A DNA stretch of 64,000 bases, taken from assembly GCA_022072055.1 (NCBI GenBank), contig JAJVIK010000002.1, positions 169,615-233,614 on the forward strand, in the 5' to 3' direction. Under the pieces are notes generated by a model. The model was given only the letters and a program-made list of their open reading frames with translations, had not been told where the DNA came from and searched no databases. How positions within the stretch are numbered: position 1 is the first letter of the stretch; each line of letters opens with the position of its first letter. Shown one piece after another: positions 1 through 64,000 of this stretch. Source of the stretch: a bacterium (GTDB lineage: Bacteria; Hinthialibacterota; Hinthialibacteria; OLB16). A program made the position numbers and the translations under genes.

Positions 1-309
1 CTGATCCTCCCAAGCGAACAGCCGGGTGTGGCGCATGCCCGCCATCTGTATGTCTTGCGGCTCAGCGTGGAGTCGCGAGCCGAGAGAGATGAGCTGGTGA
101 ACGCCCTTCGGGAGAAGGGGATCGGGGCGACTGTTCACTATGATCCCCTGCATCTCCACCCGGCCTATCGCGAACGATTCGGCTTCCAATCGGGTATGCT
201 GCCGGTGACCGAGCGGATCGCCTCCCGGATATTTTCCTTGCCGATGCACTCGCGCCTGAACGATCAGCAGCTCAACCGAGTTTCGACCGAAGTCCTCAGA
301 TTAGCCTGA
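1..309 (+). CDS. DegT/DnrJ/EryC1/StrS-family aminotransferase, C-terminal fragment
   Basis: Reading frame 1 is open from the first base to a TGA at 307-309, so only the last ~102 residues are visible and the start lies left of the window. The segment has the C-terminal signature of PLP-dependent sugar aminotransferases: a strand HLYVLRL, then 'LREKGIGATVHYDPLHLHP' and 'YRERFG', then a 'LPVTERIASRIFSLPMHS' stretch. In this family that region shapes the dimer/active-site wall; the PLP lysine would lie upstream. The expected role is transamination of a nucleotide-linked keto-sugar for surface polysaccharide. The gene is convergent with the next one, 4 bp apart. Family assignment is confident; the substrate is unknown. 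Confidence 0.85.
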   Translation: MILPSEQPGVAHARHLYVLRLSVESRAERDELVNALREKGIGATVHYDPLHLHPAYRERFGFQSGMLPVTERIASRIFSLPMHSRLNDQQLNRVSTEVLRLA

Positions 310-313
310 CCGG

Positions 314-2986
314 TTACTCAAAGCGGAATTCATCGATCCACGCTTCGATCCCCTCGCGCGAGCAAGGGTCCAGCCGGAAGGTCGGAATCCGTCCCTTCCA
401 GCGTGGGTGGCCGGAGAGCTCGAAGACATAGTCATGGAACTCGGTGTCCGCGAGCAGCGGAAGCGAGACGCAGGTGGACTCGCTGGCCGGAGCGCCCGCG
501 AGAGACCAGAAGAGTTGCGCGTGATTCCCTCCCTGGGGAGGATTGGCGAGACTCATCCGCAGCACCGCGCGGCTGAACCTGGAGGCCTTGAACTCCGGCA
601 TCGACACCAGCAGGGCCGGGTCCGGCGAGGTGGTTCGGAATTTCAAAACCCCCCCTTCCGCGCGGAGGTCGGAGATGTTCATCATCGCCTTCCAACCCTC
701 AGGCCCGCCCTCGAAGGTCCACTGGCTCACGGTCTGGACCGGGGGGAAATCGTAAGGTCCGAGTCCCACATCCCGCGGACCGAGGTTGATCGGCCAAGAG
801 GAGGGATCCCCCTTGGCGAACACTCGCCGAATGCCCTCGTACATTTGAAATCCGAACTCGGTGCACGGCTCGATGTAACTCCCCTCGCCCCATTCGTTGA
901 CCGGTCCGAGCACCACCAACGGAAGATCACGGTCCTCGCAATACTGTTTGGCCTGCCGCAGGAGGTCCTCAAAGAGCTCCGGGGTTCGACCTCCGATGAC
1001 CAGGGACTTCTCGCCATGCCAGGGGCGGGCATCCCAACCGGTGTCCACAATGGGGTAGTAGGTCAACTTGCCGCACACCCTTTCCTGGTTGGCCCAGGCT
1101 CTGGAGGCGCTTTCGACCACCTCGCGAAACCGTGCTCGCGCGCCGCCGAGGGAGGTGGGAGCGACGCTCCCCCACTCATGGTAGTTGGTGGCCCCCTCGT
1201 ACCCCTCCTCAAGCAAGGTCCGCGCCTGCCCCGATCCGGCATGGTCCGACATCGCCACGAAACGGATGCCTGGAAACCCGGCGTCGCGAGCCAACCCCTG
1301 GGACAGGGTGAGCGCCCTCCTGACCTGCTCGGACCCGCCCAAATCCTCCCGAACCAGGCTCGGATCCCATAGAAACAGAGCCGGCTTACCGTCGATCCGA
1401 TAGTAGCTTGGAAGGGAAAAGTAGTTCTCGATCCATTCCTCGCTCACCGCTTCCCAGTCGGCCAGGGAATGGCTCCCCTTGGGGTTGTGATTGGCCCACA
1501 TCAGAGCCACTTTCAGGTGGTCTCGAAAGCGGCACTTCCGGTAAGCCTCAAACCAGTGGGTCAGGTGCTGATTCCCGCGAATCCAATACCAATCGACCAA
1601 GAAACAGGTGATCCCGTTCTCCACCGCCCACTTGATTTGCCAGTCCACACACTCCGGATTTCCCTCATCATAGTACCCCAGCAACGGTTGGCGGTTCGGC
1701 GCCCAACGTCGAATGCAATCCCACTTGGAAGCGGAGTCCCATCCGGGGAAGTAGTACGCGCACACATCCGGCTCGGTCTCCACCGGGTTTGGAGGTGGGA
1801 TACTCCCCGCTGGCGGCAAGGGTGGGGTTGGATCAAAACGCAGCTCGGTCCGAGCAAGGACCCCCGACTCAGTCCCCCCGGCGCCGAGCGACAAGGTCGC
1901 CACTTGGACCGGATCCGCGCCGGGGGGGAGCTCCCAGAACAAGTCGGCCTGGTCTCCAGGTTCAAGCGGCGGTAAGACCTGTTCCTCCGGCGCGAGGTTC
2001 AGCGCGGCGCGTGTTTCCCGGGAAACACTTCCACCTCGGTTCCGGATGGCGGCCAGAACACGCGCCGATTGGCCTTGGCGATTGAGTCCTTCCTCGAATC
2101 CGAAATACACCACCTCGAACCATTCCGGTCCGGTCGGTTCATCGGAAATCCGCAGGGTCTTGATTCCCGCCAAACCGCCTTGGAGTTCGGGTGGAAGACG
2201 GAACCCCAAGGCCACGATGGGGGAAGTCCAAGCCCGGTTGCCCGAGAGTTCAAGGTTGTAGGCGTGCCGTTTTCCATCCCCCACGATCTGGACCTGCTCG
2301 CTCTGCACACCGCGCGAGGCTTCCGAGGCCCAGAGCAAACTCGCGGTTCCATCCGCCCGGCTTTGGATCTCCAGGGTGACCCACCCGTGGTCCTTAACAC
2401 TCAGGGAAAGGGGAGGAGAAAAGTGCTCGGAGGCGGTCGGGTGAATCCGCCAGGAGTCCAAGTCTCCGCCGAAATGCCACTCGCGGGTGTGCCTGTCAGG
2501 CTCCTTTCCGCTCCCCCATTCTCGAACCTCAAGCGACTCAATCCCGAATCGGACGCCATCGTACAAGTCCAGACGAAGTGTTTTGATGGTTCCCTCCGAG
2601 TGCCAGAACGGGAACACCACCACCTCGCGCGCCGTGTCGCTTGCCGGTATCTCGAATCGGGTCTTCTTGGCCTCCTCAAGCCCGCCGTTGGGTCCCGAAG
2701 CGTCTCCAGTCCAGAAGAAGTCGGCGAGTCCGGCGCGGTCCGCCTGAATTCTCAGAACCAGGTACTGCCAAGGCCGGGCCGGGAGTTCCAACCCCTCAAT
2801 CATGAAGATCGGATCCGGACCTTGGGTGCGCGCTTTTAGGACATGCTCTTCCAGGCCTTCGATGACCATGTCCGCGTTCGCGGCCCAGCCATCGCGCAGC
2901 GCAACGGCATCCCAGGCTGGGAGGGATCCCTCGGCGGTCGCGCCCTCCCGCGCCAACATCAGAAAGAGACAAAGCGCCCAATTCAT
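314..2986 (-). CDS. Secreted glycoside hydrolase family 99-like (WbsX-type) domain protein
   Basis: 890-residue exported protein with a short N-terminal signal peptide (about residues 1-18). Residues ~20-290 are two jelly-roll-like segments with a repeated sequence style, ~300-390 a beta-rich linker, and ~405-725 a GH99-like/WbsX TIM barrel: 'YYFPGW' near 411, 'LLGYYDEGNPECVDWQIKW' near 435, 'FLVDWYW' near 462 and 'NEWGEGSYIEP' near 697. A further jelly-roll-like segment (~755-890) may bind carbohydrate. In the family the glutamates of the NEWGEG block lie at the active-site end of the barrel. Likely acts outside the cytoplasm on a mannose-type or surface glycan, but no substrate can be read from sequence. 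The gene stands alone on the minus strand, back to back with the respiratory operon. Confidence 0.75.
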   Translation of the reverse strand: MNWALCLFLMLAREGATAEGSLPAWDAVALRDGWAANADMVIEGLEEHVLKARTQGPDPIFMIEGLELPARPWQYLVLRIQADRAGLADFFWTGDASGPNGGLEEAKKTRFEIPASDTAREVVVFPFWHSEGTIKTLRLDLYDGVRFGIESLEVREWGSGKEPDRHTREWHFGGDLDSWRIHPTASEHFSPPLSLSVKDHGWVTLEIQSRADGTASLLWASEASRGVQSEQVQIVGDGKRHAYNLELSGNRAWTSPIVALGFRLPPELQGGLAGIKTLRISDEPTGPEWFEVVYFGFEEGLNRQGQSARVLAAIRNRGGSVSRETRAALNLAPEEQVLPPLEPGDQADLFWELPPGADPVQVATLSLGAGGTESGVLARTELRFDPTPPLPPAGSIPPPNPVETEPDVCAYYFPGWDSASKWDCIRRWAPNRQPLLGYYDEGNPECVDWQIKWAVENGITCFLVDWYWIRGNQHLTHWFEAYRKCRFRDHLKVALMWANHNPKGSHSLADWEAVSEEWIENYFSLPSYYRIDGKPALFLWDPSLVREDLGGSEQVRRALTLSQGLARDAGFPGIRFVAMSDHAGSGQARTLLEEGYEGATNYHEWGSVAPTSLGGARARFREVVESASRAWANQERVCGKLTYYPIVDTGWDARPWHGEKSLVIGGRTPELFEDLLRQAKQYCEDRDLPLVVLGPVNEWGEGSYIEPCTEFGFQMYEGIRRVFAKGDPSSWPINLGPRDVGLGPYDFPPVQTVSQWTFEGGPEGWKAMMNISDLRAEGGVLKFRTTSPDPALLVSMPEFKASRFSRAVLRMSLANPPQGGNHAQLFWSLAGAPASESTCVSLPLLADTEFHDYVFELSGHPRWKGRIPTFRLDPCSREGIEAWIDEFRFE

Positions 2987-3126
2987 ACCGGTTTTCGCTC
3001 CTTTTGGGGATGGAAAGCAGGCCCATACGCCTTCAAAAAGACGGCATTTTATCTCTGGAATTTACGTTCAACCGATTGAAAATACTAGAGATTGAAACCG
3101 GAGTTTTTTTGCGAAAAAGAGTGGTC

Positions 3127-3155
3127 TAGACTCAAGGGATTCGTTTCCCTATAGT
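3127..3155 (+). promoter_or_regulatory. Putative sigma70-type promoter of the ACIII-caa3 operon
   Basis: TAGACT at 3127-3132 (4/6 to the -35 consensus) and TATAGT at 3150-3155 (5/6 to -10) are separated by 17 bp. Transcription would start near 3162, only about five bases before the GTG at 3167, so the first gene would have an almost leaderless message. No Shine-Dalgarno sequence precedes that GTG, which fits. Confidence 0.4.
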
Positions 3156-3166
3156 CCGCCCACGTT

Positions 3167-3841
3167 GTGCTGAACCAACCCGCGTCGCCGCTGCCATTTC
3201 CAAAGTGGGTTAACCAGTTTGCGAGCATCGCAGTAGGTTTGGTCCTGTTGGGCGGAACCTACGTGATCGGCATGGGCGTGTATATTGCCCATCCGACCAC
3301 GCAACGAGTCGGCTATGCTCCCACGCAACCGGTGCCCTTTAGCCATGCCCTCCATGCAGGAGAGTTGGGCATGGACTGTCGGTATTGCCACAACACGGTT
3401 GAAGACTCCGCCCAGGCCTCGGTTCCGCCCACCCAGACCTGCATGAACTGTCACACCAACATCCGCGGCCAAAGCGAAAAGCTGATCGCGGTGCGGGAGA
3501 GCTATGGGACCGGCCTTCCGGTGGAATGGGTCCGAGTTCATGACCTTCCGGACTTCGTGTACTTCAACCACTCCGCGCACGTGAATCGCGGGGTCGGGTG
3601 TGTTTCGTGCCATGGCCGGATTGACAAGATGGAGCGGGTCAACCAGGACCAGCCGCTCACGATGGGGTGGTGTCTGAGCTGCCATCGCGAGCCGGAGAAA
3701 TCCCTTCGTCCGCTCACCGAGATCACCAAGATGGACTATGTGCCGCTCGAGGATCAGGCGGTCATCGGCGCAAGCCTCAAGAAGGAATTCAAGATCCGCG
3801 AGCGCGACAAGATGACGGATTGCTCACTATGTCACCGATAA
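3167..3841 (+). CDS. actA: ACIII subunit ActA, membrane-anchored pentahaem cytochrome c
   Basis: 224 residues with one N-terminal membrane helix (about 17-40) and five CxxCH haem-binding motifs at C71, C92, C145, C169 and C219, the last ending two residues before the stop. Five haems and one helix match ActA of alternative complex III, which takes electrons from the iron-sulfur subunit and passes them to the monohaem ActE or the oxidase on the periplasmic side. It is the first gene of the operon and its end overlaps actB by 13 bp. The only plausible start in this frame is GTG 3167, which has no ribosome-binding site but lies just after a TATAGT box. Confidence 0.93.
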   Translation: MLNQPASPLPFPKWVNQFASIAVGLVLLGGTYVIGMGVYIAHPTTQRVGYAPTQPVPFSHALHAGELGMDCRYCHNTVEDSAQASVPPTQTCMNCHTNIRGQSEKLIAVRESYGTGLPVEWVRVHDLPDFVYFNHSAHVNRGVGCVSCHGRIDKMERVNQDQPLTMGWCLSCHREPEKSLRPLTEITKMDYVPLEDQAVIGASLKKEFKIRERDKMTDCSLCHR

Positions 3842-6800
3842 ACTCGACCGAGTCCGGACAAGGGTACTGGCGGAGCCTCCAGGAGCTCGCGCGCGACCCC
3901 GCTTTCTTGGCCGAGCTCGGTCCGGAATTCGCGGAGGCCGCCGATTCGCCGCCGGAGGGGACCTCCCGCAGGCGCTTCCTTCAGGTGATGGCGGCCTCGG
4001 TGGGTCTCGCGGGGCTGACCGGGTGCCGTTGGCCGAAGGAGAACATCTACCCCTACGCGAACCGTCCCGATGGAAGGATGCCGGGGGTTCCCGTCAAATA
4101 CGCCACCTGCTTGGACCTTGGCGGGTCGGCGCGAGGGCTCCTCGCCACCAGCTACGATGGCCGCCCGATCAAGGTCGACGGCAACGACCTGCATCCGATT
4201 AACCGTGGCGCGAACGACGTCCTGGCCGAGGCGAGTGTTCTCGACCTGTATGACCCCGATCGGACCCGCGGTCCGATTCGGGTTGAAAAGGGAGAGCCTT
4301 ACTACGATTCCTGGGATCATTTCAACACAACCGCGCATGGCATTTTCGCGGCCATGCGCTCCAAGAGCGGCGCGGGGGTGGCGATTCTGAGCGAGGCTTC
4401 CTCCTCGCCGACCTTCGCTCGACTGAAAGCCAAGCTGCTTGCCGCTTGCCCCCAGATCAAGTGGTTTGAGTACGAGCCTGTCTCCAACGACAACGAACGT
4501 GTCGGAACGGCCATGGTTCACAGCCGCGCGACCCGCCCTCATTACTCCCTCTCCGAGGCCAAGATTGTCGTGGGTTTGGATGGAGACCTGTTCGAAACCC
4601 ACCCGGCGGCGCTGCTCCATGCCCGCGACCTGATCACGGCGCGGAACCCGGACTCCGGGACCATGAATCGCCTGTACGCGATCGAGAGCGGCTTCACCCT
4701 GGCGGGCGCCCTCGCCGACCACCGTTTCCCGGTTCCGGCCTCCCAGGTTCTGGAAGTCGTCTGCCGCCTGATCGTCGAAGCGGTCAACCTGGGACTGCAA
4801 TCTCAATATCTGTCACCGGAGGTCATTTCGGGTGTTCGGAAGATGGCCGAGGCGAAGGTCTCGGTCGAGACGGTTCCGGACAAGGCGATCGCCGCCATCG
4901 CCAAGGACCTCATGGGCAGTAAGGGGGCCTCCGCGGTGACAGTCGGTTTCCGCCAGCCGCCCCTGGTGCACGCCCTGGTCCACACGCTCAACGCCGCGCT
5001 CGACAATGTGGGTCGGACAGTTCGTTACACCCCGGACCCCGATCCCGCCCGCCCCACTCACCTGGAATCGATCCGCGCCTTGAACGCCGCCCTCACCGAG
5101 GGGCAGGTGGAAACGTTGGTGATTCTCGGCGGCAACCCGGTTTACAACGCGCCCGCGGACCTAGATTTCGGCGAGGCGCTCAAGAAAGCCAAGACCAGTC
5201 TCCACCTGAACACTCACTTCGATGAGACTTCGCGCCTGTGCTCGTGGCATGTTCCGCGCGCGCATTACCTGGAGACGTGGGGGGATGGCCGGGCTTACGA
5301 TGGGACCTTGTGCGTGCAGCAGCCGCTCATCCATCCCCTGTACGAGGGCAAGAGCGCGCTGGAGTTCCTGTCGTTGATGACCGACGACATACCCCAGAGC
5401 GGTTACGACATGGTTCGTGAGACCGTGAAACCGCTTCTACCCGGGGCTGATTTCGAGGTGGCCTGGAGGAACTTGCTGAGCAACGGGATCCAGGAGGGGA
5501 CCCAGGAGGCAAACGCCCCATTCACCCACCGGAACGATCTCCTGGTCCAGGCCCTCAATGCATCCGTGCCGGCCCCGAAACTGGATTCCGGAAGCCTGGA
5601 GGTGGTGTTCCGCCCCCATTCCTCGATCTTGGATGGCCGGTTTGCCAACAATGGCTGGCTTCAGGAATTGCCTGATTTCATCACCAAGGTCTCGTGGGAT
5701 AACCCGGCTCTGTTCGCGGTTTCAACCGCCGCGGAACTCGACATCCGCGATGGAGACATGCTCCGTCTCAAGGTCGGGGACCAGTCGCTGGAGGTCCCCG
5801 CCTATGTCCTCCCCGGGCAGCCGAAGAACAGCATCGGCCTTTCCCTCGGTTTCGGACGCTCCGCCGCCGGGCGCGTGGGGAACGGCGTGGGTTTCGACAC
5901 TTACCGACTGCGCGCCTCCTCGAGGATGGACTTCACGACCGGCGTTCAGATCGAGAAGACCGGCAAGACCTGCATCCTTGCCGGGACTCAGGACCACTTC
6001 GCCATGGATGAGGTCGGCGCGAAGGAGCGCGAGGGCAGGACCCGCGCGCTTGTGCGCGAAGCCAACCTGGAGGAATACAAGCAGCATCCCGATTTCGCCA
6101 AGCACCGTGTCCACCTTCATCCCCTCGCGTCGCTCTGGCAGCCCCCCGCCGAGTATGGCGACAACAAGTGGGGGATGACCATGGACCTGCACAAGTGCAT
6201 CGGCTGCAATGCGTGTGTGGTCGCGTGCCAGTCGGAGAATAATATCCCGGTGGTGGGCAAGGAGCAGGTGCACCGCCAACGCGAGATGCACTGGATTCGG
6301 ATCGACCGCTACTTCAAGGGGTCCCCCGAGAATCCCCAGGTCGCTCACCAGCCCGTGGCCTGTGTCCATTGCGAGAACGCTCCCTGCGAGCAGGTTTGTC
6401 CGGTCGGGGCCACGGTGCATGACCATGATGGCCTCAATGTGATGGTTTACAACCGTTGCATCGGGACCCGTTATTGCTCGAACAACTGCCCCTATAAGGT
6501 TCGACGGTTCAATTTCTTCCACTACCACACACGGCACGAGACCGTGGAAAAAATGGTCTTCAACCCCGAGGTCACCGTGCGCTCGCGAGGCGTGATGGAG
6601 AAGTGCACCTTCTGCATCCAGCGGGTCGCCAAGGCCAAGATCGAAGCCAAGAACGAGCGCCGCCCGATCCGGGACGGCGAGGTTCAGACCGCCTGCCAGG
6701 TCGCCTGTCCGACCGGGGCGATTGTCTTCGGGGACCTCAACGACAAGGACAGTCGTGTGGTCCAACAGCAGAACGATCCGCGAGCCTACCTCCTGCTTGA

Positions 6801-6901
6801 GGAGTTGAATGTGCGCCCTCGCACCGCCCACCTGGCGAGGGTCCGCAACCCGCATCCCGATTTGGCTGAAGCCCATTCGGGAGAATCCGATGGTCACGCG
6901 C

Positions 6902-6924
<23 letters not shown>
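3829..6924 (+). CDS. actB: ACIII subunit ActB, Tat-exported molybdopterin-oxidoreductase-like/iron-sulfur fusion
   Basis: 1031 residues from ATG 3829; the frame is open further upstream but that stretch overlaps ActA and lacks family similarity. It begins with the MoCo-extension type leader ('[13 protein letters not shown]...'), followed by a Tat-like signal [21 protein letters not shown] near residues 45-65. Residues ~70-740 form the molybdopterin-oxidoreductase-like domain, which in ACIII carries no cofactor. The C-terminal part holds 15 cysteines in four groups starting at C790, C845, C877 and C926/C956. Group three is CX5CX3C with only three cysteines, so the count fits three [4Fe-4S] plus one [3Fe-4S], as in characterised ACIII. 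A His-rich tail ends the protein. Role: electron wire from quinol to ActA. Confidence 0.93.
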
Positions 6925-8350
<1,426 letters not shown>

Positions 8351-8365
8351 CGTCGGACGAGATTC

Positions 8366-9607
8366 ATGCACGACCACACCGCGAAACCCCAGACCAAGGC
8401 CGAGCCTTCCACTCGCGTGTTCGCCGTCCTCGCGGAGTTCCCGTCCGGGGATGAGATGCTCGAGGCGGCTCGGAAGGTCCGCGACGCCGGTTACACGAAG
8501 TGGGACACCCACTCGCCGTATCCGGTTCACGGCATCGATGAGGCGATGGGGATTCGCCGGACCATCCTCCCCACGATCGTGTTTGTATGCGGTCTGACCG
8601 GGGCGCTGACCGGGCTCGCGCTTCAGTGGTGGACCTCGTCGGTTTACTACCCGGTGATTGTCAGCGGCAAGCCGATGTTCAGCCTCCCGGCGAACATTCC
8701 CATCATCTTCGAGCTGACCGTTCTCTTCAGCGCCTTCGGCGCGGTTTTCGGAATGTTCGCGCTCAACGGACTTCCGAGCCTCTACCATGGGATCTTCAAC
8801 AGTGGTCGGTTCAATTCGCGGATGTCCACCGACAGGTTTTACATCAGCATCGAAGCCGCCGATCCCAAGTTCAATCGGGATTCCGCCCGGAAGCTGCTGG
8901 AATCCATCGGCGGGCAAAGCGTTGAGGTTGTCGAGGAACGCGCCGCGGTCGAGTTTCCGCCGATGCTCCGGAAGTGGGGAATCACCGCTTTGCTGGTGCT
9001 CGGCGCCTTCGCCCTGCTTCCGCCGCTATACACCCTTCGCGCCCGGACTCGCACCTCCGAGGTCACGCGCATGCAGCTCATCTGGGACATGGACCAACAA
9101 CCGAGGTTCAGGGCCCAGATGAAGAATCCGCTCTTCGCGGATGGTCGCGCGATGCGCCCGCAGGTCCCCGGCACGGTCGCCAGAGGCGAAGCATTCGCCG
9201 ACGACCATCTCCATCGGGGCCTTGTGGATGGCCGTTTCGCCGCGACCAACGCCCTCCCCGTGACCGAATCCCTCCTGCAACGGGGGCGCAAGAAATTTGA
9301 TATCTACTGCGCCCAGTGCCACGGCTTGGATGGCTTGGGGCAAGGCATGATTTCAGTGCGCGCGGAGCGCCTCCAGGAGGGAACTTGGGTGCCGCCGCTT
9401 TCGCTCCACGATGAGGTTGTGCGGACACGCGAGGACGGCCACATCTTCAACACGATCACCAACGGGATTCGGACCATGCCGCCCTACGGAGACCAAATCC
9501 GCGTGGAGGACCGGTGGGCGATCGTGGCGTATGTGCGCGCGCTGCAACGGAGCCAGAACGCAACCCTCGAGGATGTCCCGTCCGACCGTCGGGGCGAACT
9601 GCCTTGA
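8366..9607 (+). CDS. actDE: ACIII ActD-ActE fusion: DUF3341 membrane protein joined to monohaem cytochrome c
   Basis: 413 residues. The N-terminal ~200 residues are ActD (DUF3341), with helices at about 66-90 and 112-135 and the typical 'DTHSPYPVHGIDEAMG' and 'FYISIEAADPKF' motifs. A third helix at ~203-223 leads without a stop into an ActE-like cytochrome c (about 230-413): haem motif CAQCH at C315, followed by 'RTMPPYGDQI', which may hold the methionine ligand. In the well-studied Rhodothermus complex ActD and ActE are separate proteins and ActE is membrane-attached by lipid; here helix 3 could be the anchor. The reading frame is continuous and codon use is even throughout, so this looks like a genuine fusion. 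It sits in the normal ACIII position between actC and actF. Confidence 0.9.
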   Translation: MHDHTAKPQTKAEPSTRVFAVLAEFPSGDEMLEAARKVRDAGYTKWDTHSPYPVHGIDEAMGIRRTILPTIVFVCGLTGALTGLALQWWTSSVYYPVIVSGKPMFSLPANIPIIFELTVLFSAFGAVFGMFALNGLPSLYHGIFNSGRFNSRMSTDRFYISIEAADPKFNRDSARKLLESIGGQSVEVVEERAAVEFPPMLRKWGITALLVLGAFALLPPLYTLRARTRTSEVTRMQLIWDMDQQPRFRAQMKNPLFADGRAMRPQVPGTVARGEAFADDHLHRGLVDGRFAATNALPVTESLLQRGRKKFDIYCAQCHGLDGLGQGMISVRAERLQEGTWVPPLSLHDEVVRTREDGHIFNTITNGIRTMPPYGDQIRVEDRWAIVAYVRALQRSQNATLEDVPSDRRGELP

Positions 9608-9644
9608 GAGGCCGGGCGGAAGAACGCAAGGGAGACAAGAATCA

Positions 9645-10874
9645 GTGAGACATCCGGCGGACATATCCGGGGAGAGTAGGCGGCTCGACGCCCTTGCGCC
9701 CAAGCTGATGGGCATGGCCGGAGGGGTTGGGCTGCTCGGCTTGATCATCAGCGTGGCGCTCGCCTTCATGACCGAGGATGGAGTGCGCAGGGCCTACCAT
9801 GCCTACATGGTCAACTTCTGCTATTTCCTGAGCATTTCCCTCGGCGGTCTGTTCTTCACCCTGATCCAACACCTCTCGCGCGCCGGATGGAGCGTGGTGG
9901 TGCGCCGTCTGTCCGAGGCCGTGGGCGCCAACACACTGGTCATGCTGGTGCTGTTCATCCCGATCTTGCTGGGGATGCACCACCTGTTCCCCTGGACCAG
10001 CGCGGAGCTGCTCCAGAACGATCCGGTTCTCCAGTGGAAGCAGCCCTATCTCAACGCGCCGTTCTTCCTGATCCGGTGCGCCGTGTATTTCGGGGTGTGG
10101 TGCGGGCTTTCCTACTTCTTGTTGAAACGCTCACTGGACCAGGATGCCAGCAGGGATCCGAAGATAACCCTCTCGATGGAGCGAATGTCCGCGCCGGGGC
10201 TGATCGCCTTCGCGATCACGCTGACCTTCGCCTCCTTCGATTTTCTGATGTCGCGGGACTACCACTGGTTCAGCACGATTTTCGGCGTGTACTTCTTCGC
10301 CGGGAGCTTCCTGAGCTTCATGGCGATACTCCCGGTGATCCTGCTGTTCCTCAAGTCCAATGGCCGCCTTCGCCACGCGGTCAGCGCCGAACACTACCAC
10401 GACATCGGGAAGCTCCTCTTCGCGATGAACGTGTTCTGGGCGTACATCGCCTTCTCGCAATTCATGCTCATCTGGTACGCCAACCTTCCCGAGGAGACCG
10501 GTTGGTACCATCGCCGGATCACCGGGGACTGGCTCAACCTGAGCTACGCGCTTTTGTTCGGCCACTTCATCATCCCCTTCCTGGGGCTCATCGGGCGCGT
10601 TTCCAAGCGACGTCTCCGACTGCTCACCCCCTGGGCGGTTTGGGTTCTGGCGATGCATTGGCTGGACCTTTATTGGCTTGCTATGCCGGAATACTGGCTC
10701 CGTGTCGAGGGCGCGCCCGTGGGCACGATTCCATTCAGTCTTCTGGACCTGAGCACTTTCCTCGGAATTGGTGGGATATGGGTGGCGGTGTTGGCGCTTT
10801 GGCTTCGCGACCACTCGCTGATTCCCGAGGGAGACCCGAGACTTGCGGAATCGCTGGCGTTTGAGAATGCTTAA
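9645..10874 (+). CDS. actF: ACIII subunit ActF, quinol-binding NrfD-like membrane subunit
   Basis: 409 residues with about ten predicted membrane helices, related to ActC. GTG 9645 is preferred because GGGAGA lies about ten bases upstream and because it gives the expected N-terminus before the first helix ('KLMGMAGGVGLLGLIISVAL'). The frame stays open upstream but overlaps actDE. Recognisable family segments include 'LGMHHLFPWT', 'MSRDYHWFSTIFGVYFFAG' and 'MNVFWAYIAFSQFMLIWYAN'. With ActC it forms the membrane module of ACIII. Confidence 0.92.
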   Translation: MRHPADISGESRRLDALAPKLMGMAGGVGLLGLIISVALAFMTEDGVRRAYHAYMVNFCYFLSISLGGLFFTLIQHLSRAGWSVVVRRLSEAVGANTLVMLVLFIPILLGMHHLFPWTSAELLQNDPVLQWKQPYLNAPFFLIRCAVYFGVWCGLSYFLLKRSLDQDASRDPKITLSMERMSAPGLIAFAITLTFASFDFLMSRDYHWFSTIFGVYFFAGSFLSFMAILPVILLFLKSNGRLRHAVSAEHYHDIGKLLFAMNVFWAYIAFSQFMLIWYANLPEETGWYHRRITGDWLNLSYALLFGHFIIPFLGLIGRVSKRRLRLLTPWAVWVLAMHWLDLYWLAMPEYWLRVEGAPVGTIPFSLLDLSTFLGIGGIWVAVLALWLRDHSLIPEGDPRLAESLAFENA

Positions 10875-10886
10875 GGGAGCGAGGGG

Positions 10887-11216
10887 ATGACGGACAATTC
10901 AGATCCGAATGTGCCTTGGACCGCGATTATCGGCGCGGTGGGGTTCGCTCTGCTGATCGCCACCGTGGTGGGGACGCAGGCCCTCTACTACATGACCGAG
11001 AAGGCGGAGTTTGAGCAAAAGGTGGTTCAACAGACCCCCGAGGAGCTGACCTCCCTGCGCGCGAAACAGTTTGAGAATCTCAACGCCTACCGTTGGGTGA
11101 ACAAGGCCAGCGGGACAGTCGCCATCCCGATCGAGCAGGCCATGCAGCTCGTGGTCCGCGACGCGGGAGCGCGCCCGGCGCCCGCCGCCCCTCCGCTTTC
11201 GGCACCGTCAGAATGA
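10887..11216 (+). CDS. Small single-helix membrane protein of ACIII-cox operons
   Basis: 109 residues with one membrane helix at about 12-32, a conserved-looking soluble part ('LTSLRAKQFENLNAYRWV', 'VAIPIEQAMQLVV') and a proline/alanine-rich tail. Proteins of this form recur between ACIII and SCO genes in other phyla, and the central part resembles that family. The function is not established; the position suggests an assembly or stabilising role for the ACIII-oxidase supercomplex. GAGGGG lies just before the ATG. The stop codon overlaps the start of the SCO gene (ATGA), so translation is probably coupled. Confidence 0.75.
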   Translation: MTDNSDPNVPWTAIIGAVGFALLIATVVGTQALYYMTEKAEFEQKVVQQTPEELTSLRAKQFENLNAYRWVNKASGTVAIPIEQAMQLVVRDAGARPAPAAPPLSAPSE

Positions 11217-12064
11217 AGCGTCAACAGATCCGAATCCGTCCCGCCGCCGCCCTCCTGGCGGCGTTTGCCGCCCTGGGGGCCATTCCCTCCTGGGCCGAGC
11301 GCATGGAGCCTCTGCCCGCTCAGCTCGAGGGGGTCACTATCACCGAGCATCTCAACGCCAAGATCCCGCTGGAACTCGAATTCAAGGATGAGAACGGGAA
11401 GACCATCCGCTTGGGGGACTACTTCAAGCCCGGCCGCCCCGTGCTGCTGACCCTGAACTACTACGGCTGCCCGATGCTCTGCGGCCTGCAGCTCAACGGC
11501 CTGCTCGATGCGATGAGAGAGCTGGATTGGCTTCCCGGCAAGGAATTCGAGGTGGTGACCGTGTCCTTTGATCCGGGCGAGACCCCGATCCTCGCGAAGA
11601 ACAAGAAGCAGAACTACATCCGCGAGTATGGCCGCCCCGAGGCGGCCCCGGGTTGGCATTTCCTCACCGGGCGTGAAAAGGAAATTCGCGCGCTCACCGA
11701 GGCCGTGGGATTCGGGTACCGCTACGATGAGGAGAATGATGAGTACCAGCACGCCGCCGCGCTCTTCATTCTCACGCCCCAAGGGGTCCTTTCACGGTAC
11801 CTCTATGGGGTCATGTACGAGCCCGGGACCCTGCGCCTTTCCCTGGTCGAGGCCGGGCAAGGCAAGATCGGAAGCGCGATGGACCAGATCATCCTGTTCT
11901 GCTTCCATTATGACGCCGCCGAGGGGCGCTACGCGTTTGCCGCCCTCAACGTGATGCGCGTGACCGCCCTCTTGACCGCGCTCATCCTGGCGGCGGTGAT
12001 GTTGAAGTTCTGGCGCCGTGAATTGGCGCGAGGGATCCCAACGGTCGAGGGTCATCAAACTTGA
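11213..12064 (+). CDS. SCO1/SenC-family copper chaperone
   Basis: 283 residues from ATG 11213, which overlaps the preceding stop by four bases. An N-terminal signal or anchor is followed by a thioredoxin-like domain with the copper-binding CPMLC motif (C86, C90) and the third ligand in YQH (H180). A C-terminal membrane helix lies at about 243-262. SCO proteins deliver copper to, or reduce, the CuA site of oxidase subunit II, and the CuA-bearing coxB follows immediately. The C-terminal helix is common in the long SCO forms of ACIII operons. Assignment is strong. Confidence 0.92.
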   Translation: MKRQQIRIRPAAALLAAFAALGAIPSWAERMEPLPAQLEGVTITEHLNAKIPLELEFKDENGKTIRLGDYFKPGRPVLLTLNYYGCPMLCGLQLNGLLDAMRELDWLPGKEFEVVTVSFDPGETPILAKNKKQNYIREYGRPEAAPGWHFLTGREKEIRALTEAVGFGYRYDEENDEYQHAAALFILTPQGVLSRYLYGVMYEPGTLRLSLVEAGQGKIGSAMDQIILFCFHYDAAEGRYAFAALNVMRVTALLTALILAAVMLKFWRRELARGIPTVEGHQT

Positions 12065-13050
12065 GTCGAATCATGGAGTTCATTCTTTCATTCGTCACGC
12101 AGTCCCTGGTCCAGAGTGACGGCGATTTCTGGTTGCCGCCGCGGCGCTCGACCTATGCCGTGGAAATTGACTGGATGTTTAGTTTCATCCTGTACCTCTC
12201 TGCGTTCTTCTTCGCATTGATCGTGGGATTGATGGTCTGGTTCTGCATCCGCTACCGCGCTCGCGAGGGGGGCGGGCCCCAGCCAAGTCCCTCCCACAAC
12301 CTCAAGCTGGAGTTGGTGTGGACCATTATTCCGCTGCTGCTGGTGATAGCGATTTTCTATGAAGGGTTCCGGGGATTCATGCGCCTGTCGGTCCCTCCGC
12401 AGAACGCTTACAACATCAATGTGACCGGTCAGAAGTGGAAATGGCTGTTCTCCTATCCGAACGGGTATGTGGATGAGGCCCTGCATGTCCCGGTGGATCG
12501 CCCGGTCCGGCTCACCATGACCTCCGAGGATGTGATCCACAGCCTCTATATCCCCGCGTTCCGTCTCAAGAAGGATGTGGTTCCCGGACGCTACCATACG
12601 GTCTGGTTCAACGCGACCGCGGCGGGCGAATATGACCTCTTCTGCGCGGAGTTCTGCGGCAAGGACCACTCCAACATGATCACCAAGGCGGTGGTGCATC
12701 CTCCCGGGGAGTTTGAAAAATGGCTGGAGGACGCCTCCAATTTCCTCGCCAAGATGCCGCCTCATGAGGCCGGGGAGAAGCTTTACAAGGTGCGTGGCTG
12801 CGCCCAGTGCCACTCGATCGACGGCAAGGCCAACACCGGCCCCACCTTCAAGGGCCTGATGGGCCACGAGGTCGCGCTTAAGGGCGGAACGACCATTGTC
12901 GTGGACGAGAATTACATCCGCGAGTCGATCCTCGAGCCCAACGCCAAGGTCGTGGCCGGGTTCCAGCCGGTCATGCCCACTTTCAAGGGGCGGATTAAGG
13001 ACGAGGAAATCACGGCCATCATCGAATATCTCAAGACCCTCACGGAATAA
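12061..13050 (+). CDS. coxB: Cytochrome c oxidase subunit II with fused cytochrome c (caa3 type)
   Basis: 329 residues. Two membrane helices (about 38-62 and 84-104) precede a cupredoxin domain with the CuA ligands C195, C199, H203 and M206 in CAEFCGKDHSNM and an upstream histidine in 'DVIHSLYIPAF'. The C-terminal ~90 residues are a class I cytochrome c with CAQCH at C247. The start is probably TTG 12061: GAGGG ends ten bases before it, and it overlaps the SCO stop. ATG 12073 is an alternative that lacks a ribosome-binding site. It receives electrons from ACIII and passes them to haem a. Confidence 0.93.
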   Translation: MSRIMEFILSFVTQSLVQSDGDFWLPPRRSTYAVEIDWMFSFILYLSAFFFALIVGLMVWFCIRYRAREGGGPQPSPSHNLKLELVWTIIPLLLVIAIFYEGFRGFMRLSVPPQNAYNINVTGQKWKWLFSYPNGYVDEALHVPVDRPVRLTMTSEDVIHSLYIPAFRLKKDVVPGRYHTVWFNATAAGEYDLFCAEFCGKDHSNMITKAVVHPPGEFEKWLEDASNFLAKMPPHEAGEKLYKVRGCAQCHSIDGKANTGPTFKGLMGHEVALKGGTTIVVDENYIRESILEPNAKVVAGFQPVMPTFKGRIKDEEITAIIEYLKTLTE

Positions 13051-13065
13051 GGAGCGCCCACCGTC

Positions 13066-14756
<1,691 letters not shown>

Positions 14757-14757
<1 letters not shown>

Positions 14758-15683
14758 TGGACGCGCAAGTTCACCCTCACGCGGACGCGCATGGCGCGCA
14801 TGCTCACTCGCCTCACCTCCAGCACCATTTCGACTCGCTCGAGCAGCAGTTCGATTCGGGCAAGCTCGGCATGTGGCTGTTCCTGGCCACCGAGGTCCTG
14901 CTTTTCGCGGGTCTTTTCTGCGCCTATTCGGTTTATCGCGCGAATCACCCCGAGATCTTCATCTACGCCCACCAATTCCTGGACAAGTTCTGGGGCGCGG
15001 TGAACACCGGAATCCTGATCGCCAGCTCGCTCACCATGGCCTGGGCGGTCCGGTGCTCGCAAATCGGAAAACAGACCGGGCTGGTCATCTGCCTCTGCCT
15101 GACCCTCCTTGGCGGCGTCGGCTTCCTCTGCGTCAAGTATGTGGAATACAAGGCCAAGTGGGAGCATGGCCTGCTCTGGGCCAGCCAATACAACCCCTCC
15201 CATCATGGGGAGGGCCACGATGAAGCCGCCGCGGGCGATGGACATGAGGACCACTCGGAGGCCCCGGATCCCTCCGCCGCGCATGCCGCCACCCCGCCCG
15301 CGGAAGCCGCCGCCGCGGACCCCGCCGCCGTGACCCCCACGGTCATCATGACCACTTCCGCCGGGGTGGTTGTGGAACGCTCGAAAATCCTCCCGGCGGC
15401 CATGGGCCCCATGGAGCTTGCTCCGGACACGACCGGGCATGACCTCCATGGCAAAGAGCCACAGAATGTCCAGACCTTCTTCAGCATCTACTTCATGATG
15501 ACCGGGCTGCACGGCGTGCACGTGATCATCGGGATGCTCGCCATCGCCTGGGTTTTGATCCGCTCGCTCAAGGGGCATTTCTCGCCGGCTTACTTCACTC
15601 CGGTGGACCTGGTCGGACTTTACTGGCACCTGGTCGACTTGATCTGGATCTACCTCTTCCCGTTGCTCTATCTGATTCATTAG
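14757..15683 (+). CDS. coxC: Cytochrome c oxidase subunit III with a His/Ala-rich insertion
   Basis: 308 residues. The N-terminal histidine-rich cytosolic-type tail is followed by oxidase subunit III helices: 'LGMWLFLATEVLLFAGLFC', two further helices to residue ~130, then 'SIYFMMTGLHGVHVIIGML' and 'YWHLVDLIWIYLFPLLY'. Between helices, residues ~149-235 are an insertion rich in His, Glu/Asp and Ala (several HxxH-like spacings) absent from ordinary subunit III. The insert keeps the frame and G+C of its surroundings. TGATG coupling to coxA indicates joint translation. Confidence 0.92.
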
Positions 15684-15692
15684 GAGATTTCG

Positions 15693-16052
15693 ATGTCTTC
15701 AGCGCATGGTTCTCATTCCGGTCACGGCGAACAGGTCGGACACATTGTCGGCTGGCCGATTCTTGTCGCCACTTGGGCGGCCCTCATGGTCTTCACCTAC
15801 ATCACCGTGGCCGCCACCTACATCGATCTCGGTTCTCTCAACCTGTGGCTGGCGATGGTGATCGCCACCATCAAGGCGGCGCTGGTGGTCATGTATTTCA
15901 TGCACCTGCGCTATGACCGCCCGATTAACGCCCTGGTCTTTGTGATCTCGCTGAGCGCGCTCGCGCTGTTCCTGGTCCTGGCGATGCTCGACACCGCCCA
16001 CTATCAGCAGGTCCTGATTCCGGGGTACGCCCCCGGCATGACTCCGCGATGA
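15693..16052 (+). CDS. Cytochrome c oxidase subunit IV (prokaryotic type)
   Basis: 119 residues, a histidine-rich start and three predicted membrane helices with the diagnostic segments 'MVIATIKAALVVMYFMHLRYDR' split across helix 2 and its loop. This is the small fourth subunit of bacterial caa3 oxidases, thought to help assembly or stabilise the CuB site. GGAGA lies upstream of the ATG. Its end overlaps the next gene by four bases (ATGA). Confidence 0.9.
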   Translation: MSSAHGSHSGHGEQVGHIVGWPILVATWAALMVFTYITVAATYIDLGSLNLWLAMVIATIKAALVVMYFMHLRYDRPINALVFVISLSALALFLVLAMLDTAHYQQVLIPGYAPGMTPR

Positions 16053-16669
16053 ACGACGCCCGGACCGGCGAATCCCAGGTTTTCGTGGTCCGGGACGAGG
16101 GTCTGGTCCCCGCCGATAGGGCATCCGAGGAGGTTGGGGCCCTCGGGATGCGCATCTTCCTCGCATCGCTCTCGATGCTCTTCATCGCCAGTGTGATGGG
16201 ATACCTGGTGACCCGCTTTCGGGCCGAGGCCTGGCCCCCTGAAGGAACCCCACCCATGCCGGGGGGGCTTTGGGCGAGCACATTGGTCCTGATGCTTTCC
16301 AGCGCAACCATCCAACTCGCGGTCCGAAGCGCCCGCCTGGATCGATCCAGGGCGGTCGGGCCGTGGATGCTCGTGACCACCCTTCTGGGTCTGATGTTTC
16401 TCGCCCTTCAGGGTTTTAACTGGTGGAAGATGGGATGGTTCGGCTTTCCGGATCAGGCCAAACTGTATGCGTTCACCTTCTACATGCTGACCGGACTTCA
16501 TGCCCTTCACGTCATCGGAGGGCTTGGCTTCCTTTCGCTGGTCACTTTCCGCGCGTTTCGGGGTGGATACTGGAGCCTCCACCACGCCGGCGTTCGGCAT
16601 GCCGCCGCCTATTGGCACTTCCTGGATGGGGTTTGGCTGATCCTGTTTATTCTGCTGGTCTTTGTCTGA
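16049..16669 (+). CDS. Second subunit-III-like heme-copper oxidase protein
   Basis: 206 residues with five predicted helices of the oxidase subunit III family: 'FLASLSMLFIASVMGYLV', 'FTFYMLTGLHALHVIGGLG' and a terminal 'AAYWHFLDGVWLILFILL'. It lacks the insertion seen in coxC and is shorter, so it is a paralogue and not a duplicated fragment. Last gene of the respiratory operon. It may replace or accompany CoxC in the oxidase; this is inference from family and position. Confidence 0.85.
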   Translation: MNDARTGESQVFVVRDEGLVPADRASEEVGALGMRIFLASLSMLFIASVMGYLVTRFRAEAWPPEGTPPMPGGLWASTLVLMLSSATIQLAVRSARLDRSRAVGPWMLVTTLLGLMFLALQGFNWWKMGWFGFPDQAKLYAFTFYMLTGLHALHVIGGLGFLSLVTFRAFRGGYWSLHHAGVRHAAAYWHFLDGVWLILFILLVFV

Positions 16670-16734
16670 GAGTCGCCGCGCGGATGCGCCGGCCGCCGGA
16701 TTGACCGCCCCTACGCCGATTCCACCGGAGCGGC

Positions 16735-16740
16735 TATAGT
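16735..16740 (+). promoter_or_regulatory. Possible -10 element for a near-leaderless helicase transcript
   Basis: TATAGT stands ten bases before the ATG at 16750, within CTATAGTCCG, the same ten bases found before actA (3149-3158). No good -35 box is visible at 16-18 bp. If real, the message would start within a few bases of the start codon. Confidence 0.25.
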
Positions 16741-16749
16741 CCGGGCGGG

Positions 16750-19212
16750 ATGGGTCCACTCGAAAAAGTTCTTGCGGTTTTCCGGGACACCGGGAAGCTG
16801 GGCCGCGATGTGGCCCACTGGGAGGTCATTCCACCTCGCCCCGCCGTGTTTGGCCCCTGGCCGGATAACTTGCACCCGGAAGTTGCCCGCTTGTTCGCGG
16901 AGCGGGGCATCCCCCAGCTCTATTCCCACCAGAGCCGGGCCATCGAGGCGACCCTCTCCGGAGAGCATGTGGTCGTGGTTACCCCCACGGCCAGCGGCAA
17001 GACCCTCTGCTACAACATCCCGGTCCTTCACCGCGTGTGCCTCAACCCCGAGGCTCGCGCCCTGTATATCTTCCCCACCAAGGCCCTTTCGCAGGACCAG
17101 ATGGTCGAGCTCCACTCGATCTCCGAGAGGCTGGACCGCGACATCAAGGTTTTCACCTTCGATGGCGACACTCCGCCCAACGCCCGTAAGGCCATCCGCA
17201 ACAGCGGGCACATCGTGGTCACCAATCCGGACATGCTCCATTCCGGCATCCTTCCGCATCACACCAACTGGATCAAACTCTTCGAGAACCTCGAGACCAT
17301 TGTGATCGACGAGGTCCACCAGTATCGCGGCATTTTCGGCAGCCACATGGCGAATGTCCTCCGGAGACTGAAGCGGATCTGCGCGTTCCACGGGGTGAAT
17401 CCGCGCTTTATCTGTTGCTCAGCCACCATCGCCAACCCCAAAGAGCTGGTCGAGGAGCTGGTCGGGGAGGCATTCACCTTGATCGGCGAGTCCGGGGCCC
17501 CCTCCGGAGAAAAACACGTAGTCTTCTACAACCCCCCCGTGGTCAACGCCGAACTCGGCATTCGCGCCTCGTCGATCAAGGCCGCGAGCCGAATCGCCGC
17601 GCGCCTGATCACCGAAGGGGCCCAGACCATTGTCTTCGCGCGCAGCCGTAAGCGGGTCGAGGTCATTACCACTTACCTCCGGCGCATCCTCCGGAGGCTG
17701 CGCGAAGATGCCGATCAGATCCAAGGCTATCGCGGCGGATACCTTCCCCTGGAAAGGCGCGAGATCGAGCGCGGGGTCAAGTCCGGCAAGATCCGCGGCG
17801 TGGTCAGCACCAACGCGCTTGAGCTGGGGATCGACATCGGCCAACTGGAGGCGGCGGTCCTCGCGGGCTACCCGGGAACCATCGCCAGCACTTGGCAACA
17901 AGGGGGGCGCGCCGGCCGTCGCGCCACCACCTCGCTGGTGGTCGTGGTCATGAACAGTTCCCCGATGGATCAATACCTCGCCCATCACCCCGAGTTCTTT
18001 TTCGGGTCCTCGCCGGAGCATGGGATCCTCAACCCCGACAACCTCTTTATTCTCGCGGCGCACCTCAAGTGCGGGGCCTTTGAGATTCCCTTTGAGGAGG
18101 GGGAGCGCTTTGGGGACGCCAATGTCAAACCGATCCTGGACTACTTGGATGGAGAACGGATCGTGCGCCTCAAGAATGGCCGCTATTACTACTCCTCGGA
18201 TCGCTACCCGGCGGAGGAGGTTTCCCTGCGCACCGCCGATCCCTGCAACTTCGTGATCCTCAACCTGTCGAAGAGCAATCAAGTCCTCGGCGAGGTCGAT
18301 TTCGCGAGCGCCCCGGAAATGATCCACGAGGAGGCGGTTTACCTCCACCAGACCCAGCCCTACCTGATCGAGCGACTCGATTGGGAAGGTCGCAAGGCAT
18401 ACGCAAGAGAGGCGATGCTCGACTACTACACCGACGCGGTCACAAAACGGGATATTCGGGTCCTGGCCTTGAACCTGGAGGAGGCGGTTCCCCTCGCGCA
18501 GGAAGCCGATCTCTCCGCGTCTCAAGTTCCCGTCGCGGAGGATGTGGAGGATGAAATCCAGGTCAAGTTCGCCCAGCAGCGGGAGAAGGTTCTGGGCGCG
18601 AAGACTCGGGATGTGGACAATGTGATCTTTCTCGCCCCCCGCGAGTCCGCGCGCCTAACCGAGCCGTCGGACCGGCTCGGCTCCCATTGTTGGGGGGAGG
18701 TCTCGGTCTCCACCCTGGTCACCAAGTATAAGAAGATTCGCTTCGAGACTCATGAGAATGTCGGGTATGGCGAGGTCCACCTTCCGGAGCAGGAACTCCA
18801 AACCGAGGCGTACTGGATCACCTTCGAGGATTGGCTGGAGGAGGTCTTGAAAGTCAAGGGACTGAGCCTTGGCGGAGCGATTCGCGCGCTTGGCTCCGCC
18901 CTCGCCTCCGCGGCCCCGCTTCATGTCATGTGCGATCCGCGCGATATCCGCTGTGTCCCGATGGTCAAATCCCCATTCGTGGAAAAGGCCACGATCTATC
19001 TCTACGACTACTATCCCGGCGGGGTCGGGATCAGCCGAAAGGTTTTTGAGACCCGCGCCAGGATCTGGCGCTCGGTCTACTCGCTCGTCGCGGAGTGTTC
19101 CTGTGGGAAAGGGTGCCCGGCCTGTGTCGGTCCCCCGGTCGAGGTGGGGTCCACAGGAAAGGCCTCGGCTCTGGAACTTCTCAAGGAACTGGTTCGACCC
19201 GTGGGGAACTGA
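16750..19212 (+). CDS. MrfA/YprA (Hrq1-like) superfamily 2 DEAD/H-box helicase with DUF1998 cysteine cluster
   Basis: 820 residues. Walker A in 'TPTASGKT' (K84), DEVH Walker B at D187, motif III SAT at about 222, and motif VI-like 'QGGRAGRR' around 384-391. The C-terminal DUF1998-type region ends with a CxCxxxCxxC cluster (C783, C785, C789, C792), a likely zinc site. This layout matches bacterial MrfA (YprA), a 3'-5' DNA helicase involved in repair of mitomycin-type crosslinks, and eukaryotic Hrq1. The length fits the family. It starts a new transcription unit after the oxidase operon and is followed after 7 bp by a methyltransferase. A role in DNA repair is inferred from family. Confidence 0.88.
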   Translation: MGPLEKVLAVFRDTGKLGRDVAHWEVIPPRPAVFGPWPDNLHPEVARLFAERGIPQLYSHQSRAIEATLSGEHVVVVTPTASGKTLCYNIPVLHRVCLNPEARALYIFPTKALSQDQMVELHSISERLDRDIKVFTFDGDTPPNARKAIRNSGHIVVTNPDMLHSGILPHHTNWIKLFENLETIVIDEVHQYRGIFGSHMANVLRRLKRICAFHGVNPRFICCSATIANPKELVEELVGEAFTLIGESGAPSGEKHVVFYNPPVVNAELGIRASSIKAASRIAARLITEGAQTIVFARSRKRVEVITTYLRRILRRLREDADQIQGYRGGYLPLERREIERGVKSGKIRGVVSTNALELGIDIGQLEAAVLAGYPGTIASTWQQGGRAGRRATTSLVVVVMNSSPMDQYLAHHPEFFFGSSPEHGILNPDNLFILAAHLKCGAFEIPFEEGERFGDANVKPILDYLDGERIVRLKNGRYYYSSDRYPAEEVSLRTADPCNFVILNLSKSNQVLGEVDFASAPEMIHEEAVYLHQTQPYLIERLDWEGRKAYAREAMLDYYTDAVTKRDIRVLALNLEEAVPLAQEADLSASQVPVAEDVEDEIQVKFAQQREKVLGAKTRDVDNVIFLAPRESARLTEPSDRLGSHCWGEVSVSTLVTKYKKIRFETHENVGYGEVHLPEQELQTEAYWITFEDWLEEVLKVKGLSLGGAIRALGSALASAAPLHVMCDPRDIRCVPMVKSPFVEKATIYLYDYYPGGVGISRKVFETRARIWRSVYSLVAECSCGKGCPACVGPPVEVGSTGKASALELLKELVRPVGN

Positions 19213-19219
19213 GGGGAAA

Positions 19220-19864
19220 GTGAAACCGGCCGCCCTGTTTCTCCGTGAGTTTGTTCGCGCCTTCAAGACCACCGGAGCGATCCTGCCGAGCGGTCGCGCG
19301 CTTGCCGGGGAACTCGCGCGACCCCTGCTCGACCTCTCGAGTCCGCGGAGGATTCTGGAGGCCGGTCCGGGCACAGGTCCCGTGAGCGACCTCCTGATTC
19401 GGGGCTTGGGACCTGAGGATGAGCTCCACCTCTGCGAGGTCAACCCGGTGTTTGCCCGGCATCTCGCTGAACGCCTGGACAACGACCCCGCGTGGGGGCC
19501 CAAGCGGGGGCGGGTGCGACTGCATCAGCGGGATGTGCGCGACCTGTTTGAGCCGGGACGGTTTCACCTCGTGGTGTCGGGTTTGCCGCTCAACAACTTT
19601 GGCCCGGAGCTGGTGGATGAGCTGCTCGGCGGGTTCCTTGAGTCCCTTGCTCCGGGTGGCTGCCACACTTTCTTTGAGTACATCGCGATCCGGGCGCTGA
19701 AGAGAAGGTTGGCGCGGAGCGAGGAGCGGAGCCGGTTCCGGGCCATAGAGCAGGTGGTGCGGTCTCGCTTGACTCCCTGGCAATGGCATCGAAAGGCTGT
19801 TTGGATCAACATCCCACCCGCTTGGGCCTATGCCGTGCGACGCTCGACGGGGGGCTCGGATTGA
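19220..19864 (+). CDS. PmtA-like phospholipid N-methyltransferase, class I SAM-dependent
   Basis: 214 residues from GTG 19220, with GAGGGG ending four bases upstream. The frame is open further left but that part overlaps the helicase. The N-terminal 'TTGAILPSGRALA' matches the start of PmtA-type enzymes, motif I is 'ILEAGPGTGPVSDLLI', the acidic ribose-binding residue is E in 'LHLCEVNP', and 'VVSGLPLNNF' is the characteristic motif IV. The family methylates phosphatidylethanolamine towards phosphatidylcholine; relatives act on other small acceptors, and the group also resembles rRNA dimethylases. Probably transcribed with the helicase. Confidence 0.8.
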   Translation: MKPAALFLREFVRAFKTTGAILPSGRALAGELARPLLDLSSPRRILEAGPGTGPVSDLLIRGLGPEDELHLCEVNPVFARHLAERLDNDPAWGPKRGRVRLHQRDVRDLFEPGRFHLVVSGLPLNNFGPELVDELLGGFLESLAPGGCHTFFEYIAIRALKRRLARSEERSRFRAIEQVVRSRLTPWQWHRKAVWINIPPAWAYAVRRSTGGSD

Positions 19865-19872
19865 TAATTCAT

Positions 19873-19901
19873 TCGACACTGGCTCGCCCTCTCGATACAA
19901 T
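19873..19901 (+). promoter_or_regulatory. Putative sigma70-type promoter
   Basis: TCGACA at 19873-19878 (5/6) and TACAAT at 19896-19901 (5/6) are 17 bp apart, in a short gap after the methyltransferase gene. Start of transcription near 19908 would give a ~30-base leader ending in GGGGAAAGG before ATG 19939. Confidence 0.45.
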
Positions 19902-19938
19902 CCACACTGAGAGGCGGCTCGGCGGGGAAAGGTAAACC

Positions 19939-21285
19939 ATGCCGAGTTTTGGCATAAGGAAGCTGAGGCAAAAGTTCCAGGCCATTGTGCTTCTGGCGCT
20001 CTTGCTCCCGTTCCTCCTATACGGCTTTTTCCTCTCGATCTCCCTCAGGACCCTGGAGGAGATCGAGGAAAAGACTCTGGAATCCGAACTGCTTCGCGCC
20101 GAGTCCTATCTCCGGCGCGAGCTTGCCGGGCTGATCGACATTTCCGAGCATGTTTCCGGTCTACTGGAGTCCGAGATTTCCCAAGGTCTCGCATGGGAGA
20201 CAGCCTGGGAGTCGAGTGGGATCGGGGAATGGCTGCGCGCTTCGACCCACACCGATCTGGCGATCGGGTGGGTGGAGGACGGGTCTCCGGTTCTCCTGTT
20301 TGCACGGGAATCCGGCGGTCCGACGATGGAGAAGGGAACGGGAGAAGCATGGACCGCGGGGCGCGCCGGAGGGGGCGGCTGCTCCGGTTTCGCGACCTTT
20401 CGCGGGAATCCGTACATGATCACGGTCCAACCCTTGAGTGCGCGACAGGAGGGTGCGAGCGGCTTCTTGGCCCTTGGTATCGATGTACGAGAGACCCTCC
20501 TGCCGCCGATTAACATGCTCCTCCCCGAACGAGTCCGCGTGATTGTCCCCTCCTCGGAAAACCCGCCCGCCCATCAAGGGACCACCACCCTCACCCGAAC
20601 CGGCGAGTCCGTTGTCACTATCACCAAGGTGCTTGCGGGGCTGGAGCCGGAGGGCCGCTTTGCCCTGCAACTCACCCTCGATAGCGGCCTGTTCAGCCAG
20701 CTCCGCGCGAGCCTGATCTGGCAACGGTATCTTGTGATGGGACTGATCCTGGCGGCGGGGCTGGTGGCCACGAGCTTCGCCACTGGGATGGTCCTCCGCC
20801 CGCTCCGGCGCCTCTCCGAGGCGATGGCCTCGGTTGTGGGGCCGGAGGAGTATGGCCATCGTGCGCCGGAGGAGGGGAACGATGAAATCGCCGAGCTTGC
20901 GCGCAGCTTCAACCTCCTCATGGCTCGCTTGGAGGAGGCGCAGGCCGAGATTGAGTCCGCTCAGCTGCGCCGGATGGAATCCGAGAAGATCGCCGCCATC
21001 CACGCCACGGTGGTGACTCTATCCCACCAGATCAACAACCCCCTCGCGGCGCTGCTCGGACAGGCGGAGCTGCTCCTGCTCCATGAGGAGCTGGACCCCA
21101 AGGCCAGGAAATCCCTGGAAACCATCCGCGACATGTCCCTGCGCATTTCCGCGGTGATTCGCAAGCTTCAGGAGCTGGAGCGTGTCGAAACCACCGCTTA
21201 CCTCCGAACCGCCCACATGATCAAACTGGATTCCCCGGATGACGCCGAGGCGGCGGCCACTCCCTCGCGCGTGATTGCCAAGTGA
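19939..21285 (+). CDS. Membrane sensor with HAMP and HisKA (DHp) domains but no HATPase domain
   Basis: 448 residues: first membrane helix at ~15-37, an extracytoplasmic sensor domain (~40-255, CHASE4/dCache-like in size), a second helix at ~265-287, a HAMP segment to ~340, a coiled coil, and a DHp helix pair with the H-box 'LSHQINNPLAALLG' (H363). After the second DHp helix there are only ~45 unstructured residues; the N, G1 and G2 boxes of the ATP-binding domain are absent. The stop is real in this frame and the next start (GTGA overlap at 21282) belongs to an unrelated gene. It may act as a phosphotransfer partner for another kinase. No response regulator is adjacent. Confidence 0.8.
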   Translation: MPSFGIRKLRQKFQAIVLLALLLPFLLYGFFLSISLRTLEEIEEKTLESELLRAESYLRRELAGLIDISEHVSGLLESEISQGLAWETAWESSGIGEWLRASTHTDLAIGWVEDGSPVLLFARESGGPTMEKGTGEAWTAGRAGGGGCSGFATFRGNPYMITVQPLSARQEGASGFLALGIDVRETLLPPINMLLPERVRVIVPSSENPPAHQGTTTLTRTGESVVTITKVLAGLEPEGRFALQLTLDSGLFSQLRASLIWQRYLVMGLILAAGLVATSFATGMVLRPLRRLSEAMASVVGPEEYGHRAPEEGNDEIAELARSFNLLMARLEEAQAEIESAQLRRMESEKIAAIHATVVTLSHQINNPLAALLGQAELLLLHEELDPKARKSLETIRDMSLRISAVIRKLQELERVETTAYLRTAHMIKLDSPDDAEAAATPSRVIAK

Positions 21286-22376
21286 TTGTTTTCCTGATTG
21301 GCACCAAGGCTCAACTGATTAAGTGCTCGCCGGTCATCCGGGCGGTGGCGAGGCGGGGAATCCCCATGCGCCTGGTCGGCACCGGCCAGCACGCCCAGTC
21401 GATGGAGGGCTTGCTCCGAGAGCTTGCGCTCCCGCCGCTCGACTCCGCGCTCGACCCACGGAACCGGGACATCACCACGATCCGCGAGGGACTCTGCTGG
21501 CTTCTTGGGGCTCTTTCTCGGATTCTCGGAGGATCCTCATCGGTGGCCGAGGCGCTTGGCCCTCCTCCCGGGGTCTGCCTGGTGCATGGGGACACGGCCT
21601 CGACCTGGCTTGGGACCGAGGCCGCGCGGCGGTTCGGGTTTCGAGTGGGACACCTGGAAGCGGGTTTGGAAAGCGGAACCGTGTTTGCCCCCTTTCCGGA
21701 GGAGCTGATTCGCAGAAGCGTCATGCGTCGCGCGGACTTCCTATTCGCTCCGGGTCATTGGGCGGCGGAGAACATCCGGCGACGTGGATACCCCGGTCAG
21801 GTTGTCCCTCTTTCGGCCAACACAAACCTCGAAAGCCTGCACTTGGCCTTGGAGCGGCTGCCCGAAACGGTCATGGATCAGCAATTCCTCCTAGTGAGCA
21901 TCCACCGCCTGGAAACCATTCAGCGCAAGGATCGGCTGGCACGGTTGGTGGAAGTCCTCGAAGACTGTGTCAGGCGCATTCCCGTCCGATTCGTGGTGCA
22001 TTCACCGACTCGCAGGAGACTGGAGAAAGCGCGGCTTTGGGAACGGCTCGAACGGGGTCAGATTCAACTGCTTCCCCCTCGGACCTATCCGGATTTTGTC
22101 CGACTCTTGCGTGATGCCGCGGGGGTGCTCACGGATGGGGGCAGCGTTCAAGAGGAGTGCGCCTATCTCGGAACCCCCTGTCTACTCTGGCGCGCCGCAA
22201 CCGAGCGACCGGATGGGCTCGGTGAGAATGTCGTGCTCTCGCGCCTTCAAGCCACGGCCGCGAACGACTTCCTCAACCGGCTCGATGAACTCCGTCGCCC
22301 CAGAGTTCCGCTCGCATCGTCCCCCTCGACAGAGATCGTGGAGTTCCTCATAAAAACCTTGGCCGCGGAACTCTGA
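21282..22376 (+). CDS. wecB: UDP-N-acetylglucosamine 2-epimerase (WecB-like)
   Basis: 364 residues with the GT-B-like epimerase fold: N-terminal 'IGTKAQLIKCSPVIRAV', 'VHGDTASTWLGTEAARR', 'GHLEAGLESG', 'SIHRLETIQ' and 'LTDGGSVQEECAYLGTPCLLWR'. These correspond to WecB motifs (HGDT, HxEAGLR, HREN, GGxQEE). The usual arginine after EAGL and the 'HREN' block are altered to EAGLES and HRLE, so substrate range may differ. WecB converts UDP-GlcNAc to UDP-ManNAc for surface polysaccharides. GTG 21282 overlaps the preceding stop by four bases (GTGA), indicating coupling to the sensor gene. Confidence 0.85.
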   Translation: MIVFLIGTKAQLIKCSPVIRAVARRGIPMRLVGTGQHAQSMEGLLRELALPPLDSALDPRNRDITTIREGLCWLLGALSRILGGSSSVAEALGPPPGVCLVHGDTASTWLGTEAARRFGFRVGHLEAGLESGTVFAPFPEELIRRSVMRRADFLFAPGHWAAENIRRRGYPGQVVPLSANTNLESLHLALERLPETVMDQQFLLVSIHRLETIQRKDRLARLVEVLEDCVRRIPVRFVVHSPTRRRLEKARLWERLERGQIQLLPPRTYPDFVRLLRDAAGVLTDGGSVQEECAYLGTPCLLWRAATERPDGLGENVVLSRLQATAANDFLNRLDELRRPRVPLASSPSTEIVEFLIKTLAAEL

Positions 22377-22397
22377 CGCCGGGCGGCGTTCCCAGAC

Positions 22398-24146
22398 TCA
22401 GCGCTTCAGCGTCTCGGTCTTCGCCTTGGCCTCGTCCAGAAGGGTGTCGAGAATCCCTTTGCGGGTCTCCACGATCCGCTCGTTCTTGATCTCCGAGGTG
22501 AGCTGACTCCGCGCTTCGGCGAAGTCCCGGATCCGTTCCGCCCGGTAATCGACATGTCGCACGACTGTCACGCCCTGATCGGTCCGGATAGGTTTCGGGA
22601 GCCATTGTCCACTCTGCTGCTCCTTGATTTCATTCCAGACCTCCGCGGGGAATTCCAAACCCTTGGAGACCCATTTTCGTGAGAACATCAAGGGGCGCTC
22701 CTCGTCTGATGTGGCCAGAGCCAGTTGCTCCGGGGAGGCTCCGGTGACCAACTCCGCGAGGGTTCCCGTCAAGCGTTTCTCCCCCTCGCGATACAGGAAT
22801 TCCCTGCGGGCGGGGTTGAGGGTCTTGTCCTTCAATTCCTCCATGGGGTGGAGGACCCTTTCCAGCTCGTACATCTCGGCTGCTCGGAACCGTTCACGCT
22901 GCTCATGAAATCTGGCTTGGACTTCCTCTGTGGTTGGGGCCGGAAGTTCTGCGGTGATCCGCTGGGTTTCCTCTTCCAACCAGGCCGAGCCGAGAATCGC
23001 GGATTTTTCGAGTTTGAGGCGAGCTTGGATGGTGGCAAGGTCGACATAACCCGCCGCTTGGGCGTCCTCGTGGATCAACTGAGGCCGCACAAAGGCGGTC
23101 CAGGCGAGCTCAAGAGCCTTCTCCCGCTCTTTGGCCATGAGCCAGTTACGACGGTTTGTGGCGCGCATGAAGTCGCGCAACTCCTCCGGGAGCCAGTGCC
23201 GGTTCCCGATCCGCGCCACATAAGTGGTTGAAGGAACCTCCCGGTGAGCGCCGGGAAGGAGAAAGACAAACCGCTCCACATAAATGTCCCATCTCTCGTC
23301 CGCGTCCCGAAGAGACTGGTAATAAGCATCCACGGCATCCTCGCGCTTCTTGCTCGCGATCTCACGCTCGAGCTCCCCGATCACTGTCTCAAACTCCTTG
23401 GTCGCGGCGCTCACACGGTTTTCGAGGCGTAGGATTTCGTAACCGTACTTAGTGGAGACAACCTCGCTGACCTCTCCTGTCTTCAGAGCGAGGGCGGTCT
23501 GCTTGATGGCCGCCTGGAGCGGTTCATCGAGCTTAAAGGGGCCCGCCACGCGAGTCGGATCCCCCTTGACCGTGGAGTATTCCTTGGCGACCTCGTTGAA
23601 CAGATCCAGATGCACCATCCAGGGGCGCTTGGGATCGGGACCAAGCGGCTCGAGCAGCTCCGCCAACGCCCGATCAATCCGCTCCTTCACCTTGGCCACC
23701 TCGGCGGGAGAGTTGCATTCCGTGGTGTCGGAGAAAATGTATCGGAAGCTGAAAGTCTCCGGGGTGACATAGCGACCCAGGCGCTCCTGATAGGCCGCTC
23801 GAAGCTCCTCCGGGGTCGCTTTGACCCCCGAGACAATCCGCTCCTGAATGAATTCCTGACTCCCAGCGCGTTGTTCGGCGAGCCACAGCCGCCAGCGGAT
23901 ATCCGGGCGCTCATCAAGCTTCTCCTCAAGCGCCTTGGCGGCGGCAAGGTGCTGTCGGGCGAGGACTTGAATCAAGATTTCATCGGAGGCGCCGGCGGGG
24001 TTGCCGCGGCGCGCTTCACCGAGCTCCACGGCCGTGATTTCGCCCCAGTCCCCCCTGGCCACCACCGAATCGGTTTCCGCGCGTGAGATTCCCCCGAGGC
24101 TGAAAACAGCCATCAGCATGAGAATTGAAAAAAAAGTTGACTTCAT
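22398..24146 (-). CDS. Secreted parvulin-type peptidyl-prolyl isomerase with two rotamase-like domains
   Basis: 582 residues with a signal peptide (about 1-23). SurA/PrsA-like helical regions flank one clear parvulin-like domain at about 128-285: 'FSFRYIFSD', a helical insert, then 'FNEVAKEYS', 'GPFKLDEPLQAAIKQTALAL' (split by the family's loop) and 'YGYEILRLENR'. A second diverged domain lies at about 440-545 ('MYELERVLHPM', 'WVSKGLEFPAEVW', 'VVRHVDY'). The C-terminal helix is rich in K/E. Role: folding of exported proteins. GGAG precedes the ATG by seven bases. It follows the TPR gene by 24 bp on the same strand and ends 21 bp from the convergent epimerase gene. Confidence 0.75.
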   Translation of the reverse strand: MKSTFFSILMLMAVFSLGGISRAETDSVVARGDWGEITAVELGEARRGNPAGASDEILIQVLARQHLAAAKALEEKLDERPDIRWRLWLAEQRAGSQEFIQERIVSGVKATPEELRAAYQERLGRYVTPETFSFRYIFSDTTECNSPAEVAKVKERIDRALAELLEPLGPDPKRPWMVHLDLFNEVAKEYSTVKGDPTRVAGPFKLDEPLQAAIKQTALALKTGEVSEVVSTKYGYEILRLENRVSAATKEFETVIGELEREIASKKREDAVDAYYQSLRDADERWDIYVERFVFLLPGAHREVPSTTYVARIGNRHWLPEELRDFMRATNRRNWLMAKEREKALELAWTAFVRPQLIHEDAQAAGYVDLATIQARLKLEKSAILGSAWLEEETQRITAELPAPTTEEVQARFHEQRERFRAAEMYELERVLHPMEELKDKTLNPARREFLYREGEKRLTGTLAELVTGASPEQLALATSDEERPLMFSRKWVSKGLEFPAEVWNEIKEQQSGQWLPKPIRTDQGVTVVRHVDYRAERIRDFAEARSQLTSEIKNERIVETRKGILDTLLDEAKAKTETLKR

Positions 24147-24170
24147 CTCGGCGCTCCTTGGGAAAGTGCA

Positions 24171-24515
24171 CTAACACTCTTTGTCAGAGGCGAGGGGTTC
24201 CTCATCCAATCGTTCCATGAGGTCCTCGATTTCCTCGGCGCTGTCATAGTCCCGGATCTTCTCCATCAGCTCCTTGGCCTTGAGGAGTGAGGACCGGGCC
24301 TCTGCTCCCTCGCCGAGCTCCAAATGGCAGCGCCCGATCTGGATATGAACACGCATCCAATCCGGGTTTGGCTCCAGGGCGGACCGGTAATGCTCCAACG
24401 CCTCTCGGTATTCGCCCTCCTCAAGCAGCTCGTTGGCCAGGGAGAAGTGGGCGAGCTCGTTGTTCGGGTCCCGGGCAAGCGCATCCCGGAACATCTCTAT
24501 CCGGACATTGGGCAT
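24171..24515 (-). CDS. Small tetratricopeptide-repeat protein
   Basis: 114 residues, almost entirely TPR: a first repeat near 10-37 ('NNELAHFSLANELLEEGEY'), a second near 44-71 ('HIQIGRCHLELGEGAEA') and a third partial helix pair, ending in an acidic tail. No signal peptide, so cytoplasmic. TPRs bind partner proteins. The downstream gene in the same transcription unit is the exported foldase, but nothing shows a direct link. Confidence 0.75.
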   Translation of the reverse strand: MPNVRIEMFRDALARDPNNELAHFSLANELLEEGEYREALEHYRSALEPNPDWMRVHIQIGRCHLELGEGAEARSSLLKAKELMEKIRDYDSAEEIEDLMERLDEEPLASDKEC

Positions 24516-24587
24516 GGAGCGCGGGATTTCCTTTCGAGCAGCGGTTCGGTACTCTGCCTATTCTGAAAACGAACCGCGAGGCTTTCA

Positions 24588-25529
24588 ATGGGTGAGACTA
24601 CCGAAGACTCGATGCCTTTCCATCCCTTCCGGGTCCGAGTCCCCGCCACCACCGCGAACTTGGGCCCGGGATTCGACTGCCTCGGCTTGGCTCTCGACGT
24701 GCACAATGAACTCTCGATTCGACCGGCGGGGGAGTTTTCCTTGAGGGTCCGAGGCGAGGGGGAAGGTCAGGCGCCGGAGAACGAACGAAACCTGATCTGG
24801 AGGACCTTTGCCGGATTGTTTGAGCGCCTTGGACAGCCCCCTCCAAGGGTGAACCTCGAGTGCCTGAACCGCGTTCCGCTCGCGCGCGGGCTGGGAAGCT
24901 CCGCCGCCGCGCGGGTGGCTGCCCTGGTCGCGGCCAACCGGTGCGCGGGGGACCCTTTCGCGCGCGAGGAGCTGCTCCAGTTTGCCGTGGAGGCCGAGGG
25001 CCACCCCGACAATGTGGCTCCGGCGCTGCTCGGAGGGTTGGTGGTTTGTGGGGCGGATGGAGACCGCGCGGTTGCGAAGCGGATTGAGCCGAAACCAGGG
25101 CTTAGGGTGGTCCTGCTCATTCCGGAACGAAAGCTTTCCACCGAAGAGGCGCGCCGTGCTCTTCCGAAAGAGGTTCCCCTCCGGGATGCCGTGGCCAACC
25201 TCCAGAACACCGCGCTCACCGCGCTGGCCTTTGCCACGGGGGACTACCCCCTCTTGAAGAGCAGCCTTTCGGACCGGCTGCATCAACCCTACCGCGCCCC
25301 TCTCATGCCCGGTTTCCTCGCCGCGCTGGAGGCTGCCAGGGACTCGGGCGCGCTCGGGGCGGCGCTTTCGGGCGCGGGTCCCACCATCGCGGCCTTCGCT
25401 CTTGGTCCATTCGATCCGGTCAAAGAAGCGATGAAGGTCGCCTTTGAAGACGCGGGTGGCGGAGCCAACCGGGTGGTCGCCCTTGATGTGAATCTAAGGG
25501 GGGCGGAAATTGAAGCGCTCTCCGGGTGA
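24588..25529 (+). CDS. thrB: Homoserine kinase (GHMP family)
   Basis: 313 residues. The N-terminal 'PATTANLGPGFDCLGLAL' motif and the ATP-binding 'PLARGLGSSAAA' loop are typical of ThrB, as are 'EGHPDNVAPALLGG' and the C-terminal 'GAALSGAGPTIAAF'. Homoserine kinase phosphorylates homoserine for threonine synthesis in the cytoplasm. ATG 24588 is used; ATG 24612 (MPFHPF) is an alternative nearer the conserved part. No other threonine gene is next to it. The gene is divergent from the TPR/foldase pair and convergent with a small cysteine-rich gene 16 bp away. Confidence 0.92.
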   Translation: MGETTEDSMPFHPFRVRVPATTANLGPGFDCLGLALDVHNELSIRPAGEFSLRVRGEGEGQAPENERNLIWRTFAGLFERLGQPPPRVNLECLNRVPLARGLGSSAAARVAALVAANRCAGDPFAREELLQFAVEAEGHPDNVAPALLGGLVVCGADGDRAVAKRIEPKPGLRVVLLIPERKLSTEEARRALPKEVPLRDAVANLQNTALTALAFATGDYPLLKSSLSDRLHQPYRAPLMPGFLAALEAARDSGALGAALSGAGPTIAAFALGPFDPVKEAMKVAFEDAGGGANRVVALDVNLRGAEIEALSG

Positions 25530-25545
25530 GTCCGGCTCATGAGCC

Positions 25546-25713
25546 TCAATACTTCTTCAAGTAATCCTCGCAGATGGTCGCGTTGGGGCGTTCGCGTCTT
25601 CGGCACGCGCTCCCGTAATTCAGCTTGCAGCTGTCACACAGGAAGTTGTCCCGTCCGAAGAGGGTCCGCAGCCTGGACCGAAAGCGCTTCCAGCGAGCTG
25701 TCAGGTTCATCAT
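25546..25713 (-). CDS. Small four-cysteine protein, probable zinc ribbon-like
   Basis: 55 residues beginning with two in-frame methionines (ATGATG, 25713 and 25710). GGAGG at 25724-25728 is ten bases upstream. The first 20 residues are strongly basic ('ARWKRFRSRLRTLFGR'), followed by CDSC (C26, C29), C37 and C48, ending in LKKY. The cysteine spacing (CX2CX7CX10C) suggests a metal site, perhaps zinc or Fe-S, with the basic part contacting nucleic acid; both are inference. It lies 52 bp downstream of the secreted EF-hand protein gene on the same strand and convergent with thrB. I do not recognise the family. Confidence 0.65.
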   Translation of the reverse strand: MMNLTARWKRFRSRLRTLFGRDNFLCDSCKLNYGSACRRRERPNATICEDYLKKY

Positions 25714-25765
25714 TCAGGTCAGGCCTCCGGGATGGGGACCATGCTCCCCGGACAAGCGGACCGTA

Positions 25766-27301
25766 TCAAGGCCCGGCGGGTCCCGTTCCGACCAACAGGG
25801 TTGATGGGGAAAGGGCCATCCCGATGGGCGCATCCGTGAAGGAGGTGTCCAGGGATCCGTCCGGCTGGCCGAAGTAAAACGAACCTGGAGTTAGCCCGGC
25901 ATGGACCTCCGAGACCCCGCTTGCAAGAACCGGGATACTCTGCCCCGCCGTTCCAGCCTCCTGCGCGATTCCCATCGTGATCGAAATCGGGGTGGCTCGA
26001 GCAAGAACCGCGCGGCCATCCTGGCCGTCGAAGAACACGACTCGATCCTCTCCGAGCGGCACAAGCGAATGCAACCGGGTGGCTGGATTGCTCAGGCTGG
26101 GGCCAACGCGGATTGTCGTATTCTCGATGGACGCCACCGCCGCGCCGGTCACGCCTGGAGCGCCGGTGTCGAGACCTGCAACAACCTTGTCCCGCGCCAT
26201 CAACCCCAATGAGAGGGCCGAGGTGCTGAATGGGAACAAATCCGTCCGGACCCCCGGGGTGAGATCCGTTCCCGTCACGGTCACAAGCTGCAGCTTGCTG
26301 ATGCTCATGCTCCCGACGAACCCCACCGCCGCCGTGGAACTGGAAAGTGGGATCACGGAGAAATCGATCGAGGGTTCTTGAGCCACCGTTTCCGTGGCCC
26401 CGTAGGTGAGAGCGCCGGTGGAGAGCGGCGTGGGGATGACGACAGTTCCCGCAACCGCGCGTCCCGCGCTCCCCTCGGAATACAGGATCAGGACTTTGGT
26501 CCCGCTCAGGGCCCCAATTGCGGTATTGCCACCGATCCCTCCGGTTTCAAAGGCAGTCTCCGGACTCAGGAGAAGTCCCAGAATGGGGTGGTCAAACCCG
26601 ACTCTCGCGGTCCCGGCGCTTGAATTGGGGATGTCCCTGTATGCCACCACGAAACGATTCTCCGAAATGCCGGTAATTGAAATCGGCGTGGTGTTCCCAT
26701 CATTGAAAACCTCTTCCCCCCGCAGGGTGATGGTGTCCCCGCTGATGGTTCCCATCCGAACCTTTCCCTTGTTTCCGTCGCCGCTGTCCCTATACGCGAC
26801 CGCGAATTTGCTTTCAGAAAGGGTCGTTAGCGCCCTGTTATTAAGGTTGTTTGCGCTCAGATCGATTGGCGCGCCAAACTCGATGGAGTCCCCAACCAGC
26901 GTTCCCACCACGATCTTTTCCCCTGCCGGACCCGAGATGTCGTAACATAAGACAAACCGATTCTCGCTCAGTCGGATCACGGGGGCGGCGACTAGAAGAT
27001 TGGACTCCGGGAGAGGTGTCTCGGAAACCACGCCGAGGGCGCGGACAACAATCCCCCCTTTCACAAGGCCGCCCGTGGTCAGGGAGACCACATCCCCTTG
27101 GGATACGGTTTCACCTGGCGCCACGGTCAAGTCCAGAACCAAGTTGCTCGATCCGCCCGAAGCGCCCTTGCGCCAATCCTGAGCCAACGCCAAGGCCTCT
27201 TGCGGACCGACTATTCCATCTCCGTCGACATCAAGAACTTGCGCGGGAGCGATGTGACAAACCAGCAATGACAGCAGCGCGATGACCGGGCGGGGGCGCA
27301 T
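25766..27301 (-). CDS. Secreted beta-rich protein with an N-terminal EF-hand/dockerin-like loop
   Basis: 511 residues from ATG 27301, chosen because AAGGAG lies seven bases upstream and a good signal peptide follows (residues 1-21, ending IAPAQ); the longer open frame upstream is rich in charged sequence without a signal. Just after cleavage comes a calcium-type loop, D24-V-D26-G-D28-G-I-V-G-P-Q-E35. The rest (~65-510) is made of repeated beta strands with recurring 'LSENRFVLCY', 'LSESKFAVAYRDS', 'ISENRFVVAYRDI', 'GTKVLILYSEG' and 'GEDRVVFFDG' phrases, roughly every 45-50 residues, suggesting a beta-propeller. Likely exported and surface-attached. Function unknown. Confidence 0.7.
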   Translation of the reverse strand: MRPRPVIALLSLLVCHIAPAQVLDVDGDGIVGPQEALALAQDWRKGASGGSSNLVLDLTVAPGETVSQGDVVSLTTGGLVKGGIVVRALGVVSETPLPESNLLVAAPVIRLSENRFVLCYDISGPAGEKIVVGTLVGDSIEFGAPIDLSANNLNNRALTTLSESKFAVAYRDSGDGNKGKVRMGTISGDTITLRGEEVFNDGNTTPISITGISENRFVVAYRDIPNSSAGTARVGFDHPILGLLLSPETAFETGGIGGNTAIGALSGTKVLILYSEGSAGRAVAGTVVIPTPLSTGALTYGATETVAQEPSIDFSVIPLSSSTAAVGFVGSMSISKLQLVTVTGTDLTPGVRTDLFPFSTSALSLGLMARDKVVAGLDTGAPGVTGAAVASIENTTIRVGPSLSNPATRLHSLVPLGEDRVVFFDGQDGRAVLARATPISITMGIAQEAGTAGQSIPVLASGVSEVHAGLTPGSFYFGQPDGSLDTSFTDAPIGMALSPSTLLVGTGPAGP

Positions 27302-27430
27302 CTCTCTGCTCCTTTCCAACGGCGAATCTCTGAAACTATACCATGAATCCTTTGGACCAGGCTCTCCATTTTCGCCTCCGGTCCAACCCCCGTGCGCGCG
27401 CATTCCAACGCTACCTTTCGCCGAACCAGG

Positions 27431-27458
27431 TTGCAAAAGGGCTGTATCATGGTAGCAT
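27431..27458 (+). promoter_or_regulatory. Putative promoter of the toxin-antitoxin pair
   Basis: TTGCAA at 27431-27436 and TAGCAT at 27453-27458 with a 16-bp spacer. The -10 lies inside the inverted repeat at 27450-27468, so binding of the antitoxin there would block transcription. Confidence 0.35.
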
Positions 27459-27468
27459 AACGCTATCA
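27450..27468. promoter_or_regulatory. Inverted repeat, probable antitoxin operator
   Basis: TGGTAGCA (27450-27457), a 3-bp spacer, and CGCTATCA (27461-27468) form an imperfect palindrome with six of eight positions paired. It is 19 bases before the antitoxin ATG. The half-site resembles TGATAGCA-type sequences that I recall for FitAB operators; that comparison is from memory. Confidence 0.5.
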
Positions 27469-27486
27469 ATGGAAGGAGAGTGCCGG

Positions 27487-27744
27487 ATGCCGACCCTGCA
27501 TGTCCGCAATGTTCCAACTGAGCTGTATGACCGTATCAAAGAGCTGGCTGAGCGAGAGCGACGCTCCATCAGCGCGGAGGTGATCACTCTCCTGGAGCGA
27601 GTCGCCACCGAGGATGGCTCGGTCCATGCCAAACCGAGTTTTTCGTGGGCCGGAGCGCTGAGCCACCTCAAGGATGAGTACACCTCGGTGGAACTGCAGC
27701 ACCTTGCAAACGATTGGCGCAGCGACGATGGACCTGCTCATTGA
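27487..27744 (+). CDS. FitA/VapB-like ribbon-helix-helix antitoxin
   Basis: 85 residues from ATG 27487, with AAGGAG eight bases upstream; ATG 27469 is less likely. The N-terminus 'MPTLHVRNVPTELYDRIKE' followed by 'RRSISAEVITLLERV' is an Arc/MetJ ribbon-helix-helix as in FitA/VapB antitoxins. The C-terminal ~40 residues would wrap the toxin ('SFSWAGALSHLKDEY'). It overlaps the toxin gene by 17 bp. Likely binds its own promoter at the inverted repeat just upstream. Confidence 0.85.
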   Translation: MPTLHVRNVPTELYDRIKELAERERRSISAEVITLLERVATEDGSVHAKPSFSWAGALSHLKDEYTSVELQHLANDWRSDDGPAH

Positions 27745-28126
27745 CACGAACGTCTTTGTAGATGTCGCGCTTTCTCAGGCAAAGGCTGAGGAGGCTAGCG
27801 AATTCTTCGGTCGAGTCAGCCAATTCAATCTGTTCATTTCAGATTTCTCCTTGCACTCCATCTCCGTCATCCTTATCCGCCAAAGAAGAACTGAACCCCT
27901 CTTGAAGTTCTATGGAGATATCATCCGGACTGGATTCGTTCGGGTTCTCTCCATTCCCGAGGACGAATTGGGGGAGGTTGTTGTCCGGGCCGAGAAATTC
28001 GGCCTTGATTTCGACGACGCCTACCAGTACACCCTAGCTGAACAGCACAGCCTGGAAATTGTCAGCTACGACTCCGATTTTGACCGAACTCCGAGGGGCC
28101 GGAAAACCCGGGCGGACTTCGCGTGA
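27728..28126 (+). CDS. PIN-domain toxin (VapC/FitB-like ribonuclease)
   Basis: 132 residues from ATG 27728, overlapping the antitoxin end. PIN motifs: 'LLIDTNVFVDV' (D6), 'DFDDAYQY' (D94, D96, D97) and 'SYDSDFDR' (D115, D117, D119). The second acidic residue normally seen around position 40-45 is not obvious; D39 is the nearest and the family-like segment reads 'FSLHSISVILI'. PIN toxins cut RNA, often tRNA or rRNA, when the antitoxin is lost. Gene order antitoxin-toxin with overlap is standard. Confidence 0.85.
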   Translation: MDLLIDTNVFVDVALSQAKAEEASEFFGRVSQFNLFISDFSLHSISVILIRQRRTEPLLKFYGDIIRTGFVRVLSIPEDELGEVVVRAEKFGLDFDDAYQYTLAEQHSLEIVSYDSDFDRTPRGRKTRADFA

Positions 28127-28232
28127 TCGCGATCCCCGCTTGTCAGCGCGGGGCGTTGGGAGGATACTGATAGAGTAGCGGGGGGAGCCGGAAAGTCGGA
28201 CCCCCGCGCGCGGATTATGGAGGAAACGAGAG

Positions 28233-29693
28233 ATGCTCAAGCCGGAAGAGATGATTATCGGCCGCAGAAATTTCATGAAGGCGACAGCGGCGATTCCCGC
28301 CGTGGCGGCCTATGCCTATTCGGCCAGCCAGGCCAAACCGCTGGAGGTGGCCATCATCGGCACCGGCAACGAGGGGCGCGTGCTGCTCGGCGCGGCCAGC
28401 CCCGCCTCCATCCAGGTCCGCGCCATGTGCGACCTGCGCCCGGACCACCGCATCCTCGGCGAGCATGTCATCAAGCAGAAGTGGGAATTCTCCTCGGAGC
28501 GCGTCTACAAAGACGTGGACAAGATGCTGGCGGACGGGGGCTTCGAGGCGGTTCTCATCGCCACGCCGCTCCACACCCACGCTCCACTCACCCTCAAGTG
28601 TCTGGAAGCCGGCAAGCATGTCCTCTGCGAAAAGACCATGGCCTACACGGTCGATGAGTGCGACCGGATGATCGCCGCCGCTGAGAAGAGCGGCCTGATC
28701 CTCGCCATCGGCCACCAGCGTCACGCCAACCCCCTCTATCAGACCGCCAAGGGTTGGATGAAACAGGGCACGGATGGCATTTTCGGCGAAGTTCACCACA
28801 TTCGCTCCCTGTGGCACCGCAATAACGACTGGCGCAACATGCCGATGTGGGACAGCGAGGTGCTGGCCGAGAAGTGGGCCGAATCCGACAACGCCAAGAA
28901 GAAGGCCAATCTCTTGTTCGACCTTCCCAAGATCCAAGAAGGGATCAGCCCCAAGGAGTTCGAGGCCATGCCCTCCTCGGAGAAAATCGCCCTATGGTTC
29001 AAACTGATGCAGATGAAGGACCCCGATTTCGACTACGCCGCACACGGTTATGAGACCCCCGACCAGATGGCCAACTGGCGCCTGTACTCGAAGTTCTCCC
29101 ACGGCCTGATGAGCGAGCTCGGAAGCCACCAGATCGATGTCTGCAACTGGATGTGGGAGTCCGCGCCGGAAACCGTGGCGGCGGGCGGCGGGCTGTTCCA
29201 CTGGAAGGATGAGCGGGATGTGTTCGACCACGCCTTCGCCATCTTCCGATATCCGGGGGACAAGGTGATGACCTTCTCCTCGATCACCACGAATGACTTC
29301 GACGGGTACTACGATCAGATCATGGGAACCAAGGGCACGGTCTACATCACCGGGGAGACCCAGGCGATGCTCTTCAAGACCGGAGTGGAAAAGACCACCG
29401 AGGTGGATGTCGAAAAAGGCAAGAAGGGCGAGGCCAACCTCACCAGTCACGGCAGCATGGGCGGCAAGGCCAAGGGCAGCGGCCTGGATGAGGTCGATCC
29501 CTACGCCCCTTACGGCGAGGAGCTCACCATGTTCGCCGAGGCGGTCCGCAAGAACGATCCGTCCCTGGTGGGTTGCGATGGCCACGCCGCCAAGAAGGCC
29601 GCCATCGCGGTGTTCGCCACCAATGAGGCGATCCGTTCCAACTCCATTCAACCCTGCGAGGCGGCCAAGTTCCTCGCGATGAAGAACGCCTGA
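28233..29693 (+). CDS. Tat-exported Gfo/Idh/MocA-family oxidoreductase
   Basis: 486 residues. The N-terminal 'GRRNFMKATAAIPAVAAYA' is a twin-arginine signal. A Rossmann fold follows with 'VAIIGTGNEGR' near residue 40, 'CDLRP', 'IATPLHTHAP', and the 'CEKTMAYT' motif equivalent to the family's EKP. 'GHQRHANPLY' is the usual catalytic-side motif and the C-terminal part ends with 'EAVRKNDPSLVGCDGHAAKKA'. These enzymes oxidise or reduce sugars and inositols using bound NAD(P). Export through Tat with cofactor is common in planctomycete-like genomes. GGAGG lies upstream of the ATG. The gene precedes a nucleotidyltransferase on the same strand after a 56-bp gap; the substrate is unknown. Confidence 0.88.
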   Translation: MLKPEEMIIGRRNFMKATAAIPAVAAYAYSASQAKPLEVAIIGTGNEGRVLLGAASPASIQVRAMCDLRPDHRILGEHVIKQKWEFSSERVYKDVDKMLADGGFEAVLIATPLHTHAPLTLKCLEAGKHVLCEKTMAYTVDECDRMIAAAEKSGLILAIGHQRHANPLYQTAKGWMKQGTDGIFGEVHHIRSLWHRNNDWRNMPMWDSEVLAEKWAESDNAKKKANLLFDLPKIQEGISPKEFEAMPSSEKIALWFKLMQMKDPDFDYAAHGYETPDQMANWRLYSKFSHGLMSELGSHQIDVCNWMWESAPETVAAGGGLFHWKDERDVFDHAFAIFRYPGDKVMTFSSITTNDFDGYYDQIMGTKGTVYITGETQAMLFKTGVEKTTEVDVEKGKKGEANLTSHGSMGGKAKGSGLDEVDPYAPYGEELTMFAEAVRKNDPSLVGCDGHAAKKAAIAVFATNEAIRSNSIQPCEAAKFLAMKNA

Positions 29694-29749
29694 TTCGAGT
29701 AGGCCGGCGGGCGCCGCCCACCGGCCCTCTTTCAACCGCCCCAGGTACC

Positions 29750-30502
29750 GTGAAAGCCATCATCATCGGAGCCGGACGAGGCCGTCGCCTCATGCCCACC
29801 ACCGCGGACACGCCCAAGTGTTACGCGGAAGTGGGGGGAAAGCGCATCCTCGATTGGACCTTGGAAGCCTTCAAGCGGCAGGGGATCACCGATATTTGCT
29901 TCATCGGCGGGTATCAGATCGACAAGGTCCGTTCCGACTACCCGCGCTTCACCTTTCGCCACAACTCCGACTGGGAGAACAACAACATCCTGCTTTCCCT
30001 GATGCACGCGGAAGATCAGATGAGCGAAGGTTTCATCTGCTGCTACTCGGATATCCTCTTCACCCCCGAGGTGGTTCGTCGCGCGCGGGAGTCGAAAGCC
30101 GACATTTCACTCGTGGTGGACACCCGCTGGCTGGAGCGCTACCAACACCGCACACAACACCCCCCCGATGACGCTGAAAAGGTGACAGTCATGAATGGGA
30201 CTGTCACTCGGGTTCACCGCGCCATCCCGACCGAGGAAGCCTATGGGGAGTACATCGGCGTCGCCAAGTTTTCACCGGAAGGGGCGGGACTGCTCCGCGA
30301 GCACTTCCATCGTCACCGCTCCACCCGTTCCGGCCGGCCCTTCCGCGAGGCCCCGGTCTTCGAGAAGGCGTATCTGATCCACCTCTTCCAACAGATGATC
30401 GAGGATGGTGTGGAGATGACGCATGTGGACACCCCAGGCGGCTACATGGAAGTCGACACCCAGGAAGATTTCGAGTTGGCGCGAAGGCACTGGAAGGGCT
30501 GA
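29750..30502 (+). CDS. Nucleotidyltransferase, phosphocholine cytidylyltransferase/NTP-transferase-like
   Basis: 250 residues with the sugar-nucleotidyltransferase fold: 'AIIIGAGRGRRLMPTTADTPKC' begins the NTP-binding loop, the metal aspartate is in 'CCYSDILF' and a second near the C-terminus in 'GYMEVDTQEDFELA'. The closest-looking group is LicC-type cytidylyltransferases ('phosphocholine cytidylyltransferase family'), but substrate cannot be set. GTG 29750 is the start. It is followed after 3 bp by the MetE-like gene, so the two are probably co-translated. Confidence 0.8.
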   Translation: MKAIIIGAGRGRRLMPTTADTPKCYAEVGGKRILDWTLEAFKRQGITDICFIGGYQIDKVRSDYPRFTFRHNSDWENNNILLSLMHAEDQMSEGFICCYSDILFTPEVVRRARESKADISLVVDTRWLERYQHRTQHPPDDAEKVTVMNGTVTRVHRAIPTEEAYGEYIGVAKFSPEGAGLLREHFHRHRSTRSGRPFREAPVFEKAYLIHLFQQMIEDGVEMTHVDTPGGYMEVDTQEDFELARRHWKG

Positions 30503-30505
30503 TTG

Positions 30506-31570
30506 GTGGCCACCCTTTTCCCAACCTCGGTTGTGGGCTCGATCCCGCGCCCGCTGTTTGTCCGCGACCTGATCAACGACCTTCCCCCGCTGCCCCGCGA
30601 GCGATTTGACCGTGAAATGGATTCCGCCATCCGTTATGCCGTGGCGATGCAGGAGCACGCCGGTCTGGATGTCATCACCGATGGGGAGTGGCGCCGTAAG
30701 TCCTATATCGGGGTGATCGCGGAGCTGGCTCACGGCTTCGAGGTCGGGACGAATCCGAGCGATGGACGCCCCTGGACCCTTGTGACTGGGAAACTTTCAC
30801 CCAAGAGTCCCGGGTTTATTGCCAATGAGATTTCGTTTCTGAAGTCCATCACCGATCGCAAGGTCAAGGCCACTCTTCCATCGCCCGCCTTACTCGGGGA
30901 GCGGATGTGGGACCCGGCCCGATCCGCCGAGGCCTACCCGCGCCGTGAGGACTTTGTGCGAGATTGCGTCCCGATATTGCGCCGCGAAGTGGAGCTGGTG
31001 AGGGACGCCGGCGCGGACATCATTCAGATCGACGATCCGCACCTGTGCCTGTTCGTCGATCCCGACGTTCGCGCCAAGTATGAGGACCCCGACGCCGCGG
31101 CCGATTTCGCGGTGGAATGCGTCAATTCGGTGGTTGAGGGAATCACGGGTGCGAAGCTCGCGGTCCATCTCTGCCGCCGCGCCGGCGCGAGGGTGCGTGG
31201 CGAGCATTCCCATGAGGGCGGGTACCGCCCGATCCTTGAGCAGCTCAACCGCTTAGAGGTTCATCACCTCACCATGGAATTCACCGCGCCCGGGGCGGGG
31301 GACATGGCGGTTTTTAAGGAACTGCGCGCGGATTTCGAGATCGGGCTGGGGTGTGTGAGCGTCGAGCCGGGGAAGATCGATTCGGGTGAGGCCATCGCCG
31401 CCCGGGTTGAGAAAGCGCTCGAGTTCCTTGCCCCGGAAAGAATCACCGTCAACCCGGATTGCGGCTTCGCTCCGGGTTCAGCCGCGGAAGTCCCGATGGA
31501 TGAGGTCTATCGGAAGCTGTGCAACGAGGTCGAGGCGGCGGCGATTCTGCGGAGGCGGCATGGAGGATAG
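30506..31570 (+). CDS. Cobalamin-independent methionine synthase (MetE C-terminal) family protein
   Basis: 354 residues from GTG 30506 with GGAAGGG about seven bases before; TTG 30503 is possible. A UROD/MetE-like TIM barrel: 'TSVVGSIPRP', 'DVITDGEWRRKSY', 'IIQIDDPHL' and zinc ligands H221 and C223 in 'VHLCRR' with C319 in 'NPDCGF'. It lacks the N-terminal half of full MetE, so it belongs to the short methyltransferase group (archaeal MetE-like, epoxyalkane CoM-transferase-like, core-MetE). Such proteins activate a thiol with zinc and move a methyl or alkyl group. Donor and acceptor are unknown. Confidence 0.82.
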   Translation: MATLFPTSVVGSIPRPLFVRDLINDLPPLPRERFDREMDSAIRYAVAMQEHAGLDVITDGEWRRKSYIGVIAELAHGFEVGTNPSDGRPWTLVTGKLSPKSPGFIANEISFLKSITDRKVKATLPSPALLGERMWDPARSAEAYPRREDFVRDCVPILRREVELVRDAGADIIQIDDPHLCLFVDPDVRAKYEDPDAAADFAVECVNSVVEGITGAKLAVHLCRRAGARVRGEHSHEGGYRPILEQLNRLEVHHLTMEFTAPGAGDMAVFKELRADFEIGLGCVSVEPGKIDSGEAIAARVEKALEFLAPERITVNPDCGFAPGSAAEVPMDEVYRKLCNEVEAAAILRRRHGG

Positions 31571-31576
31571 GACCGA

Positions 31577-31939
31577 TCATCGCTTCCCATAGGCGCGGGT
31601 CTTTTGGAGCACGAAATCCCGCACCTCCGCGTCGATCCCCCGGCTGCTTTCCTCTAATCGTCGGGTTACCCCCGCCCCCTGAAATTCCCCATCCGCGACC
31701 AGGATCGGAGTCCGGTTCTTGAGCGGACTGCCTTCCCCGGTGTCCATGCGGTTGTGACCGTATCCCTCGCTCTCGGTCCAGGTGAGGGCATGCTCATCCG
31801 TTCCCACGCCGTAACACAGCTGGAAGCCATGGATGCCGCCATCCTCGCGGAACCACACGATAAGATCAAAGTAATCGTCGGTGAACCACCTCCGCCGACC
31901 CTCTCCCGGGATCTGCCGCGTCGGCAACTCAGTCAGCAT
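31577..31939 (-). CDS. Conserved hypothetical protein
   Basis: 120 residues, no signal peptide or membrane helix. Its centre 'YFDLIVWFREDGGIHGFQLCY' and 'SPLKNRTPILVADGEF' looks like a small conserved beta-rich protein family that I cannot name. It overlaps the deacetylase gene by 11 bp and is the last gene of a three-gene minus-strand unit, so it may serve the same glycan pathway; that is inference. It ends 6 bp from the convergent MetE-like gene. Confidence 0.6.
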   Translation of the reverse strand: MLTELPTRQIPGEGRRRWFTDDYFDLIVWFREDGGIHGFQLCYGVGTDEHALTWTESEGYGHNRMDTGEGSPLKNRTPILVADGEFQGAGVTRRLEESSRGIDAEVRDFVLQKTRAYGKR

Positions 31940-32909
31940 CGCCGCCCCTGAACCTCGGCTTCAACCTTCTTGGCGCCCCGGAGGCCAGCGCCCGCTCGGC
32001 ATGCTCGCGCATCGGGAGGATTTCAAACCGAGATGCCATCAGCTCCAGATACTCCCCCACCCTCGCGAGCTTCTTCTCGCCGGGAACCTTCATGGCCGGG
32101 AAAAACGCTAGTGACGAGACATCATCTCCCCCTAGAAAATCAAGCGGATGGAGGAGCAGCGAAGGGCCAGTTCCGGTGACCTTGCAGAGTGATAACGCCA
32201 TCCGCCAATAGCGCCTTGCCAGTATCTCCGAGAATGAGGCCAGATACTGGAGATAACTCACATGAATGGGGACCTTGAGAAACGGAAGGGTGGTCACTGG
32301 GATCTCCAGGAGTTCGTCCTCGCCCAGGCTCCAACGATAGGGCTTCAAAGGACGCAATCCCTCGCCGAGTGTCCCGAACAGGAGCTTTCGCTGTTTCTTC
32401 TCCTCGGCGGAAAGCCGCGCGGTCATGAAATAGTACATGCGCGCGAGGGGGCCCAGGAAAGTCGGGAACGTGCTCGCGTCGTATCGGTATCCGCGCCTCT
32501 TCAAAACCTTGAGAACTGTCTCGGACACGCTGAATCCGGGACCGCGAAAGCCGAGGGGCCGCTGTCCGGTCACCGCCTCGAGGCGCTCCTCCGCACGGGA
32601 AAGCTCATCGTCCACCTCGGCTTCCGAATAGAGGTGCAGCCAAGGCTCATGCGCGAAGGAGTGGTTGCCGATTTCATGGCCCGCCTCGGAAAGCGCGCGG
32701 AGCGCGGCATGGTTCTTCTCCAGTGCGGCATCCTGACCGACCACAAAGAAGGTGATTGTCAGGTTCCGCTTCTTGAGGAACTCAAGGACACGCGGGACCA
32801 CGATCTCCAAGTAGGAGGGATAGTCCCTCCAGGAACTCTCGCCATGCACCTTGAGGTAGGTCCACTCGTTGTCCAGGTCAAGGGAAACGCTGGCAATGGG
32901 TTTTGACAT
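31929..32909 (-). CDS. Polysaccharide deacetylase (NodB-homology, CE4-like)
   Basis: 326 residues with the CE4 fold: the metal/catalytic aspartates D11 and D13 in 'SLDLDNEW', metal histidines H83 and H87 in 'GNHSFAH', and 'FRGPGFS' as motif 3. The late 'LLLHPLDF' supplies the usual motif 5 histidine. There is no signal peptide, so it likely works at the inner face, as in lipid-linked glycan deacetylases. The start overlaps the FAD protein gene by one base, which points to coupled translation. Substrate probably an N-acetylated sugar on a polysaccharide precursor. Confidence 0.87.
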   Translation of the reverse strand: MSKPIASVSLDLDNEWTYLKVHGESSWRDYPSYLEIVVPRVLEFLKKRNLTITFFVVGQDAALEKNHAALRALSEAGHEIGNHSFAHEPWLHLYSEAEVDDELSRAEERLEAVTGQRPLGFRGPGFSVSETVLKVLKRRGYRYDASTFPTFLGPLARMYYFMTARLSAEEKKQRKLLFGTLGEGLRPLKPYRWSLGEDELLEIPVTTLPFLKVPIHVSYLQYLASFSEILARRYWRMALSLCKVTGTGPSLLLHPLDFLGGDDVSSLAFFPAMKVPGEKKLARVGEYLELMASRFEILPMREHAERALASGAPRRLKPRFRGGDAD

Positions 32910-34222
32910 CAGATTTGGGCAAAGCGCTCCGCCGCGTTCTCGGCGAGCTGCACGGTCTCATTCACGTTCAAGGTCCCGTTGAGGATATGCGCCGAATTCA
33001 CCAAGTGAAGCCCAGGCACTGAAGTCGTCATCGGGGGAACTGTCTCCGAGCACACGAGGGTGGAGAGGGGACAGACATGGCGAATGCGTGAGATCCGGAA
33101 TGCCAGAACATCCTCGCGCGTAAAATGAGGATGCATGCGTTCGAGACCTCGCAAGAAGACCTCGCGGACCTCCTCGTCCGGCGTGTCGAAAAAGGGGTCA
33201 TCCACGGGGAGATATCGCGGGAGGTAGACCAGGGAATGGCCCTTCAAGTGCTCCGGTTTCACCATCGCGGTCATCTCGATCACACCCGTGAAAGGAAGAC
33301 CCTCATCAAGGAGGTTGGTCACATAGAATCGAGACAACGGTTTCCTCAGGAGGACCGAAGCGCAAACGATTCCCTGATAGAGGACTGACTCCAAGCGCTG
33401 ATGTTCCTCGACCGATAGGCCCCTGCAAATGCGTGCCGCCAAGGGGGCCGCGGCGGTCACCACCGCATGATCGAAGGCGTGACTTTCCCCATGCTTGGTT
33501 TGTACTCGCACCCTCCCATCTTCACCCGCGACCTCCGAGATCGGACAGTTGAGCCGGAGGTCAACATCTTCCGATCTCAGCTTCTCCCCAAAACGCTCCA
33601 GGATCCGCGCGTACCCGCCGGGCAGGTACCCGAACATCTCGGTTTTGAGGCCGGTCCGACGCGCAGCATAGAGCCTTTGGATGGTTGTCCAGATGAACGC
33701 CGCCGAGGTTTTCCTGTAGTTCTCTCCGAGTTTGGAGCGGAGGAGCGGCAGCCAAAACCGCTCGAAGGTCCGGCTGCCCGACCAACGCGCCAGCCAATCC
33801 GCGACGGGAATCCGCTCCAAGCGCTTCCAGTTCTTGATCCGAGAGGCATACAGGATTGTGGCCGCGAGGCGCGCCTTGTCGATCAGGCCAAGGGCGGGGA
33901 AGCGGAGGAATTCGAGGGTGTTTGAAACCGAGTGCATTCGCCCGTTCGCGTAGACCCCAGTCCCGGTGATGACCCACTCCATTTCTCCGTCAAGGTCCAG
34001 CTCCCGCAGAATGCTCCGGAGGAACGAATCGGAAAGGAGGGTGACATGGTAGTGACGGTCCCAGACCACATCCCCCAGCGTCCAGGCGCTCGCAAGTCCT
34101 CCGAGGTGGTCGGCGGCCTCAAAGAGTGTGACTTCCTTGCCTTGCTGACGAAGGCGGTGAGCAAGTGTGAGACCCAGCATCCCGCCGCCAATAATCGCCC
34201 ATTTTTGCCTGGAAGAGTTCAT
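32909..34222 (-). CDS. FAD-dependent oxidoreductase, amine-oxidase/protoporphyrinogen-oxidase-like
   Basis: 437 residues beginning with a dinucleotide-binding loop 'AIIGGGMLGLTLAHRL' and 'TLFEAADHLGGLASAW', typical of the flavin amine oxidase/HemG/UDP-galactopyranose-mutase group. The C-terminal FAD contact is 'GLHLVNSAHILNGTLNVNETV'. No signal peptide. First gene of a three-gene unit with the deacetylase and a small protein. Relatives in polysaccharide clusters are annotated only as 'FAD-dependent oxidoreductase'; a role in modifying a lipid-linked sugar is inferred from neighbours. Confidence 0.82.
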   Translation of the reverse strand: MNSSRQKWAIIGGGMLGLTLAHRLRQQGKEVTLFEAADHLGGLASAWTLGDVVWDRHYHVTLLSDSFLRSILRELDLDGEMEWVITGTGVYANGRMHSVSNTLEFLRFPALGLIDKARLAATILYASRIKNWKRLERIPVADWLARWSGSRTFERFWLPLLRSKLGENYRKTSAAFIWTTIQRLYAARRTGLKTEMFGYLPGGYARILERFGEKLRSEDVDLRLNCPISEVAGEDGRVRVQTKHGESHAFDHAVVTAAAPLAARICRGLSVEEHQRLESVLYQGIVCASVLLRKPLSRFYVTNLLDEGLPFTGVIEMTAMVKPEHLKGHSLVYLPRYLPVDDPFFDTPDEEVREVFLRGLERMHPHFTREDVLAFRISRIRHVCPLSTLVCSETVPPMTTSVPGLHLVNSAHILNGTLNVNETVQLAENAAERFAQI

Positions 34223-34495
34223 CGTGGTTTTGGCTGATTCGCGGATTGCATGCCGGGCGGTCTGGGTTCCAGCATTTTCCCGTACGGAGAGTATCGGAAA
34301 CGATGGGAAGGAAAGTTAACCGAGCGGCGACTCCCACCTCCCTTGCGGGCTTCAGTTCCCCCCTCCCCGGACCGATGACGAAATGGGAAACCGCCGTCAA
34401 CCCTATTTATGCAGGCCAAAATGGCCTCCAAGCGAGCTTTTCGCACTGGCGCGAATCGCCCGGCGTGATATCCTTGAGGATCGATTATTGGAATC

Positions 34496-36508
34496 ATGCT
34501 CTTTCTGACTGCGGAGAGGCGGCTCCTGGCCCTCTTCCAAACCCATGGCTTCAGGCAGCTCAAAGACAGCCTGAACCTCTTACTGGATCAGCCTGTCTGG
34601 TGGTATTGCTCCGACCCGGACGAGCCGATCCATATCCTGGAGAGCCACAACAAGGTAGGGTGTGGTCTTCTCCACGATAGCGCCAGTCTGCGTGATCAGT
34701 GGCACGAAGCCACGGTCGCAGCGATCCATCAGGCCATCCGTGAACGGGTCGCGCTCATGGCCGCCAGCCCGCCGGAACAGACCCAGGTGATAGTGCCGGT
34801 GCTTTGTGGTGGGGAGACCCTGGGGACAATCGGGTTGGCCCATCTCCCAAACTACGAGCAGAGGCGTCTCTACCCCCTCCTGCCCCTTCTCACCCAACAC
34901 CTTCAGCAGATCGCCGAGAGAGAACGGGCCAGCGAAGACCTCCTCGGAGTCAAGCGCCTGTGGAAAGAGGTCATCTCAACCCTCGACCTGGAGATTCTTT
35001 CCCAGCGGATCCTGGAGGAGATAGTGACTCTGCTCGATGCGCGCGAGGGGGTCATCTTGCTGGTGGATCAGGAGCACCGTCTGGTCAAGAGCGCCGCCAC
35101 CGGCTTCGATCCGAATCCAAGGCTCACGGAGGAGTTTGCGATCCCATCCACACCCTACGAGAATAAGGTCTTCGCTTGGCCCCAGGCGGCGCAGATGCTT
35201 TCGGAGGGGGATCCCTTGCGAGGCTGGTTCCTCTCGCTGTTCCCTTCCAGCGTGGAAGGGCGGGGGGTCTGGGCGGTTCCGCTGACTCTGGCCGAGCGCT
35301 TGCTCGGGTTGGTTCTATGCACGGGAAGGGAGGGGGCCACACTCCTCCCCCACCAGGATGTCGCCCTCGAAACCCTGTCCCTTGGGGCCAGCGTGGCTCT
35401 CCGCAACGCGTTGGATTTCCAGCAGCTCCAGCAAAAGGCCGCCGCCTTGGGAACAGTCCATTCCGTGTACCGCCTGGTCTCCTCCAGCCGGATGCTGGGA
35501 GACCTGCTGGGTCGGAACGCGATTCTTAACCGGATGGGAAAACTTATCCTCCAAGTCATGAGCGTGAAGAAGTGCTCGGTGATGCTGCTCGATGAAACCG
35601 GCCGTCTGATTCCCTCGGTTCAAATCGGGCTGGATTCCGAGGAGATCGGGACCCGACCTTTGGAATTGGGTGAGGGGCTGCCGGGACGCGTAGCCCAAGA
35701 GGGGGCCAGCTTATTGGTCAATTCCCCCACCACCGATCCGCGCTTCGCCTCCGATCCCCCTGAGTTCTATCCGGCCGCCTCGTACCTTTCCGTCCCGATG
35801 TTCGAGGCCGAGGTGATCGGGGTGCTCACGGTGGGGGGGAGAATCGGGCACAACGCGCGATTCACCGAGGGGGACCGCGAGGTGCTTCACACCATGGCCG
35901 AGCAGGCGGTGATGGCGCTCCTCAACATCGAGTTCTTCGAGCGCCAGGAGCGGATCGCCCTCCAGACCATGAAGGTCTTCGATAATCTCTTCGAGACCGG
36001 GGACCCGGACCTGCGCGGGAAGGCCCACCAGCTCGCTCGGTTCATGGACTCCTTCGCGGCGTTCCTCAAGATCGACGCGCAGACAAGGCAGCTGTTCCAG
36101 ATCGCGGCGTTCATTCACGGGGCCTCCACGGCCCGCGTTCCCACCCTTGCCTCCGGCGAGAAATCGGAAGACTCCGCGCTGGATCGAAATGAGATCGCCG
36201 TGAGGATGGCCCGCCGGCTTGAACTCCCGGATTCCGTGGTTGCGATTCTGAAGGACCTGGATGAATGCTTTGACGGTAGCGGCGGACCGAGGGGGTTGCG
36301 CGGCGAGGAAATCTCGATGGGAGCACGGATGCTCACCCTTGCGGATTCGTTTTTCGCCGAAGGGGACTCCGGAGGCGGCCAGCCAGGGGAGGTGCTCGAC
36401 CGTCTGCGGGGTCAGTCCGGTCAAAGGTTTGACTCGAATCTGTTCGAATCGCTCTCCGAGTTCCTGAACACCGCCGAGGGAGCCGATACGGGGGGATCGC
36501 CCTCTTGA
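34496..36508 (+). CDS. Multi-GAF protein with a degenerate HD-GYP C-terminal domain
   Basis: 670 residues, no membrane helix. A GAF-like N-terminal region (~1-135), a second GAF domain (~150-310), a third (~335-485; 'LLDETGRLIPSVQIG', 'GEGLPGRVAQEG', 'YLSVPMF', 'IGVLTVGG') and a C-terminal HD-GYP-like helical domain (~500-665). In the latter the HD pair reads HG ('FIHGASTARVP') and the HHE..DGSGYP motif reads LDECFDGSGGP (L588-P598), so metal ligands are missing while 'RGLRGEEISMGARMLTLADSFF' is well kept. It should be a sensor or binding protein, not an active c-di-GMP phosphodiesterase. The 273-bp gap before it holds no other gene I can support. Confidence 0.75.
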   Translation: MLFLTAERRLLALFQTHGFRQLKDSLNLLLDQPVWWYCSDPDEPIHILESHNKVGCGLLHDSASLRDQWHEATVAAIHQAIRERVALMAASPPEQTQVIVPVLCGGETLGTIGLAHLPNYEQRRLYPLLPLLTQHLQQIAERERASEDLLGVKRLWKEVISTLDLEILSQRILEEIVTLLDAREGVILLVDQEHRLVKSAATGFDPNPRLTEEFAIPSTPYENKVFAWPQAAQMLSEGDPLRGWFLSLFPSSVEGRGVWAVPLTLAERLLGLVLCTGREGATLLPHQDVALETLSLGASVALRNALDFQQLQQKAAALGTVHSVYRLVSSSRMLGDLLGRNAILNRMGKLILQVMSVKKCSVMLLDETGRLIPSVQIGLDSEEIGTRPLELGEGLPGRVAQEGASLLVNSPTTDPRFASDPPEFYPAASYLSVPMFEAEVIGVLTVGGRIGHNARFTEGDREVLHTMAEQAVMALLNIEFFERQERIALQTMKVFDNLFETGDPDLRGKAHQLARFMDSFAAFLKIDAQTRQLFQIAAFIHGASTARVPTLASGEKSEDSALDRNEIAVRMARRLELPDSVVAILKDLDECFDGSGGPRGLRGEEISMGARMLTLADSFFAEGDSGGGQPGEVLDRLRGQSGQRFDSNLFESLSEFLNTAEGADTGGSPS

Positions 36509-36619
36509 TCCTTGTCGGCGGCCCGTTCAAATTATCCACCCAGGGAGGCGCGCGGGACGCCCGCGCGGGCGTGAGCGATGATCGGCCTTCCGCGGCGCTT
36601 CAGGATGGGGGGAAGTGAA

Positions 36620-38044
36620 ATGAATCGAGGAGTTCTTCGATCCCGAATGGCGTGGATATTCACGACCAGACTGTTCTTGTTGCCGTTTCTCTTGGGCGCG
36701 TCGATTCCCGCGCTTGCCCAGTCGGAGAGCCGCGAGCTCAGTCCGCTCCAACTCGAGGAGAAGTTTCAGCAGGCCTACACGATCATTGAAGAGCGCTACA
36801 TCGAGCGTGTCCAAACCGGCAAGTTGCTGATTTCCGGCATCACCGAGATGCTCCGGGCCGCGGGCCTATCGAATCTCAAATACTCGGATGTGGTGCCTCC
36901 CACTCACCCGCGCGGGTCCCGCAAGGACAACTTCGAGGCTTTCCGGCTGGCGATTCAGGCGATCCGAGTGAAGTCCGGGGCGAAGGTAGACCTCGACACC
37001 CTGGTCTCAGGCATGATCCGCGGGATGGTGAGCGAACTGGATGATGGCTACAGCTCCTATCTCGAACCTGAGAAGAACCGTGAACTGGTCAAGTACCTCA
37101 AGGGTGAAACCGAGAGTTTCGGCGGGGTTGGGGTCCTGATCGAGTTCAAGGATGGGGTTTGCAAGGTGGTCCATCCGCTACCCGACACCCCCGCCTATCG
37201 GGCGGGGATTCGTCCGGGAGATGTGGTCTTGGAGGTGGATGGGCATCCGGTGCGCAATCAGGATGAGGCGGTGGACCGCATGAAGGGCGATCCGGGCACT
37301 CGCGTGGCGGTGACCATCCGTCGCCCCGATATTCCAGACCCGTTGACCTACGAGCTGGTGCGCCAGACCATTTTGCACCCCGAAATGGAGAGAATCCTGC
37401 TCACCGAGGATGTGGGCTATGTCCGCCTGAACAGCTTCAATGAGAACAGCGCCAAGGGACTCGCCGAGAACCTCCATTTTCTCTCCGGGATGGGGATGAA
37501 GAAGTGCATCCTGGATCTCCGTCGCAACTCGGGCGGGCTTCTGAAGGCGGCGGTCGAGGTGTCCGAGATCTTTCTGCCGAAAGGGAGCCTGGTGACCGAA
37601 ACAAGGGGCCGAGTCTCCTCCGATAGCCGGAAGTACCGGACTCAAGGAGATTCCGGCTTCACCCAGATCCCGCTTGTGGTGCTGGTGGATGAGAACACGG
37701 CCAGCGCCGCCGAGATTGTGACCGGCGCGATCCGCGACAATCGCCGCGGCAAGGCGGTGGGGATGACCACCTTCGGGAAGGGGACAGTCCAGGAGGTGAT
37801 CCCGCTGGATGATGAATCCGCGCTGAAACTGACCGTGGCCAAGTACTACACGCCGAGCGGAATCTGCATCAACAGCACGGGGATCAAGCCTGACTACACG
37901 GTCAAGGTCGATCCCCTCAAGGTGATGAATCCGGCCCTGTATGAGGAACCCTCCAAGGTTGACCGGGCCGCCCTGGCCGAGGATCTTCAGCTCAAGAAGG
38001 CCCTGGAGCTGCTTGGGGTCACCCTTCCGCTCGTAGGAAGTTGA
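36620..38044 (+). CDS. ctpA: S41-family C-terminal processing peptidase
   Basis: 474 residues from ATG 36620, with GGGGGGAAG a few bases upstream; ATGs further left are unlikely. A signal peptide or anchor (to about residue 30, 'LLGASIPALAQ') is followed by a PDZ domain ('FGGVGVLIEFKDGVCKVV', 'AGIRPGDVVLEVDG') and the protease core. The catalytic serine lies in 'NTASAAEIVTGA' and the lysine in 'TTFGKGTVQ', as in CtpA/Tsp. It cuts C-terminal ends of exported proteins in the periplasm. The glycosyltransferase gene follows after 12 bp. Confidence 0.93.
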   Translation: MNRGVLRSRMAWIFTTRLFLLPFLLGASIPALAQSESRELSPLQLEEKFQQAYTIIEERYIERVQTGKLLISGITEMLRAAGLSNLKYSDVVPPTHPRGSRKDNFEAFRLAIQAIRVKSGAKVDLDTLVSGMIRGMVSELDDGYSSYLEPEKNRELVKYLKGETESFGGVGVLIEFKDGVCKVVHPLPDTPAYRAGIRPGDVVLEVDGHPVRNQDEAVDRMKGDPGTRVAVTIRRPDIPDPLTYELVRQTILHPEMERILLTEDVGYVRLNSFNENSAKGLAENLHFLSGMGMKKCILDLRRNSGGLLKAAVEVSEIFLPKGSLVTETRGRVSSDSRKYRTQGDSGFTQIPLVVLVDENTASAAEIVTGAIRDNRRGKAVGMTTFGKGTVQEVIPLDDESALKLTVAKYYTPSGICINSTGIKPDYTVKVDPLKVMNPALYEEPSKVDRAALAEDLQLKKALELLGVTLPLVGS

Positions 38045-38056
38045 GCCGGTCCCAGC

Positions 38057-39214
38057 ATGGGGTTTGGAAGGGTCACTGTCGGCCTCTCTCTCCTTTATTC
38101 GGGAAACTGGAGTGGGACCGGCTATTACACCGACCGGGTCGCCGAGGCCCTTGCAGCTCTGGCGGAAGAGGGGATTGAGGGACTTGGCCTGGGGCCTGAA
38201 AACTTCCCCTTCGATCAACCCTATCCGATCCCCCTGCGACCCGTTCCGAGGCTTAGCCTGCGCTGGCCTTTTGAGCGTGGGGCGACCTGGATCTCCCGGG
38301 ATCGCACCCAGGGGGTGAATCTGCTGCATTACCCCGCCGCTGTCGGCCCGCCGCGCCACGACCTGCCGATTGTCGCCACCCTCCACGATGTGGGTCCGTT
38401 CCTTCATCCGGAGTGGTTTCCGCCGCTCAAGCGCCTGTACTTGTGCCGAGCGATCCGGTCGGTTGTGCATCACGCGCGACTTGTGCTCGCGGACACTCAG
38501 TGGCAGGCGGAGCGGATCAGGCAAGTGTTTCCAGAGTGCGCGGAGAAGCTTCGAGTTGTCCCCCCGGTTGTGAGCGCGGAGTTCCGCTCCTCCGTGGGCG
38601 ATGCGCCTCCGGAGCAGTCCGAAACCGAACAATCCCCTTTCATCCTTGGAGTCGGAACGCTGGAGCCGAGGAAGAACATCGAAAGGTTGATCCAAGCCTG
38701 GCGCCTATCCGGGTTCGAGGGGGACCTGCACCTGGTGGGGCGCTGGGGCTGGAAATGCCAGGGAATTCGTCGCCTTCTGGATTCGATCGGGGCGCATTCG
38801 AGGGGGGAGTCTGGAGAGGATGTCTGGACCCTTCGCTATGGACGCCGGGTTATCCGCCGGGAGTTCCTCCCCTCGGCGGAGCTCGCCGGTCTGTATCGGA
38901 CCGCGCTTTGTCTGGTCTATCCCTCCCTGTTCGAGGGCTTCGGCCTCCCCGTGCTGGAGGCGATGTCCTGTGGCTGCCCGGTGGCCGTGAGTCGGGAAAG
39001 CGCAATGGCGGAGATTGCAGGAGAGGCGGCATGGACTTTTGACCCGACGGATGTGGAATCAATGGTCACGGTGATCGAACAGGTGAGCGGAGGGGAGGGC
39101 GCGCGAACGGCAAAGACCCGCGCCGCGCTGGAGGAGTCGAGGAAATTCTCGCCTCAGGCCTTCGCCCAAGTGCTCCTGAAAGCCTACCGGGAAGCTTCCT
39201 CGAGCTCTAAATAG
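38057..39214 (+). CDS. Glycosyltransferase family 4 (GT-B)
   Basis: 385 residues. The C-terminal donor domain has 'FILGVGTLEPRKNIERLIQAW' split around the family's GTxxPRKN motif and 'SLFEGFGLPVLEAMSCGCPV', which includes the EX7E motif. The N-terminal 'SGTGYYTDRVAEAL' is the acceptor-side start. It transfers a sugar from a nucleotide donor, probably in cell-surface glycan synthesis. It is co-directional with ctpA and convergent with the next gene, 7 bp apart. Confidence 0.9.
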   Translation: MGFGRVTVGLSLLYSGNWSGTGYYTDRVAEALAALAEEGIEGLGLGPENFPFDQPYPIPLRPVPRLSLRWPFERGATWISRDRTQGVNLLHYPAAVGPPRHDLPIVATLHDVGPFLHPEWFPPLKRLYLCRAIRSVVHHARLVLADTQWQAERIRQVFPECAEKLRVVPPVVSAEFRSSVGDAPPEQSETEQSPFILGVGTLEPRKNIERLIQAWRLSGFEGDLHLVGRWGWKCQGIRRLLDSIGAHSRGESGEDVWTLRYGRRVIRREFLPSAELAGLYRTALCLVYPSLFEGFGLPVLEAMSCGCPVAVSRESAMAEIAGEAAWTFDPTDVESMVTVIEQVSGGEGARTAKTRAALEESRKFSPQAFAQVLLKAYREASSSSK

Positions 39215-39221
39215 CCACCCG

Positions 39222-41366
39222 TTATTCGCTCCCTTGCCAGACTGTGGAGAACCCCAGAAGGGTTTCACAGGGCATGGCCTCTTTGGATGCCTTGGCTTCG
39301 CCGATCACCGCGAGCAGATCGACGGCATTGATGGCTCCGTTTCCATCCAGATCGAATGTGGCGATTCCTTGCGGAGTATTGGCTGGTGATGGCTGGGCTT
39401 CAGGAGTCTCCGTTACGGATTGGGAATCCCCGGACACAAGGAAGAACGCCACTCCGTGGTCCCGGGACCCGAAACCCACGAGGTCTCCCTCTTGTTCCAC
39501 ACATCGGACTTCCGTCTCGATCCGATACGAGTCCTGGAATCCCGGTGGGAAAACCTGGTCAACCAAGACTGGGTGTTGGGGATCGCTCACATCCATCTTG
39601 AGGAGGCCGCCGCTGCCGCCGGCGAGCCAAACTAACGCCTCCTCGGCATGTAGCCCCCAGAGAAAGCTGTCCATGTGGGATTGAGACAGCAAGGCTGGAT
39701 TGCCGGGGTCGGAGAAATCCAAGCCCAAGAAATCATATCCCGCCGCGACATAGACCTGAGAGCCGACCATGGAGACATGCTGAAGCGAGTAGCTGGGTAC
39801 CAGTTGGACTGAGCCCAGATCCGTTGGGTGCAAGGGGTTCGTGGCCTGCAAGAGCCAGACCTTGTCATGCCCAATCAGGACCAGTCGATTGCCCCATTGG
39901 TCCATGTCATAGATCGCGGTGGCGAAAAGTCCCTGTCGAAGAGGTTGAATAGGCGTTCCGAACGGAGGCAGGGGGGGATCAATATCATAGATTGAAATCC
40001 CCCAGTTCGCTTCGTACAGATACGAACCGACAATCTCAACCGCGTTGGCCTGACCGGAACCCAGATTCCCACCGACCAGAATCGGGTCGGTGGGGTGTGA
40101 GGTATCGAACGCGCCGAAGCCATGCGCGGCGGCGGCATACAGACGGTCCCCTGAGATGTCCAAATCATCAACCTCAGAAATTGAGCCCCGAGTGAACGAA
40201 GTCACCCTGGGCACGGACAAGTCCGTTATATCCACCGCCCACAGGGCGCATCCCCATCCGTTTCCACCTCCCACATAGGCCACATTCCCGGCGAGGAGAA
40301 TCGATCTCGCCCACGCGGGCTCACTGTATTGCCCCAGGAGTTCCGGCGACCCCGGGTGGGTGACATCAATTCCTTGTATCCCGTCGTACTCGTTGGCTGT
40401 CCAAAGGGTGGTCGCGTCCAAGACCATGTCCACAGGTTTCAGGTTCGGATAGTCCAGCACACCCAAATCGAATGGGGTTTCGGAGAAGGGGGTTGCAGAG
40501 TGAGAGAAATCGTAGGCCCGGAGGGCGTCGTCCGCGACGTACAGAGCCTCCCCCAACACCTCGCACCGGCAAGCCCGATTCACGTTCTGATCGGTGACAG
40601 TTACCACGACCGGACTCGCTGGGTTGGAGACATCAATGGTGAAGAGACGGTCCCGGTTCTGCAGGACTACATGGGTCCCCTGTTTGACCAGGCACGCCCT
40701 GTAATTGGAGCGAACTTGCGGAGTGTCCACCCAGCCCAGCATGGGAAGTGCTCCTTGGGGGGTCGATATATCCAAGATCACGAGCCGCTGGGAGGAGTCG
40801 GCCAGGTAAGCCAGATCGCCTTCGAGGAGGAAGTCCTCCGCGCCCGCGCCGACGGAGGACATAGCGATTCCAGTCGGATTCCCCGGATCTGAAACATCCA
40901 GGACCAGGAACGGGGTCGCCAGCGGTTTGATATCGGACGACACAAAGGCATGTGATCCCCGGACCCGGATTCTCTTGACCCGTTGACGATAGGGGTGAGT
41001 CCAAGAGCCCAGAAGCGTTGGATCAGCAGGATTCGCGAGGTCGAAAACGAACACACTCCCACGGATATCGCCGACATACGCGCGTGATCCCGCGACCGCG
41101 ATGGCGGTGATGATCTCAGGCTGAACAAGGCGGGTGACAAACCGGGGATGCGCCGCATCGGACACATCCAAGACCGTGAAATGCACTCCGAAAGCCGTGT
41201 ATACGTAGCCTCCACTCACCGCTAGAGTCGTGTTTGCCCCGCCCAGGGAACCAATAATCTCAGGCGTGGACAGGCATACACTGGGGGACAGGATCAGTGT
41301 AGAAATGAGCCAAATCGGGGCAAATAGGGGGAAGCAGGAGGTCATTACACTTCGATGCATATGCAT
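39222..41366 (-). CDS. Secreted LVIVD-repeat beta-propeller protein with C-terminal dockerin-like loop
   Basis: 714 residues with a signal peptide to about residue 33. The body is a run of ~45-residue repeats of the LVIVD type: 'VYTAFGVHFTVLDVSDAAHP', 'AYVGDIRGSVFVFDLANPADP', 'HAFVSSDIKPLATPFLVLDV' and so on, each ending in D(V/I)S(D/N)P. These form beta-propellers for surface binding. Near the C-terminus, residues ~668-690 hold an EF-hand loop D672-L-D-G-N-G-A-I-N-A-V-D followed by a helix, as in one dockerin repeat. AAGGAGG precedes the ATG. Divergent from the glycosidase-like gene and with its own strong promoter. Confidence 0.82.
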   Translation of the reverse strand: MHMHRSVMTSCFPLFAPIWLISTLILSPSVCLSTPEIIGSLGGANTTLAVSGGYVYTAFGVHFTVLDVSDAAHPRFVTRLVQPEIITAIAVAGSRAYVGDIRGSVFVFDLANPADPTLLGSWTHPYRQRVKRIRVRGSHAFVSSDIKPLATPFLVLDVSDPGNPTGIAMSSVGAGAEDFLLEGDLAYLADSSQRLVILDISTPQGALPMLGWVDTPQVRSNYRACLVKQGTHVVLQNRDRLFTIDVSNPASPVVVTVTDQNVNRACRCEVLGEALYVADDALRAYDFSHSATPFSETPFDLGVLDYPNLKPVDMVLDATTLWTANEYDGIQGIDVTHPGSPELLGQYSEPAWARSILLAGNVAYVGGGNGWGCALWAVDITDLSVPRVTSFTRGSISEVDDLDISGDRLYAAAAHGFGAFDTSHPTDPILVGGNLGSGQANAVEIVGSYLYEANWGISIYDIDPPLPPFGTPIQPLRQGLFATAIYDMDQWGNRLVLIGHDKVWLLQATNPLHPTDLGSVQLVPSYSLQHVSMVGSQVYVAAGYDFLGLDFSDPGNPALLSQSHMDSFLWGLHAEEALVWLAGGSGGLLKMDVSDPQHPVLVDQVFPPGFQDSYRIETEVRCVEQEGDLVGFGSRDHGVAFFLVSGDSQSVTETPEAQPSPANTPQGIATFDLDGNGAINAVDLLAVIGEAKASKEAMPCETLLGFSTVWQGSE

Positions 41367-41404
41367 GACGAAGCCTCCTTGAGAATAAGTAATATAACAT
41401 TGTC

Positions 41405-41432
41405 ATTCTATGGCTTTTCTAATGCCTGTCAA
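41405..41432 (-). promoter_or_regulatory. Sigma70-type promoter for the LVIVD protein gene
   Basis: On the minus strand TTGACA (41432-41427, 6/6) and TAGAAT (41410-41405, 5/6) are 16 bp apart. Transcription would start near 41398, about 32 bases before ATG 41366. Confidence 0.6.
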
Positions 41433-41470
41433 GGGGGAGCTTTTCAGTTGTCGAAAAAGTGGCCGGTGGC

Positions 41471-41499
41471 TTGACCCAGGCATATTCAGCAAATAAAAT
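41471..41499 (+). promoter_or_regulatory. Sigma70-type promoter for the glycosidase-like gene
   Basis: TTGACC (41471-41476, 5/6) and TAAAAT (41494-41499, 5/6) with a 17-bp spacer. Start near 41506 gives a ~54-base leader before GTG 41560. It lies about 40 bp from the opposite promoter, so the A+T-rich 193-bp region serves both genes. Confidence 0.6.
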
Positions 41500-41559
41500 C
41501 CACTTTTTCCGGCTTTGGCCGTCAGCCTAGAAAGAATTCATCAATCCCGGGGGGAGTGC

Positions 41560-43923
41560 GTGCGACCTTTCCAGTCTATCTCATGGCTTATTGTGCTGCC
41601 CATAGCTCTGTCGGTTGGGGTGGCTTCCGCGGGAGAAGCGCTCCTTTTTTCGGTCTCTCGAGTCTGGCCGACTGGAAGCGAGCGGAGCCAAGATACCCCA
41701 CTCGTTCTGATGAACGCGGATGAAGTCTCCGCCGCCACAGTCAGCGGGGTTCCATCAATTTCGCTCCCCCCCTCCGAAGACCCCTATGTCGAAACCGAAT
41801 GGACCTTCCGCTATCAGGGCGAATTCCCACGGGGGGCCACTTTCACCCTGGAGGTGGAATTCCTCGACAACGGGGCGGGGGTGATCGAGGCCGCGCTCCT
41901 TACGGACGATCATTTTGAGGGAACCTTTAAGGCTGCCCGGAGGGCGTGCTCCTACACTCGACTCAACACCGGCAAGGTTCGCCGAGCATGGTTTCAGTTT
42001 GGGAACCCCAACCTCGAATGGCCCAAGACCGCGCCCCCGCATCTCAAGATCACCGGGCTTCAGCACCTGATCGCCATTCGTTCGATACCCAATCCGAGCC
42101 GCGAGGAATGGGACCGGCATATCGAGGGGATCCCACGCGACCTCACCCCCATGCTGACCCTAGACCGTCCCACGGAGCTGGTCTGCTCGGCCGGGGTGGA
42201 TCACCGCGGCGACATGGAAAGCCTCCGGAAGTCCATCGACACGGTTCGCGAGCTGGCCCCTCTCGCGCGCGTTCTCGGCTTCACCTCGGTCGAGTCTTAT
42301 GTCCGCTGGGATTTCGTGGAGCCGAGGGAAGGGGAGTTTGACTTCTCGGCTTATGATGCCGTGGTGGAGGCCATCACCGGCTGTGGCCTGAAGTGGTTTC
42401 CGCTGTTGATCGTGGGGTCGGCGTACTCCCTGCCGGGGTGGTTCCAGGGGGGACCGGAGGATGTCGGCTTTGTTTGCCTCGAGCATGGGGAAACCAATCC
42501 GATTCAAAGCATTTGGAGTCCGTTCCACCAGCGCCATGTGATCCGATTTCTCACGGCGTTCGGGAGACACTACGAACCCAAGGGGGTTCTTGAAGGGGTT
42601 CGCCTCGGACCGAGCGGGAACTTCGGCGAGTCGCAGTATCCCGCTGGGGGCAACTGGGGCTATCGGGGCATGCCGATGCACATTCATATCGGATACTGGG
42701 CTGGAGATGCATACGCCAAGACCGCCTTCCAATCCTTCTTGCGGACAAAATACTCGTCCATTGAGGCGCTCAACCATGCCTGGGAGACCAAGCACGCCGG
42801 TTTTGAGGAGATACGCCCGCAGCTTCCAACCCAGTACCGAACATACCGCGGCCGCCTGGACATGACCGAATGGTACACCCAGGCCATGACCGACTGGTGC
42901 GACTGGTGGGCCAAGGAATCTCGCAGGGCCATGCCCAAGACCCGGATCTATCAATCCGCGGGAGGCTGGGGTTTTCGCGAGGCCGGGACCGATTTCTCCG
43001 GCCAGACCAAGTCGATGGTGGCGATTGGCGGCGGCATCCGGATGACCAATGAAACCGACAGCTATCTCCAGAACTTCTATGTCAATCGCCTTGCCGCCAC
43101 CGCCGCTCGGCACTACCGGGTCCCGCTTGGTTATGAACCGGCGAGTTCGCACACCGCAAGGGGAACAGTCGGGCGTCTGTTCACCTGCATGACCACAAAC
43201 GCGCTGCACTTCTTCACCTACTCCGGAAACATCTTTCCCCGCCAGATGTCGATCGCGCGTTGGCTCGAATACGCCCCAATGCTGGACACAAGAGGAGAAC
43301 CTCTTGTCGAAGTTGCGGTCTACTACCCCGAAACCATGAACCAGCTCGATGAGGGCGCCTTCCGCCACCTCTACGGCTGGGGCTTCTTCCCCCGCGCGGC
43401 CGCGATCCGGAACGAGATCGAGGTCGATCACCTGGATGAACGTCTGATTCGCGAGGGGTTTCTGGACCGCTACAAGGTCCTGGTCTTCGCCTGGGGGAAT
43501 GTCATCGAGGCGGATGTGCTGGCGGTGATCGACCAATGGGTCCGCAAGGGTGGGACCGTTATCTATCCCTCGTTCCCGCGCGGACCCCTCGAAACAGTCG
43601 AGGGGGATGCTTCGGTCTACAGCCGATGGGAGATCGGCGACACCGGGGCCGGAGAGTTCGCTCGTTTCCAGGGGGACATGGAGCCGCCCAGTCTCTATGG
43701 AGAATATGTGAAGGAGATTCTCCTGGAGGAGGATTCCCTCCATTCCTGGACAATGGCCGCGCTCCGCGCCAAGCACCCGGATCAGGTCTTCCTGAGCGTG
43801 CTTGAAGACGGTTCCCTTTTTGTGCTCAATTACAGCGAGCGCGAGGCCGAGATTGAATTGGAGGGAGTGGTCGGCGACACCCTCCCGCCCTATTCCATTC
43901 GCCGGTATCGATTGCCTCAATGA
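41560..43923 (+). CDS. Secreted glycosidase-like TIM-barrel protein (GH42/GH14-like)
   Basis: 787 residues from GTG 41560, with GGGGGAG just before and a signal peptide after (SWLIVLPIALSVGVASA). Residues ~25-190 are beta-rich. The catalytic-type barrel begins at ~210: 'GFTSVESYVRWDFVEPREGEFDFS' (split over strand 1), 'GLKWFPLLIVG', 'GPSGNFGESQYP' (E357, possible acid/base), 'YQSAGGWGFRE' and 'GYEPASSHTARG'. A trimerisation/Rossmann-like domain ('YKVLVFAWGNVIEADVLAVI') and a short C-terminal beta domain follow, an order found in GH42-type beta-galactosidases. The match to GH14 beta-amylase wording is also possible; the activity is not settled. Confidence 0.7.
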   Translation: MRPFQSISWLIVLPIALSVGVASAGEALLFSVSRVWPTGSERSQDTPLVLMNADEVSAATVSGVPSISLPPSEDPYVETEWTFRYQGEFPRGATFTLEVEFLDNGAGVIEAALLTDDHFEGTFKAARRACSYTRLNTGKVRRAWFQFGNPNLEWPKTAPPHLKITGLQHLIAIRSIPNPSREEWDRHIEGIPRDLTPMLTLDRPTELVCSAGVDHRGDMESLRKSIDTVRELAPLARVLGFTSVESYVRWDFVEPREGEFDFSAYDAVVEAITGCGLKWFPLLIVGSAYSLPGWFQGGPEDVGFVCLEHGETNPIQSIWSPFHQRHVIRFLTAFGRHYEPKGVLEGVRLGPSGNFGESQYPAGGNWGYRGMPMHIHIGYWAGDAYAKTAFQSFLRTKYSSIEALNHAWETKHAGFEEIRPQLPTQYRTYRGRLDMTEWYTQAMTDWCDWWAKESRRAMPKTRIYQSAGGWGFREAGTDFSGQTKSMVAIGGGIRMTNETDSYLQNFYVNRLAATAARHYRVPLGYEPASSHTARGTVGRLFTCMTTNALHFFTYSGNIFPRQMSIARWLEYAPMLDTRGEPLVEVAVYYPETMNQLDEGAFRHLYGWGFFPRAAAIRNEIEVDHLDERLIREGFLDRYKVLVFAWGNVIEADVLAVIDQWVRKGGTVIYPSFPRGPLETVEGDASVYSRWEIGDTGAGEFARFQGDMEPPSLYGEYVKEILLEEDSLHSWTMAALRAKHPDQVFLSVLEDGSLFVLNYSEREAEIELEGVVGDTLPPYSIRRYRLPQ

Positions 43924-43971
43924 CCCGGTGGAAGGCGCCCGCGCTCCTTCCGGAACCGAGGGGGGGAACCT

Positions 43972-45852
43972 GTGTGTCCTGACTTCCTCCAATCCAACCT
44001 CGAAACCCTGAGTCGCCGCAATCCCGCCTTGGCTAACCGGATCCGAAACCTTCCGGCGAGCACCTCCGTTGCCATCGCAGCGGCGGACTCCGGAGATCCC
44101 ACCGCGGAGGTTATCCTCCCGGACGGGACCCGGAAGCGACTCCACAGCCGCCGGGATCCCCGCCGAGAAGCCGCGCAATGGGCCGAGTCTCTCGAAGGGG
44201 GAGGCTCAAGAACCCATGCCCTTTTCGGAATCGGCCTCGGCTATCCCGTGGAGGAGTTCCTGCGTGTCCGCGGGAAGGACCTCGGGTCGCTGTGGTGTTT
44301 TGAGGCGTCCCCGAATGTTTTCCGCGCGATGCTTTCCTGGAAAGACTGGCGCCGGCTGATCGAGGATCCCAATGTGCTTCTCTTCGTGGGATGCGAGGAG
44401 CAAGAGGTGCGCGCGCTGGCCGCGGAGCGTTTTCAGCAGATCATCGTCGATGGGATCGAAATCGTGGAGTATCCTCCCGCCGCTCACCTTGACCCGGAGT
44501 GGCGCGAGGCGCGGCGACAGAATCTCCTCGACCTGGTGCGGCAGTGGACCTCGGAGATGCTCACCGTGATGGAGCGCGGCCCCCTGTTCCAGCGGAACAC
44601 GCTCGCCAATTTCCGCGCCCTTGGCGATTCGTTTCTGTTTCGAGATGTCGGCCAAGTCCTCCAAGGTGGCCCTGCGATACTGGTCAGCGCCGGTCCGAGC
44701 CTCAACAAGAACGCGGACCGCCTCCAGGCGGCCAAGGGAAGGATCCCCATTGTGGCGGTGGACACCGCGCTTCGGATTCTCCAGCGCCATGGGATCACTC
44801 CGGACCTTGTGGTTTCGATCGACCCGCTCGGCCTTTCGGCGCGCCACTTCGAGGGGGTCCAAGGCCTCGAAAACATCCCCCTCGCCTATGACCTCGAATG
44901 CACCCCCGAGGTCGCCCAGCGCCACCCCGGCCCGTGTTTCCTCGTGGGGAACAACAAGCCCATCCTTTACGGTTGGTTTGAGGAGATCACCGGCCCCCTG
45001 GAGCGCCTCACCAAGGGGCTGACCGTAGCTCAGGCCGCTTTCCTTCTGCTTGCGCGCTGGGGCGCGGACCCGATTGTTCTGGTCGGCCAGGACCTCTCCT
45101 TCGAGCGCGAGGGCGGTAAGACCCACGCCGACGGGGCGGCGTTTCAAGGCCGCTTCGTACCGGCCGGAGGCGGGGGAGGGAAGTGGGAGGACCCCCTCAA
45201 CCCGAAGGGCTTGGAGGAGATTTCGGTGCTCTGGGTCCCCGCCAACGATGGCGGCAAGGTTCCCACCACCCACACCCTCTTCGCGTACCTTAAACGCTTC
45301 GAGGAAGACATTGCGACGACCGGCGCGCGAGTGATCAACGCCACCGAAGGAGGCGCGCGGATTCATGGGGCGGCGATCCGTTCTCTCGAAGAGGCCTTGG
45401 ATCAGATTCTCCCTCGTGTAGAGGGGCCTTTTCCCGGTTTTACCGGTGCGCGGACACTCCAGCGACTGGGAGAGAGGTATCCCGCGGAGCTTGAGCGCAT
45501 GCGCGAGGAAATGCTCAGCTTACTCGCCCATGGGCGCGAGCATTGCAAAGCCGGCTATCAGGTTTCGGACAAGCTTTGGAGGGATCTGGGATGGAAGAAC
45601 CTCTCGGACCGAGAAGCGCGCGCGCGCTTTGAGACGATCTTCTCCCACTACGGGTGGATTCGCGACACCAGGAAAGTCCAAATGCTCATCGACCGAGGGG
45701 TCATGAAATCCCTCTACATGCTTCACAAGGGAGACCTGCCCCCACCGGAGGAGCGAACCCCCGAGCAGGATCGGGTGGTCGCCGAGCGCTACCGCGCCTT
45801 TTTCGCCGAGGCGCTCGACGCAATCCGGTCGGGGATTGAGATCCTGAGCTGA
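43972..45852 (+). CDS. DUF115/MptE-like protein (motility-associated factor glycosyltransferase family)
   Basis: 626 residues, cytoplasmic. The DUF115 core lies at about 225-430 with 'ILVSAGPSLNKNADRL', 'IPIVAVDTALRILQRHGI', 'PDLVVSIDP' and 'GADPIVLVGQDLSF'. The family includes the flagellin glycosyltransferases called Maf and an archaeal pterin pyrophosphokinase (MptE). The N-terminal ~200 residues and C-terminal helical ~130 are as in Maf proteins. There are no flagellar genes in the window, so the acceptor may be another surface protein or glycan. GTG 43972 is preceded by GGGGGGAA. It overlaps nothing and ends 8 bp from the convergent PH-domain gene. Confidence 0.8.
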   Translation: MCPDFLQSNLETLSRRNPALANRIRNLPASTSVAIAAADSGDPTAEVILPDGTRKRLHSRRDPRREAAQWAESLEGGGSRTHALFGIGLGYPVEEFLRVRGKDLGSLWCFEASPNVFRAMLSWKDWRRLIEDPNVLLFVGCEEQEVRALAAERFQQIIVDGIEIVEYPPAAHLDPEWREARRQNLLDLVRQWTSEMLTVMERGPLFQRNTLANFRALGDSFLFRDVGQVLQGGPAILVSAGPSLNKNADRLQAAKGRIPIVAVDTALRILQRHGITPDLVVSIDPLGLSARHFEGVQGLENIPLAYDLECTPEVAQRHPGPCFLVGNNKPILYGWFEEITGPLERLTKGLTVAQAAFLLLARWGADPIVLVGQDLSFEREGGKTHADGAAFQGRFVPAGGGGGKWEDPLNPKGLEEISVLWVPANDGGKVPTTHTLFAYLKRFEEDIATTGARVINATEGGARIHGAAIRSLEEALDQILPRVEGPFPGFTGARTLQRLGERYPAELERMREEMLSLLAHGREHCKAGYQVSDKLWRDLGWKNLSDREARARFETIFSHYGWIRDTRKVQMLIDRGVMKSLYMLHKGDLPPPEERTPEQDRVVAERYRAFFAEALDAIRSGIEILS

Positions 45853-45860
45853 TCGAGATG

Positions 45861-46325
45861 TCACTCCATGTCGATTTCGCGCACCCGCTTCTGGTCCCGA
45901 CGGATCTCCACATTCTTCCGGACCTGATCCAGGAGATCGTCCGGATTCGGCACGGCGGGGATCAGGAATTCCGGATCGGTCTTGTCCGAAGTCATCAGGA
46001 CCAGGTTCCCCAGGCCCACGATGCGAAGCAGGAATGGGCGATTCACCGCCATGTCCTTGACCCGATAGAGTTCGAGCTCGGCCTGAGTCTTGGAGAGCAC
46101 TCCCTCCGAGCGACGGATCCGCTCCGATGTGAGGGTGTACCACTCGCACCGTAGAACCAGCCATTTCCAGAAGCCGAAGATCAGGACCGGCAAGATCAGG
46201 AGCGCGGCTGGCGGTGTGGCGAAGGAGGCCACGCCGAGCCCCACAATGAGCACTCCGCACAGAAAAAACACCCCGAAATTAGTCCACTGCGAGGGAGCCC
46301 CCTCCCAAAGGATTTCCTCGGCCAT
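45861..46325 (-). CDS. Bacterial PH-domain membrane protein (YdbS/bPH2-like)
   Basis: 154 residues. Start 'EEILWEGAPSQWTNF', then two membrane helices at about 18-58, then a PH-like domain ('WYTLTSERIRRSEGVLSKTQAELELYRVKDM', split in strands) and 'DPDDLLDQVRKNVE' style ending 'PNPDDLLDQVRKNVEIRR'. This matches the bPH2 domain family. Function unknown; PH-like domains bind lipid or protein. GGAGG is at the right distance before ATG 46325. Divergent from the first SpeE-like gene. Confidence 0.82.
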   Translation of the reverse strand: MAEEILWEGAPSQWTNFGVFFLCGVLIVGLGVASFATPPAALLILPVLIFGFWKWLVLRCEWYTLTSERIRRSEGVLSKTQAELELYRVKDMAVNRPFLLRIVGLGNLVLMTSDKTDPEFLIPAVPNPDDLLDQVRKNVEIRRDQKRVREIDME

Positions 46326-46464
46326 GTTCCGCCTCCGTTCATGCTGAGTTCAGATCCTCATTATCCGCGCCCGGGCGCTCCGGAAATAGCCCCTCCGGGC
46401 GAGCCTCGGTTCACTGGTGGACTCTTCCGGATTGGTCTAGGCTTATGCCTCGGAATTGCCCCCC

Positions 46465-48960
46465 ATGAGCCTCGACACCTTCACTCGGAGAGGTCCGTTC
46501 CTCGGCGTGTTTTTGCTGGCCATGGCCACGCTCATGCACGAGGTCCTCCTGACCCGCATCTTCAGTGTCACCATGTGGTACCACTATGCCTTCGCGGCGA
46601 TCTCCGTGGCCATGTTCGGGATGACTGTCGGGGCCAATTGCGTTTACCTTTTTCCCAATCACTTTGCCCCCGAAAGATCGAAACGTCACCTGACCCACTA
46701 TTCCCTGTGGTTCTCCGTGATGATCGTGCTCAGTTTCGCTTTGTACTTGCGGATCCCGTTCGCCGACCCGGCCGAATTCTCGGCCTGGGTGTTTGGGCGG
46801 ATCGCCCTCACCTACGCGGTGGTTTCGATCCCCTTTGTGTTTTCCGGAATTGCGATCTGCCTTGCGCTCACCCGCTTCCCATCCCAGGTGAGTCGGATTT
46901 ACGCCTCCGACCTCGCCGGCGCGGCGCTCGGCTGTCCCGCGCTGGTGTACCTCCTGGAGGTATTGGATGGCCCGAGCGCGGTGGTGTTCATTGCGCTGGT
47001 CGCCGCCTCTTCAACCTTCTTCTTTGCGGGGGAGAGCGGTTCGGTGGGGGTCCGTCGCGCGGCTTATGTCGTGGCGCTCGGGTTCATCGGGTTGGTCGTG
47101 GCCAACGCGTGGCTCGCGCGCGAGGGTGAGGCGTTCCTCCGCCTCCGGTGGGTCAAGGGGGGCATGGAAGGCAAACCGCTGTACGAGAAGTGGAACTCTT
47201 TCTCGCGCATTCATGTCCAGGGGAACCCCGATGAGCCGGTCCCCCCCGAAAGTTGGGGGAGCGCCCTCGGGATTGGGACTCGCCCCCCGATCCGTCGCCT
47301 GTCCCTGTGGCTGGACTCCACCGCGCAGACCCATCTGATCGGACATGAGAGCGATGAGCGCAGGCTCGAGTTTCTCAAGGAGGATGTCACCGCTTTCGCC
47401 TACCATGTGCGCACGATCACCGATGTGCTGGTTGTGGGAACCGGCGGGGGCCGGGATGTACTGACAGCGCTTCAGTTCGACGCCGCGCGAATTACCGGCG
47501 TGGAGATCAATCGCAATGTCCTGCACGCCGTGAATGTTCGCTTCGGGGATTTCACCGGCCACCTGGACCGGAACCCGCGCGTCCAGTTCATCAACGACGA
47601 AGCCCGGAGCTACATCACTCGTCAGAAGGGGCGCTTTGGCTTGATCCAGATTCCCATGATCGACACCTGGGCGGCCACCGCCGCGGGGGCCTTCGTCCTT
47701 TCCGAAAACGCTCTATACACGGTCGAAGCTTGCACCGCCTTCTTGGAGAAGCTCAAACCGAACGGCATGCTCTCAATCACGCGCTGGCATGTTCAAAGCA
47801 GCCCTTGGGAGATTTCCCGCACGATCACCCTGGTCCTGGAGGCGCTCAAGCGGGTCGGCGCGAAGGATCCAAGGGATCACTTGCTGGTGATCAGCGCGTT
47901 TCCGCCGCTCAGCGATGTCGGGGTGGCCACGGTGCTTGCGAGTCGTTCACCCTTCGCCCTGTCGGAGCTGTACCGCGCCGAGGGCGTCGCCGCGCGGATG
48001 CGTTTCCGCGTGGACATCTCGCCACGTTCGGCCTCGACCCCGCTATTCGAGAGCCTCGCCTCCGGGCGGCCTCTGGCGGAGTTTTCCGAGGACCTACCGG
48101 TGACCCTTGCGCCGCCCACGGATGACTCCCCCTTCTTTTTCAACATGTTGAAGTTCTCCCATGTTCTCGACCGGGAGGCCTGGGGCGCGGGGCCGGTCGC
48201 GTTCAATCAAAAGGCGGTGTTCGCCCTCGGCGCGCTGCTTCTCACCGCCACAATCCTCACCCTCGCGTTCATCCTCCTCCCGCTGTGGTTGCGCGCGGAA
48301 AGGCCCGCATTCCGCACCGGACTGCCCCTGTTCCTCCTGTTCGCCGCGATCGGAATCGGCTTCATGCTTGTGGAGATCTCGCAGCTTCAGCGCCTCACTG
48401 TGTTCCTGGGACATCCCACCTACAGCCTGACCGTAGTCCTGTTCGCGATCCTGCTTTCGAGCGGTCTCGGGAGTTTTTTGACTCGGGGAATTGTCAATCC
48501 CGCCTTTGTCGGCGTGGTCCTCTTCTTGCTGCTGCTCGGATCGCTTACCGTTTATGGCTGCTACACCCCGCGTCTGGTGGAGGAGATGCGCGGCGAATCG
48601 ACCGGGATAAGGATTCTCGTGGCCGCGGCGATTTTGTCCGGGATCGGGATCTTTCTCGGAATGCCCTTTCCACTCGGAATGAAAGCGGCCTTGGTCCGGT
48701 CCCCGAAGCTGGCGCCGTGGCTGTGGGGAATCAATGGAGCGACCTCCGTCCTGGCCTCGATCCTGGCGGTGGTGATCGCCCTGCTATGGGGGATCTCGGT
48801 TTCGTTCTGGGCGGGGCTGGGGTGCTATGTTGTGGCCACCCTCGCGTTCATTTGGTCCTGCCTTCAGGAGGGCTACTCCACCGTGCCAAAACCCAACTAC
48901 CCCTTCACTAGCGAAGGGGAGTCGGTTATGGAAGTCACGGCGGATCATCCCGAGGACTGA
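46465..48960 (+). CDS. Membrane spermidine-synthase-like protein (paralogue 1)
   Basis: 831 residues from ATG 46465; TTG 46456 is possible. Six or more N-terminal helices (~10-225), a SpeE-like Rossmann methyltransferase-fold domain (~270-560) and further helices to ~810. The Rossmann loop 'VLVVGTGGGRDVLTAL' and 'VEINRNVLHAV' are clear. The aminopropyltransferase aspartate motif (D-x-x-DP) is replaced by 'LIQIPMIDTWAATAAGAF', so classical spermidine synthase chemistry is doubtful. It matches a group of multi-pass SpeE-like proteins of unknown role. The next gene is a close paralogue in the same order of domains. Confidence 0.8.
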   Translation: MSLDTFTRRGPFLGVFLLAMATLMHEVLLTRIFSVTMWYHYAFAAISVAMFGMTVGANCVYLFPNHFAPERSKRHLTHYSLWFSVMIVLSFALYLRIPFADPAEFSAWVFGRIALTYAVVSIPFVFSGIAICLALTRFPSQVSRIYASDLAGAALGCPALVYLLEVLDGPSAVVFIALVAASSTFFFAGESGSVGVRRAAYVVALGFIGLVVANAWLAREGEAFLRLRWVKGGMEGKPLYEKWNSFSRIHVQGNPDEPVPPESWGSALGIGTRPPIRRLSLWLDSTAQTHLIGHESDERRLEFLKEDVTAFAYHVRTITDVLVVGTGGGRDVLTALQFDAARITGVEINRNVLHAVNVRFGDFTGHLDRNPRVQFINDEARSYITRQKGRFGLIQIPMIDTWAATAAGAFVLSENALYTVEACTAFLEKLKPNGMLSITRWHVQSSPWEISRTITLVLEALKRVGAKDPRDHLLVISAFPPLSDVGVATVLASRSPFALSELYRAEGVAARMRFRVDISPRSASTPLFESLASGRPLAEFSEDLPVTLAPPTDDSPFFFNMLKFSHVLDREAWGAGPVAFNQKAVFALGALLLTATILTLAFILLPLWLRAERPAFRTGLPLFLLFAAIGIGFMLVEISQLQRLTVFLGHPTYSLTVVLFAILLSSGLGSFLTRGIVNPAFVGVVLFLLLLGSLTVYGCYTPRLVEEMRGESTGIRILVAAAILSGIGIFLGMPFPLGMKAALVRSPKLAPWLWGINGATSVLASILAVVIALLWGISVSFWAGLGCYVVATLAFIWSCLQEGYSTVPKPNYPFTSEGESVMEVTADHPED

Positions 48961-49011
48961 GCGCGCGGCCTCGGCGCGCTTTCCACGAGAAGGGCTTGAA
49001 CGGAAACCCGG

Positions 49012-51429
49012 ATGGGCGTGACTTGGAAAACGCGGGACTGGAGCCTCTATGTCGGAGTGTTCCTGGTTTCCATGGCGATCCTCATGTACGAAATCTTGCT
49101 CACGCGGATCTTCAGCGTGACCATGTGGTACCACCATGCCTTCGCCGCGATCTCGATCGCGCTCTTTGGGCTTTCGGCGGGGGCCAACCTGGTATATCTG
49201 CTTCCCTCCCATTTCACGCCGGGGAATACGCGGCGTCATCTGGCGTTCTACTCGCTCGTTTTCGCGGTCACGATGGTCATTTCGTTCGCGATCTACTTGA
49301 CCATCCCTTACAAAGATGTGCCCGGGGCCACATTCCGTGAGGCTCGCGCGCTGATTTCAACTTATGTCGTTTCGGCCATCCCGCTGGTCGTTGGCGGCGT
49401 GGTGATATGCCTCGCTCTGACGCGTTATCCGGAGAGGCTCGGGCGCGTGTATGCCGCCGACCTGATCGGCGCGGCCTGCGGGTGCGTGGCGGTCTGGGGA
49501 ATCCTGGAGGCGACCGATGGCCCCTCGGCGGTGGTGTTCGTGGCCGCTCTCGGCGCCCTTGGGGGGTTCGCGCTTCTTTGGGGGGAGCCGATCCCGGGCA
49601 TGCGAATCTCGGCTGGGGTTCTCGCGCTGGCGCTGGCGGCTTTTGCCTGCTGGAACACGGCGTTGGCGCGCGAGGGCGAGGCCCTCCTGCGCATTCGCTG
49701 GGTCAAGGGAAAGCGCGAGCTGCCGCCCCTCTATGAGAAGTGGAACTCATTCTCTCGGATACAGGTTGGGACCAAGGATGTTCCCCAAGGGGACATGATC
49801 CTCGCCCGCATCGATCCCAAACGCCCGGTCCGCCAACTCCCCCTCCAGATCGATGCGGGAGCCTTGACCGCCATGGTCAATTTCGAGGGCGACTACTCCC
49901 GGCTCGACTTTCTCGAAACGGATGTTGTCAACCTTGCCTACCATGTTCGCCCGCCGACCGATGTCTTGGTGGTCGGAGCGGGAGGGGGGCGCGACATCCT
50001 CTCGGCCCTCCATTTCGGGGCCGAGTCGGTGCTGGGGGTCGAGCTGAACGGAGATATCCTCAAGACGGTCCATGGACGCTTTGGGGATTACACCTCCCAC
50101 CTGGACCGCGATCCGAGAGTCCGCTTTGTCAATGACGAGGCCCGCAGCTTCATCACCCGTCAGAGGGACCGGTTCAGTCTGATCCAGATTTCGCTGATCG
50201 ACACCTGGGCCGCCACCGCCGCCGGGGCCTTTGTGCTCTCGGAAAACAGCCTGTACACCCTCGAGGCCTGGAGGGAGTTCCTTTCCAAGCTCAAGCCGAA
50301 CGGCATCCTGTCTTGCTCCCGGTGGCATGTGCCCCGCGCGCCCTGGGAGATGTACCGCACGGTCTCCCTGGCTGCCGGCGCGTTGAGGGAGATTGGAATC
50401 GAGAACCCGCGCGCTCACCTGATCCTCGCCAGTGTCCAGGCGCCGGCGGTCAAGTACGGTGTCTGCTGCCTGCTCACCAGCCGCTCCCCCTACACCGCGC
50501 AAGAAGTGGCCAAGGTGGAGGAGATCGACCGCGACCCAGGTTTCGAGGTCATCCTCACGCCCGAGCGCGCCACGGACCGCATGGTGGAGCAGCTCGCGGA
50601 TGGGATCTCGCATGCTGTCCTCACCGCCGATCTTCCCGTGGACCTTTCCCCCCCAACCGATGACTCCCCTTTCTTTTTCAATATGCTCAAGCTGAGCCAC
50701 ATGTTCCACGCCGCGGACTGGTGGAGGGGGCCGGTGGCCTTCAACATGAAGGCGGTCAACACCCTGGGAACTCTTCTGCTCACCGCGCTGGCTCTTTCGC
50801 TGGCCTTTATCCTGGTCCCGATCCGGGTGAAGCGCGGTTCCGGGGCGGATTCCGCCGGGTGGGCGCTCTCGACCTTCTTCGCTTCCATCGGCTTGGCCTT
50901 CATGCTGGTGGAGATCTCCCAGATGCAGCGACTGGTGGTGTTTCTCGGCCACCCGGTCTACGGGCTCTCCGTGGTCCTCTTCTCGCTCCTTCTTTCGAGC
51001 GGAGTCGGGAGCTACTTGACCGAATCGTTCCGCCTCTCTCGCGCGGGAGAGGTGAAGCTGTTCATCGCGCTGCTCGCTGCGCTGTTGCTCTTCGGTCTTG
51101 CCACCCCGGCCCTCATCTCGCATTTCCGCTCCGCGACCAACCCCGTGAGGATTCTCGTGGCGGTTGGGCTGCTGTCCGGAATCGGGGTGTTCATGGGGAT
51201 GCCCTTGCCCCTCGGCATGAAATGGGCGCAACGCCGGAACCCCGATCTCACCCCGTGGCTGTGGGGGGTGAACGGCGCCACCTCGGTGTGCGCCTCGATC
51301 CTGGCGGTGGCGATTGCCATGACATGGGGGATTTCCACCGCGTTCTGGACCGGATGCGGGTTCTATGCCCTGGCTTTCCTCTGTTTCGCCCGTGCGGGTG
51401 TCGGCGAAAGCCCTCGCCAAACGGCCTGA
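49012..51429 (+). CDS. Membrane spermidine-synthase-like protein (paralogue 2)
   Basis: 805 residues with the same architecture as the preceding gene: N-terminal helices beginning 'MAILMYEILLTRIFSVTMWYHH' (split after Y), SpeE-like domain with 'VLVVGAGGGRDILSAL' and 'IDTWAATAAGAFVLSEN', and C-terminal helices with 'FMLVEISQMQRLVVFLGHP' and 'LWGVNGATSVCASILAV'. Most motifs are shared with paralogue 1, including the missing aspartate motif, but sequence has drifted over the whole length. The gap between the genes is 51 bp, so one transcript is likely. A pore- or transporter-like role coupled to a nucleotide/SAM-binding domain is only a guess. Confidence 0.8.
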   Translation: MGVTWKTRDWSLYVGVFLVSMAILMYEILLTRIFSVTMWYHHAFAAISIALFGLSAGANLVYLLPSHFTPGNTRRHLAFYSLVFAVTMVISFAIYLTIPYKDVPGATFREARALISTYVVSAIPLVVGGVVICLALTRYPERLGRVYAADLIGAACGCVAVWGILEATDGPSAVVFVAALGALGGFALLWGEPIPGMRISAGVLALALAAFACWNTALAREGEALLRIRWVKGKRELPPLYEKWNSFSRIQVGTKDVPQGDMILARIDPKRPVRQLPLQIDAGALTAMVNFEGDYSRLDFLETDVVNLAYHVRPPTDVLVVGAGGGRDILSALHFGAESVLGVELNGDILKTVHGRFGDYTSHLDRDPRVRFVNDEARSFITRQRDRFSLIQISLIDTWAATAAGAFVLSENSLYTLEAWREFLSKLKPNGILSCSRWHVPRAPWEMYRTVSLAAGALREIGIENPRAHLILASVQAPAVKYGVCCLLTSRSPYTAQEVAKVEEIDRDPGFEVILTPERATDRMVEQLADGISHAVLTADLPVDLSPPTDDSPFFFNMLKLSHMFHAADWWRGPVAFNMKAVNTLGTLLLTALALSLAFILVPIRVKRGSGADSAGWALSTFFASIGLAFMLVEISQMQRLVVFLGHPVYGLSVVLFSLLLSSGVGSYLTESFRLSRAGEVKLFIALLAALLLFGLATPALISHFRSATNPVRILVAVGLLSGIGVFMGMPLPLGMKWAQRRNPDLTPWLWGVNGATSVCASILAVAIAMTWGISTAFWTGCGFYALAFLCFARAGVGESPRQTA

Positions 51430-51482
51430 AGACCCGCTTTTCAGCACCCGCCGTTGGCCGGTTCGGGACCCGCCGGGGTAGA

Positions 51483-51511
51483 TTAACCGACAAGCCCGGA
51501 CCTGCTACAAT
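51483..51511 (+). promoter_or_regulatory. Putative sigma70-type promoter of the E1 gene
   Basis: TTAACC (51483-51488) and TACAAT (51506-51511, 5/6) are 17 bp apart. Start near 51518 leaves a ~23-base leader that contains GGAGG just before ATG 51541. Confidence 0.5.
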
Positions 51512-51540
51512 TCCCCCATGTTTCTCAAGAAAGTGGAGGT

Positions 51541-53700
51541 ATGATTGCTGTGCCCAAGGAACACGTGCGCCCCTACCGAAATGAACCGGGCTATTTGACA
51601 GCCCCCCCGATTCCGGTCTTTCAATTCCATCGTCCCCTGCGGGAGGTCCTTGCCGAAGGCCAAATGACCAAGGCGGAGGCCAAGAAGCTCCTTGAGGTGA
51701 TGATTCGCATCCGGATCTTCGACACCACCATCGGCGAACTCAAGAACGAGGTCTACAAGGATCCCTCGGTCAAATACCGCGGAGCCACCCACTTGTGCGT
51801 GGGGCAGGAGGCGGCGGAGGCCCCGATCGCGGTGGTGCTTCGGCCCGACGACTACATCACCTCGAACCACCGTGGCCACGGCCACTCGATCTCCAAGGGA
51901 ACCGACACCAAGGCGATGATGGCCGAGATGTTCGGGCGCGAGGCGGGCTGCTGCAAGGGCAAGGGCGGTTCGATGCACGTGGCCGAATTCGAGCGCAACC
52001 ACCTGGGGGCCAACGCGGTTGTGGGCGGGGGACTGTCCATCGCCGGGGGAGCGGGACTGGGGGTCAAGTACGCCAAGTCCGGGCAGGTGGTCATCTGTTT
52101 CATCGGGGATGGCGCGGTCCATGAAGGGGTCTTCAACGAGACCCTGAATTTCGCCTCCGCGCTCAAGGTCCCAGTGATCTTCGTGGTCGAGGACAATGGC
52201 GCGGCCATGACCGGGCGCCTGGAGGACACCTCCAACATCGAGAACTGCGCGGTGCGCGCCTGGGGCTACAACATCCCCGGCGAGGTGGTTGACGGCACCG
52301 ACGCCCTGGCATGCTGGGACGCCTATCGGCGCTGGACCGATTACGCCCGCGCGGGAAACGGTCCGGTCCTTTTGGTGATGATGGTCATGCGCTACAAGGG
52401 GCACTCCCTTTCCGACTCCTGCAAGACCTACCGCAGCGACGCCGAGGAGAGCCTCTGGATGGAGCAGGACTGCGTCCGCAAATACGAGGCTCAAATCCTC
52501 GACGCCGGGGTGATGACCCGCGAGGAGATCGAGGCCCTTCGCGCCGACATTCAGAAAGAGATCGATGAGGCCGTGCAGTTCGCCTGGAAAGCTCCCGAGC
52601 CTCCCCTCGAAACCATGCTGGATGATGTCTACTCGAAGTCCTTCGATCCCGAATACTTCAAGCTCAAGAGCTACCGCCATTACTCGGAGGCGACCACCGA
52701 GCGAAAGCTGTCCATCAAGGACGCCATCAACGAGACCCTCGCGCAAGCCTTCGAGAACGATCCCCGAGTCATCTCCTACGGCGAGGATGTGGGTCCCTAT
52801 GGCGGCGCTTTCGGGGTGACCGCCGGACTGACCGAGAAGCATGGGGTCGAGAAGAATTTTGACGCGCCCTTGTCCGAGGGGGCGATTGTCGGGTTCGGCT
52901 TGGGGGCCTCCATGACCCAGAAGCTCATCCCGGTCGTGGAGATCATGTACAACGACTTTCTCGCCCAGGCCGAGGATCAAATTCAGAATCAGGCCGCCAA
53001 GGCGCGCTACATGTACGGCGGCAAGGCCAAACGCACCTTTGTGGTCCGGACCACCATCGGGGGCGGGAAGGGATACTCGTGCCAGCACGGGCAGGAACTG
53101 GTCTCCAAGTACTCCAACATGCCGGGTCTGTATGTGTGCGTTCCGGCGACCCCCTTCGACGCCAAGGGGTTGTTGAACACCGCGATCTACAGCGAGGACC
53201 CGGTGATCTTCTTCGAGCACCAACTGCTCTATGGCGGGGCGGTGTTTGGGGCCAATGTGCCCGAGGAGCGTTACACGATCCCCTTCGGCCTGGCCAGCAT
53301 TGTGCGCGAGGGGGAGGATGTGACCGTGTGGGCCTATTCGCGCATGCTCCACGTGGCCTTCAACGCCGCGCGACGACTCGAGCGTGAGGGGATCAGCGTG
53401 GAGCTGATCGATCCGCGCACCACGGTCCCGCTGGATGTGGACACGATTGTCGAATCGGTGAAGAAGACCCGCCGCCTGGTGTGCGTGTCGCAGGGCACGG
53501 ACACCGGGAACGTTGTGCACACGGTCTACAGCCGGGTGCAGCGCCAGCTCGACTTCCGCCTGCCGTTCGTGCCGGTGACCGCGCCGGATGGGGTGATGCC
53601 GATGGCGGCGAACCTGGAGGACGCCTTTGTGCCCAACGCGAACCGTGTGGCGGACGGCATCCGCGGGGTCATGGAGATGAGCGCCACGGTCGCGGCGTGA
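51541..53700 (+). CDS. Fused E1 alpha-beta thiamine-diphosphate dehydrogenase (pyruvate/branched-chain/acetoin type)
   Basis: 719 residues, alpha and beta subunits in one chain. Alpha (~1-370): 'HRGHGHSISKG', 'GGSMHV' and the ThDP motif 'GDGAVHEG...VVEDNG' starting at G189. Beta (~385-719): 'ISYGEDVGPYGGAFG', 'NFDAPLSEGAIVGFGLGASM', 'EIMYNDFL' and 'SQGTDTGNVVHTVYSRVQ'. E1 decarboxylates a 2-oxo acid and transfers the acyl group to lipoyl-E2. E2 and E3 are not in the flanking genes. GGAGG precedes the ATG by a few bases. Substrate not settled: 'GGAFGVTAGL' and the overall wording are closest to acetoin/pyruvate-type enzymes. Confidence 0.88.
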   Translation: MIAVPKEHVRPYRNEPGYLTAPPIPVFQFHRPLREVLAEGQMTKAEAKKLLEVMIRIRIFDTTIGELKNEVYKDPSVKYRGATHLCVGQEAAEAPIAVVLRPDDYITSNHRGHGHSISKGTDTKAMMAEMFGREAGCCKGKGGSMHVAEFERNHLGANAVVGGGLSIAGGAGLGVKYAKSGQVVICFIGDGAVHEGVFNETLNFASALKVPVIFVVEDNGAAMTGRLEDTSNIENCAVRAWGYNIPGEVVDGTDALACWDAYRRWTDYARAGNGPVLLVMMVMRYKGHSLSDSCKTYRSDAEESLWMEQDCVRKYEAQILDAGVMTREEIEALRADIQKEIDEAVQFAWKAPEPPLETMLDDVYSKSFDPEYFKLKSYRHYSEATTERKLSIKDAINETLAQAFENDPRVISYGEDVGPYGGAFGVTAGLTEKHGVEKNFDAPLSEGAIVGFGLGASMTQKLIPVVEIMYNDFLAQAEDQIQNQAAKARYMYGGKAKRTFVVRTTIGGGKGYSCQHGQELVSKYSNMPGLYVCVPATPFDAKGLLNTAIYSEDPVIFFEHQLLYGGAVFGANVPEERYTIPFGLASIVREGEDVTVWAYSRMLHVAFNAARRLEREGISVELIDPRTTVPLDVDTIVESVKKTRRLVCVSQGTDTGNVVHTVYSRVQRQLDFRLPFVPVTAPDGVMPMAANLEDAFVPNANRVADGIRGVMEMSATVAA

Positions 53701-53733
53701 TCGCACCGCGACGGTTTTATTCCATTGACCTAT

Positions 53734-53765
53734 CGCTGGCGCGGGAATTCCTTCCCGCGCCAGCG
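53734..53765. terminator. Hairpin between convergent genes
   Basis: A perfect 13-bp stem, CGCTGGCGCGGGA (53734-53746) with TCCCGCGCCAGCG (53753-53765), and a 6-base loop. It sits in the 73-bp gap between the ends of the E1 gene (+) and the first pseudopilin gene (-). There is no U-run on either side, so it may be a bidirectional stop or an RNA 3'-end protector. Confidence 0.6.
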
Positions 53766-53773
53766 GCTTATCC

Positions 53774-54463
53774 TCAGAACCTCGGCAAACGGTGAACGTA
53801 GCGCTCGTTGTCCACAATCACTGGTTGAATCGGGGCGTTTCGCGCGTTCGGAGCCTTAACCGTGCTCGTGCCCACCCCGATCCACCAGCCGTCCCCACCC
53901 CAATAGTAAATCGATCCGTTGCTGTTGGTGCCGTTCGTCGGGGAGTAATTCCACGTTATATTGTCGCGGTGCGCCTCAGCCGCATGAATGTCCTGAACGT
54001 TATCTGGGCCATTGCTGAAGATGACGTAGGTGTGCATGCAAGGCATGCACTTCTCCCCGATCAGACCCCCGTTCTCAATGCCACCCGTCTCGTAGGTCAC
54101 ATATCCTCTGGCGACCACCTCGTCCGCACCGAAGGCCGAGAACGGGTCAGTGGGGATCGAACTGATGTATTTGATCGGAGAGGACAACCAGAACAGGCCG
54201 GTCTGGAAGCGATTGGTCTCGTTTCTTTCGTGCTCGGGTGGGTAAATTTTCCAATCCTGGTAATAGGCCTCCTGCGCGATGCCGAGGCTGCGCAGTTCCC
54301 CCTTGGCCTTGGTCACCCGCGCCCGAATCTGCGCCTCGAGGAAATTGGGGAGTGCGATGGCGATGAGGATCAGGATGATGGCGATGACGATCAAGAGCTC
54401 GATCAAGGTAAAGCCGCGCCGAAAACGGTTGAGATGAAGCGCCTGCACGATTGGATCTGTCAT
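53774..54463 (-). CDS. Type II/IV pseudopilin-like protein with a long extracellular domain (paralogue A)
   Basis: 229 residues. The prepilin signal 'RRGFTLIELL' (cleavage G17/F18, E22 as mature E5) leads to one hydrophobic helix and 'NFLEAQIRARVTKAKGELRS'. The globular part has 'AYYQDWKIYPPEHERNE', 'LFWLSSPIKYISS', 'PTDPFSAFGADE' and a strongly marked end: 'SIYYWGGDGWWIGVG' then 'PIQPVIVDNERYVHRLPRF'. GGGAGG precedes ATG 54463 by five bases. Such proteins are exported through type II secretion or type IV pilus machinery, none of which is here. Same strand and 87 bp from paralogue B. Confidence 0.85.
   Translation of the reverse strand: MTDPIVQALHLNRFRRGFTLIELLIVIAIILILIAIALPNFLEAQIRARVTKAKGELRSLGIAQEAYYQDWKIYPPEHERNETNRFQTGLFWLSSPIKYISSIPTDPFSAFGADEVVARGYVTYETGGIENGGLIGEKCMPCMHTYVIFSNGPDNVQDIHAAEAHRDNITWNYSPTNGTNSNGSIYYWGGDGWWIGVGTSTVKAPNARNAPIQPVIVDNERYVHRLPRF
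54294..54385. repeat. Exact 92-bp repeat, copy A
   Basis: Identical to 55074-55165 (offset 780 bp). It covers the pseudopilin helix and the following charged region; identity stays high to about 54415 with a few substitutions and drops sharply on the other side. Confidence 0.95.
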
Positions 54464-54492
54464 TTGGACCTCCCGTCTGTTTCTAGAAGATG

Positions 54493-54526
54493 AAAAAGGG
54501 GGTGGTCCCTTGCCTGGACCACCCCC
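54493..54526 (-). terminator. Intrinsic terminator after pseudopilin B
   Basis: Perfect 11-bp stem GGGGGTGGTCC (54498-54508) with GGACCACCCCC (54516-54526) and a 7-base loop. On the minus strand it is followed by TTTTT (54497-54493), giving a standard Rho-independent terminator 25 bp after the stop of the gene at 54551. It also isolates paralogue A as a separate unit. Confidence 0.8.
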
Positions 54527-54550
54527 GATGAAGCCAACTCGAAGCCCTCC

Positions 54551-55231
54551 TCAGAACCTTGGCAGGCGTCGCTGAGTGATGACCCCATCCACGATGTTGG
54601 GCTGGAGGGGAACATTGGGATTGCCAACAGCGGCCGTTCGGGTTTCAGCGGGAACTCCGATCCACCAGCCATCCCCACCCCAATAAATCACCGACCCGAC
54701 GCTGTTGGTCCCATTGGTCGGCGAATAATTGTTATAAACCTGGGCGAAATGAGGATTGGCTCCCGAGATATCCTGGATATGGTCCGGGCCGTTGCTGAAA
54801 ATCATATACGTCAGCATACATGCAGGGCACTTGGTCCCGATGCCTGGGCCAACCTCAATTCCCCCGCTTTCATACGTGACATAACCTCTTGCAATTTGTT
54901 CGTCCGCCCCAAACGACGCGAACGGGTCCGTGGGCATCGAGGTCATATACTTGATAGGAGAGGTCAGCCAAAACAATCCGCGCTGATTGCGGATAAAGGA
55001 ATCCCGCTCGTGCTCCGCGGGGTAGACCTTCCAATCCAAAAAGTAGGCCTCCATCGCCGTGCCCATGCTCCGGAGTTCCCCCTTGGCCTTGGTCACCCGC
55101 GCCCGAATCTGCGCCTCGAGGAAATTGGGGAGTGCGATGGCGATGAGGATCAGGATGATGGCGATCACGATCAACAGCTCGATCAGGGTGAAGCCCTTCC
55201 TGCCACGCTTGAAACAAATGGATGAAAACAT
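54551..55231 (-). CDS. Type II/IV pseudopilin-like protein with a long extracellular domain (paralogue B)
   Basis: 226 residues from ATG 55231, with AAGGAGG eight bases upstream; the frame is open a little further. The prepilin motif 'GRKGFTLIELLIV' and the 'NFLEAQIRARVTKAKGELRS' segment are the same as in paralogue A. The globular part differs ('AYFLDWKVYPAEHERDSF', 'LFWLTSPIKYMTS', 'PTDPFASFGADEQIARG') but keeps the order and the final 'YWGGDGWWIGVP' block and C-terminal 'RLPRF'. Two cysteines in 'CPACM' match 'CMPCM' of A and may form a disulfide. Own terminator at 54493-54526. Confidence 0.85.
   Translation of the reverse strand: MFSSICFKRGRKGFTLIELLIVIAIILILIAIALPNFLEAQIRARVTKAKGELRSMGTAMEAYFLDWKVYPAEHERDSFIRNQRGLFWLTSPIKYMTSMPTDPFASFGADEQIARGYVTYESGGIEVGPGIGTKCPACMLTYMIFSNGPDHIQDISGANPHFAQVYNNYSPTNGTNSVGSVIYWGGDGWWIGVPAETRTAAVGNPNVPLQPNIVDGVITQRRLPRF
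55074..55165. repeat. Exact 92-bp repeat, copy B
   Basis: Identical to 54294-54385, within the coding sequence of pseudopilin B. Flanking coding sequence is clearly more diverged. Confidence 0.95.
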
Positions 55232-55425
55232 TTCACGAACCTCCTTGAATTCCACCGGTCGGACATCCCTCGAAGGCGCGAGCGATGTCTCCTACAAATA
55301 TAGATGATGAAACGCTTTACCCGCCTCCAGGCGGGCTCCCAGGTCTATGAGCGGGGACCTTTTTCCGACACTGAACTGAATACACCCAGGATTAATGTAA
55401 TTCTAGAGGATTGCGCGCGGTTTTT

Positions 55426-56277
55426 CTATGCCTTTTTTGCCCCTCGGACCATCGGGCCAAGAAAGGTTGCCAGGGCATAGAGCAGGCAGGCCAGCACAAT
55501 CATGGTGGCCCCGGCGGGCAGGTTCGGCCCATAGCTCGCCGCCAGCCCCAGGGCCACAATGCCCGCGCAGAAAAGCGTGGCGGTCACCATCATCCGCCAC
55601 AAGGTCCGCGAAAACTGTCCCGCCGCCGCCGCCGGAAGGGTCAGCATCGCGATCGCCAGGATGATCCCCACCACGGTCACCAGCACCACCACGGTCACCG
55701 CCGCCAGCAGCAACAGGAGCAGGTAGTAGAACTCCACGCTCACCCCACGAAGCCGCGCGTACTCCTCATCAAAACAGACCGCGAGCAGCGGACGGTAGCA
55801 CATCACCCCCATCGCCAAGACGCACACATCCAGGATTCCGAGCAGCCAGAGGTCGTGCCCGGAGATGATCAGGATGTTCCCGAAGAGGTAATTCATCAGG
55901 TCCTCGTTGTAGCCCGGGGTCTTCCAGATGAAGAGGACTCCCACCGCCATCCCGAACGACCACACCGCGCTGATCACCGTGTCCTCGCGCTCCCGCAGGC
56001 GAAGGCTCACCCAGCCGATCACCAGCGCGCCCAGAATCGCCGCCGCCAAGGCCCCATACAGCGGGTGCGCCCACTCCCAGCCGTGAACCACCGAGAAATA
56101 CCTCGCCGCGCCCATCCCTCCGAGGACACAGTGGGCAATCCCCCCCGCGATGTAGGAAATCCGCCGCGCCACCACATAGCTCCCCACCACCCCGCACGCC
56201 ACCGAGGCCAGAAGTCCGGCCAGAAGCGCGCCCCGCAGGAAGGCGTGTTCCCCAAGCGCCTCAACGAACTCGATCAT
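55426..56277 (-). CDS. znuB: Metal ABC transporter permease (ZnuB/ABC-3 family)
   Basis: 283 residues with about eight membrane helices of the ABC-3 family: 'GALLAGLLASVACGVVGSYVV', 'GGIAHCVLGGMG', 'SLRLREREDTVISAVWSFGMAVG' (split) and 'LLLAAVTVVVLVTVVGIILA'. This is the zinc/manganese-type permease. Its start overlaps the ATPase gene by four bases (ATGA). The 194-bp region after it (to 55231) holds an A+T-rich stretch and a small inverted repeat (55320-55335) but no gene. Confidence 0.9.
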   Translation of the reverse strand: MIEFVEALGEHAFLRGALLAGLLASVACGVVGSYVVARRISYIAGGIAHCVLGGMGAARYFSVVHGWEWAHPLYGALAAAILGALVIGWVSLRLREREDTVISAVWSFGMAVGVLFIWKTPGYNEDLMNYLFGNILIISGHDLWLLGILDVCVLAMGVMCYRPLLAVCFDEEYARLRGVSVEFYYLLLLLLAAVTVVVLVTVVGIILAIAMLTLPAAAAGQFSRTLWRMMVTATLFCAGIVALGLAASYGPNLPAGATMIVLACLLYALATFLGPMVRGAKKA

Positions 56278-57029
56278 GTGTGCTCCCCGTGCGCGCAGTG
56301 GAGGTCATGGCGGACCAGGAGCACGTCTCCACCATACATGTCCTGAATCATCTCCCCGGTCAGCTCCGCGGTCGGATGCGAGAGCACGCGCCGGTTCACG
56401 CACACCACGGTGCGCGCGAAGCGGGTCACAATCCCGACATCATGCGAAACCAGCGCCACGCTCATCCGCCGGTTGAGACGAGAGAGCAGGTCATAAAGCG
56501 CGCCTTCCATGTGGACATCCAGATTCGCGGTCGGTTCGTCCAACAGCAGGAGACGAGGTTCGCAGGCCAACGCCCGCGCGATCAACACACGCTGCTGCTC
56601 GCCCCCCGAAAGCGCCGCGAAGGAGCGATGGCGAAAATCCTCCATCTCCACCTCCCGAAGGCAGGCCAGGGCCGCTTCCTTGTCTCGCCTCCGGTATGGA
56701 CCGAAGGCGGAGGAAGTCCCCAGACGACCCATCAAAACCACATCCAGAACATCCGCCGGGAAATTGGGGTCGAGGCGATGCCTCTGGGGAATGTAGCCCA
56801 CCCGGACCCGCGCCTCCTCAGGAGGGCGCCCCCAGACCCGAATGGTTCCCTTCTGAGGATGGAGCAGGCCGAGGATCAGCTTGAGCAGGGTGGTCTTTCC
56901 CCCGCCGTTGGGACCGATGAGGCAGGCATAGTCCCCCTCCTCAAGGACAAGGTTCACCTCCTCAAGGGTCGGCGAGCCGTCATAGGCGAAGGTGACTCCG
57001 GAAATCTCGATGAGAGGGGTTCCACTCAT
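56274..57029 (-). CDS. znuC: Metal ABC transporter ATP-binding protein (ZnuC-like)
   Basis: 251 residues with Walker A 'GPNGGGKTT', signature 'LSGGEQQRVLIARAL', Walker B 'LLLLDEPTANLD' and the H-loop in 'VALVSHDVGIV'. It pairs with the permease gene downstream; the C-terminal 'HDLHCAHGEHT' is rich in His and Cys, as is usual for zinc-type ATPases of this group. No solute-binding protein gene or Zur box was seen in the neighbouring sequence. Confidence 0.92.
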   Translation of the reverse strand: MSGTPLIEISGVTFAYDGSPTLEEVNLVLEEGDYACLIGPNGGGKTTLLKLILGLLHPQKGTIRVWGRPPEEARVRVGYIPQRHRLDPNFPADVLDVVLMGRLGTSSAFGPYRRRDKEAALACLREVEMEDFRHRSFAALSGGEQQRVLIARALACEPRLLLLDEPTANLDVHMEGALYDLLSRLNRRMSVALVSHDVGIVTRFARTVVCVNRRVLSHPTAELTGEMIQDMYGGDVLLVRHDLHCAHGEHT

Positions 57030-57074
57030 GCCGCAACTGTAAATCGCCGCCGGTCCCGTGTCGCCCCTCCTAGT

Positions 57075-60000
57075 TCAGTCCGCCTTCCATTCCCGCTGCA
57101 TACGGAGGATATCGTCCAGGTCCACCACCCCGTTCTGGTTCAGGTCGCCTGAATGAAAGCCCTCCGAAGGGACTCCACTCCGCATCTGCATCAGGAATTC
57201 GAGGAGGTCCACCGAGTCCACACGCCCGTCCTCGTTCAAGTCCGGCGAGGGTGGGATAGGGGTTTCGGAGGGGGTGGGCGTGGTGGTGGAGGTCGGGCTG
57301 GGGGTGACGGTGGGCTCAAAGCATGGCCCCTCCCCCGTGGCGGTCACCTCCAGGTTGTCGATGGCCCAGAACCAATTGTTGCGGGCGTCAAACAAGCGCC
57401 ATTTCAAGACCATGCTGGAAGATTCGGCCTGAGCCGGGAGGGCCAGGGAGATATGCGCGTTCTGAACATCCGCCCCGGTGTTGTCGTCCTCCGCCAAGCT
57501 CCCGTAGCGCAGCAGAACCGTCTCCTCACCGCCGTTTATCGACACTGAAACCTCGGCGGTCTGGTTGTCTTCCTGACGGTAATGCGAGTCGAACTCGATG
57601 GCGACCTGCTTGCCCGGGGGAACCGGGATCGGCGGAGAAACCAGGGCGCTGTCAAATGTCCCGAGCAGGGAGGGCCGGTTGCAGTCATCCCACTCGTCCG
57701 GGTCGGCGATGGCGAGAATTCCGGTTCCGAGAGTGAAGGCGGAGCGCTGCTGGTCATCCGCGGTCACCCAGAAATCCTTGCTGGCGAAGCTCCATCCCTG
57801 CCACTCCGTGGTCCCCTGGGGACCCATGTTCGAGTTGTCGATGGACCACCCCGCGGGCGGGGAGTGGGTCCAACCCAGTTGCTCCGGTTGAACTTGTGAG
57901 GGCGCGCAACTCCCCTCATCAGCTCGGGTCTGAAGGACCGAGGCGCGGGCCTCGAAATTCTCCGCGAGCAAGCTGCAGAAACCGGCGGGAGTCTCGGTGG
58001 GGGTGGGAGAAGGTCCGACCGTCTCGGTGGCCGTGGGGGTCGGCGAGGGCGGAATCTCGCTACTCGAAAAGGTGTCGATGATCCCATAAAAATCCCCGCT
58101 GGGACTGAACCCGAGCGAGGTGGCCGACCACACATTCCCCGCGACCGCGACCTTGACATACTCGTTGATCATGCCGTACTCGCCGCCCAGTCCGAGAGGC
58201 GAGACATCAATCGCGAGCGGATGGAACCCGCCGACTGTCATGTGCTCCCAATCCGTGGTGAGCGGTTCCGACAGGTCGAGCCAGCTCCCGCCCCCAGTGA
58301 CACAATAGTAGACCCCGTTCCGAAATCCCCGCTGGTAACCGTGCATGTGGCCGCTGAAGCAGATCGCCACCTTGTGCTCCTCCATAAGCTTCTGAAGCCG
58401 ACGGTTGGCCTCCTCCTGTTGCAGGAGTTCATCCGCCTTCCGCTTCATGGTCGGCTCTTCGATCAGGGGAATCAGGTTTTGGCGGAGGAACGAATCCCCG
58501 TCAATCCACACCTCGCAGTAAGGAGGTCTGTGGACATTGACGAAAGTGAAGCGGGCGTTCTGGTTGGCCGGGGATAGCAGATCGCCCTCCAGCCAGTTGA
58601 GGATGTCGTTCACCCGGGTGTCGTCATCGATCATCACAAAGTGGCACCCGGCGTAGTTGAAGGAATAACTTCCCCAGCCGGGGGTGGGCGCGAGTCCGCC
58701 GATCAGGTCCACGCGCTCCTGGCTGGGCATGTCGGCGAACTTCCGCAACACCGCGCCTCTCCCCGGCTCATGATTCCCCCACGCCGACCACCAGGGTTTT
58801 GTCTGACCGAGATACCGACCCACCCGATCCACATAAAACTGGTGAGTGTCACTATAGCTGCTGCCGTTTTCGGCCAGATCCCCACAGTTGGTCCCGAAGT
58901 GAATTTCAGGGTCATCCCGCATGTGGCGCATCATCGCGCTGGTCGGCTCATAGGGGTCGGGCGGGTATGCCCCGTGATTGGTGCCTTGGCTGTCGCTCCA
59001 CACGCTGTACGCAAAGTTAATCGGGTTGTCGGTTCCGGTCTGGAAGGCTCGGTCCTCCCCCGCCATTCCATTCACAATCGCCCGATAGTGGTGAATCGTG
59101 TAAGGCTGCAATCCGGTGAGCACCGCCTTGTAGATGAAGGTGTTAAACCCGGAGGGCTCCTGGGTGCAGGCCACACTCTGGCCGTAGCTCTCGTCGAGGC
59201 CGTACTCCACGGAACACGGCGCGAGGGTCTCCAGCTCGAACATGACCGTCATGCGGTCTGGCTTCATGTTCTGGAGAAACGGTTCGGCGAGGAAGGCGAG
59301 GGTGCAGCTCCCCGAGATGGTGATGTCCTGGACGTTGACCGGGGCGGAGACCGCGCCGAACTGGTCCCTCGCGACCGCGGTGATCGGGTAAACCCCTTGG
59401 CACCTCCACTCGTGGGTCGCGTTGAACGGGGTTTCGGCGGGAGCCAGGCCGGACCACCCGGTCGCGGGGCCATCCCCCCAATCGATCAGGAACTCCACCG
59501 GGTCTCCCTCGGCGTCCGTGGCCGCGAACGAGAAGGTGTAAGGAGTGCTGGTTGTTCCCGTCAGCGGCCCCGCGGGCTGATCCACCACAACCGGGGCGGT
59601 GTTGCCCTCCGGCTGGGTGCCGGGTGGGCCGAGTTGGAGGATTTCGAGAGGGGTGAGCGCGGCGTCGAAGATCGCCACCCGCGAGACATCAATGGGATTG
59701 TCCTCCCCATCCTGATCGGCAAACAGCAGCAAGGTGGGTCCAAGCGAGAAGCGCCCGTTCACCTGACTCGCCGTGCCATTGAGGATCCTGACCCCATCCA
59801 GGTAGATGTCGTAATCGCCTCCTTGAAGGTCGGCGACAACCACCAATCTGTACCAAGTCCCCGCGGATAGGCTCGAGTCCGAATAGCCACTGGAACCCAC
59901 CCCGACACGGGCGTCCGAACTCCGGACAAAGCAATCCCCATCATCCGTGTTGGCCTCGTTGGTCTGGAAGAAAGCGTACCACTGCCCCAGGCTGGGGACC

Positions 60001-60314
60001 CGGAAGTCGATCAGGAGCGAGTACAGGTTCACCCGGCTGTCGCCGGGGATCGGAGAAAGCCCGTGGTCGCAAACATAATGACTTCCCACTCCGATCGTGA
60101 CCGCGCCATCCACCACGGAAACCCCTGGAATGGAAGTGTGGGTCCCCACCAGGGCCAGGTCGCTCCCAATCGTGGCGTGGGTCAGGTCCAGCGGGTTGTC
60201 GAAGTTCCAGTCCCCCGCCGGGGTGGGCTGCGAAAAGGCCGTTGGGGTTGGAACGAATGGGGACCACAGACCAAGGACAACGCTCAGTAGGACGGATGCG
60301 CGCGGGCAAATCAC
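57075..60314 (-). CDS. Modular secreted purple-acid-phosphatase-like protein with LamG, PKD and C-terminal dockerin
   Basis: 1079 residues from GTG 60314, with GGAGG nine bases upstream; TTG 60332 is possible but has no such site. A signal peptide is followed by LamG/laminin-G-like (~35-230), PKD-like (~240-340), Fn3/PAP N-terminal-like (~345-430) and metallophosphoesterase (~435-690) domains. Phosphoesterase motifs: 'WSDSQG', 'NCGDLAENGSSY', 'WGNHEPG', 'VNVHRPPYC' and 'SGHMHGYQRG'. A Pro/Thr linker (~754-778) leads to a jelly-roll-like domain (~780-995), a second Pro/Thr linker, and a full dockerin of two repeats with D-x-N-x-D-G loops (DLNEDGRVDSVD and DLNQNGVVDLDD). The order is typical of cell-surface enzymes. 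Activity on phosphoesters is inferred. Confidence 0.85.
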   Translation of the reverse strand: MICPRASVLLSVVLGLWSPFVPTPTAFSQPTPAGDWNFDNPLDLTHATIGSDLALVGTHTSIPGVSVVDGAVTIGVGSHYVCDHGLSPIPGDSRVNLYSLLIDFRVPSLGQWYAFFQTNEANTDDGDCFVRSSDARVGVGSSGYSDSSLSAGTWYRLVVVADLQGGDYDIYLDGVRILNGTASQVNGRFSLGPTLLLFADQDGEDNPIDVSRVAIFDAALTPLEILQLGPPGTQPEGNTAPVVVDQPAGPLTGTTSTPYTFSFAATDAEGDPVEFLIDWGDGPATGWSGLAPAETPFNATHEWRCQGVYPITAVARDQFGAVSAPVNVQDITISGSCTLAFLAEPFLQNMKPDRMTVMFELETLAPCSVEYGLDESYGQSVACTQEPSGFNTFIYKAVLTGLQPYTIHHYRAIVNGMAGEDRAFQTGTDNPINFAYSVWSDSQGTNHGAYPPDPYEPTSAMMRHMRDDPEIHFGTNCGDLAENGSSYSDTHQFYVDRVGRYLGQTKPWWSAWGNHEPGRGAVLRKFADMPSQERVDLIGGLAPTPGWGSYSFNYAGCHFVMIDDDTRVNDILNWLEGDLLSPANQNARFTFVNVHRPPYCEVWIDGDSFLRQNLIPLIEEPTMKRKADELLQQEEANRRLQKLMEEHKVAICFSGHMHGYQRGFRNGVYYCVTGGGSWLDLSEPLTTDWEHMTVGGFHPLAIDVSPLGLGGEYGMINEYVKVAVAGNVWSATSLGFSPSGDFYGIIDTFSSSEIPPSPTPTATETVGPSPTPTETPAGFCSLLAENFEARASVLQTRADEGSCAPSQVQPEQLGWTHSPPAGWSIDNSNMGPQGTTEWQGWSFASKDFWVTADDQQRSAFTLGTGILAIADPDEWDDCNRPSLLGTFDSALVSPPIPVPPGKQVAIEFDSHYRQEDNQTAEVSVSINGGEETVLLRYGSLAEDDNTGADVQNAHISLALPAQAESSSMVLKWRLFDARNNWFWAIDNLEVTATGEGPCFEPTVTPSPTSTTTPTPSETPIPPSPDLNEDGRVDSVDLLEFLMQMRSGVPSEGFHSGDLNQNGVVDLDDILRMQREWKAD

Positions 60315-60382
60315 TCGAAGGTGGCCTCCCAAGGGTTTTCATTCGAGACTTTCTTGACCGGGGAAAAGAAAGACTTGCCGAG

Positions 60383-60411
60383 AATATGAGAACTAGAGGA
60401 ATGGCTGTCAA
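60383..60411 (-). promoter_or_regulatory. Sigma70-type promoter of the modular phosphoesterase gene
   Basis: On the minus strand TTGACA (60411-60406, 6/6) and CATATT (60388-60383, 4/6) are 17 bp apart. Start near 60376 gives a ~60-base leader before GTG 60314. Confidence 0.5.
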
Positions 60412-60488
60412 GCGAAAAATTCGTGAAATCCTCCAATCCATCTAACAACTGGACGGCGAAGCCGCGCGCTTTCAGAATTTCCCTTGTC

Positions 60489-62048
60489 ATGCCCAACCCC
60501 CCATCTGTTGCCAAGCGCGCCGAGCGAGTCTTTCTCGCGTGGGCGGCATTCCTGATCCTGGCCACCGCCAGCGGGCACCTCCATTCACCCGATGATGAGG
60601 TGAACTATCGGACCGTTCGGTCCCTCGCGACCGGAAATGGCTACGCGATTCCCCCCTATCCCGAAGACTTTGGGACCGAGACCGGTCGGGATGGCAAGGA
60701 ATACCCGCAATATGGCCCGCTTCAGCCGCTGCTCGCGGTTCCTCTGTATTGGCTGGGGAAGGGCCTCGCGCCGCTCATCCCGGAGAGATGGCTTTCCTTT
60801 CAGGAGGAGCGCCTCTCACGAACTGTCCCGTTCTATCGCCCATTTCGAGGTCCCGGCGCGGAGTTTGAGGGTCTATACCCTTCCGATCACCGCGAGCGAG
60901 TGACACGCCTCGTGGTCTCGGTGTTCAACCCCCTGGTGACTTGGCTTACCCTTTGGCTGCTGGCCGTTTTGGGGAGGTTCTTTTTCGGGGAACGGTTGGC
61001 CTCGCTGGCTCTTCCGTTCACCTATCTGGTCGCAACCTTTGCCTGGCCCCACTCCAAGGGATTCTTTTCCGAACCGCTCGCCACACTGCTCCTGCTCGCC
61101 GCCTTCCTCCAGGCTGGAGGCATTGGATTCCTCGCCCGACCCGGTGGATTGGTCTTGGAGGCGAGCACCGTCGGTGTTCTTGGCGGCCTCGCGTTCCTCG
61201 CGCGGGCCGATTCGGCTGTCGCCTGTCCGGGGATCGCAATTCTCTCGCTTTGGCGGATTGCGACCTCCCAGAGGAGCACGGGCCAAAAGGCGGCGGCGGC
61301 GCTGGGTGGAGTGCTTGCCTTCGCCTTCGTGGCCTCGTTCCAACTGATCCTCAACCGACTTCGGTTTGGGTCCTTCTTCCACAGCGCTTACTCCGACCAG
61401 CCGGAGGGAATCCAGTTTGATGTCCCCCTGATTCATGCCCTCCGGATCTATCTCCTCTCGGCGGGGAAGGGCATCTTCTGGTACTCACCCCCCCTCATCG
61501 CGGCGCTTGCGGCCTGGCCGCTGTTCATCAAGAAGGACAGAGTGACCGCGCTCTCCGCTCTCGTGGTGGTGTGCGGATATCTGTTCATCATCGGGCGGTG
61601 GCAGAACCTGGGGGGGTGGTGTTGGGGGCCACGGCACCTCTTCCAGGTCACCGCCTTCCTGCTCCTCCCGCTCCCACACTTGTTTGTCGAGGGCGCCAAG
61701 CGGTCAACCTGGGGGTTGTATGGGGTCACCCTAGTCTGGGGCATCGCGGTCCAAGTGTGCGGCGTGTTGGTGGACTTCATGTGGCCGCTCGCACAGACCC
61801 TCTCCGGACTCCCCCCGGGTGAGGACACTCGGTTGGTGCTTTCTCTGTCCCACTATGGCCCGCTCCTTCACCTGTGGGCATGGAGGCTGGACCCGGACCC
61901 GGACTGGTTCCTCGCGGACCTCTGGCGAAGCGGAGCCTGGTCCGCGCGTCTTGTCCCCCTTTTGGCCTGGGGCGCGCTGATCGCCCTTTCGGTGGCGCTG
62001 CTCCGGATTCTCCGTGAACATCTTTCGCGGCAGTCGGCTGATGACTAA
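60489..62048 (+). CDS. GT39-like (PMT/ArnT-type) membrane glycosyltransferase 1
   Basis: 519 residues from ATG 60489; GTG 60423 would add 22 residues and neither has a clear ribosome-binding site. About ten to twelve membrane helices. The first loop has the acidic pair in 'HSPDDEVNYRTVRSLATG', the position of the catalytic D-E of GT-C enzymes. Later helices include 'ALGGVLAFAFVASFQLIL' and 'PRHLFQVTAFLLLPLPHLF'. GT-C enzymes transfer a sugar from a lipid-linked donor to protein or lipid outside the membrane. It overlaps the next gene by eight bases. Confidence 0.8.
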   Translation: MPNPPSVAKRAERVFLAWAAFLILATASGHLHSPDDEVNYRTVRSLATGNGYAIPPYPEDFGTETGRDGKEYPQYGPLQPLLAVPLYWLGKGLAPLIPERWLSFQEERLSRTVPFYRPFRGPGAEFEGLYPSDHRERVTRLVVSVFNPLVTWLTLWLLAVLGRFFFGERLASLALPFTYLVATFAWPHSKGFFSEPLATLLLLAAFLQAGGIGFLARPGGLVLEASTVGVLGGLAFLARADSAVACPGIAILSLWRIATSQRSTGQKAAAALGGVLAFAFVASFQLILNRLRFGSFFHSAYSDQPEGIQFDVPLIHALRIYLLSAGKGIFWYSPPLIAALAAWPLFIKKDRVTALSALVVVCGYLFIIGRWQNLGGWCWGPRHLFQVTAFLLLPLPHLFVEGAKRSTWGLYGVTLVWGIAVQVCGVLVDFMWPLAQTLSGLPPGEDTRLVLSLSHYGPLLHLWAWRLDPDPDWFLADLWRSGAWSARLVPLLAWGALIALSVALLRILREHLSRQSADD

Positions 62049-63624
62049 AGCCCACGGCGCACTGCCTCGAACCTTGGCCCGCCATTTGGCGTTGACAGCC
62101 CTACTACTCCTGGCGGCGGGTCATCAGGCCTACTTTGCGTTTCGCGTGGATCGTCTCAATCCGGTTCCGGAGTATGACGAGGCGGTCTACGCCGATCTGG
62201 CGCGGGAGTGGGCGCGCTCCGGCGCGCCGCTTCGTCGCATGGGACCTCAGCCTTCGTTCTACTACATCCACCCCTACCTCCAAACCGCGCTCTGGAGCAT
62301 CCCGGTCCGTTTGGACAACTCTTCCGAGACTCCCCAATCCTCCTCCAAGGCGCTCGCCCTCCTTCGCGTCATGCGTTGGCTGACTACTCTTCTCGCGTTC
62401 TCCGCGCTTGCGGCGCTCTTGGGGTTCCCGGGTCGAATCTCCATGACCTGGGGGATCACAATCCTGGTGCTCCTGGGCTGGAATCCCCTGTGGCTCAAGT
62501 ATTCCCACCTGGTCTATCTGGAAGCCCCCGCCGCCCTGTGGGTGCTGCTTTCAATTCTCACACTGAACCGGGCCATTTCCCAGACAAGGGACAGCCTGTC
62601 GGCCCTGAGTGGCGCGTTTTGCGGTTTGGCGGTCATCACCAAATACATCGCCCTTCCGTGGGAGCTTGCCGCCATGACCTTCCTGTTGTGGAGATCAGTC
62701 CGTGGGGGGAGAGGATACCAGCCCCTTTGGGTATGGATGGCGGCCTTTGGGGCTGTGTTTTCCAGCTGGCCGCTCCTCATCCTGATCAAAGGCAGCCCGA
62801 GCGACTGGCTTGCCCGTTCGCTCGGAAGGTGGGGATCCTTTCAAGCCGGGCAAGGGGGGGACCCCCGCACCGACTGGGGGATTCTTCGCCTGATATGGGA
62901 GACGGTTCGAGAGATGGGGCCAGTCCATGCTTTGCTGCTTGCGCTCGGCTTCCTGTTCCTGCTCTTGGGCCGGATTGGAAGCCGAGGTCTACTGCGAGGG
63001 TTGAGGCTGCATTCCATCTTCCTGTCCGTGTTTGTTCTTTTCTGGCTTGCTTCACCGACACGCGACCCGAAATTCCTGGTTGTGGCTCTTCCCTCATTCT
63101 GCCTTGTCGCGGCCATCGGATGGGTCGCGATACTCGGCATGCTCTGGGAAAAGGCTCGATCCGTTCCCCTCGGACACCCGCTTGTGAGTCTGGTCGGGGC
63201 CTTGGCTCTCCTGACCGCCTTCCCGGTGGATGTGCTGGGACTCGACCAAAGCCCACTCAGGAAGCTGTACCCCACCGACCATGCCTACACTCGAATCTGC
63301 CTTCCCCACGGCGTGGATTACCCGCCGCTGGTGGATGCACTAGAGGCGATGGAGGGGTCTGACCAACCGATCCTGGTGGGACGTCAAGGCCCCATTGTCG
63401 GCTACCTGGCCGATCGAGCCTACAGCCTGCTTTATGTCCGGAGAGAGGAGTCGGAAGTGGCCCGACTGCTCGACTCAAGAGCGCACTTGGTCCTTGATGA
63501 CACCTGGGAGAGCTGTCTGGCGGGTCTCTCAGAGCAGGGCAGACTCCGCATGCGGGAAAGAATCATGGAGGAATACAAGGAGGTCTGGCGTTCCGGGCGG
63601 GTTCGGCTGCTGAACCCGATCTGA
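62041..63624 (+). CDS. GT39-like (PMT/ArnT-type) membrane glycosyltransferase 2
   Basis: 527 residues from ATG 62041, overlapping the end of the preceding gene. Multi-pass with the GT39 acidic motif in 'VPEYDEAVYADLAREWARSG' and a following 'YYIHPYLQTALW'. Several further helices: 'LAALLGFPGRISMTWGI', 'LLLALGFLFLLLG', 'LVGALALLTAFPVDVLGL'. The C-terminal ~120 residues are soluble, likely extracytoplasmic. It may work with the neighbour as a pair acting on different acceptors; this is inferred from overlap and kinship. Confidence 0.82.
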   Translation: MTKAHGALPRTLARHLALTALLLLAAGHQAYFAFRVDRLNPVPEYDEAVYADLAREWARSGAPLRRMGPQPSFYYIHPYLQTALWSIPVRLDNSSETPQSSSKALALLRVMRWLTTLLAFSALAALLGFPGRISMTWGITILVLLGWNPLWLKYSHLVYLEAPAALWVLLSILTLNRAISQTRDSLSALSGAFCGLAVITKYIALPWELAAMTFLLWRSVRGGRGYQPLWVWMAAFGAVFSSWPLLILIKGSPSDWLARSLGRWGSFQAGQGGDPRTDWGILRLIWETVREMGPVHALLLALGFLFLLLGRIGSRGLLRGLRLHSIFLSVFVLFWLASPTRDPKFLVVALPSFCLVAAIGWVAILGMLWEKARSVPLGHPLVSLVGALALLTAFPVDVLGLDQSPLRKLYPTDHAYTRICLPHGVDYPPLVDALEAMEGSDQPILVGRQGPIVGYLADRAYSLLYVRREESEVARLLDSRAHLVLDDTWESCLAGLSEQGRLRMRERIMEEYKEVWRSGRVRLLNPI

Positions 63625-63706
63625 GGTATCCTTGGCGTAGGCGCGCCTTCGGGATTCGTGATAAGGTCCCGTCGCTCCTTGGGCGGAGGAAGATTCGCCT
63701 GCCTGA

Positions 63707-63735
63707 TTGACAAGAAGCCCGTTACTTGCCGGAAT
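63707..63735 (+). promoter_or_regulatory. Weak promoter-like sequence
   Basis: TTGACA (63707-63712) with CGGAAT (63730-63735, 3/6) after a 17-bp gap, upstream of the last partial gene. The rest of the 134-bp gap shows nothing else. Confidence 0.25.
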
Positions 63736-63758
63736 TCGATCCACTCTTAACCAAGAAC

Positions 63759-64000
63759 ATGGGTTCCATGGGCAGACTTGAGGAAATCCTGGAAGAATAC
63801 CTGACCGCGTCCCCGGCAAGGAAAAGAGATTGTTTCAATCTTGCGGTCAAGGCCCTGAAGGCGGAGCTGGCGGCGGAACGATTTGAGGAGGCGGCGAGCG
63901 GCCTGGCAAGAATGGTCGCAGTGGACCTCGATTACCCCTCCGCACGGACCCTGATCGGCCTCCGCGAACGGCTCCAGGGGCGCGTGGACACGACCGGCCC
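63759..64000 (+). CDS. Hypothetical protein, N-terminal fragment
   Basis: The frame from ATG 63759 stays open for 80 codons to the right edge, so the gene is cut off. ATG 63768 is an alternative. The visible part is highly helical and charged: 'RLEEILEEYLTASPARKRD', 'AVKALKAELAAERFEEAA', then 'DLDYPSARTLIGLRERLQG'. No family is recognisable from this piece. Codon use resembles neighbours, and no competing frame looks better. Confidence 0.6.
   Translation, partial: MGSMGRLEEILEEYLTASPARKRDCFNLAVKALKAELAAERFEEAASGLARMVAVDLDYPSARTLIGLRERLQGRVDTTG

Follow-up and report, generated by a model that had tools for sequence, protein, structure and literature searches.

SAM is made in the cytoplasm, which is where enzymes that depend on it are expected. 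In spermidine synthases (SpdS, SpeE), an acid of the D104 type (human numbering) binds the aminopropyl amine of decarboxy-SAM (dcSAM) and presumably repels the SAM carboxylate, and D173 acts as the base that deprotonates the amine. A mobile gate loop has been described in a paper on the human enzyme. In plant SpdS, replacement of the D104 equivalent alone by Ile abolished or weakened aminopropyl transfer and conferred low methyl transfer from SAM (PMC3725402). The literature already contains a membrane SpeE-like protein whose catalytic aspartates are replaced in a conserved manner, namely SpeE2, encoded in the Pseudomonas ISS locus (PMC7298707). In addition, NHMT (AN4663) of Aspergillus is a SpeE-like N-terminal histidine methyltransferase with 7 TM helices, which resides in the fungal ER and methylates secreted proteins; its authors regard SAM availability in the ER as a possible limit and report the TM sequence only in filamentous fungi (PMC10349129). 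Our search of the literature for a periplasmic methyltransferase, or for a fused MFS alongside spermidine synthase, found nothing.

The window analysed here, a stretch of 64,000 nucleotides from a member of the Hinthialibacterota, carries two intact genes, P0001 and P0002, on the same strand and separated by 51 bp (Table 1). The initial annotation had described them as adjacent paralogues, each with helices at both termini and a SpeE-like Rossmann domain in between, and our analysis agrees on both points. The open reading frames were recovered at the positions given there; their products are 54% identical over their length, and they are the only copies in the 5.86 Mb genome. An AlphaFold2 (AF2) model of P0002, built from a 51-member alignment (mean pLDDT 89.8, pTM 0.92), shows seven TM helices (residues 10-37, 45-63, 70-95, 108-138, 140-167, 170-188 and 195-220), a SpeE-like domain, and seven further helices (575-606, 615-645, 648-672, 677-704, 710-742, 744-772 and 774-796). 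The best 50 Foldseek matches of P0002 in the PDB are all aminopropyltransferases (1uir, E 1e-8), and an ungapped profile alignment to 1uir (Thermus SpeE) gave E 3.5e-10. Routine annotation says little: P0001 has no Pfam match, the only one of P0002 is a sub-threshold match to Spermine_synth, and the NCBIfam matches of the pair, to polyamine aminopropyltransferases, are all sub-threshold. The C-terminal TM half of P0002 finds a match in the N-terminal TM block of the membrane-bound aminopropyltransferase model (PRK03612 / NF002956); however, the order of the domains differs and P0002 scores 48 bits against a curated cut-off of 472. A promoter scan was uninformative.

Table 1. Features of the P0001-P0002 gene pair (positions in the window)
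Feature	Position	Strand	Basis
P0001, first membrane SpeE-like paralogue, 831 aa	46465..48960	+	intact ORF
P0001 N-terminal 7-TM half	46489..47121	+	alignment to P0002 model
P0001 SpeE-like soluble domain, predicted extracytoplasmic	47182..48153	+	alignment
P0001 glycine-rich SAM loop GTGGGRD, without D/E at the aminopropyltransferase position	47437..47457	+	alignment
P0001 IDTWAATAAGAF, includes D400 (equivalent of human SpdS D176)	47659..47694	+	alignment
P0001 C-terminal 7-TM half	48196..48861	+	alignment
P0002, second membrane SpeE-like paralogue, 805 aa	49012..51429	+	intact ORF
P0002 N-terminal 7-TM half, residues 10-220	49039..49671	+	AF2 model, positive-inside
P0002 SpeE-like soluble domain, residues 241-560, predicted extracytoplasmic	49732..50691	+	model, Foldseek, profile, charge, Cys
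P0002 glycine-rich SAM loop GAGGGRD	49975..49995	+	alignment
P0002 IDTWAATAAGAF, includes D397 and low-confidence gate-like segment 401-404	50197..50232	+	alignment, AF2 model
P0002 C-terminal 7-TM half, residues 575-796, MFS-like in Foldseek	50734..51399	+	AF2 model

Both published membrane proteins resemble this pair in part. SpeE2 has a similar length (~850 aa) and likewise joins TM segments to a SpeE-like domain in a host with a separate SpeE1; however, its domain is C-terminal and has T/E/P at the positions of D104/D173/D176, whereas here these are G/S/D. In NHMT, a SpeE-like domain without the acid of GxG(D/E)G is also fused to 7 TM helices, but a single N-terminal TM block precedes a C-terminal domain, whereas here two TM blocks flank the domain. 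The position of the domain between the TM halves, the G/S/D substitutions and the topology evidence given below set the present family apart from both.

Residue frequencies were counted in the 51-member alignment, in which identity falls to 25%. Compared with canonical SpeE (PF01564; 1uir, 1inl, 2o06), the family keeps the fold, the adenosyl ligands of the E124 and D155 types, the second Asp of DxxD and the position of the gate loop. The counterpart of the ribose-binding E124 is E344 (48/51), and those of the adenine Asp are D375 (46/51) and E376 (47/51). In contrast, both the D104 acid and the D173 base are replaced. The position of the dcSAM-selecting acid is occupied by Gly (residue 325; 48 of 51 members) or Ala (the other 3), and the glycine-rich loop reads GxGGGRD. 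The Rossmann loop that had been called intact is present as a glycine-rich loop, without the D/E of GxG(D/E)G. In the profile alignment, DLTDP of Thermus SpeE pairs with SLIDT. The D173 position holds S394 in P0002 and P397 in P0001, Ser in 43 of 51 members, and Ser, Thr or Pro family-wide. The D176 position is D397, invariant in all 51 members; its equivalent is lost in two distant plasmid relatives (L098 and L103). The statement that the catalytic aspartates are lacking thus holds for D173 and extends to the D104 acid, but the retained D176 had been overlooked, as had the apparent outward position of the domain. The reported conservation of the replaced motif was reproduced: the 12-mer IDTWAATAAGAF is exactly common to P0001 (residues 399-410) and P0002 (396-407), and because DTWAATxAGA[FY] is kept across the family, this identity is not due to chance. 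Besides D397, the residues E411, Y415, T416, R378 and D550 are invariant in the 51 members. In the AF2 model, residues 401-404, right after D397, have pLDDT < 50 and lie where spermidine synthase has its mobile gate loop.

The replacement of the D104-type acid, together with the plant SpdS mutants and the example of NHMT, suggests that the domain should prefer SAM and that aminopropyl transfer is unlikely. Features of class I SAM methyltransferases are present (the Rossmann fold, the GxGGGRD loop and an acid, E344, at the end of strand 2), and 10 members have weak matches to Methyltransf_25. The domain is therefore probably a SAM-type transferase, with SAM as the donor and the methyl group as the moiety transferred; the retention of D176, as in aminopropyltransferases, speaks against a methyltransferase.

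The membrane part has a likeness of its own. The C-terminal half modelled alone (pLDDT 92.8) retrieves MFS carriers as its leading Foldseek matches, with E 4e-3 at best and TMq 0.48-0.60 among the best. MFS carriers have both ends inside, and by charge count the same is predicted for P0002. The six-helix bundle of this half resembles that of MFS transporters such as FLVCR1/2, G6PT and SLC15A4, which differ in lacking the additional TM7/TM8 that bear the enzyme domain here. P0002 has no MFS sequence signature, and motif A (GxxxDRxGRR) is absent from its loop 2-3, which reads LLPSHFTPGNTR. An internal repeat of the TM halves was non-significant with hhalign at default settings (E 0.19-0.28) and in an ungapped-profile test. 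Without composition correction, the best hhalign alignment pairs TM1-6 with TM9-14 (182 columns, prob 87%), and the conserved buried membrane residues E27, R32, D150, E634, Q639 and N754 pair across the halves (E27/E634, R32/Q639 and D150/N754). Taken together, the alignment and the paired residues are only suggestive of a repeat.

An MFS-like TM half would also suit a transporter with a sensor, in which a catalytically dead SpeE-like domain has a SAM-like compound or a nucleotide as its ligand and gates the membrane part. The base position, which holds no conserved functional residue (Ser, Thr or Pro), would be consistent with this, and a regulatory nucleotide-binding function was one of two proposals of the initial annotation. 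We consider it unlikely, as the invariant pocket and gate residues listed above look like an active site even among members as little as 25% identical, the gate-like loop directly follows D397 as in SpdS, and outward sensing of a cytosolic metabolite makes little sense. The other proposal, a new chemistry inside a transporter-like membrane protein, fares better: it fits the loss of the base and the dcSAM acid with the adenosyl ligands kept, the MFS-like TM half, and a separate canonical spermidine synthase in the same genome.

The SpeE-like domain very probably faces the outside of the cytoplasm, as judged from charge, Cys depletion, partner genes and the MFS-like half; this is a strong inference and the main point beyond the initial annotation. 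In 50 of 51 members, which are related homologues and hence not 51 independent observations, the short loops on the side of the N-terminus contain more Lys and Arg than those on the side of the SpeE-like domain. The counts are 11 vs 5 in P0002 and 11 vs 4 in P0001, and nine of nine plasmid relatives are biased the same way. By the positive-inside rule, this excess places the domain outside. Cys makes up 0.40% of the SpeE-like domain (none in 20 of 51 members) compared with 1.95% in nine cytosolic SpeE proteins of the same phylum. Within the family proteins themselves, the domain has 0.36% and the TM halves have 1.4-1.8%. Six MFS-like helices plus one extra helix ahead of the domain would lead to the same outward placement. 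The compartment in which NHMT meets its secreted substrates is topologically external, and the placement predicted here by charge and Cys bias would correspond to it.

Across the family loci there is no universal operon partner, and neighbours cluster only within lineages. In the window, the neighbours (a bacterial PH-domain protein, an MptE-like protein and a fused pyruvate dehydrogenase E1) include no informative partner. The last of these, at 51541-53700, joins the alpha and beta parts of E1 in one 719-aa ORF; beyond it, two similar pseudopilin-like proteins that share an N-terminal methylation-type segment are encoded side by side on the minus strand (53774-54463 and 54551-55255). In an alpha/betaproteobacterial plasmid clade, a PCMT (isoaspartyl methyltransferase; Pfam E ~1e-60) adjoins the family gene in nine of nine cases. 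It lies directly upstream in plasmids of Microvirga, Phyllobacterium, Sinorhizobium and Paraburkholderia, sometimes with a 4-bp overlap. Plasmid PCMTs of at least 59% identity number exactly nine, each adjoining a membrane SpeE-like gene, and the next PCMT is at 48%. An N-terminal signal-peptide-like segment was seen by eye in all six PCMTs inspected. Plasmid loci of this signal-peptide subfamily are L095:7228-10451, L097:7274-10466, L099, L100, L101 and L102. A signal-bearing PCMT that travels with the membrane SpeE-like gene would imply the use of SAM in the periplasm. In a clade of Sumerlaeota and rumen bacteria and in one deltaproteobacterium, the downstream gene encodes a GT-C-like membrane protein (PMT_2 for L040), and in Ignavibacteria and rumen bacteria the upstream gene often encodes a secreted protein or lipoprotein. 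Since PCMT, GT-C and secreted partners act outside the cytoplasm, they support an outward domain. Lipoproteins rich in Asp, Ser and Thr are encoded directly upstream at L055, L056, L064, L066, L068 and L082 (rumen and related bacteria); they are possible substrates.

These observations bear on a membrane methyltransferase facing the cytoplasm, in which the number or orientation of TM helices would have been misjudged and lipids or membrane proteins would be modified with cytosolic SAM. The cytosolic location of SAM and positively charged residues where the soluble domain borders the membrane would favour it. Nevertheless, we find it distinctly unlikely in view of the positive-inside bias, the Cys depletion, the seven helices ahead of the domain in a model of pLDDT ~90, and the exported PCMT in the same operon. 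The predicted location also matters for the identity as an aminopropyltransferase, which was rejected on the loss of two key residues and the presence of a canonical speDE pair elsewhere in the genome. An unusual enzyme of this kind, acting with dcSAM on a polyamine or polyamine-like substrate and with D397 replacing the lost base, is improbable. The spermidine synthase fold, the D176 equivalent in 51 of 51 members and a genome that makes dcSAM (speD) agree with it; against it, the dcSAM-selecting acid and the base are both replaced, the domain is set among 14 TM helices at a predicted extracytoplasmic site, the family genes lie outside a speD operon, and the canonical SpeE (GGGDG, DSSDP) adjoins SpeD elsewhere, on contig C16. 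This pair lies at G000:C16:18629-20438 (L088); the single ORF of its SpeD homologue contains two matches to AdoMet_dc. Re-use of the Rossmann domain for another nucleotide or as a scaffold in SAM-unrelated export or processing, to which the varying neighbours might point, is most improbable, as the adenosyl-ligand residues are conserved and the partner PCMT is itself SAM-dependent.

Topology and SAM-type transfer taken jointly, the family could well consist of extracytoplasmic SAM-dependent methyltransferases on an MFS-like scaffold, a reading we hold at about even confidence. The Foldseek E of the TM half (at least 4e-3), the non-significance of the internal TM repeat at default hhalign settings, the missing universal neighbour and the uninformative window neighbours count against it. 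Each chain would have two seven-helix TM halves with both ends cytoplasmic, and the spermidine-synthase-fold domain, inserted after TM7 and before TM8, would sit on the outer (periplasmic) face, binding SAM rather than dcSAM through the kept adenosyl ligands. The methyl group would most likely pass to an extracytoplasmic acceptor, speculatively an exported protein, a lipoprotein or a lipid-linked sugar. The MFS-like part would probably bring SAM or the acceptor to the outward pocket, the nature of the cargo being speculative; the buried acids E27, D150 and E634, together with the pseudo-symmetric pairs R32/Q639 and D150/N754, would, again speculatively, suit the passage of a cation such as SAM. 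To our knowledge, SAM is not known to occur beyond the cytoplasm of bacteria; a SAM enzyme that faces outwards would therefore depend on a supply that is unproven. A tentative and rather doubtful extension is a self-supplying machine, in which SAM (and SAH) would cross the membrane by way of the MFS-like carrier and the outward SpeE-derived domain would use the SAM. Equally tentatively, the family protein of rhizobia and Paraburkholderia would then also feed the periplasmic isoaspartyl methyltransferase. If true, an extracytoplasmic methyltransferase would mean that SAM is delivered across bacterial membranes and that SAM chemistry is possible beyond them. It would also reveal an unrecognised modification layer on exported proteins or envelope glycans, provide a bacterial parallel to NHMT of the fungal ER, and explain many proteins annotated as spermidine synthase or methyltransferase.

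A scan of genome contigs yielded at least 80 family loci. The phyla among the matches listed include Hinthialibacterota, Acidobacteriota, Cyanobacteriota/Melainabacteria, Ignavibacteriota, Zixibacteria, Latescibacterota, Sumerlaeota, Omnitrophota, Fibrobacterota, Myxococcota, Gemmatimonadota, Verrucomicrobiota, Armatimonadota, Chloroflexota and others, and plasmid records extend the family to Pseudomonadota and Bacillota. Most annotated plasmid relatives are named 'SAM-dependent methyltransferase' or 'spermine synthase' in RefSeq. Within the Hinthialibacterota, the gene occurs in 4 of 14 genomes. On the phylogenetic tree, the protein of Candidatus Hinthialibacteria OLB16 falls in one group with both window copies (support 100), and the OLB16 protein is closer to P0001 than P0002 is (support 95, quick method); the duplication therefore probably preceded that split. 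As part of the whole reading, and with the same even confidence, P0001 and P0002 would be lineage-specific duplicates within an uncharacterised, widely spread family of bacterial membrane enzymes. Another tandem of membrane SpeE-like genes was observed at L029, where a different SpeE-like membrane protein (5938-7983, 681 aa, above the PF01564 cut-off) is encoded with a 4-bp overlap with the family gene. In addition, genomes of the same class within the phylum contain open frames of 765-916 aa (L112-L115) with a SpeE domain above the PF01564 cut-off, which possibly represent another membrane subfamily.
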